Source: Collybiopsis luxurians FD-317 M1 (lineage: Eukaryota; Basidiomycota; Agaricomycetes; Agaricales; Omphalotaceae). Taken from it: 64,000 nucleotides of DNA. The stretch is from assembly GCA_000827265.1 (NCBI GenBank), contig KN834751.1, positions 254,113 to 318,112 on the forward strand. The letters are read 5' to 3'. Positions 1-64,000 of the stretch are shown in pieces (the first letter of the stretch is position 1; every line of letters starts with the position of its first letter). The notes under the pieces were generated by a model. That model saw only the letters and a program-made list of their open reading frames with translations. It was not told the DNA's origin and made no database searches. Made by a program: the position numbers and the translations under genes.

Positions 1-1153
1 AAGTTTTCCATTGGTCCCACTTTGCTCTATCAGAGTGTAAGCCCTTGTCCGACTGCCTGACTAGGGCTTCAATTGACTTTAGTGCATCCCAACGTTCTCC
101 TTCACCAAAATGGTCATCCTCGATTGAGAGATTGAGTTGGCCGACCTCTCGCCGTATATTGTCTACAATCTTTCGTGTATTGTTGTCAATGTCGACACCA
201 TTAACCACCATTTCCTGCAGAGCATCATGTACGCCCTTTAGATCGTGAAAATGTGACCATCTGGTTTCAATGAGTTCGTTGTAGGCTAGGGTGGTGCATC
301 CAAAAACGTAGGAGGGTATCGAGAGGTTTCGAGCGTGGTCAAAGATGGATAATGTGAGATGGGGGTCGTGGTATTTGTCCCGAAAGGTGCGCATGAGCTG
401 AGCAATGAGGTGGGGATATATGGGGGACTGTAAGACTGGCAGATTTGCGACGGAAACTTTGGAATCATCGGCATTCATGTTCTGAAAGGCTTTTCTGGAT
501 GCGGCTTCGAGCTTCTGTGATTCTTCAAATACCTCCCGGACGGCCCAGGTCAATAATTCTTGGTCTGTATCACACAGATCCATCGCCTCCTTCTTTCGGT
601 CCAACAATTCTTCTTCCTCGGTCGTCCATCTCATCTTCTTTGAATGTTTACGCAGCTTCCCGAAGAGTTCACCCAATCCTCGATCCTGGGGAGAGTTGCC
701 CTTGTTGGTACGCCTCTCCGAGGACTTTTGCTCAGATACAGCGTCAAAGATCATTGTAAACATTTCGTCAAATGCGTTCAATTCGGTGGCAGTCATTTGC
801 TGTCTGCGATTGTATCTTGGGGTCTGTCGGATCGGATTTCGAAGTGCAGAAGGAGTAAGCGGGGGCATATTTTTTATATCCTTGAAAATGTGATCCCAGG
901 CGTCTCCATCTTGTTTGAATATTGAGCCTGATTTATCTGCATTTCTGGAGAAAATTAGATGTATCATTGGATTGTCTTTTACCCGCGAAATACGCACGAG
1001 TCCTTTGGAGTTTCCGTGGAATAGCTGCGATAATTTGAATGGGCAATGCGAGAGTGAAGAGCTTTTTGTATAAAGTTAGACGCAAAATGAACAACAAAGG
1101 AAATACTGTCCACCTGTTAATCGTTGCAGACTGCGAAATCTGCAGCTGTACAT
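1..1153 (-). CDS. Mtf2-like mitochondrial protein (3' end off window)
   Basis: Probably a mitochondrial RNA-processing/translation factor of the Mtf2/Nam1 type. A long exon from about 935 down to position 1 reads openly and contains a segment around RQTPRYNRRQQMTATELNAF followed by a charged helical domain, which matches my memory of fungal Mtf2-like C-terminal domains. Splicing two short 5' introns (about 52 and 53 nt, each with a CTAAC/CTAAT branch site) gives a start at 1153 and an N-terminus MYSCRFRSLQRLT...RSYSTE, a convincing mitochondrial presequence with a cleavage-like site. A longer frame opening at 1211 is less likely because it lacks such a presequence. The stop lies beyond the left edge. 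The family call is from memory; the gene structure is seen. Confidence 0.62.
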
Positions 1154-1224
1154 GGGTGAAGCGGTCAAAGTGGTAAATAGATGCCGGCAAAGTTTTCTCT
1201 GTTCCGTACATTCACGACGCGCTC
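1154..1224. promoter_or_regulatory. Divergent promoter, two mitochondrial genes
   Basis: Only 71 bp separate the start codons of the Mtf2-like gene (minus) and the CECR5-type hydrolase (plus). Both encoded proteins begin with mitochondrial presequences, so a shared bidirectional promoter is inferred. No TATA box is visible. The 5' UTRs probably overlap. Confidence 0.5.
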
Positions 1225-3062
1225 ATGCTTCTCAATCGCAGATATCTACTGTCAAGAAAGTTACCGCAATTCGCCAGAGCCTTACAGACCAAATTTCAGT
1301 CTGTAACGCGTCCACCTCTTGGCTTTGCTTTCGATATAGTCGGCCGGCGTTTTTTCCAAAATTCCCAACTCGGACTCTGATCTATGTAGTTTATAGGATG
1401 GCGTGCTAATGGCTGGGCCTGATCCTCTTCCAAAAGCTAAAAGCGCACTGAGAATACTGAACGGAGAAAACCCTTTCAATGCGTACGTTTGAACATGCCT
1501 GTTTTTGCTCGTTTGCTCGACAGTGATACTCGGTCGGTCTATTAGGAGCATACCTTACATTCTGGTAAGATAAACCGACTTGTAAGCTTCGAAACAATCT
1601 TCAAGGTCGCACAGCTCACGAATGGAGGAGGCTATACCGAAGAGGAACGCGCACACAAGTTATCCTCCCGTCTGGGCGTAAAAGCATGTTGTACTACATA
1701 TTCTTCTCTGGATGCTATCTCATGACACTTTTCTAGATTTCTTCCACCCAGATAATACAAGCACACACGATTCTAAAAGACTATGCTAAGGATTATGCCG
1801 ATAAGGCTGTCTTATGTTTGGGAGGGACTGGTGACAAGATGCGCAAAGTCGCAGAGAGGTCCGTATTAATTCTATCGCAGCTTCCCCGCGGGCCAATATA
1901 TCCTAGCTACGGCTTCCGCAAGGCGTACACGACGACAGATGTATTGGCATGGAAATCATCGTAAGATCTTACTTCTATCCTGTGGCAGCTCTTTCCTTGA
2001 CTCTCTGGTAAGGATATGGCCTTTTATACACGTATCTGAATCAGATTTAGCTTGTGCCAAGGTCGGTGCGCGTTGCTGCCTCGTATCTATATATTCCGAC
2101 TAATTCTACCAGCGAACCGACTTTTCTCGTACACCTATCTCCGCCGTGTTCGTGTTTCACGATCCGCGAAATTGGGGTAAAGCTCTCCCGACCGAATGTT
2201 GGACTCGCTGATTTTAATTGGCAATGCCTCTGCTAAATAGGTGTGGACGGTAAAACGCCTATTGAATTGAATCCTTCGAACTTGCTTCTCACGATGATAC
2301 TCGTTGTTCTGAATCGGACAGTTCAGATTATGTGTGATGTTATCCAGTCTGGAGGTATACTGGGGAATCCCTACGTTGACCCGGCAACCCAACGAGCCAA
2401 GGGCGTTCAAGTTGTATTCTGCAATCCAGATATATTATGGAAGTCTGATTTTCCCCGACCAAGGCTTGGGCAGGGAGCGTTTAGGGAATCGTTTCAAGCA
2501 GTATTCAAAGTAAGTGACGTACGACTTCTTTAAAAGGTTTCTGTTTCAAAGTGCGGTGGCAGACGCTTACAGGGTCGACGTACCCTCATGTCCAGCTTGG
2601 TAAACCGACTCAAGCAACATACGACTACGCACGTCGCGTTCTCCATAATATCTTTAGTAAATCTTATGGACATGAAACCTTGCCTAGAACGTAAGTTTCA
2701 TCGTAGTCTGTTTTAAAGCTCACATACAAAAAAAACATACTCGAACCAGGTGGATGATCGGCGGTGCGTAAACAGATGATAATGCTCTCTGACCAACGCT
2801 GATATGTCAGCCTTGGTGTTCAGACAACCCTGAATCTGGTTCGTATCCGTTTCCAAGAGTATGTCTTGCCATCAACTAACTGCTTTCGATAGATATTGCC
2901 GGAGCAAATGCGGCTGGCTGGTCTTCGATTTTGGTGCATACGGGAGTTTTTGATCCTGCAGCTGGTGTCCCACCGACACATGTGCCTACACACGAAGCTC
3001 TGGATGCGGAAGAAGCAGTTTTGTGGGCCATAGAACAAGAACTCGCTATGCTGGGTCAATAG
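1225..3062 (+). CDS. CECR5/HDHD5-type mitochondrial HAD hydrolase
   Basis: A HAD-superfamily class IIA hydrolase of the CECR5 family, likely a mitochondrial phosphatase of unknown substrate. The start at 1225 opens a basic, hydroxyl-rich presequence (MLLNRRYLLSRKLPQF). The first HAD motif FDI|DGVLMAGP is split by an intron between I and D. LTNGGGYTEEE follows as motif II, then CLGGTGDKMRKVA, YGFRKAYTTTDVLAWK, AVFVFHDPRNWGKALPTE, GVQVVFCNPDILWKSDFPRP, and a C-terminal AGANAAGWSSILVHTGVF segment. All are hallmarks of the family. About ten exons are separated by introns of roughly 50-63 nt. It shares a 71-bp promoter with the upstream divergent gene. Exact junctions in the middle (about 1970-2240) are approximate. 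Confidence 0.85.
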
Positions 3063-3461
3063 ATTGTACACCTCATAATTATGCTTACGTTCATGTATTT
3101 ACCGATGAAAGTCTTGCCGTAATTCGGCCAGTTTCCGAAACAGAAACACTCGGAGGCGCGCATTGATATTGATTATTGATTGACAGCAAATCATCAGAAC
3201 TGATTGATTGACACCTTCGAACTTCCTCGAAGTGACGAAGTCAGTTAGTTCTCTTCTTGACCTCCATGACATCTATCCGAGCAGTATCCCCGGCTCCGCC
3301 CAATCAACCCTTGGAGTTTAGGAAGAAAGATGGCTCTGTTTCCAAAATGCGATCTCATGCAGGTCTTTCTTGTTTCGTATTTTTTTCTCTTCCGTCCTCC
3401 ATTCATCAAGTCTTTCCAGGAAACATCCCACAGCTTCCGCAAAACAAGCAGTAAGTGTATC
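3063..3461. other. Intergenic region, possible 5' exon of next gene
   Basis: No independent gene is seen here. An ATG at 3330 is in frame with the next gene's first finger exon and would add about 44 residues, so a longer N-terminus for the zinc-finger regulator cannot be excluded. The sequence before it is pyrimidine-rich at 3363-3413. Confidence 0.4.
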
Positions 3462-6241
3462 ATGGCAATATTGAGGCACTTATTGAACCCAAACTGGAGA
3501 TGCCCATTCCCTCATTGTCCGGCGAGGTTTGTTTCTTACTCCCACTCGCGTCCTTAAACCAGGGGCAAGAGCTTGCTGAATTTTCCCTTTCCCGGCCAGG
3601 TTCACGAGGACTACGCACCTCAATAGGCACTTGCGCAATCGTACGTTCTTCCTTCAATACCTTGGATGTTTCTTATCCTAGAACCTAGACACGAACGAGA
3701 GGGTCCATAAGTGCGATGTATGGCTCTCCAATCCTTGGCACAAGCTCGAAACTCAATATTTAGTTTCTAACAGATGTGCGGCGCTCAATTTACCCGTTCG
3801 GACTTACTCTCGAGGCATAAGAAAGGCTGTAATAATCAGTGAGTCCTCCTTACTCGGAACCTCATAGTAGGTTGATGTACGAACCTTAGATCGTCTCCCC
3901 TCCGACGCAAATCCTGTGTTGCCTGTACGGAATCCAAAATCAAGTGCGATCGCGAGCTTCCTTGTTCCAAGTGTGCCAGTCGAAAGAAGGAATGTATTTA
4001 TGCCCCGACAACTAAGAAGGCTTCTCGCATTCAACGCTCACCTGGTGCCGCTGGTAACAGCAGCCATCCCAAAACAGCTAGTTTATCTTCGATCGGAAAT
4101 GACATTTCTTCTGCCCTTCGACCAGCCCCCATATCCTCGTCGGAATCGAGTCTTGCTGGTGCTATCGATGAACTTTCTGTCGGTTCCTCTCATGATTACT
4201 CCTCGATTGCTTCGACAGAAACCTCTTCTCAAGTACCAGTCGGCAGCCATCTGGCTTCCTTATACAACCACGATATGTTTGAACCGTTCTTTAGCGATGT
4301 TTTTTCTACCACAGACAAGCCGTTGGCGAACGCCAGTGAAACACCCCCCGACGAGACACAATATCACCAACCCGTAAGTCCCGAAGACGATGTATGGTCA
4401 TATTACAATCATGGAAGAAATCAAGCATATACACCTTATGGCAATCATGATAATCCTGCATTAATCCCACCAACTACTCCACTACAGCCCGCTGTCAGCA
4501 ATACGTATCCAGCACCTCTGGCTGTAACGGAAATTTCGCTAGAAGAGACAGAGCGACGGCATTATTGTAAATCATTTACGAGATCACTGCACTGAATTTA
4601 TTTTTAACCACTTATGAACAGTGCAACTCTTTTATAACGGTTACGTGGAGCAAGTGCCTGTAGTACATGCGCCTTCATTCAATCCCCAAAACAAGCCACA
4701 TTTCTTGATCAATACCATGCAAGCATGTGGGGCAATCTACGTCAAGACAAAGTCAGCTTCAGCATTCATGCTAAAGACCTTGAAAAACTTGAGACAAGCT
4801 CTATCAGAGGAACTGGTGATCGACAGTCCATGGTCTTGTATCAGACGGCAGCTCATTGATTTTCCAGTCCAAAGATCAACCGAGCGTTGAAGACCAACTA
4901 CATATCATAGTTACTGTAGTTCTGCTACACACTTTGGGCATGTTTCACGAGGATCCGGAAGAGCGTGCGACTTCTATTCTCTATCATGGTATGCAACTGT
5001 TGAAATCAAGTCTTGTCCTTTTTATAAATCTAAAGCTCTTGTTCCAAATAGGCATGTTAATTTCGGTTAGTGTTCATTCCTATTGACCTGTTTTTGTTGT
5101 TGAGGTTGTATGCAGATGATTAGGCGCGTCAATTTTATTTCACATACTTTTGGTTGGTCTTGGGATCACTACGCACATCTGCCACTGGAAGATCGGTGGC
5201 GCCATTGGGCTTTGCACGAGATGGCCAAACGGTAGGTCATCGATTCTTATGCTTCGATTGCAAGGTCTGTTGATCGTCTCCCTGCGTAAAGCGCTCTGCT
5301 CCTTTCATATCTACAGGATATCTCACAGTGTATTTACTTCACTGTCCCCTCTACATATCAGTCTGCAGAGTTGAGTTACTTCAATCTTCCTTGCGATAAC
5401 AGACTGTGGCACGCACAATCCGCGTCGGATTGGTGGGCAGAACTTCATCGAGAGTCTCCAAACGGGACTGCTCGAGAACGAATAACATGTCCATCTTTAA
5501 CATCAATATGGAACGTCGTGTATGAACTGCGAACTCCGAAAACCATACCCATAAGTCCTTTCGGGCACTGGGGTAAGTCGCTGTTCGTTTGATAATTGAC
5601 TTGCTCACCTATACTTCTATTTTTCGGGCGTAGCCGTCGTAAGTTCGCATCAACAAGGAATCTTTGTTCCATTTCTGAAAATTTTCGCTTTCCTAGATTC
5701 ATGGTATCATAGGTCGTCTATTCACACTATGCACCGAAAGTTCCATAACTATGCAGAATACCGACGGGATGGAGCAAGAGCTGTATTCGATTCAGTATGC
5801 CCTTCACAACTGGCTATCATTATGGATGAACCGTCCAGAAGTACTCGATGCTGAAGCACAAAAAGAAGCTGAGCCTCCCTTCATGCAGCATCGTATGTAG
5901 TATTTATTCATGGCATGTCTGTTCGCAAAATTGACAAATGAACAGCACTTCCTTTTTATTGGTTAGGCCAAGTCGCTCTAATGGCATACCAAGAACAGCT
6001 TCCCCCTTTCGAATCCGATGGTCAAGCGTACTCGCCCTCGAGTGCGAAGATGAATGTTAGGTTCTTCCAAGTGAAAAAATGGCTGCGTCTGATCCGTGGC
6101 TTCTTAACTTTCCATGGGAATAATACGCCCACCATTGTTTGGGACGAACTCATGGACATTCGACTGCGATCGTGGCAAGTCGACTTGGAACGACCTGCAA
6201 ACGATGACCCCAATGGGCTCCTAGGGTTTTTCGTGCAGTAG
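3462..6241 (+). CDS. C2H2 + Zn2Cys6 fungal-specific transcription factor
   Basis: A DNA-binding regulator combining two C2H2 fingers and a zinc cluster. Finger 1 reads CPFPHCPARFTRTTHLNRH once an intron inside it is removed. Finger 2 reads CDMCGAQFTRSDLLSRHKKGC, also interrupted by an intron. A CX2CX6CX5CX2CX6C cluster follows (CVACTESKIKCDRELPCSKC...C), then a Ser/Pro-rich linker, then a helical region with the look of the fungal_trans domain (for example LHTLGMFHEDPEERA and MIRRVNFISHTFGWSWDHY). The last exon (5947-6241) ends ...GLLGFFVQ. This double-finger layout is known in ascomycete regulators such as AmdX-type proteins. The start at 3462 gives a short leader directly before finger 1; an in-frame ATG at 3330 is the alternative. 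The target genes are unknown. Confidence 0.85.
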
Positions 6242-6420
6242 GCTACTGTTTAGAAACGGTTTCTATGTACTTTATGTGTCGGCGCAGGTAGCGCTTCTTA
6301 TCTTTAATATCTTATCTTATCTGCGAATACTTTGAAGCTTGACAGTGACATGCAGGCACCTTTCAGATATACGTTCTATGCCCCTCTTACGTTGTCAGTT
6401 TGTTTGCTATACAGCGAACT

Positions 6421-7536
6421 ATGCTTCCAGAACCTGTCCCTTATGCTAAGCGCAGGGCTGCTTTCTCTAACAGGAGGACTCTCGACCAATTATGGTCTCG
6501 GGCTCGTATCACCAATCTTGGGGTTCTTTTACTCGTTGCACTGGCTTTTATTTCGCTGCTTATAAACTTTCGTCTCTTGGCTGTCTCCTCTGTGCCTCAC
6601 AGCAGCATCTTCTCGACGTTAGGCAGAACTGGCGAGCTCGCAGACCTTGACCACCTCATCTTAGTTCCCGGACATGCTATTTGGAATGGGCCTTCTGTTG
6701 ATTACAGACTAGACGAAAATATGTGGACATTAGAGCCTTATCAAAGAAACGGTGGACGCTTAGAGGCATTTTATCAACATATCGCTCATGCGTAAGGTTT
6801 GCTTTTCTCATCAGAGCTCGCACCCCGGCTGACTTGCTCCTTACCAAGGGCTAGATTGTCTCTTCAGGATAAGCATTCACTTCTGGTCTTCAGCGGGTAG
6901 GTCTCGTTTATTAAGTTTTCAAGGTAGGGTTAGCTATCTCAACCGTAAGCTTGCAGTGGCCAAACCCATCGAGCAACAACGACCACCGAAGCAGAGTCCT
7001 ACCTGAGATTGGCACTGCAATCTGACCTTCTGCCGCATGACTTCGCTCGAGTAACTACGGAAAACTATGCATTGGATTCTTTTCAAAATCTGCTCTTCTC
7101 CATTGCTCGGTTCCATGAATACACAGGTGTGTACCCTGCAACTATCACGGTCGTTGGGTACGAGATGAAACGGAAGAGATTCACGGATCTTCATCGAGTC
7201 GCAATCCGTTGGCCCATGCATCAGTTCGAGTACATCGGGATTGACAGCGATGACGTTGCAGAAGCAATCGTCGCTCGGGATGGAGAGGTAAGTTCAAGCT
7301 TTACTCTCAAAGAAATATCTTCTAATGAGCTATAGAATGCATTCGGGTACATTCCCTACGCGAAGGATCTATATGGCTGCCACTCTGAGCTTCTACGCAA
7401 GCGAAGATCGAGAAACCCACATTCTCGATTTCATCCATATCATACCTCCTCTTCAGAAATCAGCACTCTGATGGAATGGTGCCCCACGGACGCCGACACG
7501 CTGTACAATGGGATCCTACCTTGGGACTTGAATTGA
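6421..7536 (+). CDS. DUF218 (YdcF-like) single-pass membrane protein
   Basis: The protein starts MLPEPVPYAKRRAAF and has one strong membrane helix at about residues 33-57 (NLGVLLLVALAFISLLINFR). A DUF218 domain follows: DHLILVPGHAIWNGPSV, an intron near 6795, then LLVFSGGQTHRATTTTEAE, RVTTENYALDSFQNLLFSI, ITVVGYEMKRKRFTDLHRVA. These segments match the YdcF/DUF218 fold found in fungal and bacterial envelope proteins. The catalytic role in fungi is not established. At least three introns are needed. The stop is at 7534-7536, about 80 bp from the 3' end of the convergent receptor gene. Confidence 0.8.
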
Positions 7537-7619
7537 GCATGAGAGACGCGTTGTAACTCATACAATTATTATACGAATCATTATACAAACTAGTGTAGAA
7601 ATACGTGCAACATGTACTA

Positions 7620-9650
7620 TTATCTGAACGGAGAACGAGGAATAGAGCATTCGGGGTTCGTTTTGGAACTCTCATCACGCCCAGGTGAAGGTACACTGAG
7701 AATTTCTTCTTCAACTTCGCCCATGGAATTGATTCTACGGATCGGGACAATCAGCGAAGGAGGACGAGGATGCCGCACCGTTTTGCGAATCTGAAGCGGT
7801 GCGACAGTATGCTCATAAGGAATAGAGACACCGCTGGAAGTCTCGCTCATCATAGCGGAAGCTCTGTGTAAAGTCGATCCTCTGTGTAAAGTCGATTCTC
7901 TGTGTAAGGTCGATTCTCTGTGTAAAGTCGATCCTCGTTCCAAGTCGGCAACGACATCTTGACCCTCCTGCTTATATCGCTCACTGAAACCATAGCCTAT
8001 AACAGTCGCGGAAGCCGCGTAATACGGGTCGGATTCTTCTGAGTTGATATCCGAAGCGATAGATTCGACAGGCTCAATAGGTTTGGGTTTGGAGATAGAC
8101 CTCTTCAGTAGAACCACCGATTCTGGGGGAAGGATTTGTCGACACGTGCAAAAGAGGGTGACATTCACGCAGCCTGACAGAAGAAATACCGTTTCACTGC
8201 AAATTCGTATGAGCGTCGACAAATCTGTAGAAACAAGCACCACAATACCAGAACACAGTGCCTTCAAAGGGAACCTTATGCCCGGTCCATGCAACGAAGC
8301 GCGAAATGGCAATAGGTAAGATAATAAGACTGTATGCTATCTGTTCACTAGCGTCAGCAAAATGAGTTCAAGCTCCCGATCTTTACGCACTGGATAGCTA
8401 CAGCATAGGTGCTCAGTCAGTATTAGCCAATTGGAATTCACAAGACATACAGAAGCATTTGTTTCGCAATCAACATTCCTTTATCATCGAAATGACGGCC
8501 TATTGGGCGTTCCTGTGCATGTTTGTGGAATGTTATTCGCCAACCCTTGAGAGTCATATTTCCACGTAGACGCAGATGAATGAGCCCGTGAAGAATGAAG
8601 CACAGGAACGCCGCCAGGAACATCTTCGGAAGGTATATTCAACATCTAGTATTTTAAAACGCAAATCAACCTTACAAACAAATAATCCAGCCTGAAAAGT
8701 TATGTTGAATAATGAGGAAACAAGGTCGAGGGCAAGATAAGACTCACGTTATACGAGGAGTCTCATAGCCGTCCGCTATCCAGCACCAGTACCCAGAAAT
8801 CCCAACTTGTCGTTCGAATCAGCCATTGCAAATTACTGTAAGGATTAGAGACTTACAAAATGGACCACGGGCGACTGTATCAAGTACGGCAGGACCTGAT
8901 ATAACGACGGCGAAAATACCAGACCAGCCTGCGATGAGCGTCGCAAATAGGGTAAACTTATTCGGTTTGACTTCTAGAACTAGAAGACAGAATGTATGCA
9001 CAGCGATGATCTTGGAATTTGGGTCATTATCCTGGCTGTATACAGGGATAATATGAATGGCTCACAAAGGTCCACAGTCCAGTCCCCACGTCTGCGATTT
9101 GCTTCAAAGTACCTGGAGCGACTAGGATCAGGCAAAAGAAGATGTCATCAAATAATGATTCAGACCCTGTGCAGTGCAGAAATTGTCCAACACTACTGCA
9201 CCGAGGCCGACCCATCGACCACTGTAAAGAGACCCGATCGCTTTCTCGATGTTCAGTGCGATGATCAGTTCCCCAATCCAGAAGCATACCTTGAATGAGA
9301 TCACAGAATAGAAGTGAAACAAAGTAGAAAGCGACATGTGTTCGGACAAAGAGATGCTCTTCGCTCTTGTATGACCGGGTACGAAAAGCGGATAACTGCG
9401 ACAAGTCAGACATCGTTAGAAATGAGAGGTAATTAACGACGTACCGAGATAATCGCCAGAAGTCCGATTACAGCCACCAAGGACAAAGTAGACACGACGA
9501 GAGTAAACTTTCAATTTTGGTTGGATTGAGAGGTGGTGAATGAATATCAATGCGACTCACAGTTACCCCAGATTGTTCCTTGGAAGAATAAGCCACCCGC
9601 GTGAGTAGTTGTTCACCGTTCGGAAGTTTGATTATAGTGTAATTGGACAT
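7620..9650 (-). CDS. Seven-helix receptor, Git3/cAMP-receptor-like
   Basis: Probable G-protein-coupled receptor of the plasma membrane. The start at 9650 gives a short extracellular N-terminus, then helix 1 (FTLVVSTLSLVAVIGLLAII). SAFRTRSYKSEEHLFVRTHV leads into helix 2 (AFYFVSLLFCDLIQ), and the loop AIGSLYSGRW follows with a NFCTAQG helix 3 start. Further helices are seen in VHTFCLLVLEVKPNKF, IAGWSGIFAVVISGPAVL, MFLAAFLCFILHGLI and GIVVLVST...NVTLFCTCRQILPPES. A GISGYWCWIADGYE-like extracellular loop is also present. The exon set is split by many introns. The cytoplasmic tail (from about 8130 down to 7620) is Ser/Thr-rich and carries four copies of an STLHR hexapeptide from an 18-bp minisatellite. 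Ligand and coupling are unknown; a G-alpha lies 20 kb away at 30001. Confidence 0.78.
7863..7934. repeat. Four tandem 18-bp units in receptor tail
   Basis: Four consecutive 18-bp copies (7863, 7881, 7899, 7917) differ by one or two bases. They are multiples of three and encode S-T-L-H-R-x repeats in the cytoplasmic tail of the receptor, so copy number can change without a frameshift. Confidence 0.95.
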
Positions 9651-10245
9651 GCGTCAAAGTAATTCAGTATAATAAAATGATATGAAAGGACAGAGTCCAG
9701 CTCGTCCGGATGGAATCTTCACGGTCAACGTTGAAGATGGAAGTAGGATCCAAAGGACACTTGGCTGCTTCGAACCAGTTCAGATGATACAAATTCCCAC
9801 GCATAGCCATCAAGCGTGGATAAGTTGTATAGCAGCTTGGTTTACAGTGTGTTCGGACATCAATGATTGTGTTTAAGATGCTTCTTCCAATTTCAAAGGC
9901 AAGAAGATTAGGGAGTTTCCCAGGTCAAGAAAGGAATGCACCTCCTGCGAAAATGTGCGTTTCGTCCGGCGGTACAGACTGTATACATGGTTTTCTACAC
10001 AAATAAAGCGCTGCTCGGAAAAGAAATCACCGTTTTTGTGGCAGTAATCGCAACCTCTTTTCCCGACCGCGTGTTGTAACAAATAAATACTTCTCAACAC
10101 CAGGTCAACCTATCCACTGAACACCCTTGGACTTGGGAAGGTAACGAGACTGTTATTTTCCCGAAAGAGCCATTGAGTATACACCGCAGTATGTCAAAGT
10201 AGGCGTAGGATCGGGGAGAGTTCTCCTCGAATAATACTCCGATTC
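9651..10245. other. Intergenic region
   Basis: About 600 bp lie between two minus-strand genes, acting as promoter for the receptor and 3' flank of the next gene. Short open frames here show no recognisable protein features. Confidence 0.5.
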
Positions 10246-12168
10246 CTAGAGGGGTCTTGGTCGTCGTTGGATTTGAACTACCTTTTCAGCTCTAACAGGC
10301 ATACTCATATCTTCCGGCCAGTCCGTTTCAGCCTCGAATGGCCCAATATCAAAATCTGGAATAGTCAACTCCAAACTAGCCGATGAGGCTTTTGGTTCAT
10401 AGCGAGTTTGAATGACCTGACTAATGCTCCGAGTTGAGCTGAAGCTTCGGGAAAGATCTAGAGTTGATGCAGTGTCAAGGGTTTCTTGTCTTCTTCTCAA
10501 AGATATCTCTAAATGACTCGTCAGCACGGTAATATGTGTAGGTGTAAGCAGATGCGACAAATTACCGTGAAGGTGGATCATAAGACGTTTGGTCATGATC
10601 CATGTTGCCGCATATCCGAGCGAAGCACTGGTATGATATTCGTCAATGGAGGTTCCCCATTGGTTCAACGACCTACGCTGCGGTCTGGACCAAGAATGAG
10701 ATCAATGAAAAAGAGCGGATTCCATAACTTACTTGGATATCCTGTTGAGCTCGGTATATCACAAGATTCAAGACATTGACGGCAGTCAGCGCCGTAAAAT
10801 ATCCAACTCCGTCGTACAACATCCTGCGCCAACGAAAAAGTTTAAAATAATTTCGCAGCGGTCCGGCCAAAACGCCTACATTCTTGTGATCTTGGCAAAA
10901 CTAGTACGAATATTAGATTTTCACGTTAGACCTTGAAAACGTGAAAAAACGTACGATGAACTAGAGACAGACTTGTACTTCAGCAGATATATCATACATA
11001 TTGTGGTGGTGGTGAGGTCATATATAATGGCAACAATATAGTAGATCCAAGCCCCGAACTGCTCAACTTGGAAAACCCCACGACAACTTGTTGAGAAAAG
11101 GGTGTTAAAGCAACGATCCAAATGCAAGAAAACGTGATGCCGTACTTTCTCTAGAAAATTTTTGAGAAAATCGGAATTAAACTAATGAGATAATGAGCAG
11201 CGCACATATGAAGGGTCCAGGCGCGCTGGAGCAGATGAACACCGTTTAGCTACCGAGATCTCATTCATCTTGAATACTTACGAGTTCGTTGATAAAGATT
11301 AGTAAGTCCTTCCAACTAAATCGCTGTAAATTTTGGATAGGCATGGATAAAAACAGTGCGCACGGTGGTAGCAGCAATGAGTAAAGCCAAAAGAATCCAC
11401 CCGAGTAGCCTAGACCGCTTTGATAGATTGAAAGCGCTTTGTTCTCGCTCAGATTCGTTGAGGTAATTTAAGGCCGCTTCTTACCGGAGGCCCAAAATTA
11501 CTTGGGATACCACGGATTGTAGGACTTGATAGAGCCCACGTCGTCGATAAGTTCAATCTCGAGGCTGAGCACCACAACGAACCTTTGAATACCGGAGGAA
11601 TCAGGTAAAATTGCTTGCAGAGGTGTTCGTTGAAGTGCGAGTAGAAATAGCCAAAGTTACTCAGTGATATAGCGGCTATACTTGTAGACCTGCGAAGTTT
11701 TAGGTTACTACATCTCCTCGAGTGAGCATTGAACGACACAACTGAATTAGAAGAAAAAGGATAAACGATATCCTAAAATGAACAGAGCTAATTTGAGACC
11801 GTCTCTATGAGCTGTAATTAGAGTATTCGCACGATATGTGAGGAGCGTTCCATTGTTCTCGAGTATATCTCCAGGTACTCGGGGCAGTTTCGAGGAAGCT
11901 GAGAAAATCAGATGATTGGTAACCAAGTTGTGATCTTGTGCTCACTCATACAGAGCTATCGACAGAGATGCAATCCGTAGGTATGCATCCAACCGATATG
12001 AACTTTCGCCCAGATACTCGCCATCCATGACAATTCGGACGACAGTTGCATACGCCTGCAAGAAGAGAACGTGGTAGATGGGAGTCAGCCTTTTAGTTAG
12101 CGCTTTAAATGCTCAATGCACAGAGCGGAGACATGACAGTGTGCGAATGATTCGTGTATTTCCGGCAT
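10246..12168 (-). CDS. Basidiomycete seven-helix membrane protein family
   Basis: A multi-pass membrane protein of a large basidiomycete family of unknown function. The conserved C-terminal part is clear: MLYDGVGYFTALTAVNVLNL, then after an intron TSASLGYAATWIMTKRLMIH, then a cytoplasmic tail ending RPRPL. Upstream segments include AWIYYIVAIIYDLTTTTICM, CKQFYLIPPVFK, FLETAPSTWRYTREQWNAP and an N-terminal VVRIVMDGEYLGESSYRLDA followed by AYLRIASLSIALYE. The start is uncertain: an ATG at 12168 opens MPEIHESFAHCH and needs a weak donor to join the second exon. Similar proteins are often described with DUF6533-like N-termini. It lies next to another seven-helix gene, but the two are not obvious duplicates. 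Confidence 0.65.
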
Positions 12169-12928
12169 TCCGGCTGATTTCCAGCTCATATCATGGCCAG
12201 CCCATAGTTTGACAAACCATGCGGCATTCTGCGGCAACCTAGCACTCCAGGCCATAGGTATTCAGTCCTACAACGAGGACTGTAAAAACCCAATACCTTT
12301 GTAGATCCCGAACGATCGCGTAACTTTATAAGGGCATGTGAAAAGAAGTCCCGAGCGCAGGGCCTAGTTGTTCATTGACCGCAGTGTGCCTTCTGGTAAA
12401 TGTACCGCCTACTCCCGCCCATCACCCATGCAGTCGAATGGATCAACTTGCGTACACATATTGAAGTGCGGGACCAAATCGTCGAGATCCCGTTTCAGGC
12501 AATGCCATGAAACCGACAGCTAGCTATATCTAGATTCTAGTTCAAGTTAAAGAGGAACCTCCAGTGTTGCACTGGGTAAGCAGCCGCCCATTAGGCCGAT
12601 CCATGAGATGTGAATGTGAGACATCTCAAACACATACGGCCCCAGATATATCAAAAATCTTCCCTACCTTGAAAGACAGCTTTCCGAACGAGCGCATCTG
12701 CGGAAGAACAGGGGCAACAACATGGCTCTATGCCATCACGGTAGCGCGACTCCGACGACAGGCATCAAAGGAGAACCAAATGCTATTAAGAATGCTATTA
12801 ATAAATTGAAATAAAGTAGAATACGTATGGTAGAGATTATACGGAGTGTGCATTTGAAACTCTATCAACAAACGGGAACTTTGACTTTGCGTCGGCATGA
12901 TGGACCAGCCAGGAGATTTAAACTCACA
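12169..12928. other. Intergenic region
   Basis: This stretch lies upstream of one minus-strand gene and downstream of another. A plus-strand frame at 12564-12809 has no recognisable domain. Nothing else is seen. Confidence 0.5.
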
Positions 12929-14355
12929 TTAGTTATATTGCGAAGCAATGTATTGGAGGTTGTACAACGCCTTCATTGTTCGTTTCCTTCGTTCGCCGTC
13001 GTGCCCATTGGCGCCGGCACTGGTATAACCAAGTTGAGATGACATTCGGGAACTCAGCTCAGCATACTCTCGGAAGGCTAGAAGGACGAGCCACAGTGAG
13101 CAAGCAAAGAATGTATGAGGTAATGTTGGCTTACAACTTAGTCTGTTTGCTTTGTATTCATACCATGCCAGCAACATCAGAGCATGCAGGGTGTCGATGC
13201 TGGGAATATGAGAGACAGCGTGAACGGCTGTCTGCGGGAATTTTTTAGCGGGATAGGCAGTGCAAAGTGGCAATCTTGAGTACCTTGGCACTATTCGCGT
13301 ACGTTTCGGCGACATTATGCAGTCCGCGTACTGTCAGATCGGGATTTGTTGAGTAACTGCGTGTTTCAGGTTACGATTAAGGATATTATCAGAGCAAAAA
13401 ATGAGACCCACCTCGCAGCTAAGGCAGCGACACAATTGGCCATTGGCGGAGAGATTCTTCGTCGGGTGAAATCTTGGTAAACATCTTCGTAGGTTATAAA
13501 GTTGAATTCTTGATGTAAATTATTAAAGAAGAGTATGATAAACTCCGACATGAGAGTGTAGGACGGATGCTGCGGGGAACTGGAATCGAAAAGATACGCT
13601 TGACGAGAATTGGGATTCGACTGTGACTGCGATCGCGAGTGATACATCATTGGTGAAGGACTAGGAGACATGGAATTATAGCCCAGAGGACTTTGTCGAG
13701 CGGAAGTGCTATAGGATATGGAAGCAGATTGACCGTGCCTAGGAAATATCGGTTTCAACGCGTCTCGGAAGCATTTCGCCACAAAAACGCACCGGTGTGT
13801 ATAATCTGCCGACCGACGAGGATCTGACGCGTACGGAGAGTATCGGACACCGCCATTATCGTCTACTCCGACAATGCCGCTAGCCTTAGGAGAATGCGAC
13901 GCCGAGCGAGAAATAGAGTAAGATGAAAGAGCAGGACTGGAAGAACTAGAGGCTACCGAAAGAGCATCTGCAGAACTGTCGGACCGGAATCAAGGTGAAG
14001 ATCAGATATGCATTGGTGTCGGTGAAAAGAACTAACCTGGGTTCACCGCTACTGTACCCCGGAGAGGCACCAGGCCCAGCAATAGCGCGACTTCGCTCAG
14101 CAAAGTACCGCTCCCTATCCCGAAACCGACAAGGAATTTTTGCGACCTTACAAGCTTCGCATTTGGCTTCGGGAGACGGCTGCAAGCACTTGATCTTCTT
14201 CAGGCGACTGACAGATGGAGGTCGAGTGAATAGAGAAGTTTATTCTTTTTATACGCCACTTACCAATTATCACAAGACGTTACAAGCCTCGGACGCTTCT
14301 TGTGGCCTTGAGAATTCTGAGGGGATTCGATGATGAACTGGAAAGAGTCGTCCAT
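12929..14355 (-). CDS. Zn2Cys6 transcription factor, short fungal_trans type
   Basis: The start at 14355 (MDDSFQFIIESPQNSQGHKK) leads to SCDN, a 50-nt-class intron, and CRLKKIKCLQPSPEAKCEAC with KVAKIPCRFRDRERYFAERS. This makes a CX2CX6CX8CX2CX6C zinc cluster followed by the RFRDRERYFAERSRAIAGP signature common in basidiomycete regulators. After a Ser-rich linker (SASHSPKASG, SPSPSPMMYHS) comes HPSYTLMSEFIILFFNNLHQ, a conserved N-terminal part of the regulatory domain, then TVRGLHNVAETYANSAK and AVHAVSHIPSIDTLHALMLL. The protein stops at 12929 after only part of a fungal_trans domain, which is usual for this subfamily. Four or five introns are required. Confidence 0.8.
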
Positions 14356-15124
14356 TGGAAAAGCCAATCGTGAGTGGCACACCGGATTGGCTTTTTAAGG
14401 AGCGACACCAACTGAAAGGAAATGTTAGTCACAGGCTGTAACACTTATCAATCAACACATGCAAAATAATAGAATAAATATTGCAAAAAAAAAATGTGAA
14501 AAAATAGAGTACCTCGTTGGCAACGCGTCGTTTGGACGGCCTGTGCTCCGAATCGGATCTTTTGAGGGAGATTCAATACAAAAAAAGTTACAACTTACCG
14601 CCCAAAAGTTTTGTTTCGCGTTATAGGTCCGTCAACGGGCAATTGACTGGTTGTTATCCAGGTCTAAAGGTTCAAAGCTGGCTGTACAAACGAAATAGCG
14701 AATTTAAATTCTGAAAGAATCTAAGAAACCATTCACATAAAACAAGCTTACATCACTCTTATAATTTCTTCCACATGCACCCACGCGAGGTGCTCATCAA
14801 AATTTTTATATGAGTTTGATCCAAACGCGCTGGTTCACTCGGCTCAGTTCGTTTCATTCAGGTACAGTGAAACCACCGCGCCCTTTTACCGCTAACAAGG
14901 CATTTTGGTTCATGGCCGGTAATTCAATCTTCAAGACCTCGCTTGATCTCATGATTCATGTCCCATCTTGGCTTCTGCTGCAGCAATCCCACTCAAAAAA
15001 CCTGATATGTGCTACTTTATCCGTAAAGAAAGACTCAAAACATCCCTGAGTAAGCCGCCCCTTCCTCGCGACCCGCTCTCGACGGCTAAGACCTAAAATC
15101 CAGAGTAACATTGTGTACCCGCAA
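14356..15124. other. Intergenic region with A-rich tract
   Basis: This is the promoter side of the zinc-cluster gene and the 3' side of the transporter. A-rich runs lie at 14460-14510 and 14577-14586. A 65-codon frame at 14517 has no recognisable similarity. No gene is called. Confidence 0.5.
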
Positions 15125-16894
15125 TCACCGGATGGCTTGTGAATATCTTGGGTCCGTTCCTCCCTCCTCATCCTCCTCCTCTTCGGCGGAGAACAGCATC
15201 TGCGGTGTTCTGGACTCATCCTAAGTAAAAGAGAGACATTCTAGTTAGCCTTTGAATCATGCGCTAATCATTTTACGTGAAGATCCTTACTGTAAACATC
15301 TCACGTTCTGAAGCTAAACGCCCCGTTTCATCCAGTGCAAAGTATTCAGAGCTGTCGCCAGGGCGAAGGGTAGAATCTTCCTCTTCGAGGATAGGGTTTC
15401 CGTGAGCGTCTAATGGCACTAGTGACTGTATGGATTTCAAGTACTTGTGGTAGGTAAATAGTCCGATTCCTGTTCAGTCTTCCAGATAGTAATCTCGACC
15501 AGGAAGTGTCCAGACTCACCACATATTGTGATAGCAACCCCGGTGATATTCAGTGGAGTCAGCTCGTCGCCAAAGAACCATGCCGATACAGATATGGTAG
15601 CTACTTCCTTTGCGATGCCTGCTATGGACATGGGCACCATACCGGCGCGCTGAATAATGCTTTATAATGCCTATAAGTGAGATACGTTATGGAGGGGGGT
15701 AAATGACTTACTAAAATTCACTGAGCACCATACAAAAAGCAAGGACACCGGGCGCGAGAAGAAATAGGATGGTTTGTAGTGACCGAGTGAGGCTGGAAAA
15801 AAATTCGCTACCGAAAAGAGACGACCAGCTCTCGATAAGAAAGCTCAATGCGCAAAGGGTCACTGCCATGATGGGACTTAAAAGAAATATTGTAGAGGCC
15901 GGATTGCTAAACCCCGTCTTCTTGTTTTTGAAAAGCATCTGCGTCAAGCCCCATCGAAGACCTCCTAAAGCACTCGCACTAAGGACGAGCAAGAATCCAC
16001 CAAGAACGAAATGGGTTTCGGTGGCGACCATTAGAAGTACCCCACTGCAGATAAGTATTACAACGCCAACAAGTCGCCAGGAAAATTTCTCTAAACGGAA
16101 GAGGAACGCGAAAAGTAGTACGAATATCAGAGATGACGATTTAACCATAGCTTTATGGCAAGGGAGAAGTGAGCGACCAAGCCTGGTTGAGGAGTAGGAT
16201 AACCCACTATAAAATGATAAAGTTACAGTTTTGAGTGACAGATTGGAAAATCCAATATCTAGACTTGTAGCAGCGCCTGTAGGAACTGCTTTTTTCCTGG
16301 TAGCAGCGTGTCAGCAAAGTTCAGAAAGCCAAGATGATTGCAGTCAACAGTGCATGTCTAAATAAAATCCGAACGCGTCATGCACATGATGGACGCGAGC
16401 ACGCGAAGTCCATGAGGGAAGACTAACCCATACTCTTCCAGTGAGGGATATCGCTCAGGTTTGAATTTCTTGGGCCATATACTGAGTACTAGACCGGACA
16501 AAGCGAATTGGACAACCATGTGCAGCGATGTAACGAACAGAGGATACGGAAAATTGAAGTGGGAATCTGAGAACATCCATTTGTTGTACATGGAGAGAAG
16601 GATGGCGAAGAAGAACCTGATCCACAAAGAGTTAAAATCGGAAGCATTAGAAGAGGATATCCAACGACGGACCAAGAGGCAATGAAGCACCCATTTATAA
16701 TGGCATTACTCCACCAAAGTCTGAGAGGCCATTAGGAAGAGTTCTGTGTACAACGATCAAACAAACCTCTTCTTTGCCTCCACTGAAGCAAACCCGGACG
16801 ATGAGTAAGGTGCTTCTTGATCAGAGTATTCTTCCACAGGAGATAATCTTAGTGAGTTATCCAGCGAATGACCGTTTTCATGAGGTCGATCCAT
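15125..16894 (-). CDS. Triose-phosphate-transporter-family carrier (SLC35C2-like)
   Basis: A multi-helix nucleotide-sugar or phosphate-sugar transporter of the TPT branch of the drug/metabolite superfamily, likely Golgi/ER. The start at 16894 gives an acidic cytosolic leader. WWSNAIINGCFIASW joins across an intron to FFFAILLSMYNKWMFS, the family's first helix with its N-K motif. FPYPLFVTSLHMVVQFALSG comes next, and then helices in exon 15711-16148, including FSWRLVGVVILICSGVLLMV, GGLRWGLTQMLFKNK and LLSPIMAVTLCALSFLIES. The last EamA/TPT block is GIAKEVATISVSAWFFGDEL followed by TPLNITGVAITICG. The tail is acidic with a run of seven glutamates/aspartates and ends SQAIR. The substrate is not predictable from sequence. 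Confidence 0.85.
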
Positions 16895-17107
16895 GGCGAG
16901 GTCACGCCTCGTCGCTCGATGGATTGTAGCGAAACCAAAAGTGTTACACCACTGGAAGAACGATTGAGGATAGCAGCAGTCGTGAGGGGTCGAGCTGAAG
17001 GCTAGTACTAGTATAGAGAGCTAATAGACTGGATGTGGTTCGCGGTCGCGGTGGTCGAGAGCAAAGGAATAAGCGCCGATCAATATTCACACAGCCCAAG
17101 TCAGTAC

Positions 17108-17644
17108 TTATTTGGTATCTACAGACATGGAATTCATATTTTGCTCAGCCTGCATCTCCTCCAATTGAGCACTCGCATTCAGTTTAGTGGGATCCTTCCT
17201 GAATATATCAAAGCCTTAATAAAGGATGAGTAGGTATACTTGAAAACCAGAACTGACCAGGTTCTCCAATGATCAAACTGCTGCTGGTTCAGATATTCAC
17301 GAAACATCTCATCTTTCTTCATAGCTGTCCTAAACTGAGCGTGCTGAAGTAACTCGAGATGATGAAGAGCATGGGGATAGCTAGCAGCCCGGCCTCATCA
17401 ATTGGCCTGAGCTGAGCAGTATATCAACTTACTGAATGAATCGAGCATAATCTTTCTCCTTAAAATAGAGCAGATACTTGAGAAAATTGATGAAAGCAGG
17501 CTGCTCTAGAATATTTTGCTGAGCGAGGGAATGGAGATAGAAAGGATTGGCAAGAGCCTGAACGAATTCCAGCTCAACTTCAAAACGAGCACGATTGGCG
17601 ACTTCTGGATCTGAGCTGGGCGAATTTGGGGCAGTTGTTGCCAT
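17108..17644 (-). CDS. MED31: Mediator subunit 31 (Soh1)
   Basis: A small conserved subunit of the Mediator middle module, linking activators to RNA polymerase II in the nucleus. The first exon carries [20 protein letters not shown] and [20 protein letters not shown]. After an intron, [20 protein letters not shown] continues with [20 protein letters not shown], and after a second intron [20 protein letters not shown] and a short tail. This is the complete MED31 fold. The start [11 protein letters not shown] at 17644 is preferred; an upstream in-frame ATG at 17695 lies almost at the start of the divergent UCH37 gene. Confidence 0.95.
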
Positions 17645-17700
17645 TAGAACGGTATGAGTACCACGTGATTTGAAGAACGCGTACTTACTCTGCAACTACA
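17645..17700. promoter_or_regulatory. Divergent promoter MED31/UCH37
   Basis: Only 56 bp lie between the start codons of MED31 and the UCH37-type deubiquitinase. A shared bidirectional promoter is inferred; no TATA box is seen. Confidence 0.5.
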
Positions 17701-18879
17701 ATGTCAGGAGAGGACGACGAGAACGGCTGGCATCTCACTGAATCAGATCCTGGTGTATTTACGTGTGTTCTTTTGATTTACAGCTCTCTTTACCATCTCT
17801 AATCCCAACTAGGGAGCTACTCAAGCAGCTTGATGTCCCTTTAATTGTGGACGACCTTTACTCCTTGGATTCAGAGTCCCTTGCTTTATTAAAGCCTCTG
17901 CATGCCCTCATCTTTTTGTTCAAATGGGTTCCAACATCATCGGACAGTATTTCTGGAACCTATGACCCCGAATTTCCTGGTTTTTTTGCTCATCAGGTCG
18001 TGAATAATGCGTGCGCTACTCTAGCTGTCCTAAATGCTCTTGGAAATATCCCTGCCCTGAAAAGCGGATCGCGCTTAACCGAATTAATGGAATTTACATC
18101 TGGAATGGACCCTCAAACTCGCGGCCTTGTCATCACCAGCGCTGACTGGCTACGAGAAGCCCATAATTCCCTTTCGCCTCCGAGCGCAATTTCTCTGGAC
18201 GGTCTGGGACTTCCTAAACAAACCGAGGATGCCTATCACTTTGTCGTATATCTTCCTTCGCTGGGATTTGTGTATGAATTAGACGGTCTGAAGCCTCACG
18301 CAGTAAGACACGGGACTTTTGAAGATCGGGGTGAAGGGTGGCTTGCTCGTGCTCGGTCAGTAACTTCACATTGCTAGAAAGGCATAACCTTATGGGTCTG
18401 AAAAGAGAAATTATTGAAAATCGAATCGCCACCTACCCCCCCGGATCTGTGAGTCTGAGCTGATTCAATTTTTTTTTTTTTTTAACTATCTAGGCTTCAT
18501 ACATCAGCTGGACTTTAGTCTTTTGGCAGTGCGGGATGATCCACTTCCCATAATGCAAACTCAGCTGGCTCAACTACAAGCTGCCGGGAAGCAAGATGAA
18601 GCGGCCGAGCTAGCCATCAAGCTAGAGAGCGAAACGGCCAAACGAAATCGATGGACTGTGGGTAACTTCCTTTTTACGGAATATTTGACTGATATGTTAT
18701 TGCTTTTCCAGTTCGAAAATAGCCTCCGCAGACATAATCATGTCGGCCTGGTACACTCTCTTCTGTTAGCCCTCGCAAAGGCTGAAAAATTGGAGCCTGC
18801 AAAGGAGGGCGCGAAGAACTTCATGAAGGAGCGGATTGAAAAGGCAAAGAAGAAAGGAGAGGTGATGGATGAAAGCTAA
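17701..18879 (+). CDS. UCH37/UCHL5-type ubiquitin C-terminal hydrolase
   Basis: A cysteine deubiquitinase of the peptidase C12 family that in other eukaryotes works with the proteasome or INO80. It opens MSGEDDENGWHLTESDPGVF, the typical UCH start. The catalytic cysteine lies in FFAHQVVNNACATLAVLNAL, the histidine in EDAYHFVVYLPSLG and the aspartate in VYELDGLKPHA. A 50-nt intron joins WLARAR to EIIENRIATYPPGS, then LDFSLLAVRDDPLPIMQTQL. The C-terminal ULD-like part (WTFENSLRRHNHVGLVHSLL) ends in a lysine-rich helix ...KKGEVMDES. A run of 16 T's at about 18469 lies inside an intron. The length of roughly 310 residues fits the family. Confidence 0.95.
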
Positions 18880-20859
18880 GGTCTTTTGCGGGGTTCATTC
18901 AACAGTGTGTATGTAGATGATTATCTAATTTCAAGCAAAAGCTGCAAATCCTCGGTACAGCCCTTGGGATAATCATAGAAATATTGACTCTTAATGTTGT
19001 CACAGTTTCCAAACATCATACTGTGGGTGTTGAACTCTTCTGCTCTACATATCGACAACTCCAGCCGAATCATGTACATAGCGAAAGAATGGCTTCGGAT
19101 CCGGCCAGCGAGCGCGTCTAGCCTCGTCGAACTGCTTGCTACACTGATAGAACTTTATGCCGCCCTTCCCATAGCGCATTGTACGTATAAGTGCGCATCG
19201 CCTTCTGAAACTAAGTTGACTCCGAAACCTTGGATCAGGATCCGACGGGGTACAAATGGTAAAGTCGCTTGTCTAGATCTCTGAAGTACAGAATGACTTG
19301 AGACTTAGAAAGGGCTTCGCAGGGTACGCGGCTCTCCGGGTATTGCAGATCGCATGTTACGGGCTGAGGCCTGGAGCGGACACATTTGGTGCTTCCCACC
19401 CGAGTCAAAAGGCTGGTTTTTCTGGATGCGACGCAACGCGGGATCGCCAAACTTTTGCTCGTTCCTAAGTAGGTTGAGCAGTTCCGGAAACCTTCTTTTC
19501 ATGAACTCTGAAAGCTTTTGATTTTTAGTCGCTCGGCGGAACTCTGTTACATAGAAACTGAGGCTGAGCAGCGCAAATGTAAAGGAGGGAAAGAGGGATA
19601 ATCCCACTTCCTGGCCTCGACCCCCCGCTTCCCCGCCGCAACGCAGCTGTAGAGGCCCGCTTTTGACGGAACCAAGTAGTCCTCAACGTCTCAAAGAGTT
19701 ACCAAATTTTATAGATTTTGATCGACTACTGCATTCTGTCTTTTTCGCAACATTTGAGCATCCTTAAGCAGGCACGGGTAACTGATACTCAAGTAGGTTC
19801 CCATAACTGGTTCGAACTTCTTAACAACCTGATCTTTGGCTACTAAAGGCTTTGCCGTACCTTTTATAGAAACGAACCGCACCCATAAGTCAGTCTCTTG
19901 TGAGACGAGTCAAGGCGCAACGCAATTATTGAGTTAAGATCTCTTGGTTCAACTCAGTTGCGGGTTAATACTCATATCGTCATAGTGCGGCTCGAAAAAC
20001 AAAATCGCTCGGTATCCATGGGCTACACTACGCTTCTGGATTTGCAGCCGGAATTAATAGCTGTTGTAGATCTTAGCAGATCTTACTGGATACTTTTCTT
20101 GAGGGATTCCTCCGTTCCATCTCCGAACCAGATATCATGGAAACCAGATATGCCATGAACGAACTCTGTGACAGAAAGTCTCTGCCGTCGATTTACCAGA
20201 GTATTCCGCAGGACTCTCCAGGCCCCCCGTCGCATACTCTAAAGTGTTCCGCAGGACTCCAGGTGCCGACAGTTGTACTTTACAGTACTCCGCAAGACCA
20301 CCGACGCTGAAGACTAGATACCCCAAAGCATGTGGCCACCCGCGTGCGGACGCCTTGTTTAATTTATCAACGCTGTGATTCGTCTGCGACCGACGTATGG
20401 TTATTAGGAGTTCATGTGTATGGAACCGCACGAAAATGCTGCATTGGTCAGCGTCCTGTTACTTTGTCACCCCAGTGTTTGGATGAATTAAAGAGCCATG
20501 ATTCTTGAGCGCGATTTCTTGCCTTATTAAGATCAACTTTTAGTGATTATACAAACAGGTTCTTGAAGGCCGTTCAAAGAAGTTTGCCGAACCGAGGGTT
20601 CATAGGCATTAGGCCGTCAACCAACTGAGTTCATTCGCAACCTATCCGTAAAAACCGCACGTATCACAAAAGCGCTCAGTACTCATGCCTTTCATCTAGT
20701 ACGCTGCGCCAGATATACGGCCTTCCGATTTTACTGGGAGTTACGATAATAAATCAAGAGGAGACGACTGCACAACTACCAGAAAAGTCTATAAATAAAT
20801 ACAAATATCATACCGAGAAGATAGAAGCTAAGTGTATGCACTGTCCTAACATCGGGACT
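18880..20859. other. 2-kb region without recognisable gene
   Basis: Frames of about 100 codons exist on both strands (18994-19284 plus, 19305-19607 minus), but none has convincing domains or splices into a longer protein. A small degenerate tandem repeat sits at 20197-20302. It may be decayed mobile-element or gene sequence. Confidence 0.45.
20197..20302. repeat. Three degenerate ~42-bp repeats
   Basis: The motif GTNTTCCGCAGGACTC-like recurs at about 20201, 20244 and 20285 with a spacing of 41-43 bp and growing divergence. It has no coding potential. Confidence 0.6.
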
Positions 20860-22862
20860 TCAGTGTGGTATATCTGTTCGCTTATCATACAAGTCGTACA
20901 CCGGCTGTATGCCGGCGGCTTTCAGTTGTTTGGAGACCCTTTCTGCGCCTTCAAAGACTCTGAGAAGATTTCCCCCAGTCAACCCTGCGAGTTCGTACTT
21001 CGTCCATCCACGATGGTAAAGCTCAGCGACCTGTTGCGATAGAATCAGTGCTTTCATTCAACGAAATTGTATAACTTACTAGGGCGGGGTATTTTGAAAC
21101 ATCTTCCAAGCCGACGGGAGTTTCCCCTATACCATCGAAATCACTTCCTATACCGACGTGTTTCTTGCCAGCAATGTGTGCAATGTGCTCAATGTGGTTC
21201 GCCACGGCGCTTACATTGGCTTGACCTTCAGGAGCCACAAAATATGGCGCGAAATTCACCTTGAGCAAGACAAATTAGGGTGGAGACTTTTTATCAGAAT
21301 ACGACGGGTTGAGCTACCATTACGACTGCATCCTTCTGCCCGCTCCCTGTGCCGATAAGCTTCAGGATTTCATCCGGGACATTACGAGGGACGTTGTGAA
21401 TAGCTCGTGCAGACGAGTGTGACCAGATCACAGGCGCCTTAGAATGCTCCAGAGCCTGGATCGCTGTTGCATCTGAGGTATGCGACAGGTCCACCAAAAT
21501 ACCGAGTCGGTTCATTTCATCAATCAGGGAAAGACCAAAAGAGCTTCAATGGATGTGTCAGTCATATTCAAACAGGACGGCGACCTCGGAATGCATATGA
21601 GAATCGTGAAACGCAAGAAAAAGGTCAAGCAGGCACAGGCTTGTATTTAGAGTTGTCGAGAAGACCTGACGGACTCGGAATAATTTCGCCGATGACTCAG
21701 CTCACCTTAAACCATGATGTAAAGGTTTTTTACCGGGGGCGAGACCGCAGGAATCTGGAAAGCAAAATTAAATCTGTAAACAAGATCGAGCCTGACAGCC
21801 TACCTGCGAATGCGTTGTGACAAGTGTGTGTGAGTGTTATGTATCGAACACCCAGAGCATAATATTGGCGGACGACTGCAATAGAGTTTCCGAGCTGATG
21901 AGCCCTAAGAGAAATTGAGACTTAGTACCTAGGACTAGCGGGAAAATAAACCGCTGCCACAACATCCGGGCTCCGAAAACAGTGGGGCGACAAATATGTA
22001 CCTACCCTTCAACGCCGAGAAGACTCGCAATCTTCCCATTCAAGACGGCAGACTCGATATCTGCCGAACCCAGGGCGAATTGAAATGTCTACAAATGAAC
22101 AGTACTGTGAATCACAGTCCGCGTAATCGCAGTTCGCGTTTAAAAGAGTACCGACGTCGGGGTATTTTTCGATCAGCAGCTTAGCAACATCGATCTGCTC
22201 AAGCGTATCCCTGAAACGCGAAGTGAGATGTTCAACTTGAACGATTGTTTAATTTTACATGACAAGACGAATACCTGACTTGCCAAGTTGCTTTCAAGAA
22301 ATCTTTATCTTCAGTTTGAGGGTCTGGACAGGATACATACGTAGACCTAATTAAATGAAGATGTTTGCTTGATTACTGTCCACGTCTAGATGCAAAACGA
22401 GACCGACCAGAAGAATCCACCGACTTTTCCTTTCCTTAGACGAGGAATGTCCACATGGGCAGGCATCTCGGAATTGAGGTCAATGGCAGATACATTGTTA
22501 GCATATCGGCGGCGGGTGAGTTCGGGAAGGTCGATATGGCCATCCTGCGCAAAGACGACACAAGATGTAAAAGATTTGCTTTGGGCAAAGTGACTGACGC
22601 TCACAATTATCGGAGACTTGTCTAATATCGACAGAGCGGCAACCATAGGATTTTTTGGATCCCCTCCGACCCAGGGAAGCAGTTTAATACCGTCAGGAAG
22701 ATCTTGGTTGAAAAATAGCAACACGACAAGAGCAGCAGTGGTCAAGGCAGTCATTGCAGCCCAGACCACAGAGCGTATTGTAATATTGAATGGGGCAGGC
22801 CGGGGATTACGCGCGCCATCTCCGTTCGAGTTGGAAGCTAAGAGCGGTGTACGTTCAGACAT
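20860..22862 (-). CDS. Membrane dipeptidase, peptidase family M19
   Basis: A zinc-dependent dipeptidase anchored in a membrane by an N-terminal helix. The start [16 protein letters not shown] at 22862 is followed by [20 protein letters not shown], a signal anchor. The catalytic domain begins [20 protein letters not shown] with an H-x-D zinc pair, then [19 protein letters not shown]. The remaining M19 hallmarks are [72 protein letters not shown] and [18 protein letters not shown]. The metal-binding histidines and aspartates of the renal dipeptidase fold are all represented. About nine exons are used. It belongs to the same class as membrane dipeptidase genes found across Agaricomycetes. The role is turnover of dipeptides, possibly outside the plasma membrane or in the vacuole. 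Confidence 0.9.
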
Positions 22863-23106
22863 GGAATCAATATAGCTCTTCACTGTAGTGAAGGAGATGG
22901 AGAGAAAAACGCGCTCTATGCGAGGCTGCGAGTAACAAGCAAGGCAGCTGGTATACAGGCGATAAGATAAGACCAAGGGCAGCGTTTTGATAAGCGCTCA
23001 AGATTACGCCTTCAAAGTTCCGCTTGATTCAAATCTTTCGTTCATTCTTCCACTATCGACAACCTTGAGGCCCTCCTTTTTCCGCGTTCTCCAACGAATC
23101 AAAAGC

Positions 23107-24288
23107 ATGGGGGATATCCGAGGGACATTGCAATCCAAAACGCGGGTAATCCTCGTTGGAATTGGGTGCGTTAGGTCTGGCTGAAAGGACAGGCGATTGT
23201 CTGATTTTCACGGCCAGAGGAGCGACTTGCTCTGGTAAAACGACTCTGGCTAAACATCTCAGACGAATTCTTCCGAATAGCGTTATCATTCATCAAGACG
23301 TATGTACGTTCAATTCTTTCTAAAATGGCTGCCACAATCTGGAGATACAATTTTTAGGATTTTGCTCCAGTATGATCTTGTACGCTTTGCCATTCAACTC
23401 CAATTTTCACGTTGCATTAGCCTCAGGATTTGGTCCCAATGCACCCAGTGTATAAAGTGCAAGATTGGGATGCTCCGGCAGGAGCTATCCAATGGCCTCG
23501 TATGATGGAATTTTTAAAACGAGTAAAGGCGACGGGAGTCATTCCACCGGACCATAGAAGTCATGATCATTTGAATGAGCAAAAGCAGGTTCCTCTGAGC
23601 GAGGAAACGACGTCCAAATGGTCTCGCCGATTCGAGCAGATCCAAGACGAAGCTGAGCGAAATGGTGAAAAGATCATATGGGGCCTAGTCGATGGGTTTC
23701 TACTGTATTGGCATCCGGTTAGTCGATAGCGTTTGATTTCGGGACGATTGACCGACGATCTGTATAGGGAGTTTATGAGCAACTGGACGTGCGAATATTC
23801 CTCCGCGTTCCGCAAAGCGTACTTAAGCAAAGACGGCATGAAAGACACGGATACCATACCGCAGGTAAGCTGTTTCTTTTCTTCTTATTTTTCCGTCGGT
23901 GTTCCTCGCTTCCTCGGAGTGTATTGACGTCTTCGCTTGACTCTCTTTTTTCCGCTGGGGCGTATCTCCCCTCTTGTTTAACTCCATCTTCCTCCGCTTT
24001 TTCGCCCGACATCTCCTCAATTGTGATCTATTGCGTTGCTGACGGACAGTCCAATCTGACCCAGAGGGGTCGCTGTGGCGAGATCCTCCGCAATATTGGG
24101 AGCAGATCGTATGGCCGGGTTACTTGGAGGCTCACCAGGGGATTTTTATCGATGGAGACGTAGAGCACGGAGGACCTAGTGGTAAAGTTGAGCGGCTGGT
24201 GATGATCAACGGGATCGAAATGAGTATGGATGATCTTGTGGAGAAATGCGCTCAAGAATTGAAAGAGGCATTGGAGAGGAATGTCTGA
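23107..24288 (+). CDS. NRK1: Nicotinamide riboside kinase
   Basis: Phosphorylates nicotinamide riboside to NMN in NAD salvage, in the cytosol. MGDIRGTLQSKTRVILVGIG is followed after a 50-nt intron by GATCSGKTTLAKHLRRILP, the Walker A P-loop, then SVIIHQD|DFAP, DLVPMHPVYKVQDWDAPAGA and IQWPRMMEFLKRVKATG, as in the NRK family. WGLVDGFLLYWHP, RIFLRVPQSVLKQRRHERHG and YHTA...PEGSLWRDPPQYWEQIV follow, and the C-terminus is IDGDVEHGGPSGKVERLVM. A short exon (about 13 nt, DFAP) lies between two introns near 23358. An unusually long pyrimidine-rich intron at about 23865-24050 precedes the last exon. Confidence 0.9.
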
Positions 24289-24756
24289 TACAGTTTAGAT
24301 AGACGATTTCGCGTATGTAGAATGGCTTGTAGAGAATTTCATGTTCGGTTATATGGGAAGCTGAAGGTACCGAGAGATTGCTTCATCGGACATACGCAGA
24401 TGCGGAATTGAAATTTCTTTGGGGGAGAGTTGAACGTACTTCTTACCTTGGTCCGTTGAGCAAAAAAAATAACTAGAATGGAATAGAGATTGGATAGTAG
24501 GATACACTGACTAGTTGAGAATGACTACTTGACCGGTTATTGAGGACTGAAAACTGCTTTAGAGTTTGACTCCTTTTTTCCTAAAATTGGATTGAAATTC
24601 GGAGTACCATGAGCCGGCCCGATAAGGTCTGGGGTAAAATCACATGTCAGAGTAAAAACACCTGCCTGATTGGCTGGCGCTTCCGCCCTTATAAGCCTCT
24701 TTTCGGCCAACCTGAGTCCGTGATATTCCCTTCATCCTCATTTCCGTACCTCCATT
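24289..24756. promoter_or_regulatory. Fumarate reductase promoter region
   Basis: This 468-bp gap holds an inverted CCAAT box (ATTGG at 24669-24673) and a TATAAG element at about 24690, roughly 65 bp before the fumarate reductase ATG. No gene is seen. Confidence 0.45.
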
Positions 24757-26865
24757 ATGTCTAATGTCATCGTCGTTGGCGGCGGTCTCGCCGGTCTATC
24801 TGCTGCTCACACTCTTCTAGAGCGTGGTGCCAATGTTCTTCTCCTCGACAAGCAAGGGTTTGTTGTCTCTTTCTTGTCTCAATCTGCGGCCGTGTCCTGA
24901 TAACTCCGCAGCTTTATGGGAGGAAACTCGACCAAGGCTACTTCTGGTATCAATGGCGCTGGTACTCAAACTCAACAGGAGCACAATATTCCTGACAATG
25001 CAAAGATCTTTTTCGAAGATACCAAGAAATCCGTGCGTTTTTTATTTGCTTGTCGTTCTCAGAGTGTATGCTAATCTTCCGCATTCTTAGGCTCGAGACC
25101 TCGCCAGGGATGATTTAATTCGAGTTTTGACTGGTCGCTCGGGTGACGCAGTCAACTGGCTTCAGGCCAAGTTCGGTTTGGATCTGTCCAAGGTTGCTCG
25201 TCTCGGTGGTCACAGCCAGCCTCGTACACATCGTGGAGGTGCTCAGTTCCCTGGAATGGTAAGTATATGTCATTAGGCTCTCGAATCAGTGTTCATATAT
25301 TCATTAGGTTATTACATATGCCCAAATGGAACGCTTAGAGGATCTTGCCGTTTCCACACCTGACCGCGTCAAAATCTTGAAGAAGGCTCGTGTGACCAAG
25401 CTCGTCAAGGAAGGCGATCATGTCGTTGGTGTCGAGTATCAGCATAACGGAAAGACCGAGACTGCCTATGGTCCAGTCGTTCTTGCGACTGGTGGTTACG
25501 CCGCCGATTTCACGGCCGATTCGCTACTCAAGAAGCATCGGCCCGAATACTACAACCTTCCGACCACGAACGGTGACCACTGTACCGGTGATGGCCACAA
25601 GATGGCCATGTCTGCTGGTGCCAAAGGCATTGATATGGAAAAGGTTCAAGTTCACCCAACAGGTCTGGTTGACCCCAACGAACCCGACGCCAAGGTGAAA
25701 TTCCTTGCCGCCGAGGCTTTGCGGGGTGTTGGTGGATTGTTGCTAGATAATACCGGTAAACGATTTGTTGATGAGCTTCAACACCGAGACTATGTTACTG
25801 GAAAGATGTGGGAGAACGGCAAGGTATGTCCATTCTTATCGGCTCGACTCGTTTGTTTACCCTGGTTATTAGTTCCCTATCCGTCTTGTTCTCAACGGAC
25901 CTGCTTCAAGGGAGATTGAATGGCACTGCAAGCATTACGTTGGCCGTGGTCTAATGAAGCGTTTCGAGTCCGGTGATGCTCTTGCCAAAGAGTTTGGTGT
26001 TTCCCCCGCGGTCCTCAAAAAAACTTTCGAAGACTACAACCAATCCGTGCGAACAAAGAAGGATCCCTTTGGCAAGAAGGTATTTGCGTGTGCATTGATC
26101 GCTCGACTTGAACTCATATTCTACTGGTTAGTTCTTCTCCGGCGAATGGTCTTATGATGATACGTTCCACGTCGCAATGATGACTCCTGTTCTGCACTAT
26201 ACTATGGGTGGTTTGGAAATTGACCAAGATTCTCATGTCATTGACACCAACGGCAAACCTATACCTGGTCTTTTCGCTTGCGGAGAAGTTGCAGGAGGTG
26301 TTCACGGCGCTAACCGACTGGGAGGAAGTTCTTTGCTTGGATGCGTTGTCTTTGGACGTGTTGCCGGAGACTCTGCCGCCGCTTTCTTGCTACAGACTAC
26401 AAGTGCTGCTGTGGCCAAGGCTGGTGGTCGTCTCAGTGCTATCGCTGGTCAGGTGTCTAATGGCTCTTCTTCATCGTCCTCGTCTGCCCCAGCGCCGGAG
26501 TCCAAGGGAGACTCGAGCGCCCAGGGCAAGGTGTACACAATGGAGGAAGTTGCCAAGCACAAGGACAAGAAGGATGTCTGGGTTGTGGTAAACGGTGAGG
26601 TTCTGGATGTGACTGAGGTAAGTTTATCTGATTACCGTGCGTTCCATGAACTGACACTTAACTCGTTTAGTTCCTTCCTGACCATCCCGGAGGGGAAAAG
26701 GCAATCATGTTGTATGCGGGACGAGATGCTACCGAGGAATTCAACATGTTGCATGATCCCAAGGTAGGAAGACTTTTCCGTGTATCTATCTCGATGTTAA
26801 CGACATGCCTGTAGGTTATTCCTCGATATGCACCGAAAGCTGTCATTGGGAAGATCAAGCAGTAG
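24757..26865 (+). CDS. Fumarate reductase with C-terminal cytochrome b5 domain
   Basis: A FAD-dependent fumarate reductase of the Osm1/Frd1 type, which helps reoxidise FADH2/NADH. The N-terminal dinucleotide motif VIVVGGGLAGLSAAHTLLER starts at residue 3, so no targeting peptide is evident from this start. Then come GGNSTKATSGINGAGTQTQQ, LGGHSQPRTHRGGAQFPGM, VVLATGGYAADFTADSLL, VQVHPTGLVDPNEPDAK, FLAAEALRGVGGLLLDNTGK and MTPVLHYTMGGLEIDQDSHV, with GEVAGGVHGANRLGGSSLLG, including the substrate and proton-transfer residues expected of the family. A Ser/Ala linker (NGSSSSSSSAPAPESKGDS) leads to a cytochrome b5 domain: YTMEEVAKHKDKKDVWVVVN, FLPDHPGGEKAIM with the first haem histidine, and FNMLHDPK. 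About eight exons. Confidence 0.95.
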
Positions 26866-27006
26866 ATAGTTAGATTGTACCAGTTCAAAAAAAAAAAATG
26901 GGGCTTTTCCTTGTTACTCTATACTGTAGTTGTTCGTAGCATATCATTATAAACATTGGAGCATGTAGAAGAGTCGTCACTGACTGTGTACTATCAAGTA
27001 CGTCAC

Positions 27007-27048
27007 TGACGTCATTGATCTTCCTCACCTCACTCGCGTGTATAAAAG
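27007..27048 (+). promoter_or_regulatory. CRE site and TATA box of next gene
   Basis: A perfect TGACGTCA palindrome (27007-27014), the CRE/ATF-type bZIP site, lies 93 bp before the ATG at 27100. TATAAAAG at 27041-27048 lies 52-59 bp before it. The pair fits a bZIP-controlled TATA promoter for the coiled-coil gene; regulation is inferred. Confidence 0.6.
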
Positions 27049-27099
27049 ACAGCTGCTGCAGACATGTGAGCTCAAAATCCACTAGTACTCTTCTCACCG

Positions 27100-27824
27100 A
27101 TGCTTCGTTCACAAGCTATCCGTATTGCACAATCTTCTTCGGCTAGGGTCGCATCCTTGACAAAGGTATTGCACTCTTGCTATGATATAGACTAGATTCG
27201 CCTGAAAGAGTTGAATTGCAGGCAAAGCGATCCCGAACATATTCCACCGAGGCGCCAAAACCCAAATCTAATAACGGTCTTTTGATTGGCACTCTTGTAG
27301 CTGCGGCCGGTGCTGGTGCATATTGGTACTACAGCAATCCCGATGAAGCTGCCAGACTAGAAGCAAAGGCAAAGAAGGACGAGGAGGAGGCTATCCAGAA
27401 GGCCAAGGAGGCTGCTTCCGCAGGTAAAGCGCGCATGGACGATGCATATAAGCTGGCTCAGCTAAAATACGATGAAGTGAAAACTTCAGCGGATAAGACC
27501 CTCAGTGATGCCGAAGCACGGGCGAAGCAAGCTGGCAAGGATGCTCAGGCCAAGTTTGACGAATACAAGCAAGGAGCCTCAAAGAATCTATCGAATGCGA
27601 GAGATTCGACGGAGAATCTGTACAATGAAGCTAGGGCATCGGTGGATCGGAAGTATGGCGAGGCGAAAGCTGGAACTGAAGAGAAGAAGGATCAGGCTAA
27701 AGCTGGTTGGTTTAGCTGGCTGGGTTGGGGAAAGAGCACCGCAGCGGATACAAAGAAGGCTGGTGCAGAGAAGGTTGCGGATGCTGCAGGGGATGTGCAG
27801 TCCAAAGCAAGCAAACACACTTGA
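27100..27824 (+). CDS. Mitochondrial single-helix coiled-coil protein
   Basis: Function not known. Exon 1 encodes a presequence (MLRSQAIRIAQSSSARVAS). After one 57-nt-class intron a cleavage-like RSRTYSTEAPK is followed by a membrane helix LLIGTLVAAAGAGAYWYY, as in inner-membrane proteins with the N-in topology of mitofilin. The rest is one long Ala/Lys/Glu-rich helix of about 150 residues (repeating KAKEAA, AQAKFDEYKQGA, NEARASVDRKYGEAK), with an unusual WFSWLGWGKSTA tryptophan cluster near the C-terminus. Similar fungal proteins are labelled calcofluor-white-hypersensitive or LEA/apolipoprotein-like. Preceded by a CRE and a TATA box. Confidence 0.7.
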
Positions 27825-28703
27825 TCGTATCGCGATGAATGGAAATGAATATTGTATATATTATCTATCTCTTTGAATATCTGCCTGCATCTTATCTCAC
27901 TACTACCGTGCCAGCGTCTGTGAGCTCGGTCCTGGTGACGCTTTCTGTCTGTGAGTCGGCCTGATTTGAGACGAACCAGTTTGAACGGTTTATGCTTGTC
28001 TCCATCGGGCAATGATCTTCCTGTTCGAATCATCAATCAAGATCAAAGTGCTAAACCCAAATATCTCGTAGAGGTTGTGTATCTAGTCCTTTTTAAGTAT
28101 TAGATGGACACTACAAAACAATTGCATGTGGATATCGTGGTACTCGAAATTCTAATACTTTGACTAAGTCTCTTCCAATAGGATCGCTAGGTATGTAGAT
28201 TCTTTGAATTTGATGGTTTTAGGGGAGTTGAATCAGCATGCGGATAAATTCTTGGCAAATTCGCGCGTGTCCGCAGGTATCCGCTGTCTAAGAGCTGAAG
28301 TGAAGCAGCGGGAAGAGCGATGCCTAACGATACCCAAAACCTACTAAGTAGCTGCGCACTCTCCGCGACTGATCTTCCTGCTATCCTGACCGTCAAACCC
28401 GACAGACGCACATCACACTTCCCGAAAATGAAATTACAGCATTTTCTTATTCAAAGGAAAATCCACGGTTCCTTCGAGTTGCTTATATGCGAGCGCCCCT
28501 CATACAATTTACACCATTCGCGGATTTCACCTCCGAGACCGCTATCTCTGCGATAAATTTACCTACTGCCCAATGCCGTCGGTATGTACTAGAGTGGATT
28601 AGGAGTTCCCTAATATAGCTGTCAAATAATTCATTCTTGCTCATCAACGCTCTGAGTCAAAGTTGAACCCATTCACTGTGAATTTGTGATTAAGTTGTAA
28701 CGT

Positions 28704-28727
28704 GGAGATACCAATACAGGTATCTCC
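28704..28727. repeat. 9-bp perfect inverted repeat
   Basis: GGAGATACC and GGTATCTCC flank a 6-nt loop. It could be a transcript hairpin or a dimer binding site; the flanks are not coding. Confidence 0.7.
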
Positions 28728-29469
28728 GACCCTGGTATAATCTCGACCCAAATATTTGACTAGTTGCGTGTACATATACAAACCATTGCGATGGATGATC
28801 TTACCTTGTTTCATTTTCTTTCCAACTCTCCGTGACAGGCCCAATTGAACTACGTAGCAAAGGTCTCAGACCCAGGCAATAATTTAAACCACCTACAGAA
28901 CTGAGGTTCGATTTTTGCGGACGTCTAGGAGACTATGGCCATCGCAATCGGCGTCGGGTCCGTGTAAAGTGTCGGGAATGTATGTCGGCCTCTTTGATGG
29001 ACCGGCAGCAGTGCTTCTCGTTGATTTACAGGCAGTTGCAAATCACGATGATTACTTGCATACTTAAAAGGACTTGTCTGACCAGCATTGTGGTCCTGCC
29101 GCCGGTCAAGGCGACCCTGGATACACCACACTGACTTGCAGAACAGGACCTTAAATTGCAGAGTAGCTCGTGCAGACATTCCAGCTAGACCAGTGACATT
29201 TGACGAACACAGGGCCTCTATACGGCCGCAGGTGTCTGAAATTCGGAGTTTGTGTGAGTTTCAGCACTCACAAGGATGATTCGTGCGGTCACACTAACAC
29301 TCTTCTGTACAGTTACAGATTGACGGGAACCAGGTCGCAGCTGCCAGTCGGCCGATGATTCCAGAGCTGGGCGTTATGACCTGTCGTGATACACTGATAG
29401 AATCGGGGTAACCAACAGACACCCGATGGGCAAGGGTTGAGCGTCTTGAGAGAGCGAGGAGACGAGAAT

Positions 29470-29518
29470 GAATTCACTTTGCTCGCTGCAATGTGGAATC
29501 AGCGAGCAAAGTGAATTC
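29470..29518. repeat. 19-bp perfect inverted repeat, 11-nt loop
   Basis: The left arm at 29470-29488 (GAATTCACTTTGCTCGCTG) is exactly complementary to the right arm at 29500-29518, with an 11-nt spacer. Each arm has an EcoRI-like end (GAATTC). The pairing does not extend past the arms on either side. It lies about 480 bp upstream of the G-alpha ATG. Confidence 0.95.
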
Positions 29519-30000
29519 GTACCATAAGTACTCAGTCTGTGTGCAGGGGCAACATTGTTATCGATCTGGATCCGAGGAATAAAACCAGTAGCGTGACCTC
29601 TCCGTCGAAAAATAAAATCGCCGACGCTGGTAACTGAAATTTACTCAAGTCTACTCAAGAGTCAATAGGAAGGAAGGAAGGAAGGAAAGACAACAGCCAG
29701 GTGCAGGCAACGCAGAGGTAAAGGGTGCGCATGGCAGGTTTTCTAGGTGCCAAAGGCGAAGACCAATAAGAAAATAGCAGAGCAACTTGTCGGAAGATGA
29801 TTTTGAATTGAGATATAAGAAAAGAATTCCGCGTTATTTCAGAGCGGGAGAAAGAAGGAAGACGGTAGGAATTTCGAATGAAGGATGGTCGGAGGACATC
29901 AGAAGGACGGAAGGGTGCAAAGGGACTTGTAATCATATCATCATATATACATTTGTTTGCCGCCACTTTTCCAGATCGCGTAACCTTTCACTCTTACCCA

Positions 30001-32163
30001 ATGCCTCGTCGCAGCGTTGAGGACCATGACCCACTCACACTCGCTATTGCTCCACCCCCCAATGAAAACCCCGTAGACAAGGAGAAAAGGCTAACTCTAG
30101 AACGCAGAGCTAAAGAAGTATCCGATAAAATTGACGAAGAAATCAATGCTCAGCGTCTCGCAGAAAAGAAGGAAGTGCCAATCAAGGTGTTGCTTCTTGG
30201 TGTGTGTTTCCCTACTATCTTTCAGACCATTGCACTCAATTTCTAGTGTAGGTCAAAGCGAATCAGGTATCTTTCCATTTGCCCTCGAATAAGTATAACA
30301 AGCCTGACCGGACGGTGCAGGGAAATCTACAACGTTGAAAAGTGCGCAAACTGCAAAGCTAATGGAGCTTTCATTGACCAGTATCAACTAGATTTTCAAC
30401 TCATCAACTCCCCAAAAGCTTTCAAAGCTGAACGAGCCTCGTGGAGAGCAGTCATCCAGCTCAATGTCGCCCGTTCTATCCGCATAATCATCGATGCAAT
30501 CTCCACTGCCCAGCAAGCAACTTCCTCTCCAATTTCCCCTTCATCTCCCCATTCCCTGGATGAAACTCCCTCTGTTCCTTTACCTGACTTTGACGATTTG
30601 CCAACACTTACTCCAGAGCATCTTAAACTCAAAATGCGCCTCTCACCCATGTTGCAGGTTGAAGAGTCTCTATGGAGAAAACTTTCGCCGGGTTCCGCCG
30701 TTGAATTAGAGGCTACATCTATCACCAATGTTCCCCGACCTACACGTCCGAGGGAAGTCTACGTCAATTCAGCCATGGCCTGGAAGTCGGCATTTTCACG
30801 GCTGTTGTCGTCATCACGAAATAGCATGGACAGTGAACAAGGGATAGATTTTGATGATCCAAATGATCCTGGTGTTATTCTACACAATTGCGCCGAGGAT
30901 ATGATCAAGCTCTGGAATGATCCCACAATCCGAGCTCTTCTTAAAGCATTGCGCCTCCGCCTTGAGGATACCCCTGGATTGTAGGTCTTCACGTCACTTT
31001 CGGCATAATCAAGAATTCACGTCCCTGATAGCTTTTTGGATGAGCTTGAACGAGTCACTGCGCTCAAGTATATTCCTACCGACGGTAAATAGCATTTTTG
31101 CCGCTATCATCAAGCTGTAACTCTCTTCGTTTTCAGATGATGTTCTCAAAGCACGACTCAAGACGATAGGTAGCTAATCTTTTACTTTTCTGGAAACTTT
31201 AAATGTCTCAACGATATTCTTGCAAATAAGGTGTCACTGAACATCGCTTCGTTCTAAAAACAGGTGAGCTTATACCACGCTAGAATTTTGCATCGGTCCT
31301 AATCCCCTCTACTGAAGGAAACATGCTGAGTAGGGATTGGAGAGTATTCGATGTAGGTGGTGCTCGGTCATTGGTAAGATCCTTCCAGTAGTTGTGCATT
31401 CAATTGTTCCCTCACCATGTTTATCTTTCTAGCGAGGTACACGGATATTTCTTCTTTCGGATTCTATTCTGAGATGAACTCTTCCACTAGCCGCATGGGC
31501 ACCATTCTTTGACTCAGTCCATGCTATCATATTTCTGGCGCCTCTCTCCTGTTTCGATCAATCCTTGGTAGAGGATCCCACTGTCAACAGATTGGTGTGT
31601 GACTTGCCCTTTGTACTGTCCGCTGTTTCCGTTTTCTGATTTGGCTTATAGGAGGATTCCATTCTCCTTTGGAAAGCCATCGTCTCAAATCAACTGCTTC
31701 AGAATACCGAGCTGATTCTCTTTCTCAACAAATGCGACATCCTCAAGGCCAAGCTTGAATCTGGCATTCAGTTTAACAAGTGGGTTGTCTCGTATGGTGA
31801 CCGACCGAACACGTTTGACGGGGCGTCAAAGTGTAAGTCTTTCCTTTAATTTCGGCTGAAGTTGCCATCCTCATCGATAATGCCACAGATATGAAAAAGA
31901 AATTTGCCACTATACACAAGAACAACTCGACCACTGCTCGAACATTCTACTGCCACTTCACGTCGGTCACGGCAAGTCATATCACTTCCTTGCTGTCCTT
32001 TTTGCGCTGATGGTATCATTTCAGGATGTCAAGTCCACCTTCCAGATTCTTGGGAGCGGTATGCTTGGCAGTCCTCATTCAGATTCTTGCAATCTCTGAC
32101 TCGATTTTTCCAGTGCAAGATCTCATCGTCAGAAAAAGTCTATCGGATAGTCATATGCTCTGA
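30001..32163 (+). CDS. Non-canonical G-alpha subunit (Agaricomycete type)
   Basis: A heterotrimeric G-protein alpha subunit of the expanded basidiomycete class. The P-loop LLLGQSESGKST is built from three small exons. A long helical domain contains a Ser/Pro/Asp-rich insert (about 30520-30620). Switch I reads LKARLKTIGV, keeping the catalytic arginine and the Mg-binding threonine. Switch II reads FDVGGARSL, so the glutamine that positions the hydrolytic water is alanine (codon 31362-31364). The guanine-specificity motif is FLNKCD, and the last base-contact motif is FYCHFTSVTD rather than TCAT. The N-terminus is MPRRSV, without the Gly2 needed for myristoylation. About 11-12 exons. A TATATA box lies at 29944. 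Slow or absent intrinsic GTP hydrolysis is inferred. Confidence 0.88.
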
Positions 32164-32623
32164 ACCTTCACACGCGCTTAGCGCGGATTTTTGCTACGAC
32201 ATTCATTATTCATCTGCGATTTTTTTTTCTTGGATTATTGTTTAGCTTTTCGATTTGTACATATGTCAGCGTGTCGTTCATCCTCGTAAATTATCCTGTG
32301 TTTGTAGGAATATTTCGACTTTGTCGTCAGTGGTGGAATTATCTTTAGCACCTCTTTTTAATTGCAGTGCGGATCATGTCTATGCATAGGGTACAGTTTG
32401 TTTTAATCCAATAAACTGAGATTGCACAATCAAAATGATGTCCTGGATGATGAAGGCAGCATATCGAAGATCCCATGCGGTCGAGTTCTGCATTATAGTA
32501 CAAAGTATGAACCGAATAGATGTCCAGAGCCCCGGTATTTACAAAGTTGAAAGCATATAGACATGTGTTTACATAGCTATGTGAGATCCAGGCAAGTACG
32601 ATGAGCTTAAGCGCCAAAATAAT
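32164..32623. other. Intergenic region between convergent genes
   Basis: This 460-bp stretch is the 3' flank of both the G-alpha and the exonuclease-like gene. No polymerase-domain remnant could be read in it on the minus strand, where a full-length polymerase gene would have continued. Small minus frames (for example 32345-32617) resemble nothing known. Confidence 0.5.
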
Positions 32624-34360
32624 CTAACGTCTCAGATTTCTGACCATGGAGTTAAAGGTAGTTTTACTGAGCTGGCTTCGCCCAATCCATTTTTCCAGAG
32701 CCTCAAGACGGTCCATCAGCTGTAGGGGCAAATATGTATCCTGGAATTTAACTCAAGTAAGTACAAATAAGTACTAATCTTGGAATAAACATTCTTTCAC
32801 CTTTAAACAGTAAATCGCAAGCTTCTTCCGGTCCTCTGCAGTACCAGCTTGAAGAACTGGGATTTGCATGTAATGAATGTCCTCCTTTTTCTGATTTAAG
32901 AAACGGAAGGATGAGGCCTGGAGAGATAAACTTTTGTCTATGTTGGCCTGCATCAACTTGATCTTTTCTTCTGCGGATGGATAGTAATGTTCAAAGTAAA
33001 TGTAGTCGAGAAGATCGATTTGGAGACGACCAGGAATTGCAACTACAGCGGGATAGGCACTATTTCCACTATTTCGAAAAGTTGCCCTCGGCATCTCAAA
33101 CCCTGACATGACTCGCTCAAGTGCGGACAAGAAAGCAAAAGATTTAACGCGGACCTTTGATTCTCCCAATTTCACAAGGTATCTTGAGGCATCTTGCTCG
33201 TTCGACAATATATGGGATATCGAATCCACATGTATTATACCCAATAACAACGTCTGGGTCGGCTTCACGGATAAATTGGATCCACCTTTTAATCAAGTCG
33301 ACTTCACTGTCGTAAGATTCCACGTCTGCTCCCTTAATCGGATTGCATGATTTCAAGGTAAAGACATTCCTGTAAAATGTCTCAGCTTCCCCTGCGCAGT
33401 AGTTGTCTTAGCACTAATTTAGAAGTTCATTTATCGACGCATACATACCTCTGCGTTTTAACATGTTAGCAATTTGGACAATAGCTTGTTTGTCAGGCTT
33501 GGGAAACTGACCAATACCGGACGCGTCAATGAAAACGTCTGTTTCAATATCGAAGCTCATTATTCGAAGAGGAGCTTTACGCTCGATATCAAGAGGTTCT
33601 TCTCTCACTGAAGGGTGGAAGCTTTCATAGCTATGATAAAGATCAGTCAGTTCGAGATAAAGGCTGTAGAGTAGCGGTGAACTCGCTCAATGCATAGCTC
33701 ATATTGACAGGTAGACCGTTTGTCAATATCTTTGACAACGTTGAATGTTTTGGGCGGTATTGAAATCCATCGCATGCCATGTAAGTCCTCTTCAACATGC
33801 TTTCCATGGGGGAGATTCGTGATGCGGAGACAGATAATTGTTCCACTCTGTAATAAGAGGTGATCAGTTACCCTGAAGCTTTCGACAGGACTATTTGCCG
33901 CCCCTTAGCCATGCCAAAGACAAGCGTAGAAGTAGGCTCATTGTGGCATCGTTGGATATCTAATTGCTGGAAAACTATAGTTACGTATGCATAATGTCAA
34001 CTCTTTGTTATACATGAAAAGCACACCAATGGGCTGCTGAATGTTTATTGGGGCGTAGATGGGTCGTTTCCCTTTGCGTGCTGCTATAGCTGAGAGGGCG
34101 CTTGTTTTAACTGCTCCGTACAGAATATGCATGCTTTATTTCGACTGACCGTCAATAGCATCCATGTCCCGCAGCACATCTGCAAAGGATCCATGCGGTA
34201 CCAATTTTTGTTTTTTCGCCCCATCAGTACTGGACGTAGCTTGACTGTCCTCTTGGAGGTTTCTGCGTTAAACTTGAGATACCACACATAGTAATAAGTC
34301 TGGAAATCTTTTCGAAGTGACGCACTCGTAAGGTCTTTTGCCAGGCCGAGAATCTTGCAT
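32624..34360 (-). CDS. DNA polymerase delta-like, exonuclease-only protein
   Basis: A paralogue of the Pol3/POLD1 catalytic subunit that ends after the 3'-5' exonuclease domain. The start at 34360 gives MQDSRPGKRPYENLQEDSQA and SFADVLRDMDAID, like the Pol3 N-terminus. FGMAKG, GTIICLRITNLPHGKH, HGMRWISIPPKTFNVVKDID and CQYELCIE match the N-terminal domain. Exo I is RIMSFDIETDVF, Exo II GYNTCGFDIPY, Exo III YCLK|DTYLPLQLMDRL (split by an intron), so all catalytic acids are kept. After LMDRL the sequence becomes unique, with a 25-residue tail ending MVRNLRR and a stop at 32624; polymerase motifs A-C and the CysA/CysB metal sites are absent. All exons are open, arguing against a dead copy. Length is about 400 residues instead of about 1100. 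Confidence 0.78.
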
Positions 34361-34469
34361 ACAGAACTATCACAGAAGGAAGAAGAAAAAGAAAATCTCC
34401 CATGTCTGAGGCAGAACGTACTCACAAGTCAGGCGTATGGGAAATCGTAGCTAGGCGCTCCACACGGCT
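34361..34469. promoter_or_regulatory. Divergent promoter, exonuclease/PAXX-like pair
   Basis: 109 bp separate the two start codons. The strand is purine-rich at 34378-34396 and there is no TATA box. A shared control region for two genome-maintenance-like genes is inferred. Confidence 0.45.
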
Positions 34470-35513
34470 ATGTCTTCTCCTTTCGATGATCTGAGCTGCT
34501 TGGACGATCTCATAACACCAGTATACCATAGAAACCATCGCCTAGTTCTGTTATCCAATGTTAGGAGAAATGAATGGGTGCTTCATCTCGGTATGAAAGG
34601 TTCAGAGGGACGTTGGTGGCGCGGAGGATGGCAAGAAGCTGATGTCTGGGCTTTTGCGGTTCGTGCAGAGTATTCTATTCGTTATATTGGTGTTTAGTTT
34701 GAAACATTGCTCTCAGGGCTCCGAGGCATCTTCAGAAAAGCTGCAAGATACCGCTGAGAAACTGCTGGAGAATATCAGAAAAGAAGAGATATTTGTAAGT
34801 GGATGGAGCCCAGAGTCTAACACTAAGCTCAAGGTCAGCTCGCCTACTTGAGGCATTTATGCTAGCTGAGAGGCGCTTAGTTGGTCTTGGGGGATCCTGA
34901 TGCAGACAAACGATGTGTGATACACTTAAACGAGATGTCACCACAAGATGCCGCGTCGTATGCCACCGAAGTGTTCTTGAACGTGAGGCTCAAGGCTTTC
35001 TGCCCATGAAATACCTTCTCGACGCGTCTCTTTCTCTTTTAGATCGCGATGGACGCCCAATCGCGTAAATGCCAACTTTTCGGAATATCCGGAATTCCTG
35101 CGGAAGGTTCATCGTTTCTTAATGGTATGTTCAATTTCACATTGCAGCGTTGCCCCTGATTCTCTTGCGTGATGATGACTACAACATCCAACAAATACTC
35201 CAGCAATCTCATCCTCGTCGCAAATCGCTTTGAATCAAGATAATGAAGCCTCCAGCAGTAGGAAACGCCATGAATCTCAGAAGGCTGCGGAACAGCCTGT
35301 CCCATCGAAGAAGAGGAAGGAGCGTAAGGAAGAATCTCCAAAAAGAGAAACCAGTAAGCAATATGGAAGATTGATGTATTTCTGCATTTAATCTTTGGAA
35401 TAGAACCCATGCCCAAAACAGTACAGAAACCACTGAAAGGCGCATCGTTGGCAAATCCAACCAAAAAGGCGCGAAAATATCAGGCGGTCCAGTTTGAGAG
35501 CGATGAGGACTGA
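34470..35513 (+). CDS. Candidate PAXX/XRCC4-superfamily end-joining factor
   Basis: Not an annotated family that I recognise with certainty; the architecture suggests PAXX. The N-terminus MSSPFDDLSCLDDLITPVYH is followed by strands HRLVLLSNV and EWVLHLGMKGSEGRWWRGGW, a helical pair (QEADVWAFA...SEKLQDTAEKLLENIRKEE), strands IFVSGWSPESNTKLKLVLGD and KRCVIHLNEM, then a helix SYATEVFLNIAMDAQSRK. This is the order of the XRCC4/XLF/PAXX head and short stalk. The C-terminal third is disordered with a nuclear signal (PSKKRKERKEES). It ends KKARKYQAVQFESDED, close to the Ku-binding end of PAXX, where a V-x-F plus acidic residues is essential. About 230 residues; human PAXX has 204. Four or five introns. 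Confidence 0.55.
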
Positions 35514-35903
35514 CGGTCGTGACTGTTGAAAAGGAGTCGAGTCTCGACGCTCTGATTTTGTATTGGCTCGAACACCTGGGCAACGTGTCTCGAGCCTTAT
35601 AGTCACCATCACGGTACCCAGACCAAAGGGGTGTAACATTCCAATAGAAAACGTAGATAGGTACCCCAGACGTCGTGGCTTCTGCTACGCGTTCAACGTG
35701 GCTCGAGGTCGCGTAAAGTGTCATCCGAGTGTGATTATACGACGATCGGTCAATATTGGCTGCGCGAAAAATTGCGGTTGAGAAAAACCGCTGAGAACAC
35801 ATGGTAACCAGACTGAACGAAACAGAACAGTATAATTACCGACACCCGCAAAAGTTGCCGAGAGCGCTAAAACCGAAAAGTTTCTTGTTCAACTTCTTTC
35901 ACC
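35514..35903. other. Intergenic region
   Basis: A 390-bp gap that is the promoter of the guanylyltransferase. A long minus-strand open frame covering 35209-35802 is antisense to the preceding gene and shows no protein features. Nothing else is seen. Confidence 0.5.
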
Positions 35904-37609
35904 ATGTCCGTACCTCCCCCATTGTCGTCCATGCCTGCTGGCCAGCTGAGCGTTGAGACTATGTTTCAAAGCATCATGACGATGATGCAGCAATCAGCAA
36001 GTCTTTTTTTCGCTCACGAAAGTCGCTGTATTTCTCACTATTCGTGACAGCAAATCGATATTGCCGACCTGAAGCACGAATGTTCAGAGCTCAGACAGGC
36101 CAACGCCGGCTTGGAAAGACAGCTGCGAGAGTCTAACCAGGTAATAATTTATCGAAATATCATGAAAAAGCCTAGTTGCTCAATACATTACAGAGCAATG
36201 GGTACTTCCGTTCCAGTACACCTGGATTCATGACCCCTGCGGTTCCCTCAAGCCCTCAGATGCGCGCGAAATCGCCCTTCCTCAGTCCTTCCATCCCTAG
36301 TTCTTTGCCCTCTCTGTCTGCTCCTGTACACCACCCTTCTCCGTTAGGCGACAACGCGGTTTCGAACACGAGTTATTTTGGCACTACTCGTGATATTCCT
36401 GGCTTCTATGTTGTTATTCCTGCTGGAGGGGCGGGTACTCGTTTGTGGCCTCTCTCGCGCGAAGGTCATCCCAAATTTCTTCTCGACCTTACCCTGAAAG
36501 GCCGGTCTCTTATTCAAGCAACCTGGGATCGTCTTATTCCGTTGACCTCAGCAAGCCGCACGACTATCGTGGCAGGTCCTAGCCACGTTTCATCTATTCG
36601 CGACCAACTCCCCGACTTACTTCCCGAAAATATATTCTGTGAACCGACGGCCAAGGATTCAATGGCCGCAATTGGCCTTGCTGCGGCTATTTTAGCCCAC
36701 CGCGATCCTGATGCTGTTATTGGATCTTTCGCCGCAGACCACATGATTTCAGGCGATGAAGCCTTCCTCGCTGCTGTCGCCGAAGCCGTGGAAGTTGCAC
36801 GCAACGACTATCTGGTCACAATTGGCATCGCTCCTTCGCATCCCTCCACTGGTTTCGGTTATATTCGTCTCGGTGAACCCATCAACATCAAGAATGCCCC
36901 GAATGCACGGCTGGTTTCCAGTTTCAAGGAAAAGCCCGATGCGCGAACAGCGGCTGCATACATCGCCACTGGTAAATACCGCTGGAACGCCGGTATGTTC
37001 GTGACCAAGGCTTCAACTCTTCTCAATTACCTCGAAGAGTATAAACCTGAGATGAGTGAAGGTTTGAGGAAGATCGGCGCGGTTTGGGACGATGAGAAGG
37101 AAAGAAATGCGATTTTGGAGAAGATATGGCCAGAGTTGGAGAAGATTCCTATCGATAATGCTGTTGCTGAGCCTGCTTCGGAAGTAGGAAGAGTCGCTGT
37201 TGTGCCTGCAACGTTTGGTAAGCTTTTGGTCCCTTCGTATTCCTGACTTTGTCTTGACGACATTGACATAGGTTGGGACGACGTCGGCGACTTTTCTTCT
37301 CTCTCGGACCTCTTGCCTGCAGAAGCGAACCAACCCCGCATCTTGGGGGATGCCTCACTGGGTGAGTTCGATTCGGGTGTTACCTTTGTATCTTATGACG
37401 ACGCCTTCCCTTTTATAGTCCTTACAGATCAAGTGGCTGGAGGTATCGTAGTCCCTGGATCTGGTCGCCTGATTTCTTGCTTGGGTGTTGACGATCTGGT
37501 CATTGTCGACATGCCCGACTGTTTGCTCGTCACTACTCGTGCGCGGTCGCAGGAAGTCAAACGAATTGTTAAGAAAGCTAAGGATCATGGCTGGAAGAAG
37601 CTTCTTTAA
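35904..37609 (+). CDS. Bacterial-type mannose-1-phosphate guanylyltransferase
   Basis: Makes GDP-mannose from mannose-1-phosphate and GTP. The nucleotidyltransferase signature is VVIPAGGAGTRLWPLSREGH followed by PKFLLDLT. SLIQATWDRLIPLTSASRTT, LLPENIFCEPTAKDSMAAIG, VIGSFAADHMISGDEAFLAA, STGFGYIRLGEP, SSFKEKPDARTAAAYIATGK and WNAGMFVTKASTLLNYLEEY come next, and WDDVGDFSSLSDLLP closes the active site. This is the ManC form seen in bacteria, especially actinobacteria, without the left-handed beta-helix domain of the usual fungal Psa1 enzyme. A fungal leader of about 90 residues precedes it, with a coiled coil (QIDIADLKHECSELRQANAG) and a Ser/Pro-rich linker. Intron 1 (35997-36050) has a GC donor (GCAAGT). 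Three further introns are GT-AG. Confidence 0.9.
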
Positions 37610-37915
37610 GGTGCCTTGCGCCATATCTTGCCTCGAAAATTTATTCGTTGCCTATTTGTTTAGTTTTGTTTCTTGTTTCTTTTCAACAGGGTACTCTAAG
37701 TTTGGTTAACTCGTATTTCTTTCTTCATCGCTATCCACATCATCCCCTTTGACACCACCCTCTATTTTGAATAGCAGAGCACAGATACCTTGTACGATCG
37801 TAATACCACAGAATCAAAGGGCGCAGCAATAATTAGCTAAAACAGAATAATCATCGATTTATTATCTTGGGTATGTTTGAGTTCAAAATGAGTGCTTGAT
37901 GGCGCCAGAATCTGT
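37610..37915. other. Intergenic region between convergent genes
   Basis: T-rich 3' flanks of the guanylyltransferase and the cupin gene. No gene is seen. Confidence 0.5.
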
Positions 37916-38874
37916 TCAATCGCTTTTCTCTCCAAATTCTCTATATTCCACTTGATATCCACCCAAACCTCGTCCGAGCCACCGCCCAAGCACAATGTTA
38001 GCGAGACGTCCAGTCCAAAGGGGAAAATCAACCAGCACGACATCTGCATGGTCAAGGAACGCAAGCATCTGGAACAGGTTTGGTGTCTTGCCTTGCATGA
38101 CAGCGGAAGATAGATAACCTGGATTGAATGATTAAACAACTGCACTGAATATCAGATCGAGTTCGATGGATTACCGTAAAAGTTGTGGACGAACGTATCG
38201 TCAAAGCTGGAAAGCGTTTCGGAGTGAGCGTACGTATGAGATTTAAAAAGCTATATACCCAGGATTAGGACCTCCACTAACTGTTATATGGACATCGAGG
38301 TCAACACCTGATTCTGGATCCGACCAAAACTGTAAGACACAAGAAGATTGAGTAGGCTTGCGATGAGATCAATGAGGCGCCGCAACGCACGGTATGATAA
38401 TGGTACGGAGGAATTGTGACGGTCTCACCCGCATGCAACTTGCCTTGCTTTCCATCCAAGTCGTAGCACAAAACACCACTTTGCTAGATTTGAAACTTAT
38501 GAATAGATATTGCCTGCAACATGCCACGCCACTTACTACGTCAAATCGTTCTGTCTGATAAATATGCCAGTGGTAGGGAGCTGGACATTCCACGTCCATC
38601 AGCTGGTTTTGTTCGGATTTTAAATAAATCAAGCCTACGTGTAGCCGTAGAAGCACGTCCATTACCCGTGTGTGGATTTGAATGCTTGAAGATCTGCCGA
38701 GAGGTGAACGAATTTCCTTCACTGCGAACGGCCCATGTCTTCAAGGCTCCGTCAAAAAAGTTCCATGCGCCATCTGGGTCTCGCTTGGGCGTTTGAAGAG
38801 GATGCTAGAAAAAGTAGATGTTATCCGTTGGGCATGGAAAATACTGTACCTACCTTGGGAAATAGGAAAGACAT
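37916..38874 (-). CDS. Cupin-domain protein
   Basis: A small protein with a RmlC-like cupin barrel and a C-terminal helical region, of a basidiomycete family with unknown function. The start at 38874 gives MSFLFPK, then after an intron HPLQTPKRDPDGAWNFFDGA and LKTWAVRSEGNSFTSRQIFK. Cupin motif 1 includes CPAPYHWHIYQTERFDV and motif 2 CYDLDGKQGKLHAGETVTIP followed by PYHYHTVRC. Downstream are FWSDPESGVDLDVHITVSGG, VMQGKTPNLFQMLAFLDHAD and a hydrophobic VVLVDFPLW...IVLGRW segment, and the end is EFGEKSD. Six or so exons. The histidines H-x-H in both motifs could bind a metal. The substrate is unknown. Confidence 0.7.
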
Positions 38875-39111
38875 GGTGGTCGAGGAGCAAGAGACGTTAG
38901 ACTAAGCTTGGGAAAGCTTCCCACATCCGAGTAATAGAGTACGTTATCATCTCCGAGGCCATCAGATTCAAAGCATACTCACTGGGGATAAACAATGGAC
39001 GCGTCGAAGCGCGCGCAACGGTGCACAGGGACACGTTCATGTGACGCGAATATAGGCGTGATTTCTTCTCGACCAGTGACCATGGTCCACCATGTCCATT
39101 GATTCTCGCAA

Positions 39112-39905
39112 ACGGAAGATGCTCAGCTCCCTCCCAGAAATGCTAATGTCACCAAGAAGGCAAAATTTTTGGATGCGGGCAGAGACGAATCCGAAGAGAA
39201 TTCATATCTGACCCTTCCAGCCCCTACGCCGTACTATATCCAACTTCGTCTTCAGTAAGCCGATTTGAGAGGTGTCTGGAGACAAATTCGTGTTCCTACA
39301 AGCTATACTTTTGCCAATCTTCACACTCTGATCCAATATCTCTTCGGCTGGAGCGGATACCATTTACATCAAGCGAACGTCTGGAGAGAAAAGTACAAAA
39401 ATTCGTACCATATCATCTTTAAAGGTCGTTTGGGACCTTTCCCTGACATTTTGGATCCAAACAATCCTCATCACCTGGCCGAATACTATTATTTTGGCAG
39501 GGACAGGACGCTACCTGAATACTTTGTCTCTGCTATAGGCAACGGTCGTAGGGCAAAGTACAGTTGTGACATTGACGAGGTCATTGGCGACTATAAAGTC
39601 AAGATTGTTGAGGATGATAAATTGACGATCGGCCAGGGTGGGCTCGGCAGTTGGCAAGGAATGCTTGTGCAGGCGACTGTACCAACAAGGAAATCGCGAT
39701 TATATAGAATATGAGTTTGGAGGTAAATAAACTATTCAATCTGTATTGTTCCATCGACTGAGAAATGTCTCTAGCGAACTGGGAAATGCACATCACATTG
39801 GATCGGGAAGATGACTTTACTGTTGAACCTGCAAGCAATCTTCCAATGATTGTCGAAGCTAAGGGCGCGGTAAACTTGGTTGCGATCCGCACGTCTTCTC
39901 AAGCT
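39112..39905 (+). pseudogene. Broken pRiA4b ORF-3-like gene
   Basis: Similar to the plasmid pRiA4b ORF-3 family, scattered in fungi and bacteria and of unknown function. The core RGVWRQIRVPTSYTFANLHT followed by LIQYLFGWSGYHLHQANVW is unmistakable in the frame at 39265-39714, and YIEYEFG...NWEMHITLDRED follows in another frame. Upstream the family's PTPYYIQLRLQ strand is in the same frame but separated by a TAA at 39256-39258, and no intron of workable length removes it. A second frame change is needed near 39650. Either a decayed copy or a gene starting at 39265 without its first strand. Confidence 0.55.
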
Positions 39906-40571
39906 GACTCGCATCTGAAAATAGCCGCCAGTCTAAGATAATCATTACGATTCAGCTTGGCTCGTATGTATGCTGTACTGTTTCCCAATTCTTCGACTCC
40001 GAGAGCTTTCAACTGTACTGCGAAGGCAAACTCAGTACCACTGCAGGGGAAAAATCGCTTGAATGCAAATATCGTGGCATGAGCAAGGAGATCACCGCTC
40101 TCCAACAGCGATTGGAAATAACCAGGGGAAATGCCAAATGGGAACGGAGGTCGTGGCCTTCGAATTAAGTGCAACTGGTTCAATAGATTAATCAGAAGAA
40201 GGACGAAAGACAGGCTCGCGTAGAAAAGCTCAAGCGTATGTATACGAGGGGGCGCCACGATAATTAAGAGGGCTTGGAGGGAGATGAGTCAGAGGAACAC
40301 GAGTCGGAGGACGAGGAGCGCGGCGGATGTACAATGATGTGAACGCACCTAGGGTTGAAAATTGGAACCGCTGTACATATCTGTATCTCGTTCGAACGCG
40401 GTAAATTCGCGTACATATGGTCTGACGAGCGTTGATCATTTTGCGTGATCGCGTCATAAGGCGCGACTGTCTGGGCTTCTTGAATACTATAATACTAATA
40501 GAGTTTGAGAACTGCCATGACAGGATCCGGTCCCGTTCTTAAGCTTCTGCTCTCCCCTCATCTTCTTTACA
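39906..40571. other. Intergenic region
   Basis: Nothing recognisable beyond the short open frames on the minus strand. The last 150 bp form the promoter of the amino acid permease. Confidence 0.45.
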
Positions 40572-42891
40572 ATGTCTCAAGAAGATGACCCAAAAGACTT
40601 CAAAACTGTAGTCTCGAATGCGAATTACGGCTCTACGACCAATGCAGGCTTTGCGACCTCTCCAAGGGTTGTAGAACAAAACGTTTTGCATTCAGAAGCA
40701 ACAACCGATCCAGGCGATCCAGACTCATGGGCTCCTGGAGAACTTCACCGAGGACTTTCAGCTCGGCAGGTGCAGATGATAGCTATAGCAGGTACAATTG
40801 GAACGGGCTTATTTCTCGGTACTGGAAAAAGTTTAGCAGAAGGAGGTCCAGCCAGTATTCTCATCTGTTACGCCTTCATTGGTTTCATCGTCTATGTGAC
40901 CCTTTTACTGTTGGGAGAAATGGCCACTCAGTACCCGGTAGCTGGTTCATTCAATGCTTACGCCACACGATTCTTCTCGTCTTCCTACGGATTTGCATTG
41001 TCATGGAACTATTTCTTTAACGACGGAGTTTCTGTAGCATCAGATTTGACTGCGGCCCAGCTGGTGCTGCAGTTTTGGACAGTTCAGCATGCATGGGTCG
41101 TGAGCTTGGTGTTTTGGGTGTTCTTGGTAGCGATTAATGCAATTCATGTGAGGGCGTATGGGGAACTTGGTAAGCCCTCGTTGCCTACGCTGCATGTGTC
41201 TAACCTTGTTACCATGTGTTAGAATACTGGCTCTCATCGCTCAAAGTCGCTACAATTATAGTGTTCATAATTCTTGGGATACTTGTTAACGTTGGAGTGA
41301 ATCAAAACCATGAATACATTGGAGCTCACTACTGGCATATTCCGGGTGCACCGTTTGTAGGAGGATTTGGGGGATTCGCTACAGTTTTTGTGACTGCTAG
41401 CTTTGCCTGTTTGCTTCGTTTCTTTTCCATCTCACCATTTTCGAACCTGACTGCTTTTTCTTCTCTCTAGATGGCGGAACAGAAAGCCTGGGTATTACAG
41501 CCGGGGAGACAAAGAATCCATCCAAAAACATGCCCCGAGTTGTCAAATTCGTATTTTGGCGGTTCGTATTGTCAGTGATGTCTCGATAGTTCCTAATAAC
41601 ATCCTCGCAGAATTTTGTTATTCTATCTCTTGAGCATATTACTCATTGGCTTGAACGGTACGTTCCATGGGCAGAGTCAATGAGCTTCTCCTATATTTTT
41701 TCTAGTTCCCTACGACTATCCCAATCTCTCTAACAAATCCACGGTGACATCGCCATTTACGCTGGTTTTCCAGCAAGCTGGATCCAGTGGGTGATTTTAA
41801 TTGTCGCCTGCCAGTAGTCCCCTGACTATATCCAACTAGCCGTTGCTGCCTCCTTCATGAATACCGTCATTCTCACCTCCGTTTTATCCGCTGGGAACCA
41901 CGCTTTATTCGCTGGTACCCGAGTTCTTTACGGTATGTTCTCAGTGGCCATGCTACATGTCTCGACTTATATATGTCTGTTGCAGGTATGGCGGTAACCT
42001 CACCTCGTCAAGCTCCGGCCATCTTTTCTCGGACCACCAAGTCAGGAGTTCCGATATACGCGTTAATGCTCACAAGTAGTATCGGTGGGTTATGTTTTGG
42101 CAGCAGCTTCATTGGAAACGGTGAACTTTGGGGATGGTTGCAGAATATAGTTGGGGTATCCAATCAAGTGCGTTTACACCTGAAACGTGGTCAGCGTACT
42201 TTCGACAATGGCTGACTGTCTGCTGCTTTCGCTTGTCTATAGATTGCTTGGCTCTCAATTGGAATTGCAAGTTGGCGATTCCGTAGAGCATGGGTGGCTC
42301 AAGGACGCTCGTTGGATGAATTAAAGTTTCGTGCCAGGTGGACATGGCCTTGGGGGCCACCATTCGTGGTATGTTGTTCCCGGTTTTGTGCTACTTTCTA
42401 TTCTCATGATATTCATGCAGATTTTCGCGGTTACTGCCATAATTATTAGCGAGTCTGATTATTGCATTATCACTGGGCCTTGATTTAACTGCTACTCCCC
42501 TCTAGTTCAAGGCTGGTCGTCAGTAATCCCCACCTTCTCAGCTGTAGACTTTGTGTCGTTCTACATTGAGATCCCGGTCATGATAATCATGTACATTACA
42601 TGGATGCTCATACGACGTCCTGAATCCTCCGGGCGTCCTCGCTCACCCTCCCAGACACCTCTCTCCAACCGGCGTTCTTCATCCAGAGACCGACAGAACA
42701 ACCAAAGGGAAGGTAGAAGAAGGCGGTGGTGGTATCTCGACACTGTGGATATCCATACAGTGGATTTGTACCGAGATGAACATGAGGAAGAGGAGGCAGA
42801 TAAAGCGGATGACGAGGAGAAAGAAAGACGTGTGAAGCAAACAAATATCGTGAAGAGTACGCTTTGGAAGCTGTATTATTTGGTCGCTTGA
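40572..42891 (+). CDS. Amino acid permease (YAT family)
   Basis: A 12-helix proton-coupled amino acid transporter of the plasma membrane. After a polar leader, the first helix has the family signature GLSARQVQMIAIAGTIGTGL followed by FLGTGKSLAEGGPA. Then come LLLGEMATQYPVAGSFNAYA, FALSWNYFFNDGVSVASDLT, the exon LEYWLSSLKVATIIVFIILG, GGTESLGITAGETKNPSKNM (the conserved intracellular loop), AASFMNTVILTSVLSAGNHA, RVLYGMAVTSPRQAPAIFSR, and QIAWLSIGIASWRFRRAW. The C-terminus is long, Arg/Ser-rich, then acidic (EEEEADKADDEEKERR), and ends KLYYLVA. About ten exons. The 5' boundary is clear: MSQEDDPKDFK at 40572. Confidence 0.93.
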
Positions 42892-43279
42892 TAGGTGAAG
42901 AACAATAATGCTATCCATTGTAGTTGTTGTTGTAGAATGGGTGTTAAGACACATGGGTGTGGATCCTAGTAATAGCAGAACCATTTTAAGCCAACGGGCT
43001 TGGTACCGGTGTAGAAGCTAATTCTGTGATGTCAGTTTTTACACAGAGTGAGGTGAGAGTAAATATCTGGACCTTAAGCAGACGTTTGGATTGTATCTAA
43101 TTCCAAATCGTGCTTCAGCGAGATACAGACATGGATAGAAACATTATTCAGCCCCTAAGTGATGCGAGGGTCAATAATAATAACTTTGATTACACGAATT
43201 CTGAAACAATAATCGAGGACGAAATATAACAATCGAGGACGAGCGAGCAGGAACCTCCATAATTTTCCTTTTAGCCACC
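42892..43279. other. Intergenic region, promoter of first tandem gene
   Basis: A 388-bp AT-rich gap. A short direct repeat, ATAACAATCGAGGACGA-like, occurs at about 43208 and 43227. No gene is seen. Confidence 0.45.
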
Positions 43280-44017
43280 ATGAAACTCTTCCCTAGCCGA
43301 CTCACCAAAATACTACCAAGTTTATCATTTGTCGCAATTCTCGTTATTGCTGGCTTCGCACCCACAGAAGTTCTAGCAAAAGGAGGCGGCGGGCATGGTT
43401 CGTCAGGCCACTCCTCGGGCTCCTCATCCAAGTCCGGAGGTTCCTCGTCGAAAGGCTCATCTTCATCGTCGAGCTATCATAGCCCCGCTATAGTACATAC
43501 CAGTCATAACACATGCGTGGATCAGAATACGTGCGTTAAACTTGCCATGTTGCTTTCCCTTTTTTAAAAAATTATTCGTAGGGGTCAACGGGTATCTTGT
43601 CCAAAAAAGTCTGCTGTAATTGCAGGTATAGTCATCGGTTCCAGTGAGTTCTATTTTTGACCCTATTCGCTTGTGGTTTGGCTAAGATCATGCATAGTAG
43701 TCGGGTTCGTCCTCCTCTGTGTCCTCGCCTGGTATATATTTTCCAGGCGGCTCCCCAGACGTCGTGAGCGCAAGCGAAATCTTGTTCGCAGTACTGTCAA
43801 TCGAGGTATCCCGCCGCTGGATGAAAGCTCCTACCAACCAATAGATGAGCATGCATCTCCAGAAGGGGTGATGCCTGGCCAGGAGAACACGACAGCGAAA
43901 TTCAGTCAAGACAAGAAGCAGAGTCTGAAAGAGAAGATATCTATGCCGGAGCCACAACCTGATCCGAAGGGGACGGTAGTACTGACACCTTTTGGGCCTA
44001 CGATTCAACCTAATTGA
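43280..44017 (+). CDS. Small Gly/Ser-rich single-pass membrane protein, copy 1
   Basis: No known family. A signal peptide (MKLFPSRLTKILPSLSFVAI...GFAPTEVLA) is followed by KGGGGHGSSGHSSGSSSKSG and a poly-Ser stretch. A short cysteine-bearing ectodomain follows: HTSHNTCVDQNTC and, across an intron, TGQRVSCPKKSAVIAGIVIG. Then comes a membrane helix (VVGFVLLCVLAWYIFSRR), a basic stop-transfer, and a cytoplasmic tail with SYQPIDEHASPEGVMPGQE and SMPEPQPDPKGTVV. It is a type I membrane protein with the outline of fungal wall-stress sensors (Ser-rich stalk, one helix, short tail), but without a WSC or Mid2 domain. Its neighbour at 44231 is a diverged tandem copy. Confidence 0.7.
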
Positions 44018-44230
44018 GATAATAGTGATCCGTGATAACTGTCATCTTTCATTTGAGCTGTGGAATGTTTTTTTAGTAAACAAATAATTGCCTTGAGGCG
44101 CTTGTAAAGGTATAGTCACCCGCTGTGACTGAACCCATGAACCTATGAACGTACAACTCTGGATCATGATATTACGGTAAAAATACATGGACCTTTATAG
44201 CGCGCTCAAGCTTGTTCCCGTCGCTGATCA

Positions 44231-44979
44231 ATGAAACCTGTATCCTTCCCTCAGTCTCGAAAAACCCATTGGTACTTCATATTTGGTGTACTAAGCCCGA
44301 CGAAAATTGTTGCAAAGGGTGGTGGAGGTCACGGGCACAGTAGTTCAGGCAAATCTCAGGATTCTACGAGCTCATCCAAGTCATCGGGCTCATCCAAAGG
44401 TTCCTCAGGTTTTGGAGGCGGAAGTTCTTCGTCATCGTATCAACCTCCAATTATCATACATACTAGCCATACTACTTGTGTGGATCAGAATACGTGCGGC
44501 TTAATTTGCTTCATTTTGTATCCAACTCTCATTATCTCTTTTCCAGAGGACAACCAGTGCCATGTCCACATAAACTCAGTACCGGTGCTATAGTAGGCAT
44601 AGTCATTGGATCGAGTTCGTATTTTGTACGGTTGTCCTTGGAATTATTGCCTGAATGTCGAGTTCTTTATTTAGTCGTCGGGTCCTTCCTCCTCATCCTT
44701 CTAATATGGTTCATAGTCAGCCGTTTCCGCCAACGAAAATTACATGTTCGCACTCTACCAACGACCCGCCAAAAGACTTACCAGCCGTTAGAAGGACACG
44801 TTTATCCAGAAGGCGCCGCTCACGAATCGATCGCCGATAGGAAAAACGTTGCTTATCCTCCCTCCTATGCTCCTTCCATTTCGGATTCAAGTACAATTGT
44901 TGGTCAGGAAGAAGAGGAAAAGAAAGGTATGGGTATGCCGGAACCACACGATGGTAAAGGAGGTTATCTTGAAGTCTGA
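44231..44979 (+). CDS. Small Gly/Ser-rich single-pass membrane protein, copy 2
   Basis: Tandem paralogue of the gene at 43280. Shared blocks are AKGGGGHGHSSSGKS, a Ser-rich stalk ending SSSSSYQPPIIIHTSHTTCV and DQNTC, then GQPVPCPHKLSTGAIVGIVI, a helix VVGSFLLILLIWFIVSRFRQ, and a tail with TYQPLEGHVYPEGAAHES and GMPEPHDGKGGYLEV. The tail has gained an acidic QEEEEKK stretch. The N-terminus (MKPVSFPQSRKTHWYFIFGV) is a poorer signal peptide than in copy 1. The intron positions, after the CVDQNTC block and just before the membrane helix, are the same in both copies, which supports duplication of an already split gene. Function is unknown. Confidence 0.7.
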
Positions 44980-45384
44980 ACTCGGAACTGCCAGCGCCAG
45001 GTATTTTCTCTTAACTTATTGTTCCTTTCGAACATCTTCGTTGAATGTCATATATTCTATTAGAGTAGTACTGTAATAGTATGTACTACTAGTATATATT
45101 CTGCTATCTTGCTATCTTGCTTTCGAAAATCTAGGCTGTTTGAAACTGAAGTAATACCGCTTTATTTCTTCCTCTTACAAGATGTTCGAGGTATCAAACG
45201 CACAATTTTGACACAGGAAGAACAAGTACCCTCTAACGACGCATCTATTAAGATTACGAGCAAGTAAATAGATCAAACGAATAAGTATGATAAACTACAA
45301 GGCGAATAATTGTTATGGTCTATTGGGTATACCCTAAGGAAAAACACGTCGACAATGCCTGGCTACAAGAAGGGATCTGCTTAA
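44980..45384. other. Intergenic region between convergent genes
   Basis: AT-rich, with short repeats GTACTA and GCTATCTTGCTATCTTGC around 45065-45120. No gene is seen. Confidence 0.45.
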
Positions 45385-47592
45385 TTACTGGATCCCTGTC
45401 CTTGCAACAGGTAAAGGCGTGGACATCGAGCGCCCAATTTTGACCAAGGATGGAGGACGAGAGGGTGGTCCCATCGAGAACGTCAACAAATTGGTTTCCG
45501 CCATTGAGCTTGATGAAGGTGCCCTGCGCCCAAACATTCCCAATGACCCTGATGCAAGAGTCTTGCGTCGTCTCTGTCGTAATGAACCTTGCTGATGCGG
45601 TAAATTTGATGTTGGCGACGATGGAAATGTTACCAGCGAATTCAAGTCCAAGGAGGGTATAGTGAATACAGGGGAGGTCGGGGAAACGGTTCTGATACCG
45701 TTCGTATCCCCGGTGGGTGAGATAGGAATAGCGGGATCTGGACCAACTTCATCTCTTTCTTTCTCTTCCGAAGGCGAGTGTGCATGCAGAGGTCTCGATA
45801 ATGGGTCCGAGACGGACGTCGTCAGATTCGCTCTAAATACACCAGAGGATGGTGGTTTGACAATAGCTTTGACGAAACTTAGATCTCCAAACACATCCTT
45901 CCTCTTGTTCTCTCGAGGCACAGGGATGGGATTGGATAGCGAGCGAACGATGGGCCCGGGTGCATGGAATCTATCGGATTCCAGAGGACGAAGCCAAGTC
46001 CCTCCACCACTCCTTTGCACTCCAGAGCGTGCTCGAGAAGCGCGCAACCCGGGTCGTTTTGACGACCCCGGTACCGGTTGAGAATCGCTGTTTGTTGACA
46101 GAGCGATAGAAATCGTTCGGGCGCGCCGCAAGCTTGATCTTTCTTGCTCCTCGACAAAAAACCGCCTTTCTGCAAATGGTCTCCACTGAACAGCAGGTAT
46201 CTTTTCGTCCCACAGCAATTTGTCTTTGTTGAGGTTCAAACTCTTCACTCGAGCTTCGAACAGCTTTTTGGCCCCATCAGCGGTGAATGTCCCGCTCCTC
46301 ATAGCCTGAGTCAATGGAAGGAAAGGGGGGCCTAAGCGTGAGCGGAGAGACTTAGATGAGAGGATGAGACGTTCCATCCAGGAACCACAGGATTGGACCT
46401 CCTTGTTGAATAGGGAAGAGAACGAGGCGTCCATAGAATCGGAAACTTTCCTTGCTTTTCGAAAATTCGTAAAATAGTATTTTACCGGATATCTAGAGCG
46501 GTCAAATGTCGGAGGCGTCGAGGTGAATGCCTCGGGGTCGGAGGAGATGTCCATCATGAACATATCTACCTGTTGCATGCTCGTCTCCAGACCTGGGGGA
46601 TGTAAAGGATCTGAAGATCTGTCTAGCTCTGGCTCGATATCATCAAACCCACCCCAAACGACAGCGTTCTCGTGCAGGAAAGCTAGACCTTCGAGAGTTT
46701 GTCTTAAAAAGTCTATCCAGTGAGCAAGTTTGCATTGTTCATCAGGGCAAGATGTGTTGTCGTTCGAAGTTAGAGGAACCAGAGGAGGGTGAAACAGGAA
46801 AACCTTGGATCCGTCATCTTGGTCTTGTCGAATTCTCTCAACTGCCCGGAGGATTCTGGGAACAGGGTTCCATGGATCTGATCGAAGCTGCGGAGTATTG
46901 AGGGCGAGGAAGAGCAGAAGAATCACACTATCATCCGTCCATGATTCGGGGCACTGTGACGGATCTGGATTCGGGTTCGCCGGAAGGTCGAGGGTGTGTA
47001 GCGTTAATGGCGCAAATAATGCGGGATGTGTGGATGGGGTTAGTGAATGCTAGCACAAATCAGAATCAATAGAGACAGGGTTCAGGGGCATTGATGTACA
47101 CACATAACGTTTTATGCAGTGGTCATTTGAATACCGTTCCGGCAACGAATCTACCAAGGATTCGAAATCGACCTCGTCCCAAGCTATGCTACTTGTTTCG
47201 CTGGTGTCGCTGCAGCTGTCAAGGGCGTCGTTAGGATCACGCTCGTGGTCGTGGTGATCACTGCTCTCTAGACGAGCGGTCAAACAGGCCTGGTATAAGG
47301 CACTAAGCCTGTCATCATGCTCGTCGTCAGAATCCTCTGATACCTCCGACTCGGACCTGCTACTCCAAGGGGACGTCTGATTCATTCTTCGCAAGGGACA
47401 GCCCATCGAATCAAGGTTCCCATCGCTTTCGATATCGATAGTGTCGTCGCTGTCGTCGCTGCAAATAGTTGCATCTGATATGTTTCTGTGGAAATCTGTA
47501 TACACGGGTTCAGGAGAAAGGGACAGAGGACGATTCAACACGAAGACATTGTTAAGATTTGGGTTGGGGTCAAGACCAGGGGGAGAAAACAT
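45385..47592 (-). CDS. Kinase-like basidiomycete protein, probably catalytically dead
   Basis: A large two-exon protein of about 690 residues. Exon 1 (47592 to about 47110) encodes an acidic, Ser/Asp-rich N-terminus (MFSPPGLDPNPNLNNVF..., DDSDDTIDIESD). A roughly 60-nt intron (acceptor just before 47042) joins it to HSLTPSTHPALFAPLTLHTL and ESWTDDSVILLLFLALNTPQ. FLRQTLEGLAFLHENAVVWG and MDISSDPEAF resemble the catalytic region of kinase-like proteins in mushrooms, with GLAFLHENAVVWGG where an HRD loop would be, and SRYPVKYYFTNFRKARK is a motif of that family. No HRD or DFG triad is seen. The last 300 residues are low-complexity, Ser/Pro/Arg-rich, ending LPVARTGIQ. It may be a scaffold or pseudokinase. 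Confidence 0.6.
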
Positions 47593-47859
47593 AGAATGTG
47601 GTGGTAGAGAGGAAAGGTGAGGAAGTTAGGTATGTATTGGAAATGTTCCTTTATTTCGTTATTCGGTAGCTCCTGTCCGGACTATCGATCGGGCAAATCA
47701 AATATTTTGACTTTAGACCCAGGTGGTCATAGCATGAAAACGAGGCTGCAGCCATAACAATCTACGTACTGTATGCTCGGTACGCATACATTATGGGTGT
47801 TTGACGCCATCATGCGCGTAATAACGCACGTGTCCGACGCGTTTTCCACACAAAGTACT

Positions 47860-49835
47860 CTACATCTCATCATCTTCACTGTGATCCTCCTCCTCCTGGC
47901 CTTTCTTCTTCCCTATCTTGCCCATTGAAGGTCTGGCTTTGCCGCCTCTCTTCACCGCCTTCCTAGATCCACCTTCTCCGCCGGCAACCCTGATTACTTG
48001 TTGAATTTTCACCGTCAATTCATTGTACTCGGCCTCTTCATTCATTCCCGTATCAACTCCCGCTAGGTCCTCTCCTGTGCGCATTACCTCGGCTTTTCTC
48101 GAAAGCGCATTCAACACTTCAATCTCCTTCTCCCATACACTCCAGTTCTGGTTTTTCCCTTCATGGCTGGGAGTTTCCAGTATGAGCGGAATACCCTGCA
48201 CCCGAGAGTCTCTGAGGATATGCGCAAAACTGCGCAGGGAGAGATGGCCCCTGACGTGTTCAATAAAAAGAATAGTCGGTATACAAACAGGGATACAAAA
48301 GTGCGAGGGACCTACACCCCAATATTCTCATGCCTATCCTTCTTCGATGCTAATGTTGTTTTGGAATCGTTCAAGTGCATCCCACAGAGATATTTCAGAC
48401 CAACATGGGTTTCGAATTGGGACACTTTGTCATGGAATTGCGGAAAGCATTGAGAATTTTGATCGGGGTTAAGAATGAGTTGAGTACGAAATTTGAGAAA
48501 GGTTCGCTTACCGGTCGAACTGAAATAAGGACAAAGGTTAAGAACGGTATTTTTGAGGAATCTATTACAGATGGACGTACTCCCATCCATCCTTCGTACG
48601 AATATCATATCCCTGCAGTGATCCGTTAGGTTTTTCCCCATTTTGCAGAAGAAAAGGAAAAATTGAACGAATGTCAAAACTCACTGCAGCAAACATATGA
48701 CCTTTACAGAAAAATAGACGATTTTATACATCAGAAAAGAGGAAGAGAATTGGACAAGATGAGAAGAGTTATATAAACTCACAAGTATCGAGACAAACAC
48801 CCACCCTCGCTTTATCCTCCACCTGTTGTATAATCTCACCTAGATGTGCAAAGTCTGACCCGATCACATTCCCGGAGCCAGCCTTGCTTCAGCATCGACC
48901 GTTAGCATGAGAAATAAAGGACATAGCGCATAGAACATAAGTTCGTGGATGGCTCCAGACTTACCATATTCTCTAAGACAACGACCACCTTGGAACCCTT
49001 CGTATCCCGATGCGCCCGATTGATGCATTCTGCGATAAACGACATGGACTCAGATGGTGGGACAAGGCCTACAGTAGAGCCTGGACTATGTAGGAGAATT
49101 AGTGGCTTGAAGGAGTCGTCAACAGCTGGAAAAGCTAGACAAGGACGGAGATGAATGCGAACGGGCAGGAGATAACTCACTGAAAATTGTACAGCTCTAA
49201 TCCAAGCTCCTCACATCTTTTCAAATCATCCAAGAAACATTCATACGACTTTTCTCTTTTTTCACTGAATCGAAATGAGCATCCAATCTCTACCCTTCGC
49301 ATTCTAACTACGCACAAGTCAGGATTGCCTAGGTTGATCAGATAGCTTCCATGAGGTAGTACATGTCTGGGACTGTACCCGAACTCATTCATACGCGACT
49401 TGAATGTTAAAACGCTGGATTCTTTTAGTGGCGGGGAAGTCCATTTTCGCTGAGACTTGAGGAAGAGAGCAAAGGCGTTGGCACTGGGAGGTATTTAGGA
49501 GAGGACAACCAAGGAAAGAAAGCAAAGGGGACTCACCCAATCTTGGCAGCGTTCAAGACACTATTCTCGACCCCGCCAGCAGCTGATACATGTGCCCCTA
49601 CTTTCCAAGAACTCGATACGCGATTACGAAAAGCTGAAAGTTCAATGTTGTCCGATTCGCCAGGAATGTTGTCAACCACTTCTGACTCCACAACTTTGGA
49701 TTTCTTCGTTACCGTGGATGGGTGCACATAGATAGTCTCTTCCTCGAGAACATTTCGTTTTCGTTTGGCCATAGAAGTAGCGAAAGTCCGAATTGAAGAT
49801 TTTGGTCTACGGTGGAGATGCACGAGTCTGAGCAT
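47860..49835 (-). CDS. APN1: Endonuclease IV-type AP endonuclease Apn1
   Basis: A base-excision-repair enzyme that cuts at abasic sites using three zinc ions. Core segments: [76 protein letters not shown] leading to [69 protein letters not shown], and [14 protein letters not shown]. The metal ligands (H, E, D and H in these blocks) are all present. The C-terminus is Lys/Arg-rich, then acidic ([15 protein letters not shown]). Two in-frame starts exist: 49835 gives a mitochondrial-type presequence [20 protein letters not shown] and 49772 gives [12 protein letters not shown] with a basic, nuclear-type start. The 49835 start overlaps the divergent MYND gene by 18 bp. Confidence 0.94.
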
Positions 49836-50614
49836 CGCGCACAGACCAGCGCGAAGGCGGCTGAAAACCCGGGCGGACCGCGATTAAATTTTGACGAAAA
49901 CGACTATGTCTTCCATCAATCCTGCTATTTACACCTAGAAATATCAAAGAATATCAAAAAAGATATTCGAGAATCTACCGTAGATCGAAGAGACAGGTTG
50001 AACAACATAGCATTTTGTTGCTCAAATCAGCTCGTAACGATACAGCCAGAAGAGCCGATTTGAGGCTTTGTTCGAGATGCAAAACGGTAGGTACCATGCA
50101 ATGATTCTTTCTACTTTTATTATACGATAGTAATACCCTGTGAATTTCAAGGCTCATTACTGCTCTCCAGAGTGCCAGAAAGCAGACTGGCAAAAACAAA
50201 ATCGTTCGTCGGGTAACATCGCCTACGATCATTTCTCTATTTCTACACAAGACCGAACATTCATAAATTTTTACATGTCCCTTATATTGATGCAATTTTT
50301 GCCCTCGATCTCACCAATAACCCAGCCGCCGCAGACAAGTTCTTCCTGTAACCACGTCGCCAATAGATCTCGCAGCAGCGCTGGCTCAAAGACTCTCTGA
50401 CGAATCTTACGAATCTGACTGGGATAGTCTTGGGCGCGGTTTTTCAGTGGGGAGATTTGTAGCCGTTGAGAAGAATAAAATAGTGGATCAGGTGCGAGTC
50501 AGGTCGAACGACAATTCGAACTTGAGCACTGGTTCACCTACAGTGACATTCGTGCTTGTTCCATATGACGACGACCAAGAGAATGCGGTTCAGATCAACG
50601 AGGATATGTTATAA
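49818..50614 (+). CDS. Small MYND-finger protein
   Basis: [20 protein letters not shown] opens at 49818. A 53-nt intron, with a CGTAAC branch site, joins DRRD to RADLRLCSRCKT. A second intron splits the MYND finger, which continues AHYCSPECQKADWQKQN, giving the C-x2-C...C-x3-C pattern. The 3' part contains SPIDLAAALAQRLSDESYES and DWDSLGRGFSVGRFVAVEKN, then an acidic end QINEDML at 50614. The frame between about 50212 and 50350 needs an intron whose limits I could not fix. MYND fingers bind proline-rich peptides. The first codon overlaps the 5' end of APN1 on the other strand. Confidence 0.6.
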
Positions 50615-51811
50615 CTCTTGTCTGCGCTGTGCGTTCCTCAGGAATATCTGGATCAAGCTGGGAAATGAATGAAAATCCAGATCTCCTCAGTACTGCTTGG
50701 CAAAAAAAAAGCACGTGATTACCAAAGAGAACGTAGGGGATATCATGGAGTAAGTTTAGTCTGTTCTTGGTCGAGTCGCGCATCTAAACCGTAGTAGTGG
50801 ATTTAATAACGAAGTCCGACATCACAAAAATAATCGTATAAAGCTGCGAGGGGTACATTCTTTGGGGTTTTCTTATATGATCGATATGTTCTGAGATTAT
50901 TCTCATAGTATTTGAGAACAACTGCTTAACAGGGTGATACTGCGTGGAGATAGGATATTTACAACCTTTATTTTCATAGCCCAGATTCAGCACCAAGTAT
51001 CTTTGAAAGACGGGTCTTGAACTCTTGATCAAAGGGTATTTTTGATTTAGTTCTATCTGTGTTATTCCCCCTCCCTATATTCCCGTACTAAAATGGCGAG
51101 CTCATAGATAGTAGATCATCAATTATAGGCCAACGATTAAACACTGTCTAGTAGTGATTAACGTCCATCATCTATGGCCACTCTAGACGAACATTTTTTG
51201 GTATATTTATCCTATAACCAGGTCTCGTCAGCCGTAGCATCGTAGCAAGGATTCGCGTTCAGGCCTTTTATGGTGTAACGCCCGGAGTCTAAGTCGATCC
51301 TAGGAATTTGAAGCACCAGTCCATTAACATCAAGAAATCGGTCCAGTCAAAGATGCTCTCTCGTTTCGTAAAAATTCTATATTTGTCTGCGCAGCCAGAT
51401 ATGCGTAGGCCTCGAACATCATGTACGTCACAGAAACGATCCTATTATCCTGTCTTCTATCTAAAAGTCCCGGAATGCTTGTTTTCTGAGCAGTAACTAT
51501 TTTGAGGCGCTTCCAGATTCCTCTTCTTTTTCTGGTTCTCATTCGGTCGTATATTTGCTGTAACATTGAAATTGTCAGTCTTCTCCCGTCCAGGAACCTC
51601 CATTCTTTGACTAAAGCCGAGTATACGTACTTCCCGCTCAACTACCGAGAACCTCACTCCAAAATAGTAAAGCAATGTATCTACCACGAGGTCTTCCTGC
51701 ACTGATACTCCTGTGCTACTTGAGCTACTATTACGCATATAAAAACCCCATGGCTTGGAGGAGCCACCTTCACGGTTCTCCCTCTCTTTTGTTCTTCACT
51801 CTTCTTTCACT
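50615..51811. other. Intergenic region upstream of LysM gene
   Basis: 1.2 kb without a convincing gene. A minus frame at 51330-51641 (103 codons) matches nothing I know and does not splice into a larger model. AT-rich at 50870-51150. The last 80 bp hold the LysM promoter. Confidence 0.45.
51738..51745 (+). promoter_or_regulatory. TATA box of LysM gene
   Basis: TATAAAAA lies 74 bp before the ATG at 51812, followed by a pyrimidine-rich leader. This is typical of strongly regulated secreted-protein genes in fungi. Confidence 0.7.
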
Positions 51812-52402
51812 ATGTTTGCACGCTCGTCTCTGCTCGCCATTATTACTGCCCTTGGCGTCGTTGGTAATATGTCCTCTCTATATTTCCCTCCGGCTTCGAG
51901 CTGATTTACCTTGTCTTCCAGGTGCCAACGGTCTTTCTCTCTCGCGCGCTTCATGCCAGACCACTTACTCAGTTGTGTCCGGAGACACCTGCAACTCTAT
52001 CGCGGCCAAAGTCAACGTCACAACCTCTGCATTGGAGGCTGCTAATCCTGTATGTCTTTTCCATCTCTATTGCTGGCATTCAAGTCCTTACCTGTGATTT
52101 CTCTACTTAGTCTATTGACCCCAGCTGCGACAACCTGTTCATCGGCGAACAGCTCTGTATTCCAGGCACCATTACTCCTCCTCCTCCTCCTCCCTGCGCT
52201 AGCAAATACACTGTAAAGTCTGGAGATGTCTGCATTTCGATCGCGGACCAGTTCAACATCACCGTTACCCAGCTGGAAACGTCAAACCCCGCCATCGATC
52301 CTGCGTGCGACAACTTGCAGATCGGCGAGGTAAGTCTACCTTTCTACTTCTCGAGGACTAGTTCCCAATTTTTTGTTATTCCAGGTCTTGTGTATTCCTT
52401 GA
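51812..52402 (+). CDS. Secreted protein with two LysM domains
   Basis: A chitin-binding secreted protein. The signal peptide MFARSSLLAIITALGVVGAN is split by an intron. LysM 1: TTYSVVSGDTCNSIAAKVNV then TTSALEAANPSIDPSCDNLF and IGEQLCIPG. A proline linker (TITPPPPPPCAS) leads to LysM 2: YTVKSGDVCISIADQFNITV then QLETSNPAIDPACDNLQIGE and VLCIP. The cysteines in each domain (CNSI, CDNL, CIP) are those of fungal-type LysM. It ends right after LysM 2, with the final exon only about 18 nt. About 138 residues, no other domain, no GPI signal. In fungi such proteins shield hyphal chitin or mask chitin oligomers; either role is possible here. Confidence 0.92.
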
Positions 52403-53534
52403 AGGCCAGCATGAGCACTGGATAAAGAATTTGTTAAATAGTGTATTCCGGTACTTTCTTAAACTTGCGAAAGATATAAACGCAGTAGAGCATTCACATC
52501 GACTGATCGAAATTACCGGTATGGCCAGCAACAAGTCCCAGCTGTCTGGAAAGTGAAATTACAAAAATCCTTGTAAGAAGCTCCATAAGACAGCCCAGCA
52601 AGCTGAGCAAGGTGCTGAGACTGACGGGAGGCGTGTGAATTTTGACATTTGACCTTAACAGGGAACAGATAACCGCAGAGTCGCTAACTAGTACACTGTT
52701 GACTCCAAGTGGTGTTTCTTTCTATTTTAAGAGATGAACGTTTTCCTTGAGCTGGAAAATTCTGAAATCTATCTTCTCTCCAGGTCTCGTCAGCCTGAGA
52801 TACCCTCTAACCTACTGTGGTGTGAAATGCAAGTTAATTACTTATAGGGCATTGAAGCCCAATATCATCGTCCAGCCGCCATTTTACAGTCAAAGATGTG
52901 TGCGGCTGAAGTACCGAAATGCCTATTTTCATGTTGCACTAAGTACTTTTAAACCCACTACGTAATAATCGTATTATAATCGCTAAATGTGTAGGCTAAG
53001 GTATGATCTAAGAGGTTCCAATGTTGCGGGAGGCGTGGGAATTTCGTATGGCTAGCTTTGACCTTGACTTCCTTGGAAATCACAGAGATCGCTACTTACT
53101 CAAAGGTTAACATGATCATAATATGCAATAGCTTCCGAATATCGTCGAGCTGAATTGAGCTGGAGTCGCGTCATCGCTGTCATGGAAGTGAAAGCTAGAG
53201 TCATTCGAAGTAATAAAATTCCTCGTGTTTTTCCCCGTCCCTGAGCTCTCAATCCAGAGCGGACAACTATCATTTCAAGTCGCGGGGGGAATATCACGGA
53301 AACAACTCCAAGGTATATCACGCAATGCCCGGTTCAGGCTGTGGACAGCTAAGCACTGTTTCAGCTTGGACTGTAAGCTTCCACCGTTTTGTAGTCACTG
53401 TATCATTCCATTGGTCGTAATAAATCAATACATTTCGAAATAATACACAATAAGAAGCGGGGGCCAGACTTACCAGAGGGCGGCGCAGAACCGGCGGTCG
53501 GACAGAGGTATTTCGACCACACGAGAACAGCTTG
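52403..53534. other. Intergenic region with a diverged duplication
   Basis: No gene is recognised. Two ~65-bp segments (52625-52689 and 53027-53096) share blocks CGGGAGGCGTG, TTTGACCTT and CAGAG-TCGCTA in the same order, about 400 bp apart, so part of this stretch seems to be an old duplication. Confidence 0.5.
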
Positions 53535-54923
53535 TTAACGCCTCCGCCTCTCTGAATCTCCAGATCTGTTCCTGCGATAGTCACGGTCACTATCTTTGTC
53601 TGACCGTTCCCGGCGACTACGATCCCTATCTCTATCGTCATCTCGGTCCCGATATTTGTCCTTCCTTGATCTTTCTCTATCCCTATCCCCGTCCTCATCG
53701 TCCTCTCGGTCCCTCCTGCGGTAATCACGATGACCGTCACGCTCATCGTGGGAACGTCTATCAGGTGAAGATCGTCGGGAGGAAGCTCTCGAATCTCGTT
53801 TGGGCGAACTTGAACGGTCGCGATGCCTTTCCTTTTCCGAATCTCGCCTCCGCGCCTCTCCTGTAGATATAATGTTCCCATTCCGATCCATCTTCACTAC
53901 AGGTACATAACGCTTCTCCGGTCGACGATTCGAGCCCTTCTTGGAGCCATCGTCAAAAGCCTCCATCTCTTTAGCCCCAATACCCAGCAAGGCAGGCCGT
54001 GCTTCCGGAATGTAGGGCTGCACTATACCATTGCCTTTCCTAGAAGCTGCTGTGCCTTCTTTCCAGCCCATTCCTCGGAGCATGGCGGCGCCGAATTGAG
54101 AAACAGGTACACGTTCATAGTCAGCAAGTGTGGATGACTCCGGAAGCTCTTCTATATCCTGTTTATAGGCATCTTTTTCAGAGACGGGGGTAGGGATGAT
54201 ATCCAGTTGAGGACCGGAATATTCGCCGTCTGTGCCAGCGAGAAGGGCCCGGAGTGCGGCTTTGTCTTCGTCCTCTTCCTCTTTCGGAGGTCCGTCTATT
54301 GCCTGTTGGTCGATTGAAACCTCCGCCATTTCGACATCATCCTCGCGCTTGACCGTTATCGTATCGCTCTTCCTAAGCTGGAGTCCTGAGACTACAGGTC
54401 CACTATTGATAACATCCTTGGTGCCGAGTCCTCCAGCACTGCCATCATTTCCTGTGGTCTGAGCACGAGCAGACTCTGGAACGTATTGGTTAAGAGTTTT
54501 TCGTTTGCGAGCAGCTTCCCGCCAGTCTCTATTCTTGAGAGCAGGAATTACCAGAGGCCCCTGAGGCTTTTTCTTCTCGTGTAATCTATGATTTCGATAG
54601 AAAGCTTTTGTTAGTTGAGACGGCTGTGCAGAGAGCAGTTTACAAAAGACACACCGTTGTACACCAAACTTGTCAAAACCAGTTACAAGTTCATCCTGAG
54701 CTTGATCATCTTGGTCACTATCCGAGTCTCGGTCATCAGGATAATAGGGGGAAGAAGCGCCGCTCCTAGCGAGAGGACTCGAAGGGACACTTGAATCGTT
54801 CAGGTGACGGGGTAAGGCTGGGATTTTGAAAGACGAGCCGCTGTCAGATTCGGGACCGGATGAGGTGGCTCTGGAGCCAGGCGTTGGTCTCCGGACGGTG
54901 AAGGAAACTTTTTGGGCGGACAT
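53535..54923 (-). CDS. SPP2: G-patch splicing factor Spp2 (GPKOW/MOS2)
   Basis: A nuclear spliceosome protein that activates the helicase Prp2 through its G-patch. The start MSAQKVSFTVRRPTPGSRAT at 54923 matches the conserved Spp2 N-terminus; an upstream in-frame ATG at 55082 runs into the divergent ISA2 gene and is less likely. The segment DELVTGFDKFGVQR is followed by LHEKKKPQGPLVIPALKNRD and WREAARKRK. The G-patch is VPVSQFGAAMLRGMGWKEG. The C-terminus is a long run of Arg/Asp/Ser repeats typical of splicing factors. A 69-nt stretch at 54586-54654 has GT...CTAAC...AG signals and is a multiple of three, so it is probably an intron that reads through if retained. Confidence 0.92.
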   Translation of the reverse strand: MSAQKVSFTVRRPTPGSRATSSGPESDSGSSFKIPALPRHLNDSSVPSSPLARSGASSPYYPDDRDSDSDQDDQAQDELVTGFDKFGVQRCVFCKLLSAQPSQLTKAFYRNHRLHEKKKPQGPLVIPALKNRDWREAARKRKTLNQYVPESARAQTTGNDGSAGGLGTKDVINSGPVVSGLQLRKSDTITVKREDDVEMAEVSIDQQAIDGPPKEEEDEDKAALRALLAGTDGEYSGPQLDIIPTPVSEKDAYKQDIEELPESSTLADYERVPVSQFGAAMLRGMGWKEGTAASRKGNGIVQPYIPEARPALLGIGAKEMEAFDDGSKKGSNRRPEKRYVPVVKMDRNGNIISTGEARRRDSEKERHRDRSSSPKRDSRASSRRSSPDRRSHDERDGHRDYRRRDREDDEDGDRDRERSRKDKYRDRDDDRDRDRSRRERSDKDSDRDYRRNRSGDSERRRR

Positions 54924-55016
54924 GGTGGTTGAGAACGAGAAGGTTGATTGCTCCAGTAAATTACCGGAACCGGACTTAGTCAGCCGACGGCCCGTCCATC
55001 TTGAACGACAACCACG
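54924..55016. promoter_or_regulatory. Divergent promoter SPP2/ISA2
   Basis: 93 bp separate the preferred starts. A shared promoter is inferred; no TATA box is visible. Confidence 0.45.
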
Positions 55017-55716
55017 ATGGCCTCTAGACTTTCTTCTCAAACTCTCAGACATATAGCTCGGTCTGTATCTAAAGAATCCCATTTAATAAAGTCAAGTTAC
55101 TGGCCTTCTCTTACGCGTATACGCCGGTATACAGTTTCTGCGCCACGCAGAACTACTGTCACTCAGCATCTGCCTTCTTCACCCACCGTTCTCTTGTCTT
55201 TGCCTTCTGCAGAATATCTAGAACAGGAAGAAATCGATGTAGATCTCTTGCCACCTGAAGATGCCAAGATTATTATCACCGATAGAGCTGCAGAAGTACG
55301 CTCCGGAAACTTATATCATGCCAGCCACTAAACTAATGGTTCCTCCAGCAACTGCGGAAGATCTCAGAACGAGAGAAGGATCCAAATGCTGCTCTTAGGG
55401 TTGCTGTAGAATCTGGTGGATGCCACGGCTACCAATACAAGATGGAATTAGCTAAGAGTCGGTCTCAGGACGATTAGTGAGTACCTTTCGGATGCAGGAG
55501 AACTTGTTTTTCCGTCTAATAAGGTCTAGTCATTTCTCTCACCCGTGTATCAAGCCTTCAAATATTATTGTTGATGCCGTATCTCTTACATTGCTGAACG
55601 GCTCAACGATAGATTTTGCCACGGAACTCATCGGGAGCAGCTTCCGAGTTTCCGATAACCCTCATTCCAAAGGCAGTGGATGCGGTTGCGGGGTCAGCTG
55701 GGAATTAAAAACATAG
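55017..55716 (+). CDS. ISA2: Mitochondrial iron-sulfur assembly protein Isa2
   Basis: An A-type carrier of the mitochondrial [4Fe-4S] assembly machinery. MASRLSSQTLRHIARSVSKE and RIRRYTVSAPRRTT form a presequence. After EDAKIIITDRAAEV an intron leads to LRKISERERDPNAALRVAVE, then ESGGCHGYQYKMELA with the first metal cysteine. A second intron is followed by VDAVSLTLLNGSTIDFATEL and SKGSGCGCGVSWELKT with the C-x-C pair. The Cys spacing fits the IscA/HesB family. The ESGGCHGYQY form and SFRVSDNPHS point to the Isa2 (ISCA2) branch rather than Isa1. Confidence 0.94.
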
Positions 55717-57422
55717 CGCGAACTGACACTGCAAAAAGTTATCGACTTATAATATCAATTGCTTTAGTGTATTTTATTGGTACTTCTTTACAACGTAGAA
55801 AGACTCCACTCTTTGGAAATGTGAAAGCCATTTTTGAAACAGCAAAAACTGAGGCTCCTTCATGACAGGATTCAGAGGTAACAATTCCCAAAGTCTGAGC
55901 ATGAAGAAGTAAGAGACTGGGGGCGGCTAGTAGGAAATGCAAACCAGCTCACTTGATATGAACATCGACGATCCTGGGCAGCTCAGCCCAACCCTCGAGC
56001 GAAAATATGGGCCAGTTCGACCAAGATGCCGAATCGTGATTGCACAAGATGAATCAGAAAGCCTTGAAATGGAGGCCCCGCGCCAAACACATCGTTCTTA
56101 CGAAAGAATTGCAATGTCGGAGGTTCCGCTCATCCATAATACAGTTGCTGAGTAACGGGAAAACATGACACGGCTAGGTGGAGCTGCCTACCATGATCGT
56201 ACCCCTCAAAACCACGTCGCCAACTTATTTTTCAATCCCACCGTTCTGGATGCACTCGAGTTGAGTTACGGATCGGGTAGTCAGCGGCACCAGACACCGG
56301 TGGTTCACTTTACCTGCTTCCGCAAGACATTTACCAGCCCAGAGCCAGATCCAAGCGCTAACACCAATTTCTGATACTGAAAATGCTTCAGGGACTTTCA
56401 TTGGAATCGACGTTTCAAGCTAAATGTCGCAAAGTAAACATGGGAATGAAAAAAACGCACGAGTTTCCACTCTTTTGCTTCTCTGTCAGGTTTTTCAGTC
56501 TAGTCTGGAGGTTGACAATGTTCGGGTCGCACGTTGCTCCGACCAGCTTCTTGCCTTGGCCATTCGGCTGGATGAAAAACCGTTCATCGCCTTTTGTGGA
56601 TGCTAGTATAGTATTTTTCGATTCCCGAATAATGACAACGAGGAAATCGATCTAACCTTGTAGGTGCAGACTAGTTACTTCCGCAAATGTCGCGACATAG
56701 TTCACGAATGTACCGAAAAAATCGTGGTCTCCATTCATGACATAGCCTATATCCGCGATGCTGTTCAAAGACCGCAGCAGCATGTTCTGGATCCAAATAT
56801 TAATGTTCCTTCAAATAGCAAACAAGAATACGGTCCGAACCTTCATGGAGTGTGTTTATGGCAACGAGATACGTTTTGGCTCTGCACTAGATGCGTTCGG
56901 ACCGAGATACATTGGTGAAACTTACGAGCCATTCTGTTCCACTGAGAAGATCGGGTTTGCGGCAGCATTACAAGTTGGATGAAGCGATGAAGGTGGCAAG
57001 AATACGAAGGCTTCCTTGTGATTCTTGTCCATGTAAGATTATTTGAAGGACTAATGTTCTTTAGCCGTTTATCGCTAGATCACTTACGAAACAAAGTGCT
57101 CCGTTGGACAATCGATTCAAAGACTGCTCTGAACGCTTTTGCAATGAAATCAAGAATCATGATGATATGCAATTAAAGTCTAAACATGAACAGAGTATAC
57201 GTTTAACATCAGCAGAGGAAATGTCAAGCAAGAAGACTGAGAAAAGGAAAACAAAGGGCTCATCGGGGCTATGGCGGTAGATCGGAGAAAGAACAAACAG
57301 CTGGGCCATAGAGAGTCCGTTGACAAAAGATGTGAGTACTGTCGAGGTAGAAAGGAAACAACGAATGGGATCGACGATATAATGAGTGTCCAGTCCTTCC
57401 TACAAAGATATCGAACAACAAT
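55717..57422. other. Unresolved 1.7-kb region, possible small gene
   Basis: Several plus-strand frames look protein-like but could not be joined with confidence: 55937-56155 (MQTSSLDMNIDDPGQLSPTL), 56165-56374 (NPTVLDALELSYGSGSQRHQ), 56424-56606 (ARCSDQLLALAIRLDEKPFI) and a frame ending at 56982 (IGETYEPFCSTEKIGFAAAL). They may be exons of one unknown gene or fragments of a decayed one. No family is recognised. Confidence 0.3.
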
Positions 57423-58477
57423 TTAACACACGACGCAGCATTTCCAACCGCTTCCAGCATCCTCATGCATGGCACTCTTGGTGCTGCTTTTCCGGCGATG
57501 ATGGCGGCCGTCCTGAGAATGTGACTGCGCACCGTCACGCATTAGCATGCTAGCACGAGTGGCTGTCTCAAACACATCGTCAACACCCTCGATTTTGAGA
57601 GCCGAACATTCTTTGTAGGCACGGGCACCTATGGCTTGGGCTACACGTTCACCCATTTCACGAGTAACATACGGGGCAGGGTTATCAGGGGTGTTGGGAT
57701 GTGTAGGGCTCGGGCGAAGGTCAGCCTTGCAGCCGACAAGAATGACAGGAATGGTAGGTCCACAAATGGAACGGACTTCCTCTATCCACTGCAAGTCCGA
57801 AATCGGCGAAATGCTGAAAGGGGATTGATAAGAGACATACCTTAGTTTCTACGTTTTCCAAAGAATCGGGAGTGTCGAGAGCGAATGCGATAAGAATTAC
57901 GTGGGACTTTGAATATGACATTGGCCGTAGACGCTGAAGAGGATCATGTTAGTTGCGTTCGAGCCTAGGAAGCAAAAGGACATGCTTCATATTCCTCCTG
58001 GCCACTGAAAGATGAAAATGATTGTGGGATTTGTCGCCTGATGTGAGAGGAGAAATGACGCACGCAGTATCCCATAGAGCCAGCTGAACAGGTTTCTCGT
58101 CCAGTCTTATTTCAGCGACATAATTGTCGAACACGGCTGGAATAGAGTATTAGAAAACTTAAAGGTCGAATATGAATGCTTGACTGCGCACTAGGTTGCT
58201 GTATGGACGAAATTAGACCAGTTGGTTCAGAAGGCAAAGGAAGAGAAAGATGCAGACATATTCCTTGGGGAACTCTCCCAATGCAAATGAGCACAATAAA
58301 GACGTCTTTCCACAAGCACCTGGTGGAGTATCAGAGGGAACAGGTAGCTGGACAGTAGTGGACTAGTACGTGCCATCGCCGACTATAACCAACTTTCGAC
58401 GGATCTAGGGGGAAGGCAGAATGAGTTGTGAAAAGCGATTAGAGAGGTGGAGAACGAACAGGATTTTGAGAGGACAT
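57423..58477 (-). CDS. Rho-family small GTPase (Rho3/Rho4-like)
   Basis: A membrane-bound switch controlling polarity and the actin/secretory machinery. MSSQNPIRRKLVIVGDGACG leads into KTSLLCSFALGEFPKEY. Switch I is QPTVFDNYVAEI, switch II LWDTAGQEEYERLRPMSYSK. The base-specificity region is VILVGCKADLRPSP with an SAL motif (ECSALKIEGVDDVFETATRA). The end KCCVVC is a CaaX box (CVVC). The insert THPNTPDNPAPYVT between the fifth strand and helix is longer than in Rho1. The exon structure is unusual: two introns use a GC donor (58320-58373 and 57934-57985) and a 7-nt microexon (58192-58198) supplies the codons Q-P-(T). Rho3 versus Rho4 is not decided. Confidence 0.88.
58192..58198 (-). other. 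7-nt microexon of the Rho gene
   Basis: Between acceptor ...CATACAG and donor GTGCGC lie seven bases (CAACCTA on the minus strand). Joined to GAATAT before and CCGTGTTC after, they give EYQPTVFDNYV, the conserved switch I of Rho proteins. No simpler splicing restores this sequence. Confidence 0.8.
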
Positions 58478-58921
58478 TGGAAAGAGGAAGAGAAAGAAAT
58501 AAATGAAGAAAATGAAGAAAAAAAATAATAGGATTAACAAACAGTATATGGCTTTGGAACAAGTGTCCAGCTTACGCAAATTTCACAGGACAACGTCACT
58601 TGATATTTACTGCCGGTCTATCATCACTACCGTCCGCAGCCAACTACGACTAAGTCTCTTTCAACGTCCCGCTATTCTCCTCAAACCACAGACAACCAAA
58701 CCCAAGATCATTGATCGGAAAAACTTTGCCCCGAGCTATCCACTCGACGAATGTCCATCTGACCATTGCAACCTGAACCAGCAAGTTATGTTTGCTATAC
58801 ATCTACAGTAATTAATACACATCCATGGCCAAGACTTTAAAGAAATACTCTAAATTACAATAGAATGAAACTATGTGCCCCGGGAACCCACCCATATTTT
58901 TTTTTCTACCATTCCGCTTCC
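58478..58921. other. Intergenic region
   Basis: Promoter side of the Rho gene, pyrimidine-rich on the minus strand near 58495-58530, and 3' flank of the zinc-cluster gene. No gene is seen. Confidence 0.5.
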
Positions 58922-61342
58922 TCAAAGTGCTGCATAGCTGTCACTGAACGTCTGAACGTTAACAGCACCAGTCGGTGTAGAATCACCGGTCGAAGGCCAG
59001 ATCTCAGAAAACACGGCCGCGAGATCTCCGGTCGCTTTCAAGTTGATATAAGGTGGGCTTTCGATCGCCGTAGAAGGACTACTACGACTGCTCGGTGTGC
59101 TCGTAAGGTTTACCGACTTAACGTCAACACCTAGATGCCAGTTCTGTAGAAATGCTTGGATAATCGTCTGTCCGATATAGGAAATATTCCCGGCCGTGGC
59201 TCGGGGTGATCGTGAACAAAGGCCATGGAATATTTCATAGACCGTATGAAGAAGATTAATAACCTCGTTTGTGGAGTGATGTTGACGGTCAAGCTGTAGT
59301 AGTAATGTCATCGATGCCTCTAATAGCATGAGGAGGTTTTCTGTTCCGGGGTCGAAGGAGGGCGAAAAGGTGACTGTATTTCGAAAACTGGCTATACTTG
59401 CCTCGTGCGTGGGACAAGCTGCCACAGGGTCATATGCGGCGCACTGTGTTTCAATAAGGTCAACACAGATGTCCACCAGTGTTTTCTTGCCGCCACCAGG
59501 TGAAGAGCTGCTACTTTCGGTCAGCATACCGTGGACATCGCTGCCAATACACTTGGTGTGCAGTTTCATCCGAAGAAACAGGTACCATGTCGAAAGATTC
59601 TTGATTGGACCGGTGTGCTCGTAACCGAACGTTTTGCCATAGTCGTTTGATTTCTCCCATTCATGCAGTTTATAGTCAAGTCTCAGGATTGCGCTCGCTT
59701 GACATGAGTCCCGCATAAGACACTAGAAGGCACTTTCCATCAGTATAGGCGATGTACCAGGGGGTAGAAGCACAAGTTACCAATTCATTTATATCTTCGG
59801 CCAGAAGACTTAGGTCATGGAGGGCCGAGAGATACGCAGAAATCAAGCCTTCCGAGAGGTTTGTTGATTCCAGGAAAATATTCGAAAACCTCCGAAAACT
59901 CATGGAAGGGCGATTGAATAATAGTGAATACAGCCTATGTATAGGAAGATGAGAAAAAAACACTTTTCTGCGGAAATGTCAAATGCACTGACCTGTCCCA
60001 AATTGCAAGGTTAATCCAAGCTAATCTCCGAAGACATTTCTCATCAGTCGTCCATGACATATTTTCAGAATCACAGTTTAACCCAAGAGACTGCGCTATC
60101 CGAACGCCATTTCCCAGAAGTTTCCAAGCCTCTCCCAATCTTCCCAAGGCGGCATATCTTTTACTGAGCATCGGTATTGCGAGGCAGGTCAGTAGAGTTC
60201 CCTCGAGGCTGGATAAATCCTTGGAAGACCGATCTTGCATGTCATCTGCTATCCGTAGAGCTGCAATCGAGCACATAAGAAACTCTTCCGAATCATGGAC
60301 ATTGTCCGTGATAGTCACGTCGAGAGGAACTGAAGCGAGTATCGCGAAGAATAGACAAAGCCAGTTAGGACTGAGACAGTTGCCGGGTAGAGAGCCTGGA
60401 TAATGAATAAATTCATACATCTGGTTTACTGCAGTTCGAGTCCATGATTCCAGAAGACCAAAGTTCCAATTGGCATAGTGGAAATAAGAATTTATCAGCT
60501 GCTCAGCGTCCGATTGCAGAGGGACCTTCTCGAGGAGGGTCGCTAATTGTATAGTGTTCTGGCCGAAAGTGGGTTTCATGAAAATGTCAAAACACGAATG
60601 GCTGTTTTCCGTCCTAGCATAGACTTCAGGAGCATGATTTCTGATAATCTAGAGTACCAGATGAGTATGAAAGATAGGAGGAGAAGTTCTGTCAATCTCT
60701 TACATGCTGAAGAATATGCAATGATGAGCCCGGCCCTAAACGCTCCTCCTGATACCCCACGAGTTGTCCGAGGGATGGAGAAATAGATTCTAGCATGTCA
60801 GAGTTGAAATTCAGCCGTGATGCCAGTAGGTGGGCCTGCTCCTGGTCACTAATCCAGCGAGTGGGTTCAGGAGACGAGAAGTTCGAAGGTGCATTATCCT
60901 TGTCCGAAGAAAGGCTTGTGGAGCTTTGACCAAGGGTAAAAAGTGGACTGCCCGTTGTTGATGTGAATTGTCCACTGCTATCCAGACAATATCTGTTCGT
61001 GGAACCACTTTCAAGCTGTGTCTCTAAAGCACAGATCCGATCTGAAAGCTGCTGAATCTTTATTTTATCTTCCAACTCGGTCGTCAAGCGTGCGTGGGAC
61101 GGAGGCCTCGCTGGAGTAGGACGAGCAAAAGGGACCGAAGACCACCGGCAAAGATGCGCAACGCCCCTGGAGGTGCAAAGACCGCAAGGATTAGCGCGAT
61201 CACATTTCTGCAGAAATACCAGTTAGTTAAAACTAAACTCTTCATTGCCGAATCATACCTGACGTCGTTTGGTGCACTCGACGCAGCTAAGCCGTAGCCG
61301 TCGTCTAGTTTTCTTTGCTTTAACAGTCGACTCAGAATCCAT
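58922..61342 (-). CDS. Zn2Cys6 fungal_trans transcription factor
   Basis: A nuclear regulator. MDSESTVKAKKTRRRLRLSC leads to a zinc cluster split by an intron after TKRRQ: CVEC...KCDRANPCGLC...HLC, with a CX2CX6CX5CX2CX7C spacing. A leucine-repeat helix follows (TELEDKIKIQQLSDRICALE), as expected for dimerisation. The regulatory domain is spread over exons: LLEKVPLQSDAEQLINSYFH, FFAILASVPLDVTITD, LGRLGEAWKLLGNGVRIAQS and LGLNCD (the conserved A-R-x-A-x-x-L-G-L core), CLRRLAWINLAIWDR, and a C-terminal exon with LSTWYLFLRMKLHTKCIGSD and LLMLLEASMTLLLQLDR. A TATATA at 61387-61393 lies only about 10 bp from the ATG at 61378 but 45 bp from the one at 61342, which decides the shorter start. Confidence 0.87.
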
Positions 61343-61386
61343 TTTGGCGTGTTTGAGTTTTAAATTCGAAGTTGACATCGGCAGTC

Positions 61387-61393
61387 TTATATA
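61387..61393 (-). promoter_or_regulatory. TATA box of the zinc-cluster gene
   Basis: TATATAA-type element on the minus strand, about 45 bp before the ATG at 61342. Its closeness to the upstream in-frame ATG at 61378 argues that transcription starts downstream of that codon. Confidence 0.5.
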
Positions 61394-61557
61394 GTCCTCT
61401 AAAGTGTTCCGAGAATTCCATTGGATGCTACAGGTACGAAGTTCCGTACAATGATGCTATTGCTTGATCTGAATGCAAAAGAAAATCTAGGAAGATACAA
61501 TGAAATATGATAGTGCTGAATAACGTACAACAAACAGAACTCAAACTTTATAATGCT

Positions 61558-62759
61558 CTAGACGCCTAAAAGCCGTTTTCCGCCTTGCCAGACGGTGAAA
61601 CTAACGGCAGTCATCGGAATCACTTTGAGATAACCTATACTTAAACCGACATAGAACCCTCTCCATCCAGATGAAACGTATATGGCGCGTATTGTCTCTC
61701 CCCAACGTAGCCATCTGTCTGGATGAGTAATTCCACCCACTTGCATCCTTCTTCTAATGACTTCGAAAGGGTAGGATGCAGTCTGTGCTAGAGCACCTGA
61801 GACGGCACCGATAGCAAGATCAGCTATGGGCGTCGGTTTCGTGTTTCCATTTTCAGATGTGGGGAGGAAACGAGCACGCAAGTAACCCCAGCTTAAGAAA
61901 GAAACACCCGCATATGGTATCATCCCGATAACGGTCGCCGAAAAACCACGATAAAATTTCAGAATGGGAAATTGGTTGAAGTAATGATTTGCATGCGCTG
62001 AGATATCGTGGGAGGCTGATCGCTGAATGGTACCAGCTTGTTCGTGATAGATTTGTTTGAATGAACGATAGAGCGAGATGTTTGACTGGTCCGACGACTT
62101 CGTGCGGAAAGCTAAGCGGACTCTAAAGACATCCAAAGGATAAGTAAAGAAGACTGAAATCATTCCTGATATGACCTTGATATCAGCGTTGAACAGATCA
62201 GACTTGCCAATAAACTAACCTGATATCGAACCAGCAGCAAATCTTCGAAGATTGGTTTCACTCTGTCTAGTAGGCATTAAAAACTGGGTAGTTGTTTTAA
62301 GCCAAAGTGAACCGAAGAGCAATGTATCGACGTACATAATGAACTTGATCGTACGCCATGTATTTGATAGCGGCATAGGGAAAGATGCGAAGTAAGGTCA
62401 CCGAATGGCCTTGGAAGAGCCCGCGTGCTCCAGTTGACTTGTATATCTCAGTGCAAGCACGAAACGTGCCGCTCCAGGTGCCTATGGAATGGGACATCAG
62501 TCTTAATCTGGCGGCAACGGCAGGCAGCGCACCTGCATACTTTTGAAAATCAGGATTCGAAGCTTGAAATAGGATCTTTACACGGTCCAAAGGTGCAACT
62601 ACAGTCTTTGCCTGAATAAAGGAAAATAAGGGTGGAGGTTTGGTTTAAATTGGTCAAGAGACATACAAGGCAGCCAGCTACACCTCCAGCGATACCAGAA
62701 CGAATGATATAGTGAAGGCTCCGTTTGTCTCTTCTTTTAGCGGAGACATTTGAACTCAT
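61558..62759 (-). CDS. LEU5: Mitochondrial carrier, Leu5/SLC25A42-like (CoA)
   Basis: An inner-membrane carrier of the SLC25 family, probably bringing coenzyme A into mitochondria. Repeat 1: [18 protein letters not shown] followed by [20 protein letters not shown], with the P-x-D/E-x-x-R/K signature as [26 protein letters not shown] and MAYDQV follow. Repeat 2: [20 protein letters not shown] with PLDVFR, then [20 protein letters not shown]. Repeat 3: [20 protein letters not shown] with IRRRMQVGG (PFEVIR). The end is [12 protein letters not shown]. Three or four introns. The spacing and the LFQASNPDF segment fit the Leu5/Graves-disease-carrier branch better than other carriers; substrate assignment is by family only. 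Confidence 0.87.
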
Positions 62760-62991
62760 TTGCAGCGAGACCGCAGTATTTCATACGGAGTCTAATGGGT
62801 TAAGCGGTGAGCAGTGAACCAAGACTGGCTTTTTGCAGAACGAGTACAAGTGCGACGAGCAAGACGAGCAAGACAGAGAACGCAGAACGCGAGTTCCGGC
62901 CGTCCCTGATTGGCTGCGTCATTTTCCCGGGGCCGGTCAGCGGAGCTCCGCTCCCAGCATTCAAGTCCAGTATTTCTCAAGCCATACCACT
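62760..62991. promoter_or_regulatory. Divergent promoter Leu5-like/HOP2
   Basis: 232 bp between start codons. It contains an inverted CCAAT box (GATTGGCTG at about 62908) next to a TGCGTCA element. Shared control of the two genes is only inferred. Confidence 0.4.
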
Positions 62992-64000
62992 ATGACGACG
63001 AAGGCCAAATCCGATGTCAAGGTTCTCAAAGGGCAAGAAGGTTAGCTTTCGAATATCTGACTCCACTTTTGTACTCATTGCTTCCAGCCGAAGATAAGAT
63101 ACTCGAATATGTCAGACGAGTTGAGTATCTGTCATCTGCTTTCACGTCCGAACACGCGTTTACCCGTCTCATTTCAGATGAACAGGCCATGTTTAGTCCA
63201 AATTATTGGTACTTTCGACTCTCTAGCTGATTCAGACGCGTCTCTCTACCAGATGGTGCAGTAGACGTCGCCGCCAACTTGAAAGGGGCGGTCCCAAAAG
63301 CGGCAACGCAAAAGATTTTAGTTGCTTTGGCAGAAAAAGGAGAGCTCATCCAGAAAACCTACGGTTCGTCGTCGTTTCCTTGACTTGCACGGCAATCAGA
63401 TCAGCCATTTTGAAGGTAAAACGACTTTCTTCGTCGTCAATCAGGCCAAAATAGACACTCTCGCGCCCGAGCAAATATCTCTTCTCGAAGAAGAGTTCAA
63501 GAAATTGGACGAAGAAAACAAGACCCTGTCTGCCCAAATCAAAGTAGCTACCGCTGGTATAGACGAGCTTGATTACATGCTCCTAGTCTCAACATTGACG
63601 CTTTCTAGAACTCGCCAAGATAAAAAATACACCTTCCAATTCCGGGCTGTCCGAACAAATTGCGTCTGTAGAAGAAGAAGTAATCTCCGCGTCGCTGTAA
63701 CGCGCCGCGCTCTAACCTGCATTCTAGATTGCAAAACGCTCCACCTCACTCCAACCTCTGCGAACCGGTGCCCCTCCAATGTCTGCCGAGCAAATTGCCC
63801 AAATTGAAGCCGAATGGTCAAAGTGGAGAGACGAATGGGTACGACGGAAAAAGATTTTCAACACGTTAGCCGCCACTGGACTTTGGAAAGCATCTGATCT
63901 AACGTTGTCATCGCAATTAGATTCTGGCATTTAGCGACCGATGCTTTACCTCCTCAGGATGCCACGATACTATCCGAAGACCTGGGAATCGAACTTGACA
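62992..64000 (+). CDS. HOP2: Meiotic homologous-pairing protein Hop2 (3' end off window)
   Basis: The nuclear partner of Mnd1 that helps Dmc1/Rad51 pair homologous chromosomes in meiosis. MTTKAKSDVKVLKGQE, AEDKILEYVRR and, after short introns, MNRP|YGAVDVAANLKGAVPK make the winged-helix DNA-binding domain, continuing with AATQKILVALAEKGELIQKT and YG. The coiled coil follows: KTTFFVVNQAKIDTLAPEQI, SLLEEEFKKLDEENKTLSAQ, then later exons with PMSAEQIAQIEAEWSKWRDE and WVRRKKIFNTL, and DALPPQDATILSEDLGIEL at the right edge. At least six introns; MNRP sits in a 13-nt exon. Only the last part of the C-terminal cap is missing. A mushroom gene expected to be active in basidia. Confidence 0.9.

Follow-up and report, generated by a model that had tools for sequence, protein, structure and literature searches.

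An exonuclease-only paralogue of DNA polymerase delta in Collybiopsis luxurians and other Agaricales

The 64,000-nucleotide stretch of DNA analyzed here (the window; C3:254113-318112 of the 64-Mb genome of Collybiopsis luxurians FD-317 M1, a member of the Omphalotaceae) carries on its minus strand, from 34360 to 32624, a gene that corresponds to the exonuclease half of POL3. We read this gene as an old duplicate of POL3, made at the DNA level, that lost its polymerase half and has been maintained as a stand-alone exonuclease, and we give this reading a probability of about 0.7. That the gene is a conserved exonuclease-only paralogue seems to us very likely, and its product is probably an active 3′-5′ exonuclease; whether its substrates are 3′ ends of nuclear replication or repair we regard as evenly balanced. 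Keeping the proofreading half and losing the polymerase half is an unusual path for a replicative polymerase. The reading offered in the initial annotation, an exonuclease-half Pol delta paralogue, is supported; the repair role, the editing in trans and the modification of Pol delta that it also named are functional ideas that we infer.

Rebuilt from the sequence, the coding sequence joins in frame as nine exons and encodes 428 residues followed by TAG:

34326..34360, minus strand: exon 1, with the start codon (MQDSRPGKRPYE); donor GTGCGT; gapless N-terminal alignment with Lentinula P0002
34150..34262, minus strand: exon 2, with KKQKL, basic and NLS-like (34216-34202), and the SFADVL motif (34189-34172)
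34027..34083, minus strand: exon 3
33892..33974, minus strand: exon 4 (VFQQLDI ... FGMAK); its phase-1 start is an intron position of canonical POL3
33687..33847, minus strand: exon 5, the shortened N-terminal domain (CLRI ... GMRWISIP); GC donor; junction identical in deposited P0001
33449..33630, minus strand: exon 6, with Exo I SFDIET at 33557-33540
33155..33391, minus strand: exon 7, with Exo II GYNTCGFD at 33242-33219
32801..33102, minus strand: exon 8, GRLQIDLLD to IYCLK, where Exo III begins; its start, in phase 1, is at a canonical POL3 intron
32624..32740, minus strand: exon 9, with the Exo III aspartate, LPLQLMDRLEALEKW, the tail and the TAG stop at 32626-32624

The Exo I D-x-E, the Exo II D and the Exo III Y-x3-D are all in the gene (SFDIET, GYNTCGFD and IYCLKD, respectively). 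The last of these spans 32815-32738 and is interrupted by the final intron, which ends GT..AG and across which alone the motif is completed. The initial annotation had described the three motifs, the in-frame exons and the spliced Exo III correctly, but two of its details have changed. The stop lies 37 residues past the Exo III aspartate rather than about 12 residues after Exo III, and the tail that it called unique has a relative in the Lentinula protein. The N-terminal domain of Pol3 that it listed is indeed present yet incomplete, with 27 residues from FGVTE to GMxW in place of the 112-124 found in the 21 measurable of 23 canonical POL3s.

Because one intron is GC-AG, another is 44 nt and weak GT donors occur several times (GTCCTG, GTCCGC and GTGTGC), the exact N-terminal junctions are provisional. 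The 3′ donor of exon 4 is uncertain (GTCCTG in the rebuilt model), and the last four residues of that exon are missing from the deposited model that matches this gene, GYMLUDRAFT_34959 (P0001, 335 aa). P0001 starts later than the rebuilt protein, omits four residues beside its own start and shares 332 identical residues with it to the C terminus. The searches, tree, dN/dS and simulations reported below were run on a 411-aa model that differs from the 428-aa model in its first residues only. The exonuclease gene has a head-to-head neighbor, a plus-strand gene that begins at 34470; 109 bases separate the two start codons, and the genes may have a common promoter. This neighbor was considered as an end-joining factor and rejected: the PAXX family of Pfam scored 10.9 bits (E 0.35), well under its cut-off of 25, and no PDB match was better than E 0.69. 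A nucleotidyl transferase gene (PF00483) follows at 36176-37609 on the plus strand, and its product presumably resembles GDP-mannose pyrophosphorylase. An 18-bp tandem repeat of 4.2 copies at 7862-7936 is the sole array reported in the window, where no Rfam families or tRNAs were found.

The polymerase motifs are absent, as the initial annotation had it. A tblastn search of the whole window with the 1086-aa POL3 of the same genome (P0027) found no polymerase-domain sequence; the alignment ends at POL3 residue 523, and the sole match past that residue is at chance level (E 0.27), near position 4700 and away from the gene. The palm motifs SLYPS and YGDTD occur in none of the 14 exonuclease-only proteins described below, nor does a PCNA-binding box match in any of them. 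PF00136, the polymerase domain, had no match at E up to 1 in the six of these proteins that were scanned. The C-terminal metal-binding domain PF14260, listed for the full-length P0027, is not listed for any of the 14 and is absent from the six scanned. What does match is PF03104, the B-family DEDDy 3′-5′ exonuclease domain, to which P0001 scores 146.1 bits against a curated cut-off of 23. On TIGR00592 (NCBIfam, DNA polymerase B superfamily; cut-off 239.95), P0001, P0002, P0003 and P0005 fall below the cut-off at 26.7, 25.6, 28.7 and 21.2 bits, whereas P0027 exceeds it at 317.8. PF10108 (DNA_pol_B_exo2, predicted exonucleases related to PolB exo) has a cut-off of 24, and P0001 (16.3 bits) and P0002 (20.9 bits) stay under it. 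The predicted fold of the window protein is of high confidence, resembles the N-terminal and exonuclease part of Pol delta and has Pol delta as its best structural match, although 21 of the 34 rows in the alignments behind the structure models are canonical or partial POL3s, which biases the fold towards Pol delta. In the exonuclease core, the window protein is 43.75% identical to POL3 over 144 aligned columns. By sequence, fold and intron positions, the gene belongs to the POL3 lineage by descent.

We searched the genome with PF00136, with PF03104, and with the DNA and the protein of the exonuclease gene. The intact POL3 expected elsewhere in the assembly is on contig C22, with DFSSLYPSI, SANSVYGF and YGDTDSVM all present, and its existence rules out both an assembly error and a lone damaged POL3. 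It corresponds to the deposited P0027, whose contig is as long as C22 and to which our model is 99% identical over the full length; for this model the query was cut before an out-of-frame last exon, and one junction is without a normal acceptor. Further B-family loci lie on C1, on C2 and at C3:421741-423848. Three introns of the window gene sit at the positions and phases of introns in the C22 POL3, namely before FQQ, after FGVTE/FGMAK (offset by four codons in the rebuilt model) and at the K-G codon pair preceding GRLQ. These common positions indicate that the duplicate arose at the DNA level and rule out a retro-copy of POL3.

The truncation is also conserved in other Agaricales. One protein search gave 12 proteins and one six-sequence profile search, which scored only the 7996 candidates with most shared words, gave 24, and from these 24 we took 14, P0001 included, as exonuclease-only. 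They come from 13 species of Agaricales: C. luxurians, Lentinula lateritia, Mycena venus, M. galopus, M. capillaripes, M. latifolia, M. olivaceomarginata, M. vitilis, M. floridula, Roridomyces roridus, Favolaschia claudopus (two), Phlegmacium glaucopus and Hypsizygus marmoreus. Ten were left out: P0006, P0007, P0008, P0014, P0016 and P0018 for having PF00136, P0024 for a model that stops before Exo II, P0025 for being the C21 copy discussed below, and P0026 and P0004. The last of these, a Schizophyllum amplum protein of 517 aa, was rejected as exonuclease-only on being 99.8% identical over 499 residues to the full-length P0056. Five checked family species cover the suborders Marasmiineae, Tricholomatineae and Agaricineae, and the distribution of the family among the listed species is patchy. 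A full-length POL3 was found as well, among the best 120 of 4552 matches, in at least six of the 13 species (C. luxurians, M. floridula, M. latifolia, M. capillaripes, H. marmoreus and P. glaucopus).

The homologues found are deposited open proteins with a similar end rather than stop-riddled remnants; the only broken copy is that on C21 in C. luxurians itself. Lentinula P0002 equals the window protein in length and shares 54% identity with it over 429 columns; the alignment begins at the initial methionine and reaches the tail. The Exo I D and E are present in all 13 rows that cover them, the Exo II D in all 14, the Exo III Y likewise in all 14 and the Exo III D in 13 of 13 covering rows; the deposited M. 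vitilis model is without Exo I, and that of Roridomyces goes no further than the Exo III tyrosine. In M. olivaceomarginata the protein as annotated, of which we used the first 440 residues, runs on into a dehydrogenase-like part that is probably a gene-model fusion. The family evolves fast, with a mean pairwise identity of 45% in the exonuclease-only set versus 83% among the 23 chosen canonical POL3s. F. claudopus has two different exonuclease-only proteins (P0017 and P0021), encoded on contigs of equal length (3.2 Mb), and their separate branches in the tree suggest a possible expansion of the family in Mycenaceae.

The history that we favor for the family, with some reservation, is a single duplication and then reduction in steps. 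The exonuclease-only proteins group as one clade in the maximum-likelihood tree of the exonuclease core, all 14 rows at 83/92 support and, when five long rows are removed, the nine kept at 88/89. The loss of the same N-terminal region in nine of the 12 measured members, in which the spacing is 22-53 versus 112-124 in 21 canonical POL3s, adds an argument for a single origin that does not depend on branch length. These results count against convergence, in which POL3 would have been truncated independently in several mushroom lineages instead of founding one old paralogue family, and we consider it rather unlikely. Convergence nevertheless accords with several observations. The branches are long, the tree does not place the exonuclease-only clade firmly among canonical POL3s, and long-branch attraction is possible, a warning that the tree tool itself raised. 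AU tests did not reject a grouping of Omphalotaceae exonuclease-only proteins with Omphalotaceae POL3 (p 0.15, and 0.12 without the five long rows), nor a grouping of six Mycenaceae exonuclease-only rows with three Mycena POL3s (p 0.077). In addition, the N-terminal domain is largely retained in the M. floridula, Phlegmacium and Hypsizygus proteins (spacing 95-118).

On the favored reading of an old duplicate kept as an exonuclease, the protein would have lost the palm, fingers, thumb and C-terminal metal-binding parts of POL3 together with part of the N-terminal domain. It would bind frayed or mispaired 3′ ends and remove nucleotides by a two-metal DEDD mechanism, with no DNA synthesis of its own; Pol delta, Pol epsilon or a repair polymerase would then resume synthesis, so that its net role would be proofreading or 3′-end trimming in trans. 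One study concludes that wild-type yeast Pol delta can edit in trans, correcting the mistakes of other polymerase molecules once these have dissociated (PMC4351087). A free Pol delta exonuclease could exploit that trans-editing opportunity, or it could trim repair 3′ ends. Whether replication errors are removed solely by the polymerase that made them or by separate exonucleases too is an old question, and a natural gene for the Pol delta exonuclease makes trans editing testable in mushrooms. We offer only tentatively, as a doubtful extension, that the protein is a dedicated trans-proofreading factor of gilled mushrooms that tunes the mutation rate, with some Mycena copies being mitochondrial.

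A short basic NLS-like stretch occurs in the first 110 residues of 11 of the 14 proteins, the window protein and P0023 included, and these N-terminal stretches suggest a nuclear location. The starts of P0003, P0013 and P0023 (M. venus, M. galopus and M. floridula) have five to six basic and zero to one acidic residues in the first 30 and resemble mitochondrial presequences, unlike those of the other exonuclease-only proteins that have an N-terminus. These basic, nearly acid-free starts would fit an exonuclease that serves a different compartment, for example the mitochondrion, in at least some Mycena species, but the NLS-like stretches, one of them in P0023 itself, point the other way as far as sequence motifs can, and we hold this placement to be unlikely.

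The protein might instead be a non-catalytic modifier whose N-terminus and exonuclease surface bind partners of Pol delta, DNA ends or replication complexes and act by competition. An SFADVL-like motif present in 13 of the 14 exonuclease-only rows (the 14th, P0011, is without its N-terminus) is found also in canonical POL3s, for example P0014 and P0016, and may be a shared docking site. A pure binder, however, needs neither the catalytic acids nor the Exo III tyrosine, and both are invariant where covered despite the fast evolution of the family, which makes a purely binding role decidedly improbable.

Selection on the window gene can be judged partly from a second, damaged copy. Positions 30088-33713 of the window recur at C21:469401-473093, with 85% identity over 3452 aligned columns and 87% over a further 186-column piece. 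The duplicated segment holds the 3′ part of the exonuclease gene together with a G-alpha-like gene of one exon, whose partial PF00503 match (E 4.7e-8) is under the curated cut-off. The C21 exonuclease copy is without the 5′ part and is broken by two in-frame stops, frameshifting deletions of 5, 1 and 49 bp, a 163-bp insertion and other indels, whereas the window copy, with no frameshift or stop in the conserved region, does not qualify as a pseudogene. Between window and C21, nucleotide differences amount to 8.5-11.4% in exons 6-9, 12.5% in introns and 9.8% downstream, and to 18.5% of 54 aligned bases in exon 5, which lies at the segment edge. Because the exons have diverged about as much as the neighboring non-coding DNA, constraint since this duplication has been modest. 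The codon-level dN/dS between the copies is 0.46 (bootstrap 0.28-0.77), with 0.58 in exons 5-7 and 0.35 in exons 8-9. When the protein differences between the copies were scored for agreement with nine other proteins (window:C21), six leaned to the window copy, lopsidedly only for Lentinula (20:7) and Hypsizygus (19:5), the others being Favolaschia (16:11), Mycena galopus (13:7), Phlegmacium (13:9) and M. venus (10:8). The remaining three tied: M. latifolia at 12:12 and, among canonical POL3s, that of C. luxurians at 8:8 and that of Lentinula at 9:9.

Over the longer term, a neutral substitution-only simulation run to 57% matching residues gave a mean of 9.1 stops and no stop-free sequence in 1000, and this result, together with the invariant acids, argues for function. 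A decaying, functionless POL3 duplicate that is open by luck would fit the clearly broken C21 copy and the several weak splice donors, but it is very improbable given the near end-to-end similarity to the Lentinula protein, the neutral simulations, the catalytic acids retained across 13 species where covered and the confidently predicted fold.

Searches of a full-text collection with few subscription papers yielded no description of a Pol delta paralogue reduced to its exonuclease; in passages of a review on how the B family evolved (PMC7544198), neither "fungi" nor "truncated" appears. The closest known system is POL3/POLD1 itself, which the window protein resembles in its N-terminal and exonuclease domains, catalytic acids, YCLKD Exo III, intron positions and top structural match. 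It differs from POL3/POLD1 in that no palm, fingers, thumb or C-terminal metal-binding domain was found in it, in an N-terminal domain about 90 residues shorter and in faster evolution. Other B-family polymerases have one dead activity, namely the C-terminal half of Pol epsilon and the Exo of Pol alpha and Pol zeta, as the same review describes (PMC7544198), and to that extent they too have lost one catalytic function of the B-family module. Their dead part stays within a large protein, whereas the window protein has physically lost its polymerase part and kept the exonuclease.

TREX1, TREX2 and bacterial DnaQ are autonomous 3′-5′ exonucleases that remove nucleotides by a DEDD two-metal mechanism and could edit in trans. 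The window protein would be like them in its expected reaction, and unlike them it is derived from POL3. N-terminal fragments of phage T4 DNA polymerase have exonuclease activity, although our literature search found no account of such exonuclease-active fragments. They would show that the exonuclease part of a B-family polymerase can work alone, but they are laboratory fragments, whereas the gene described here is a natural one.
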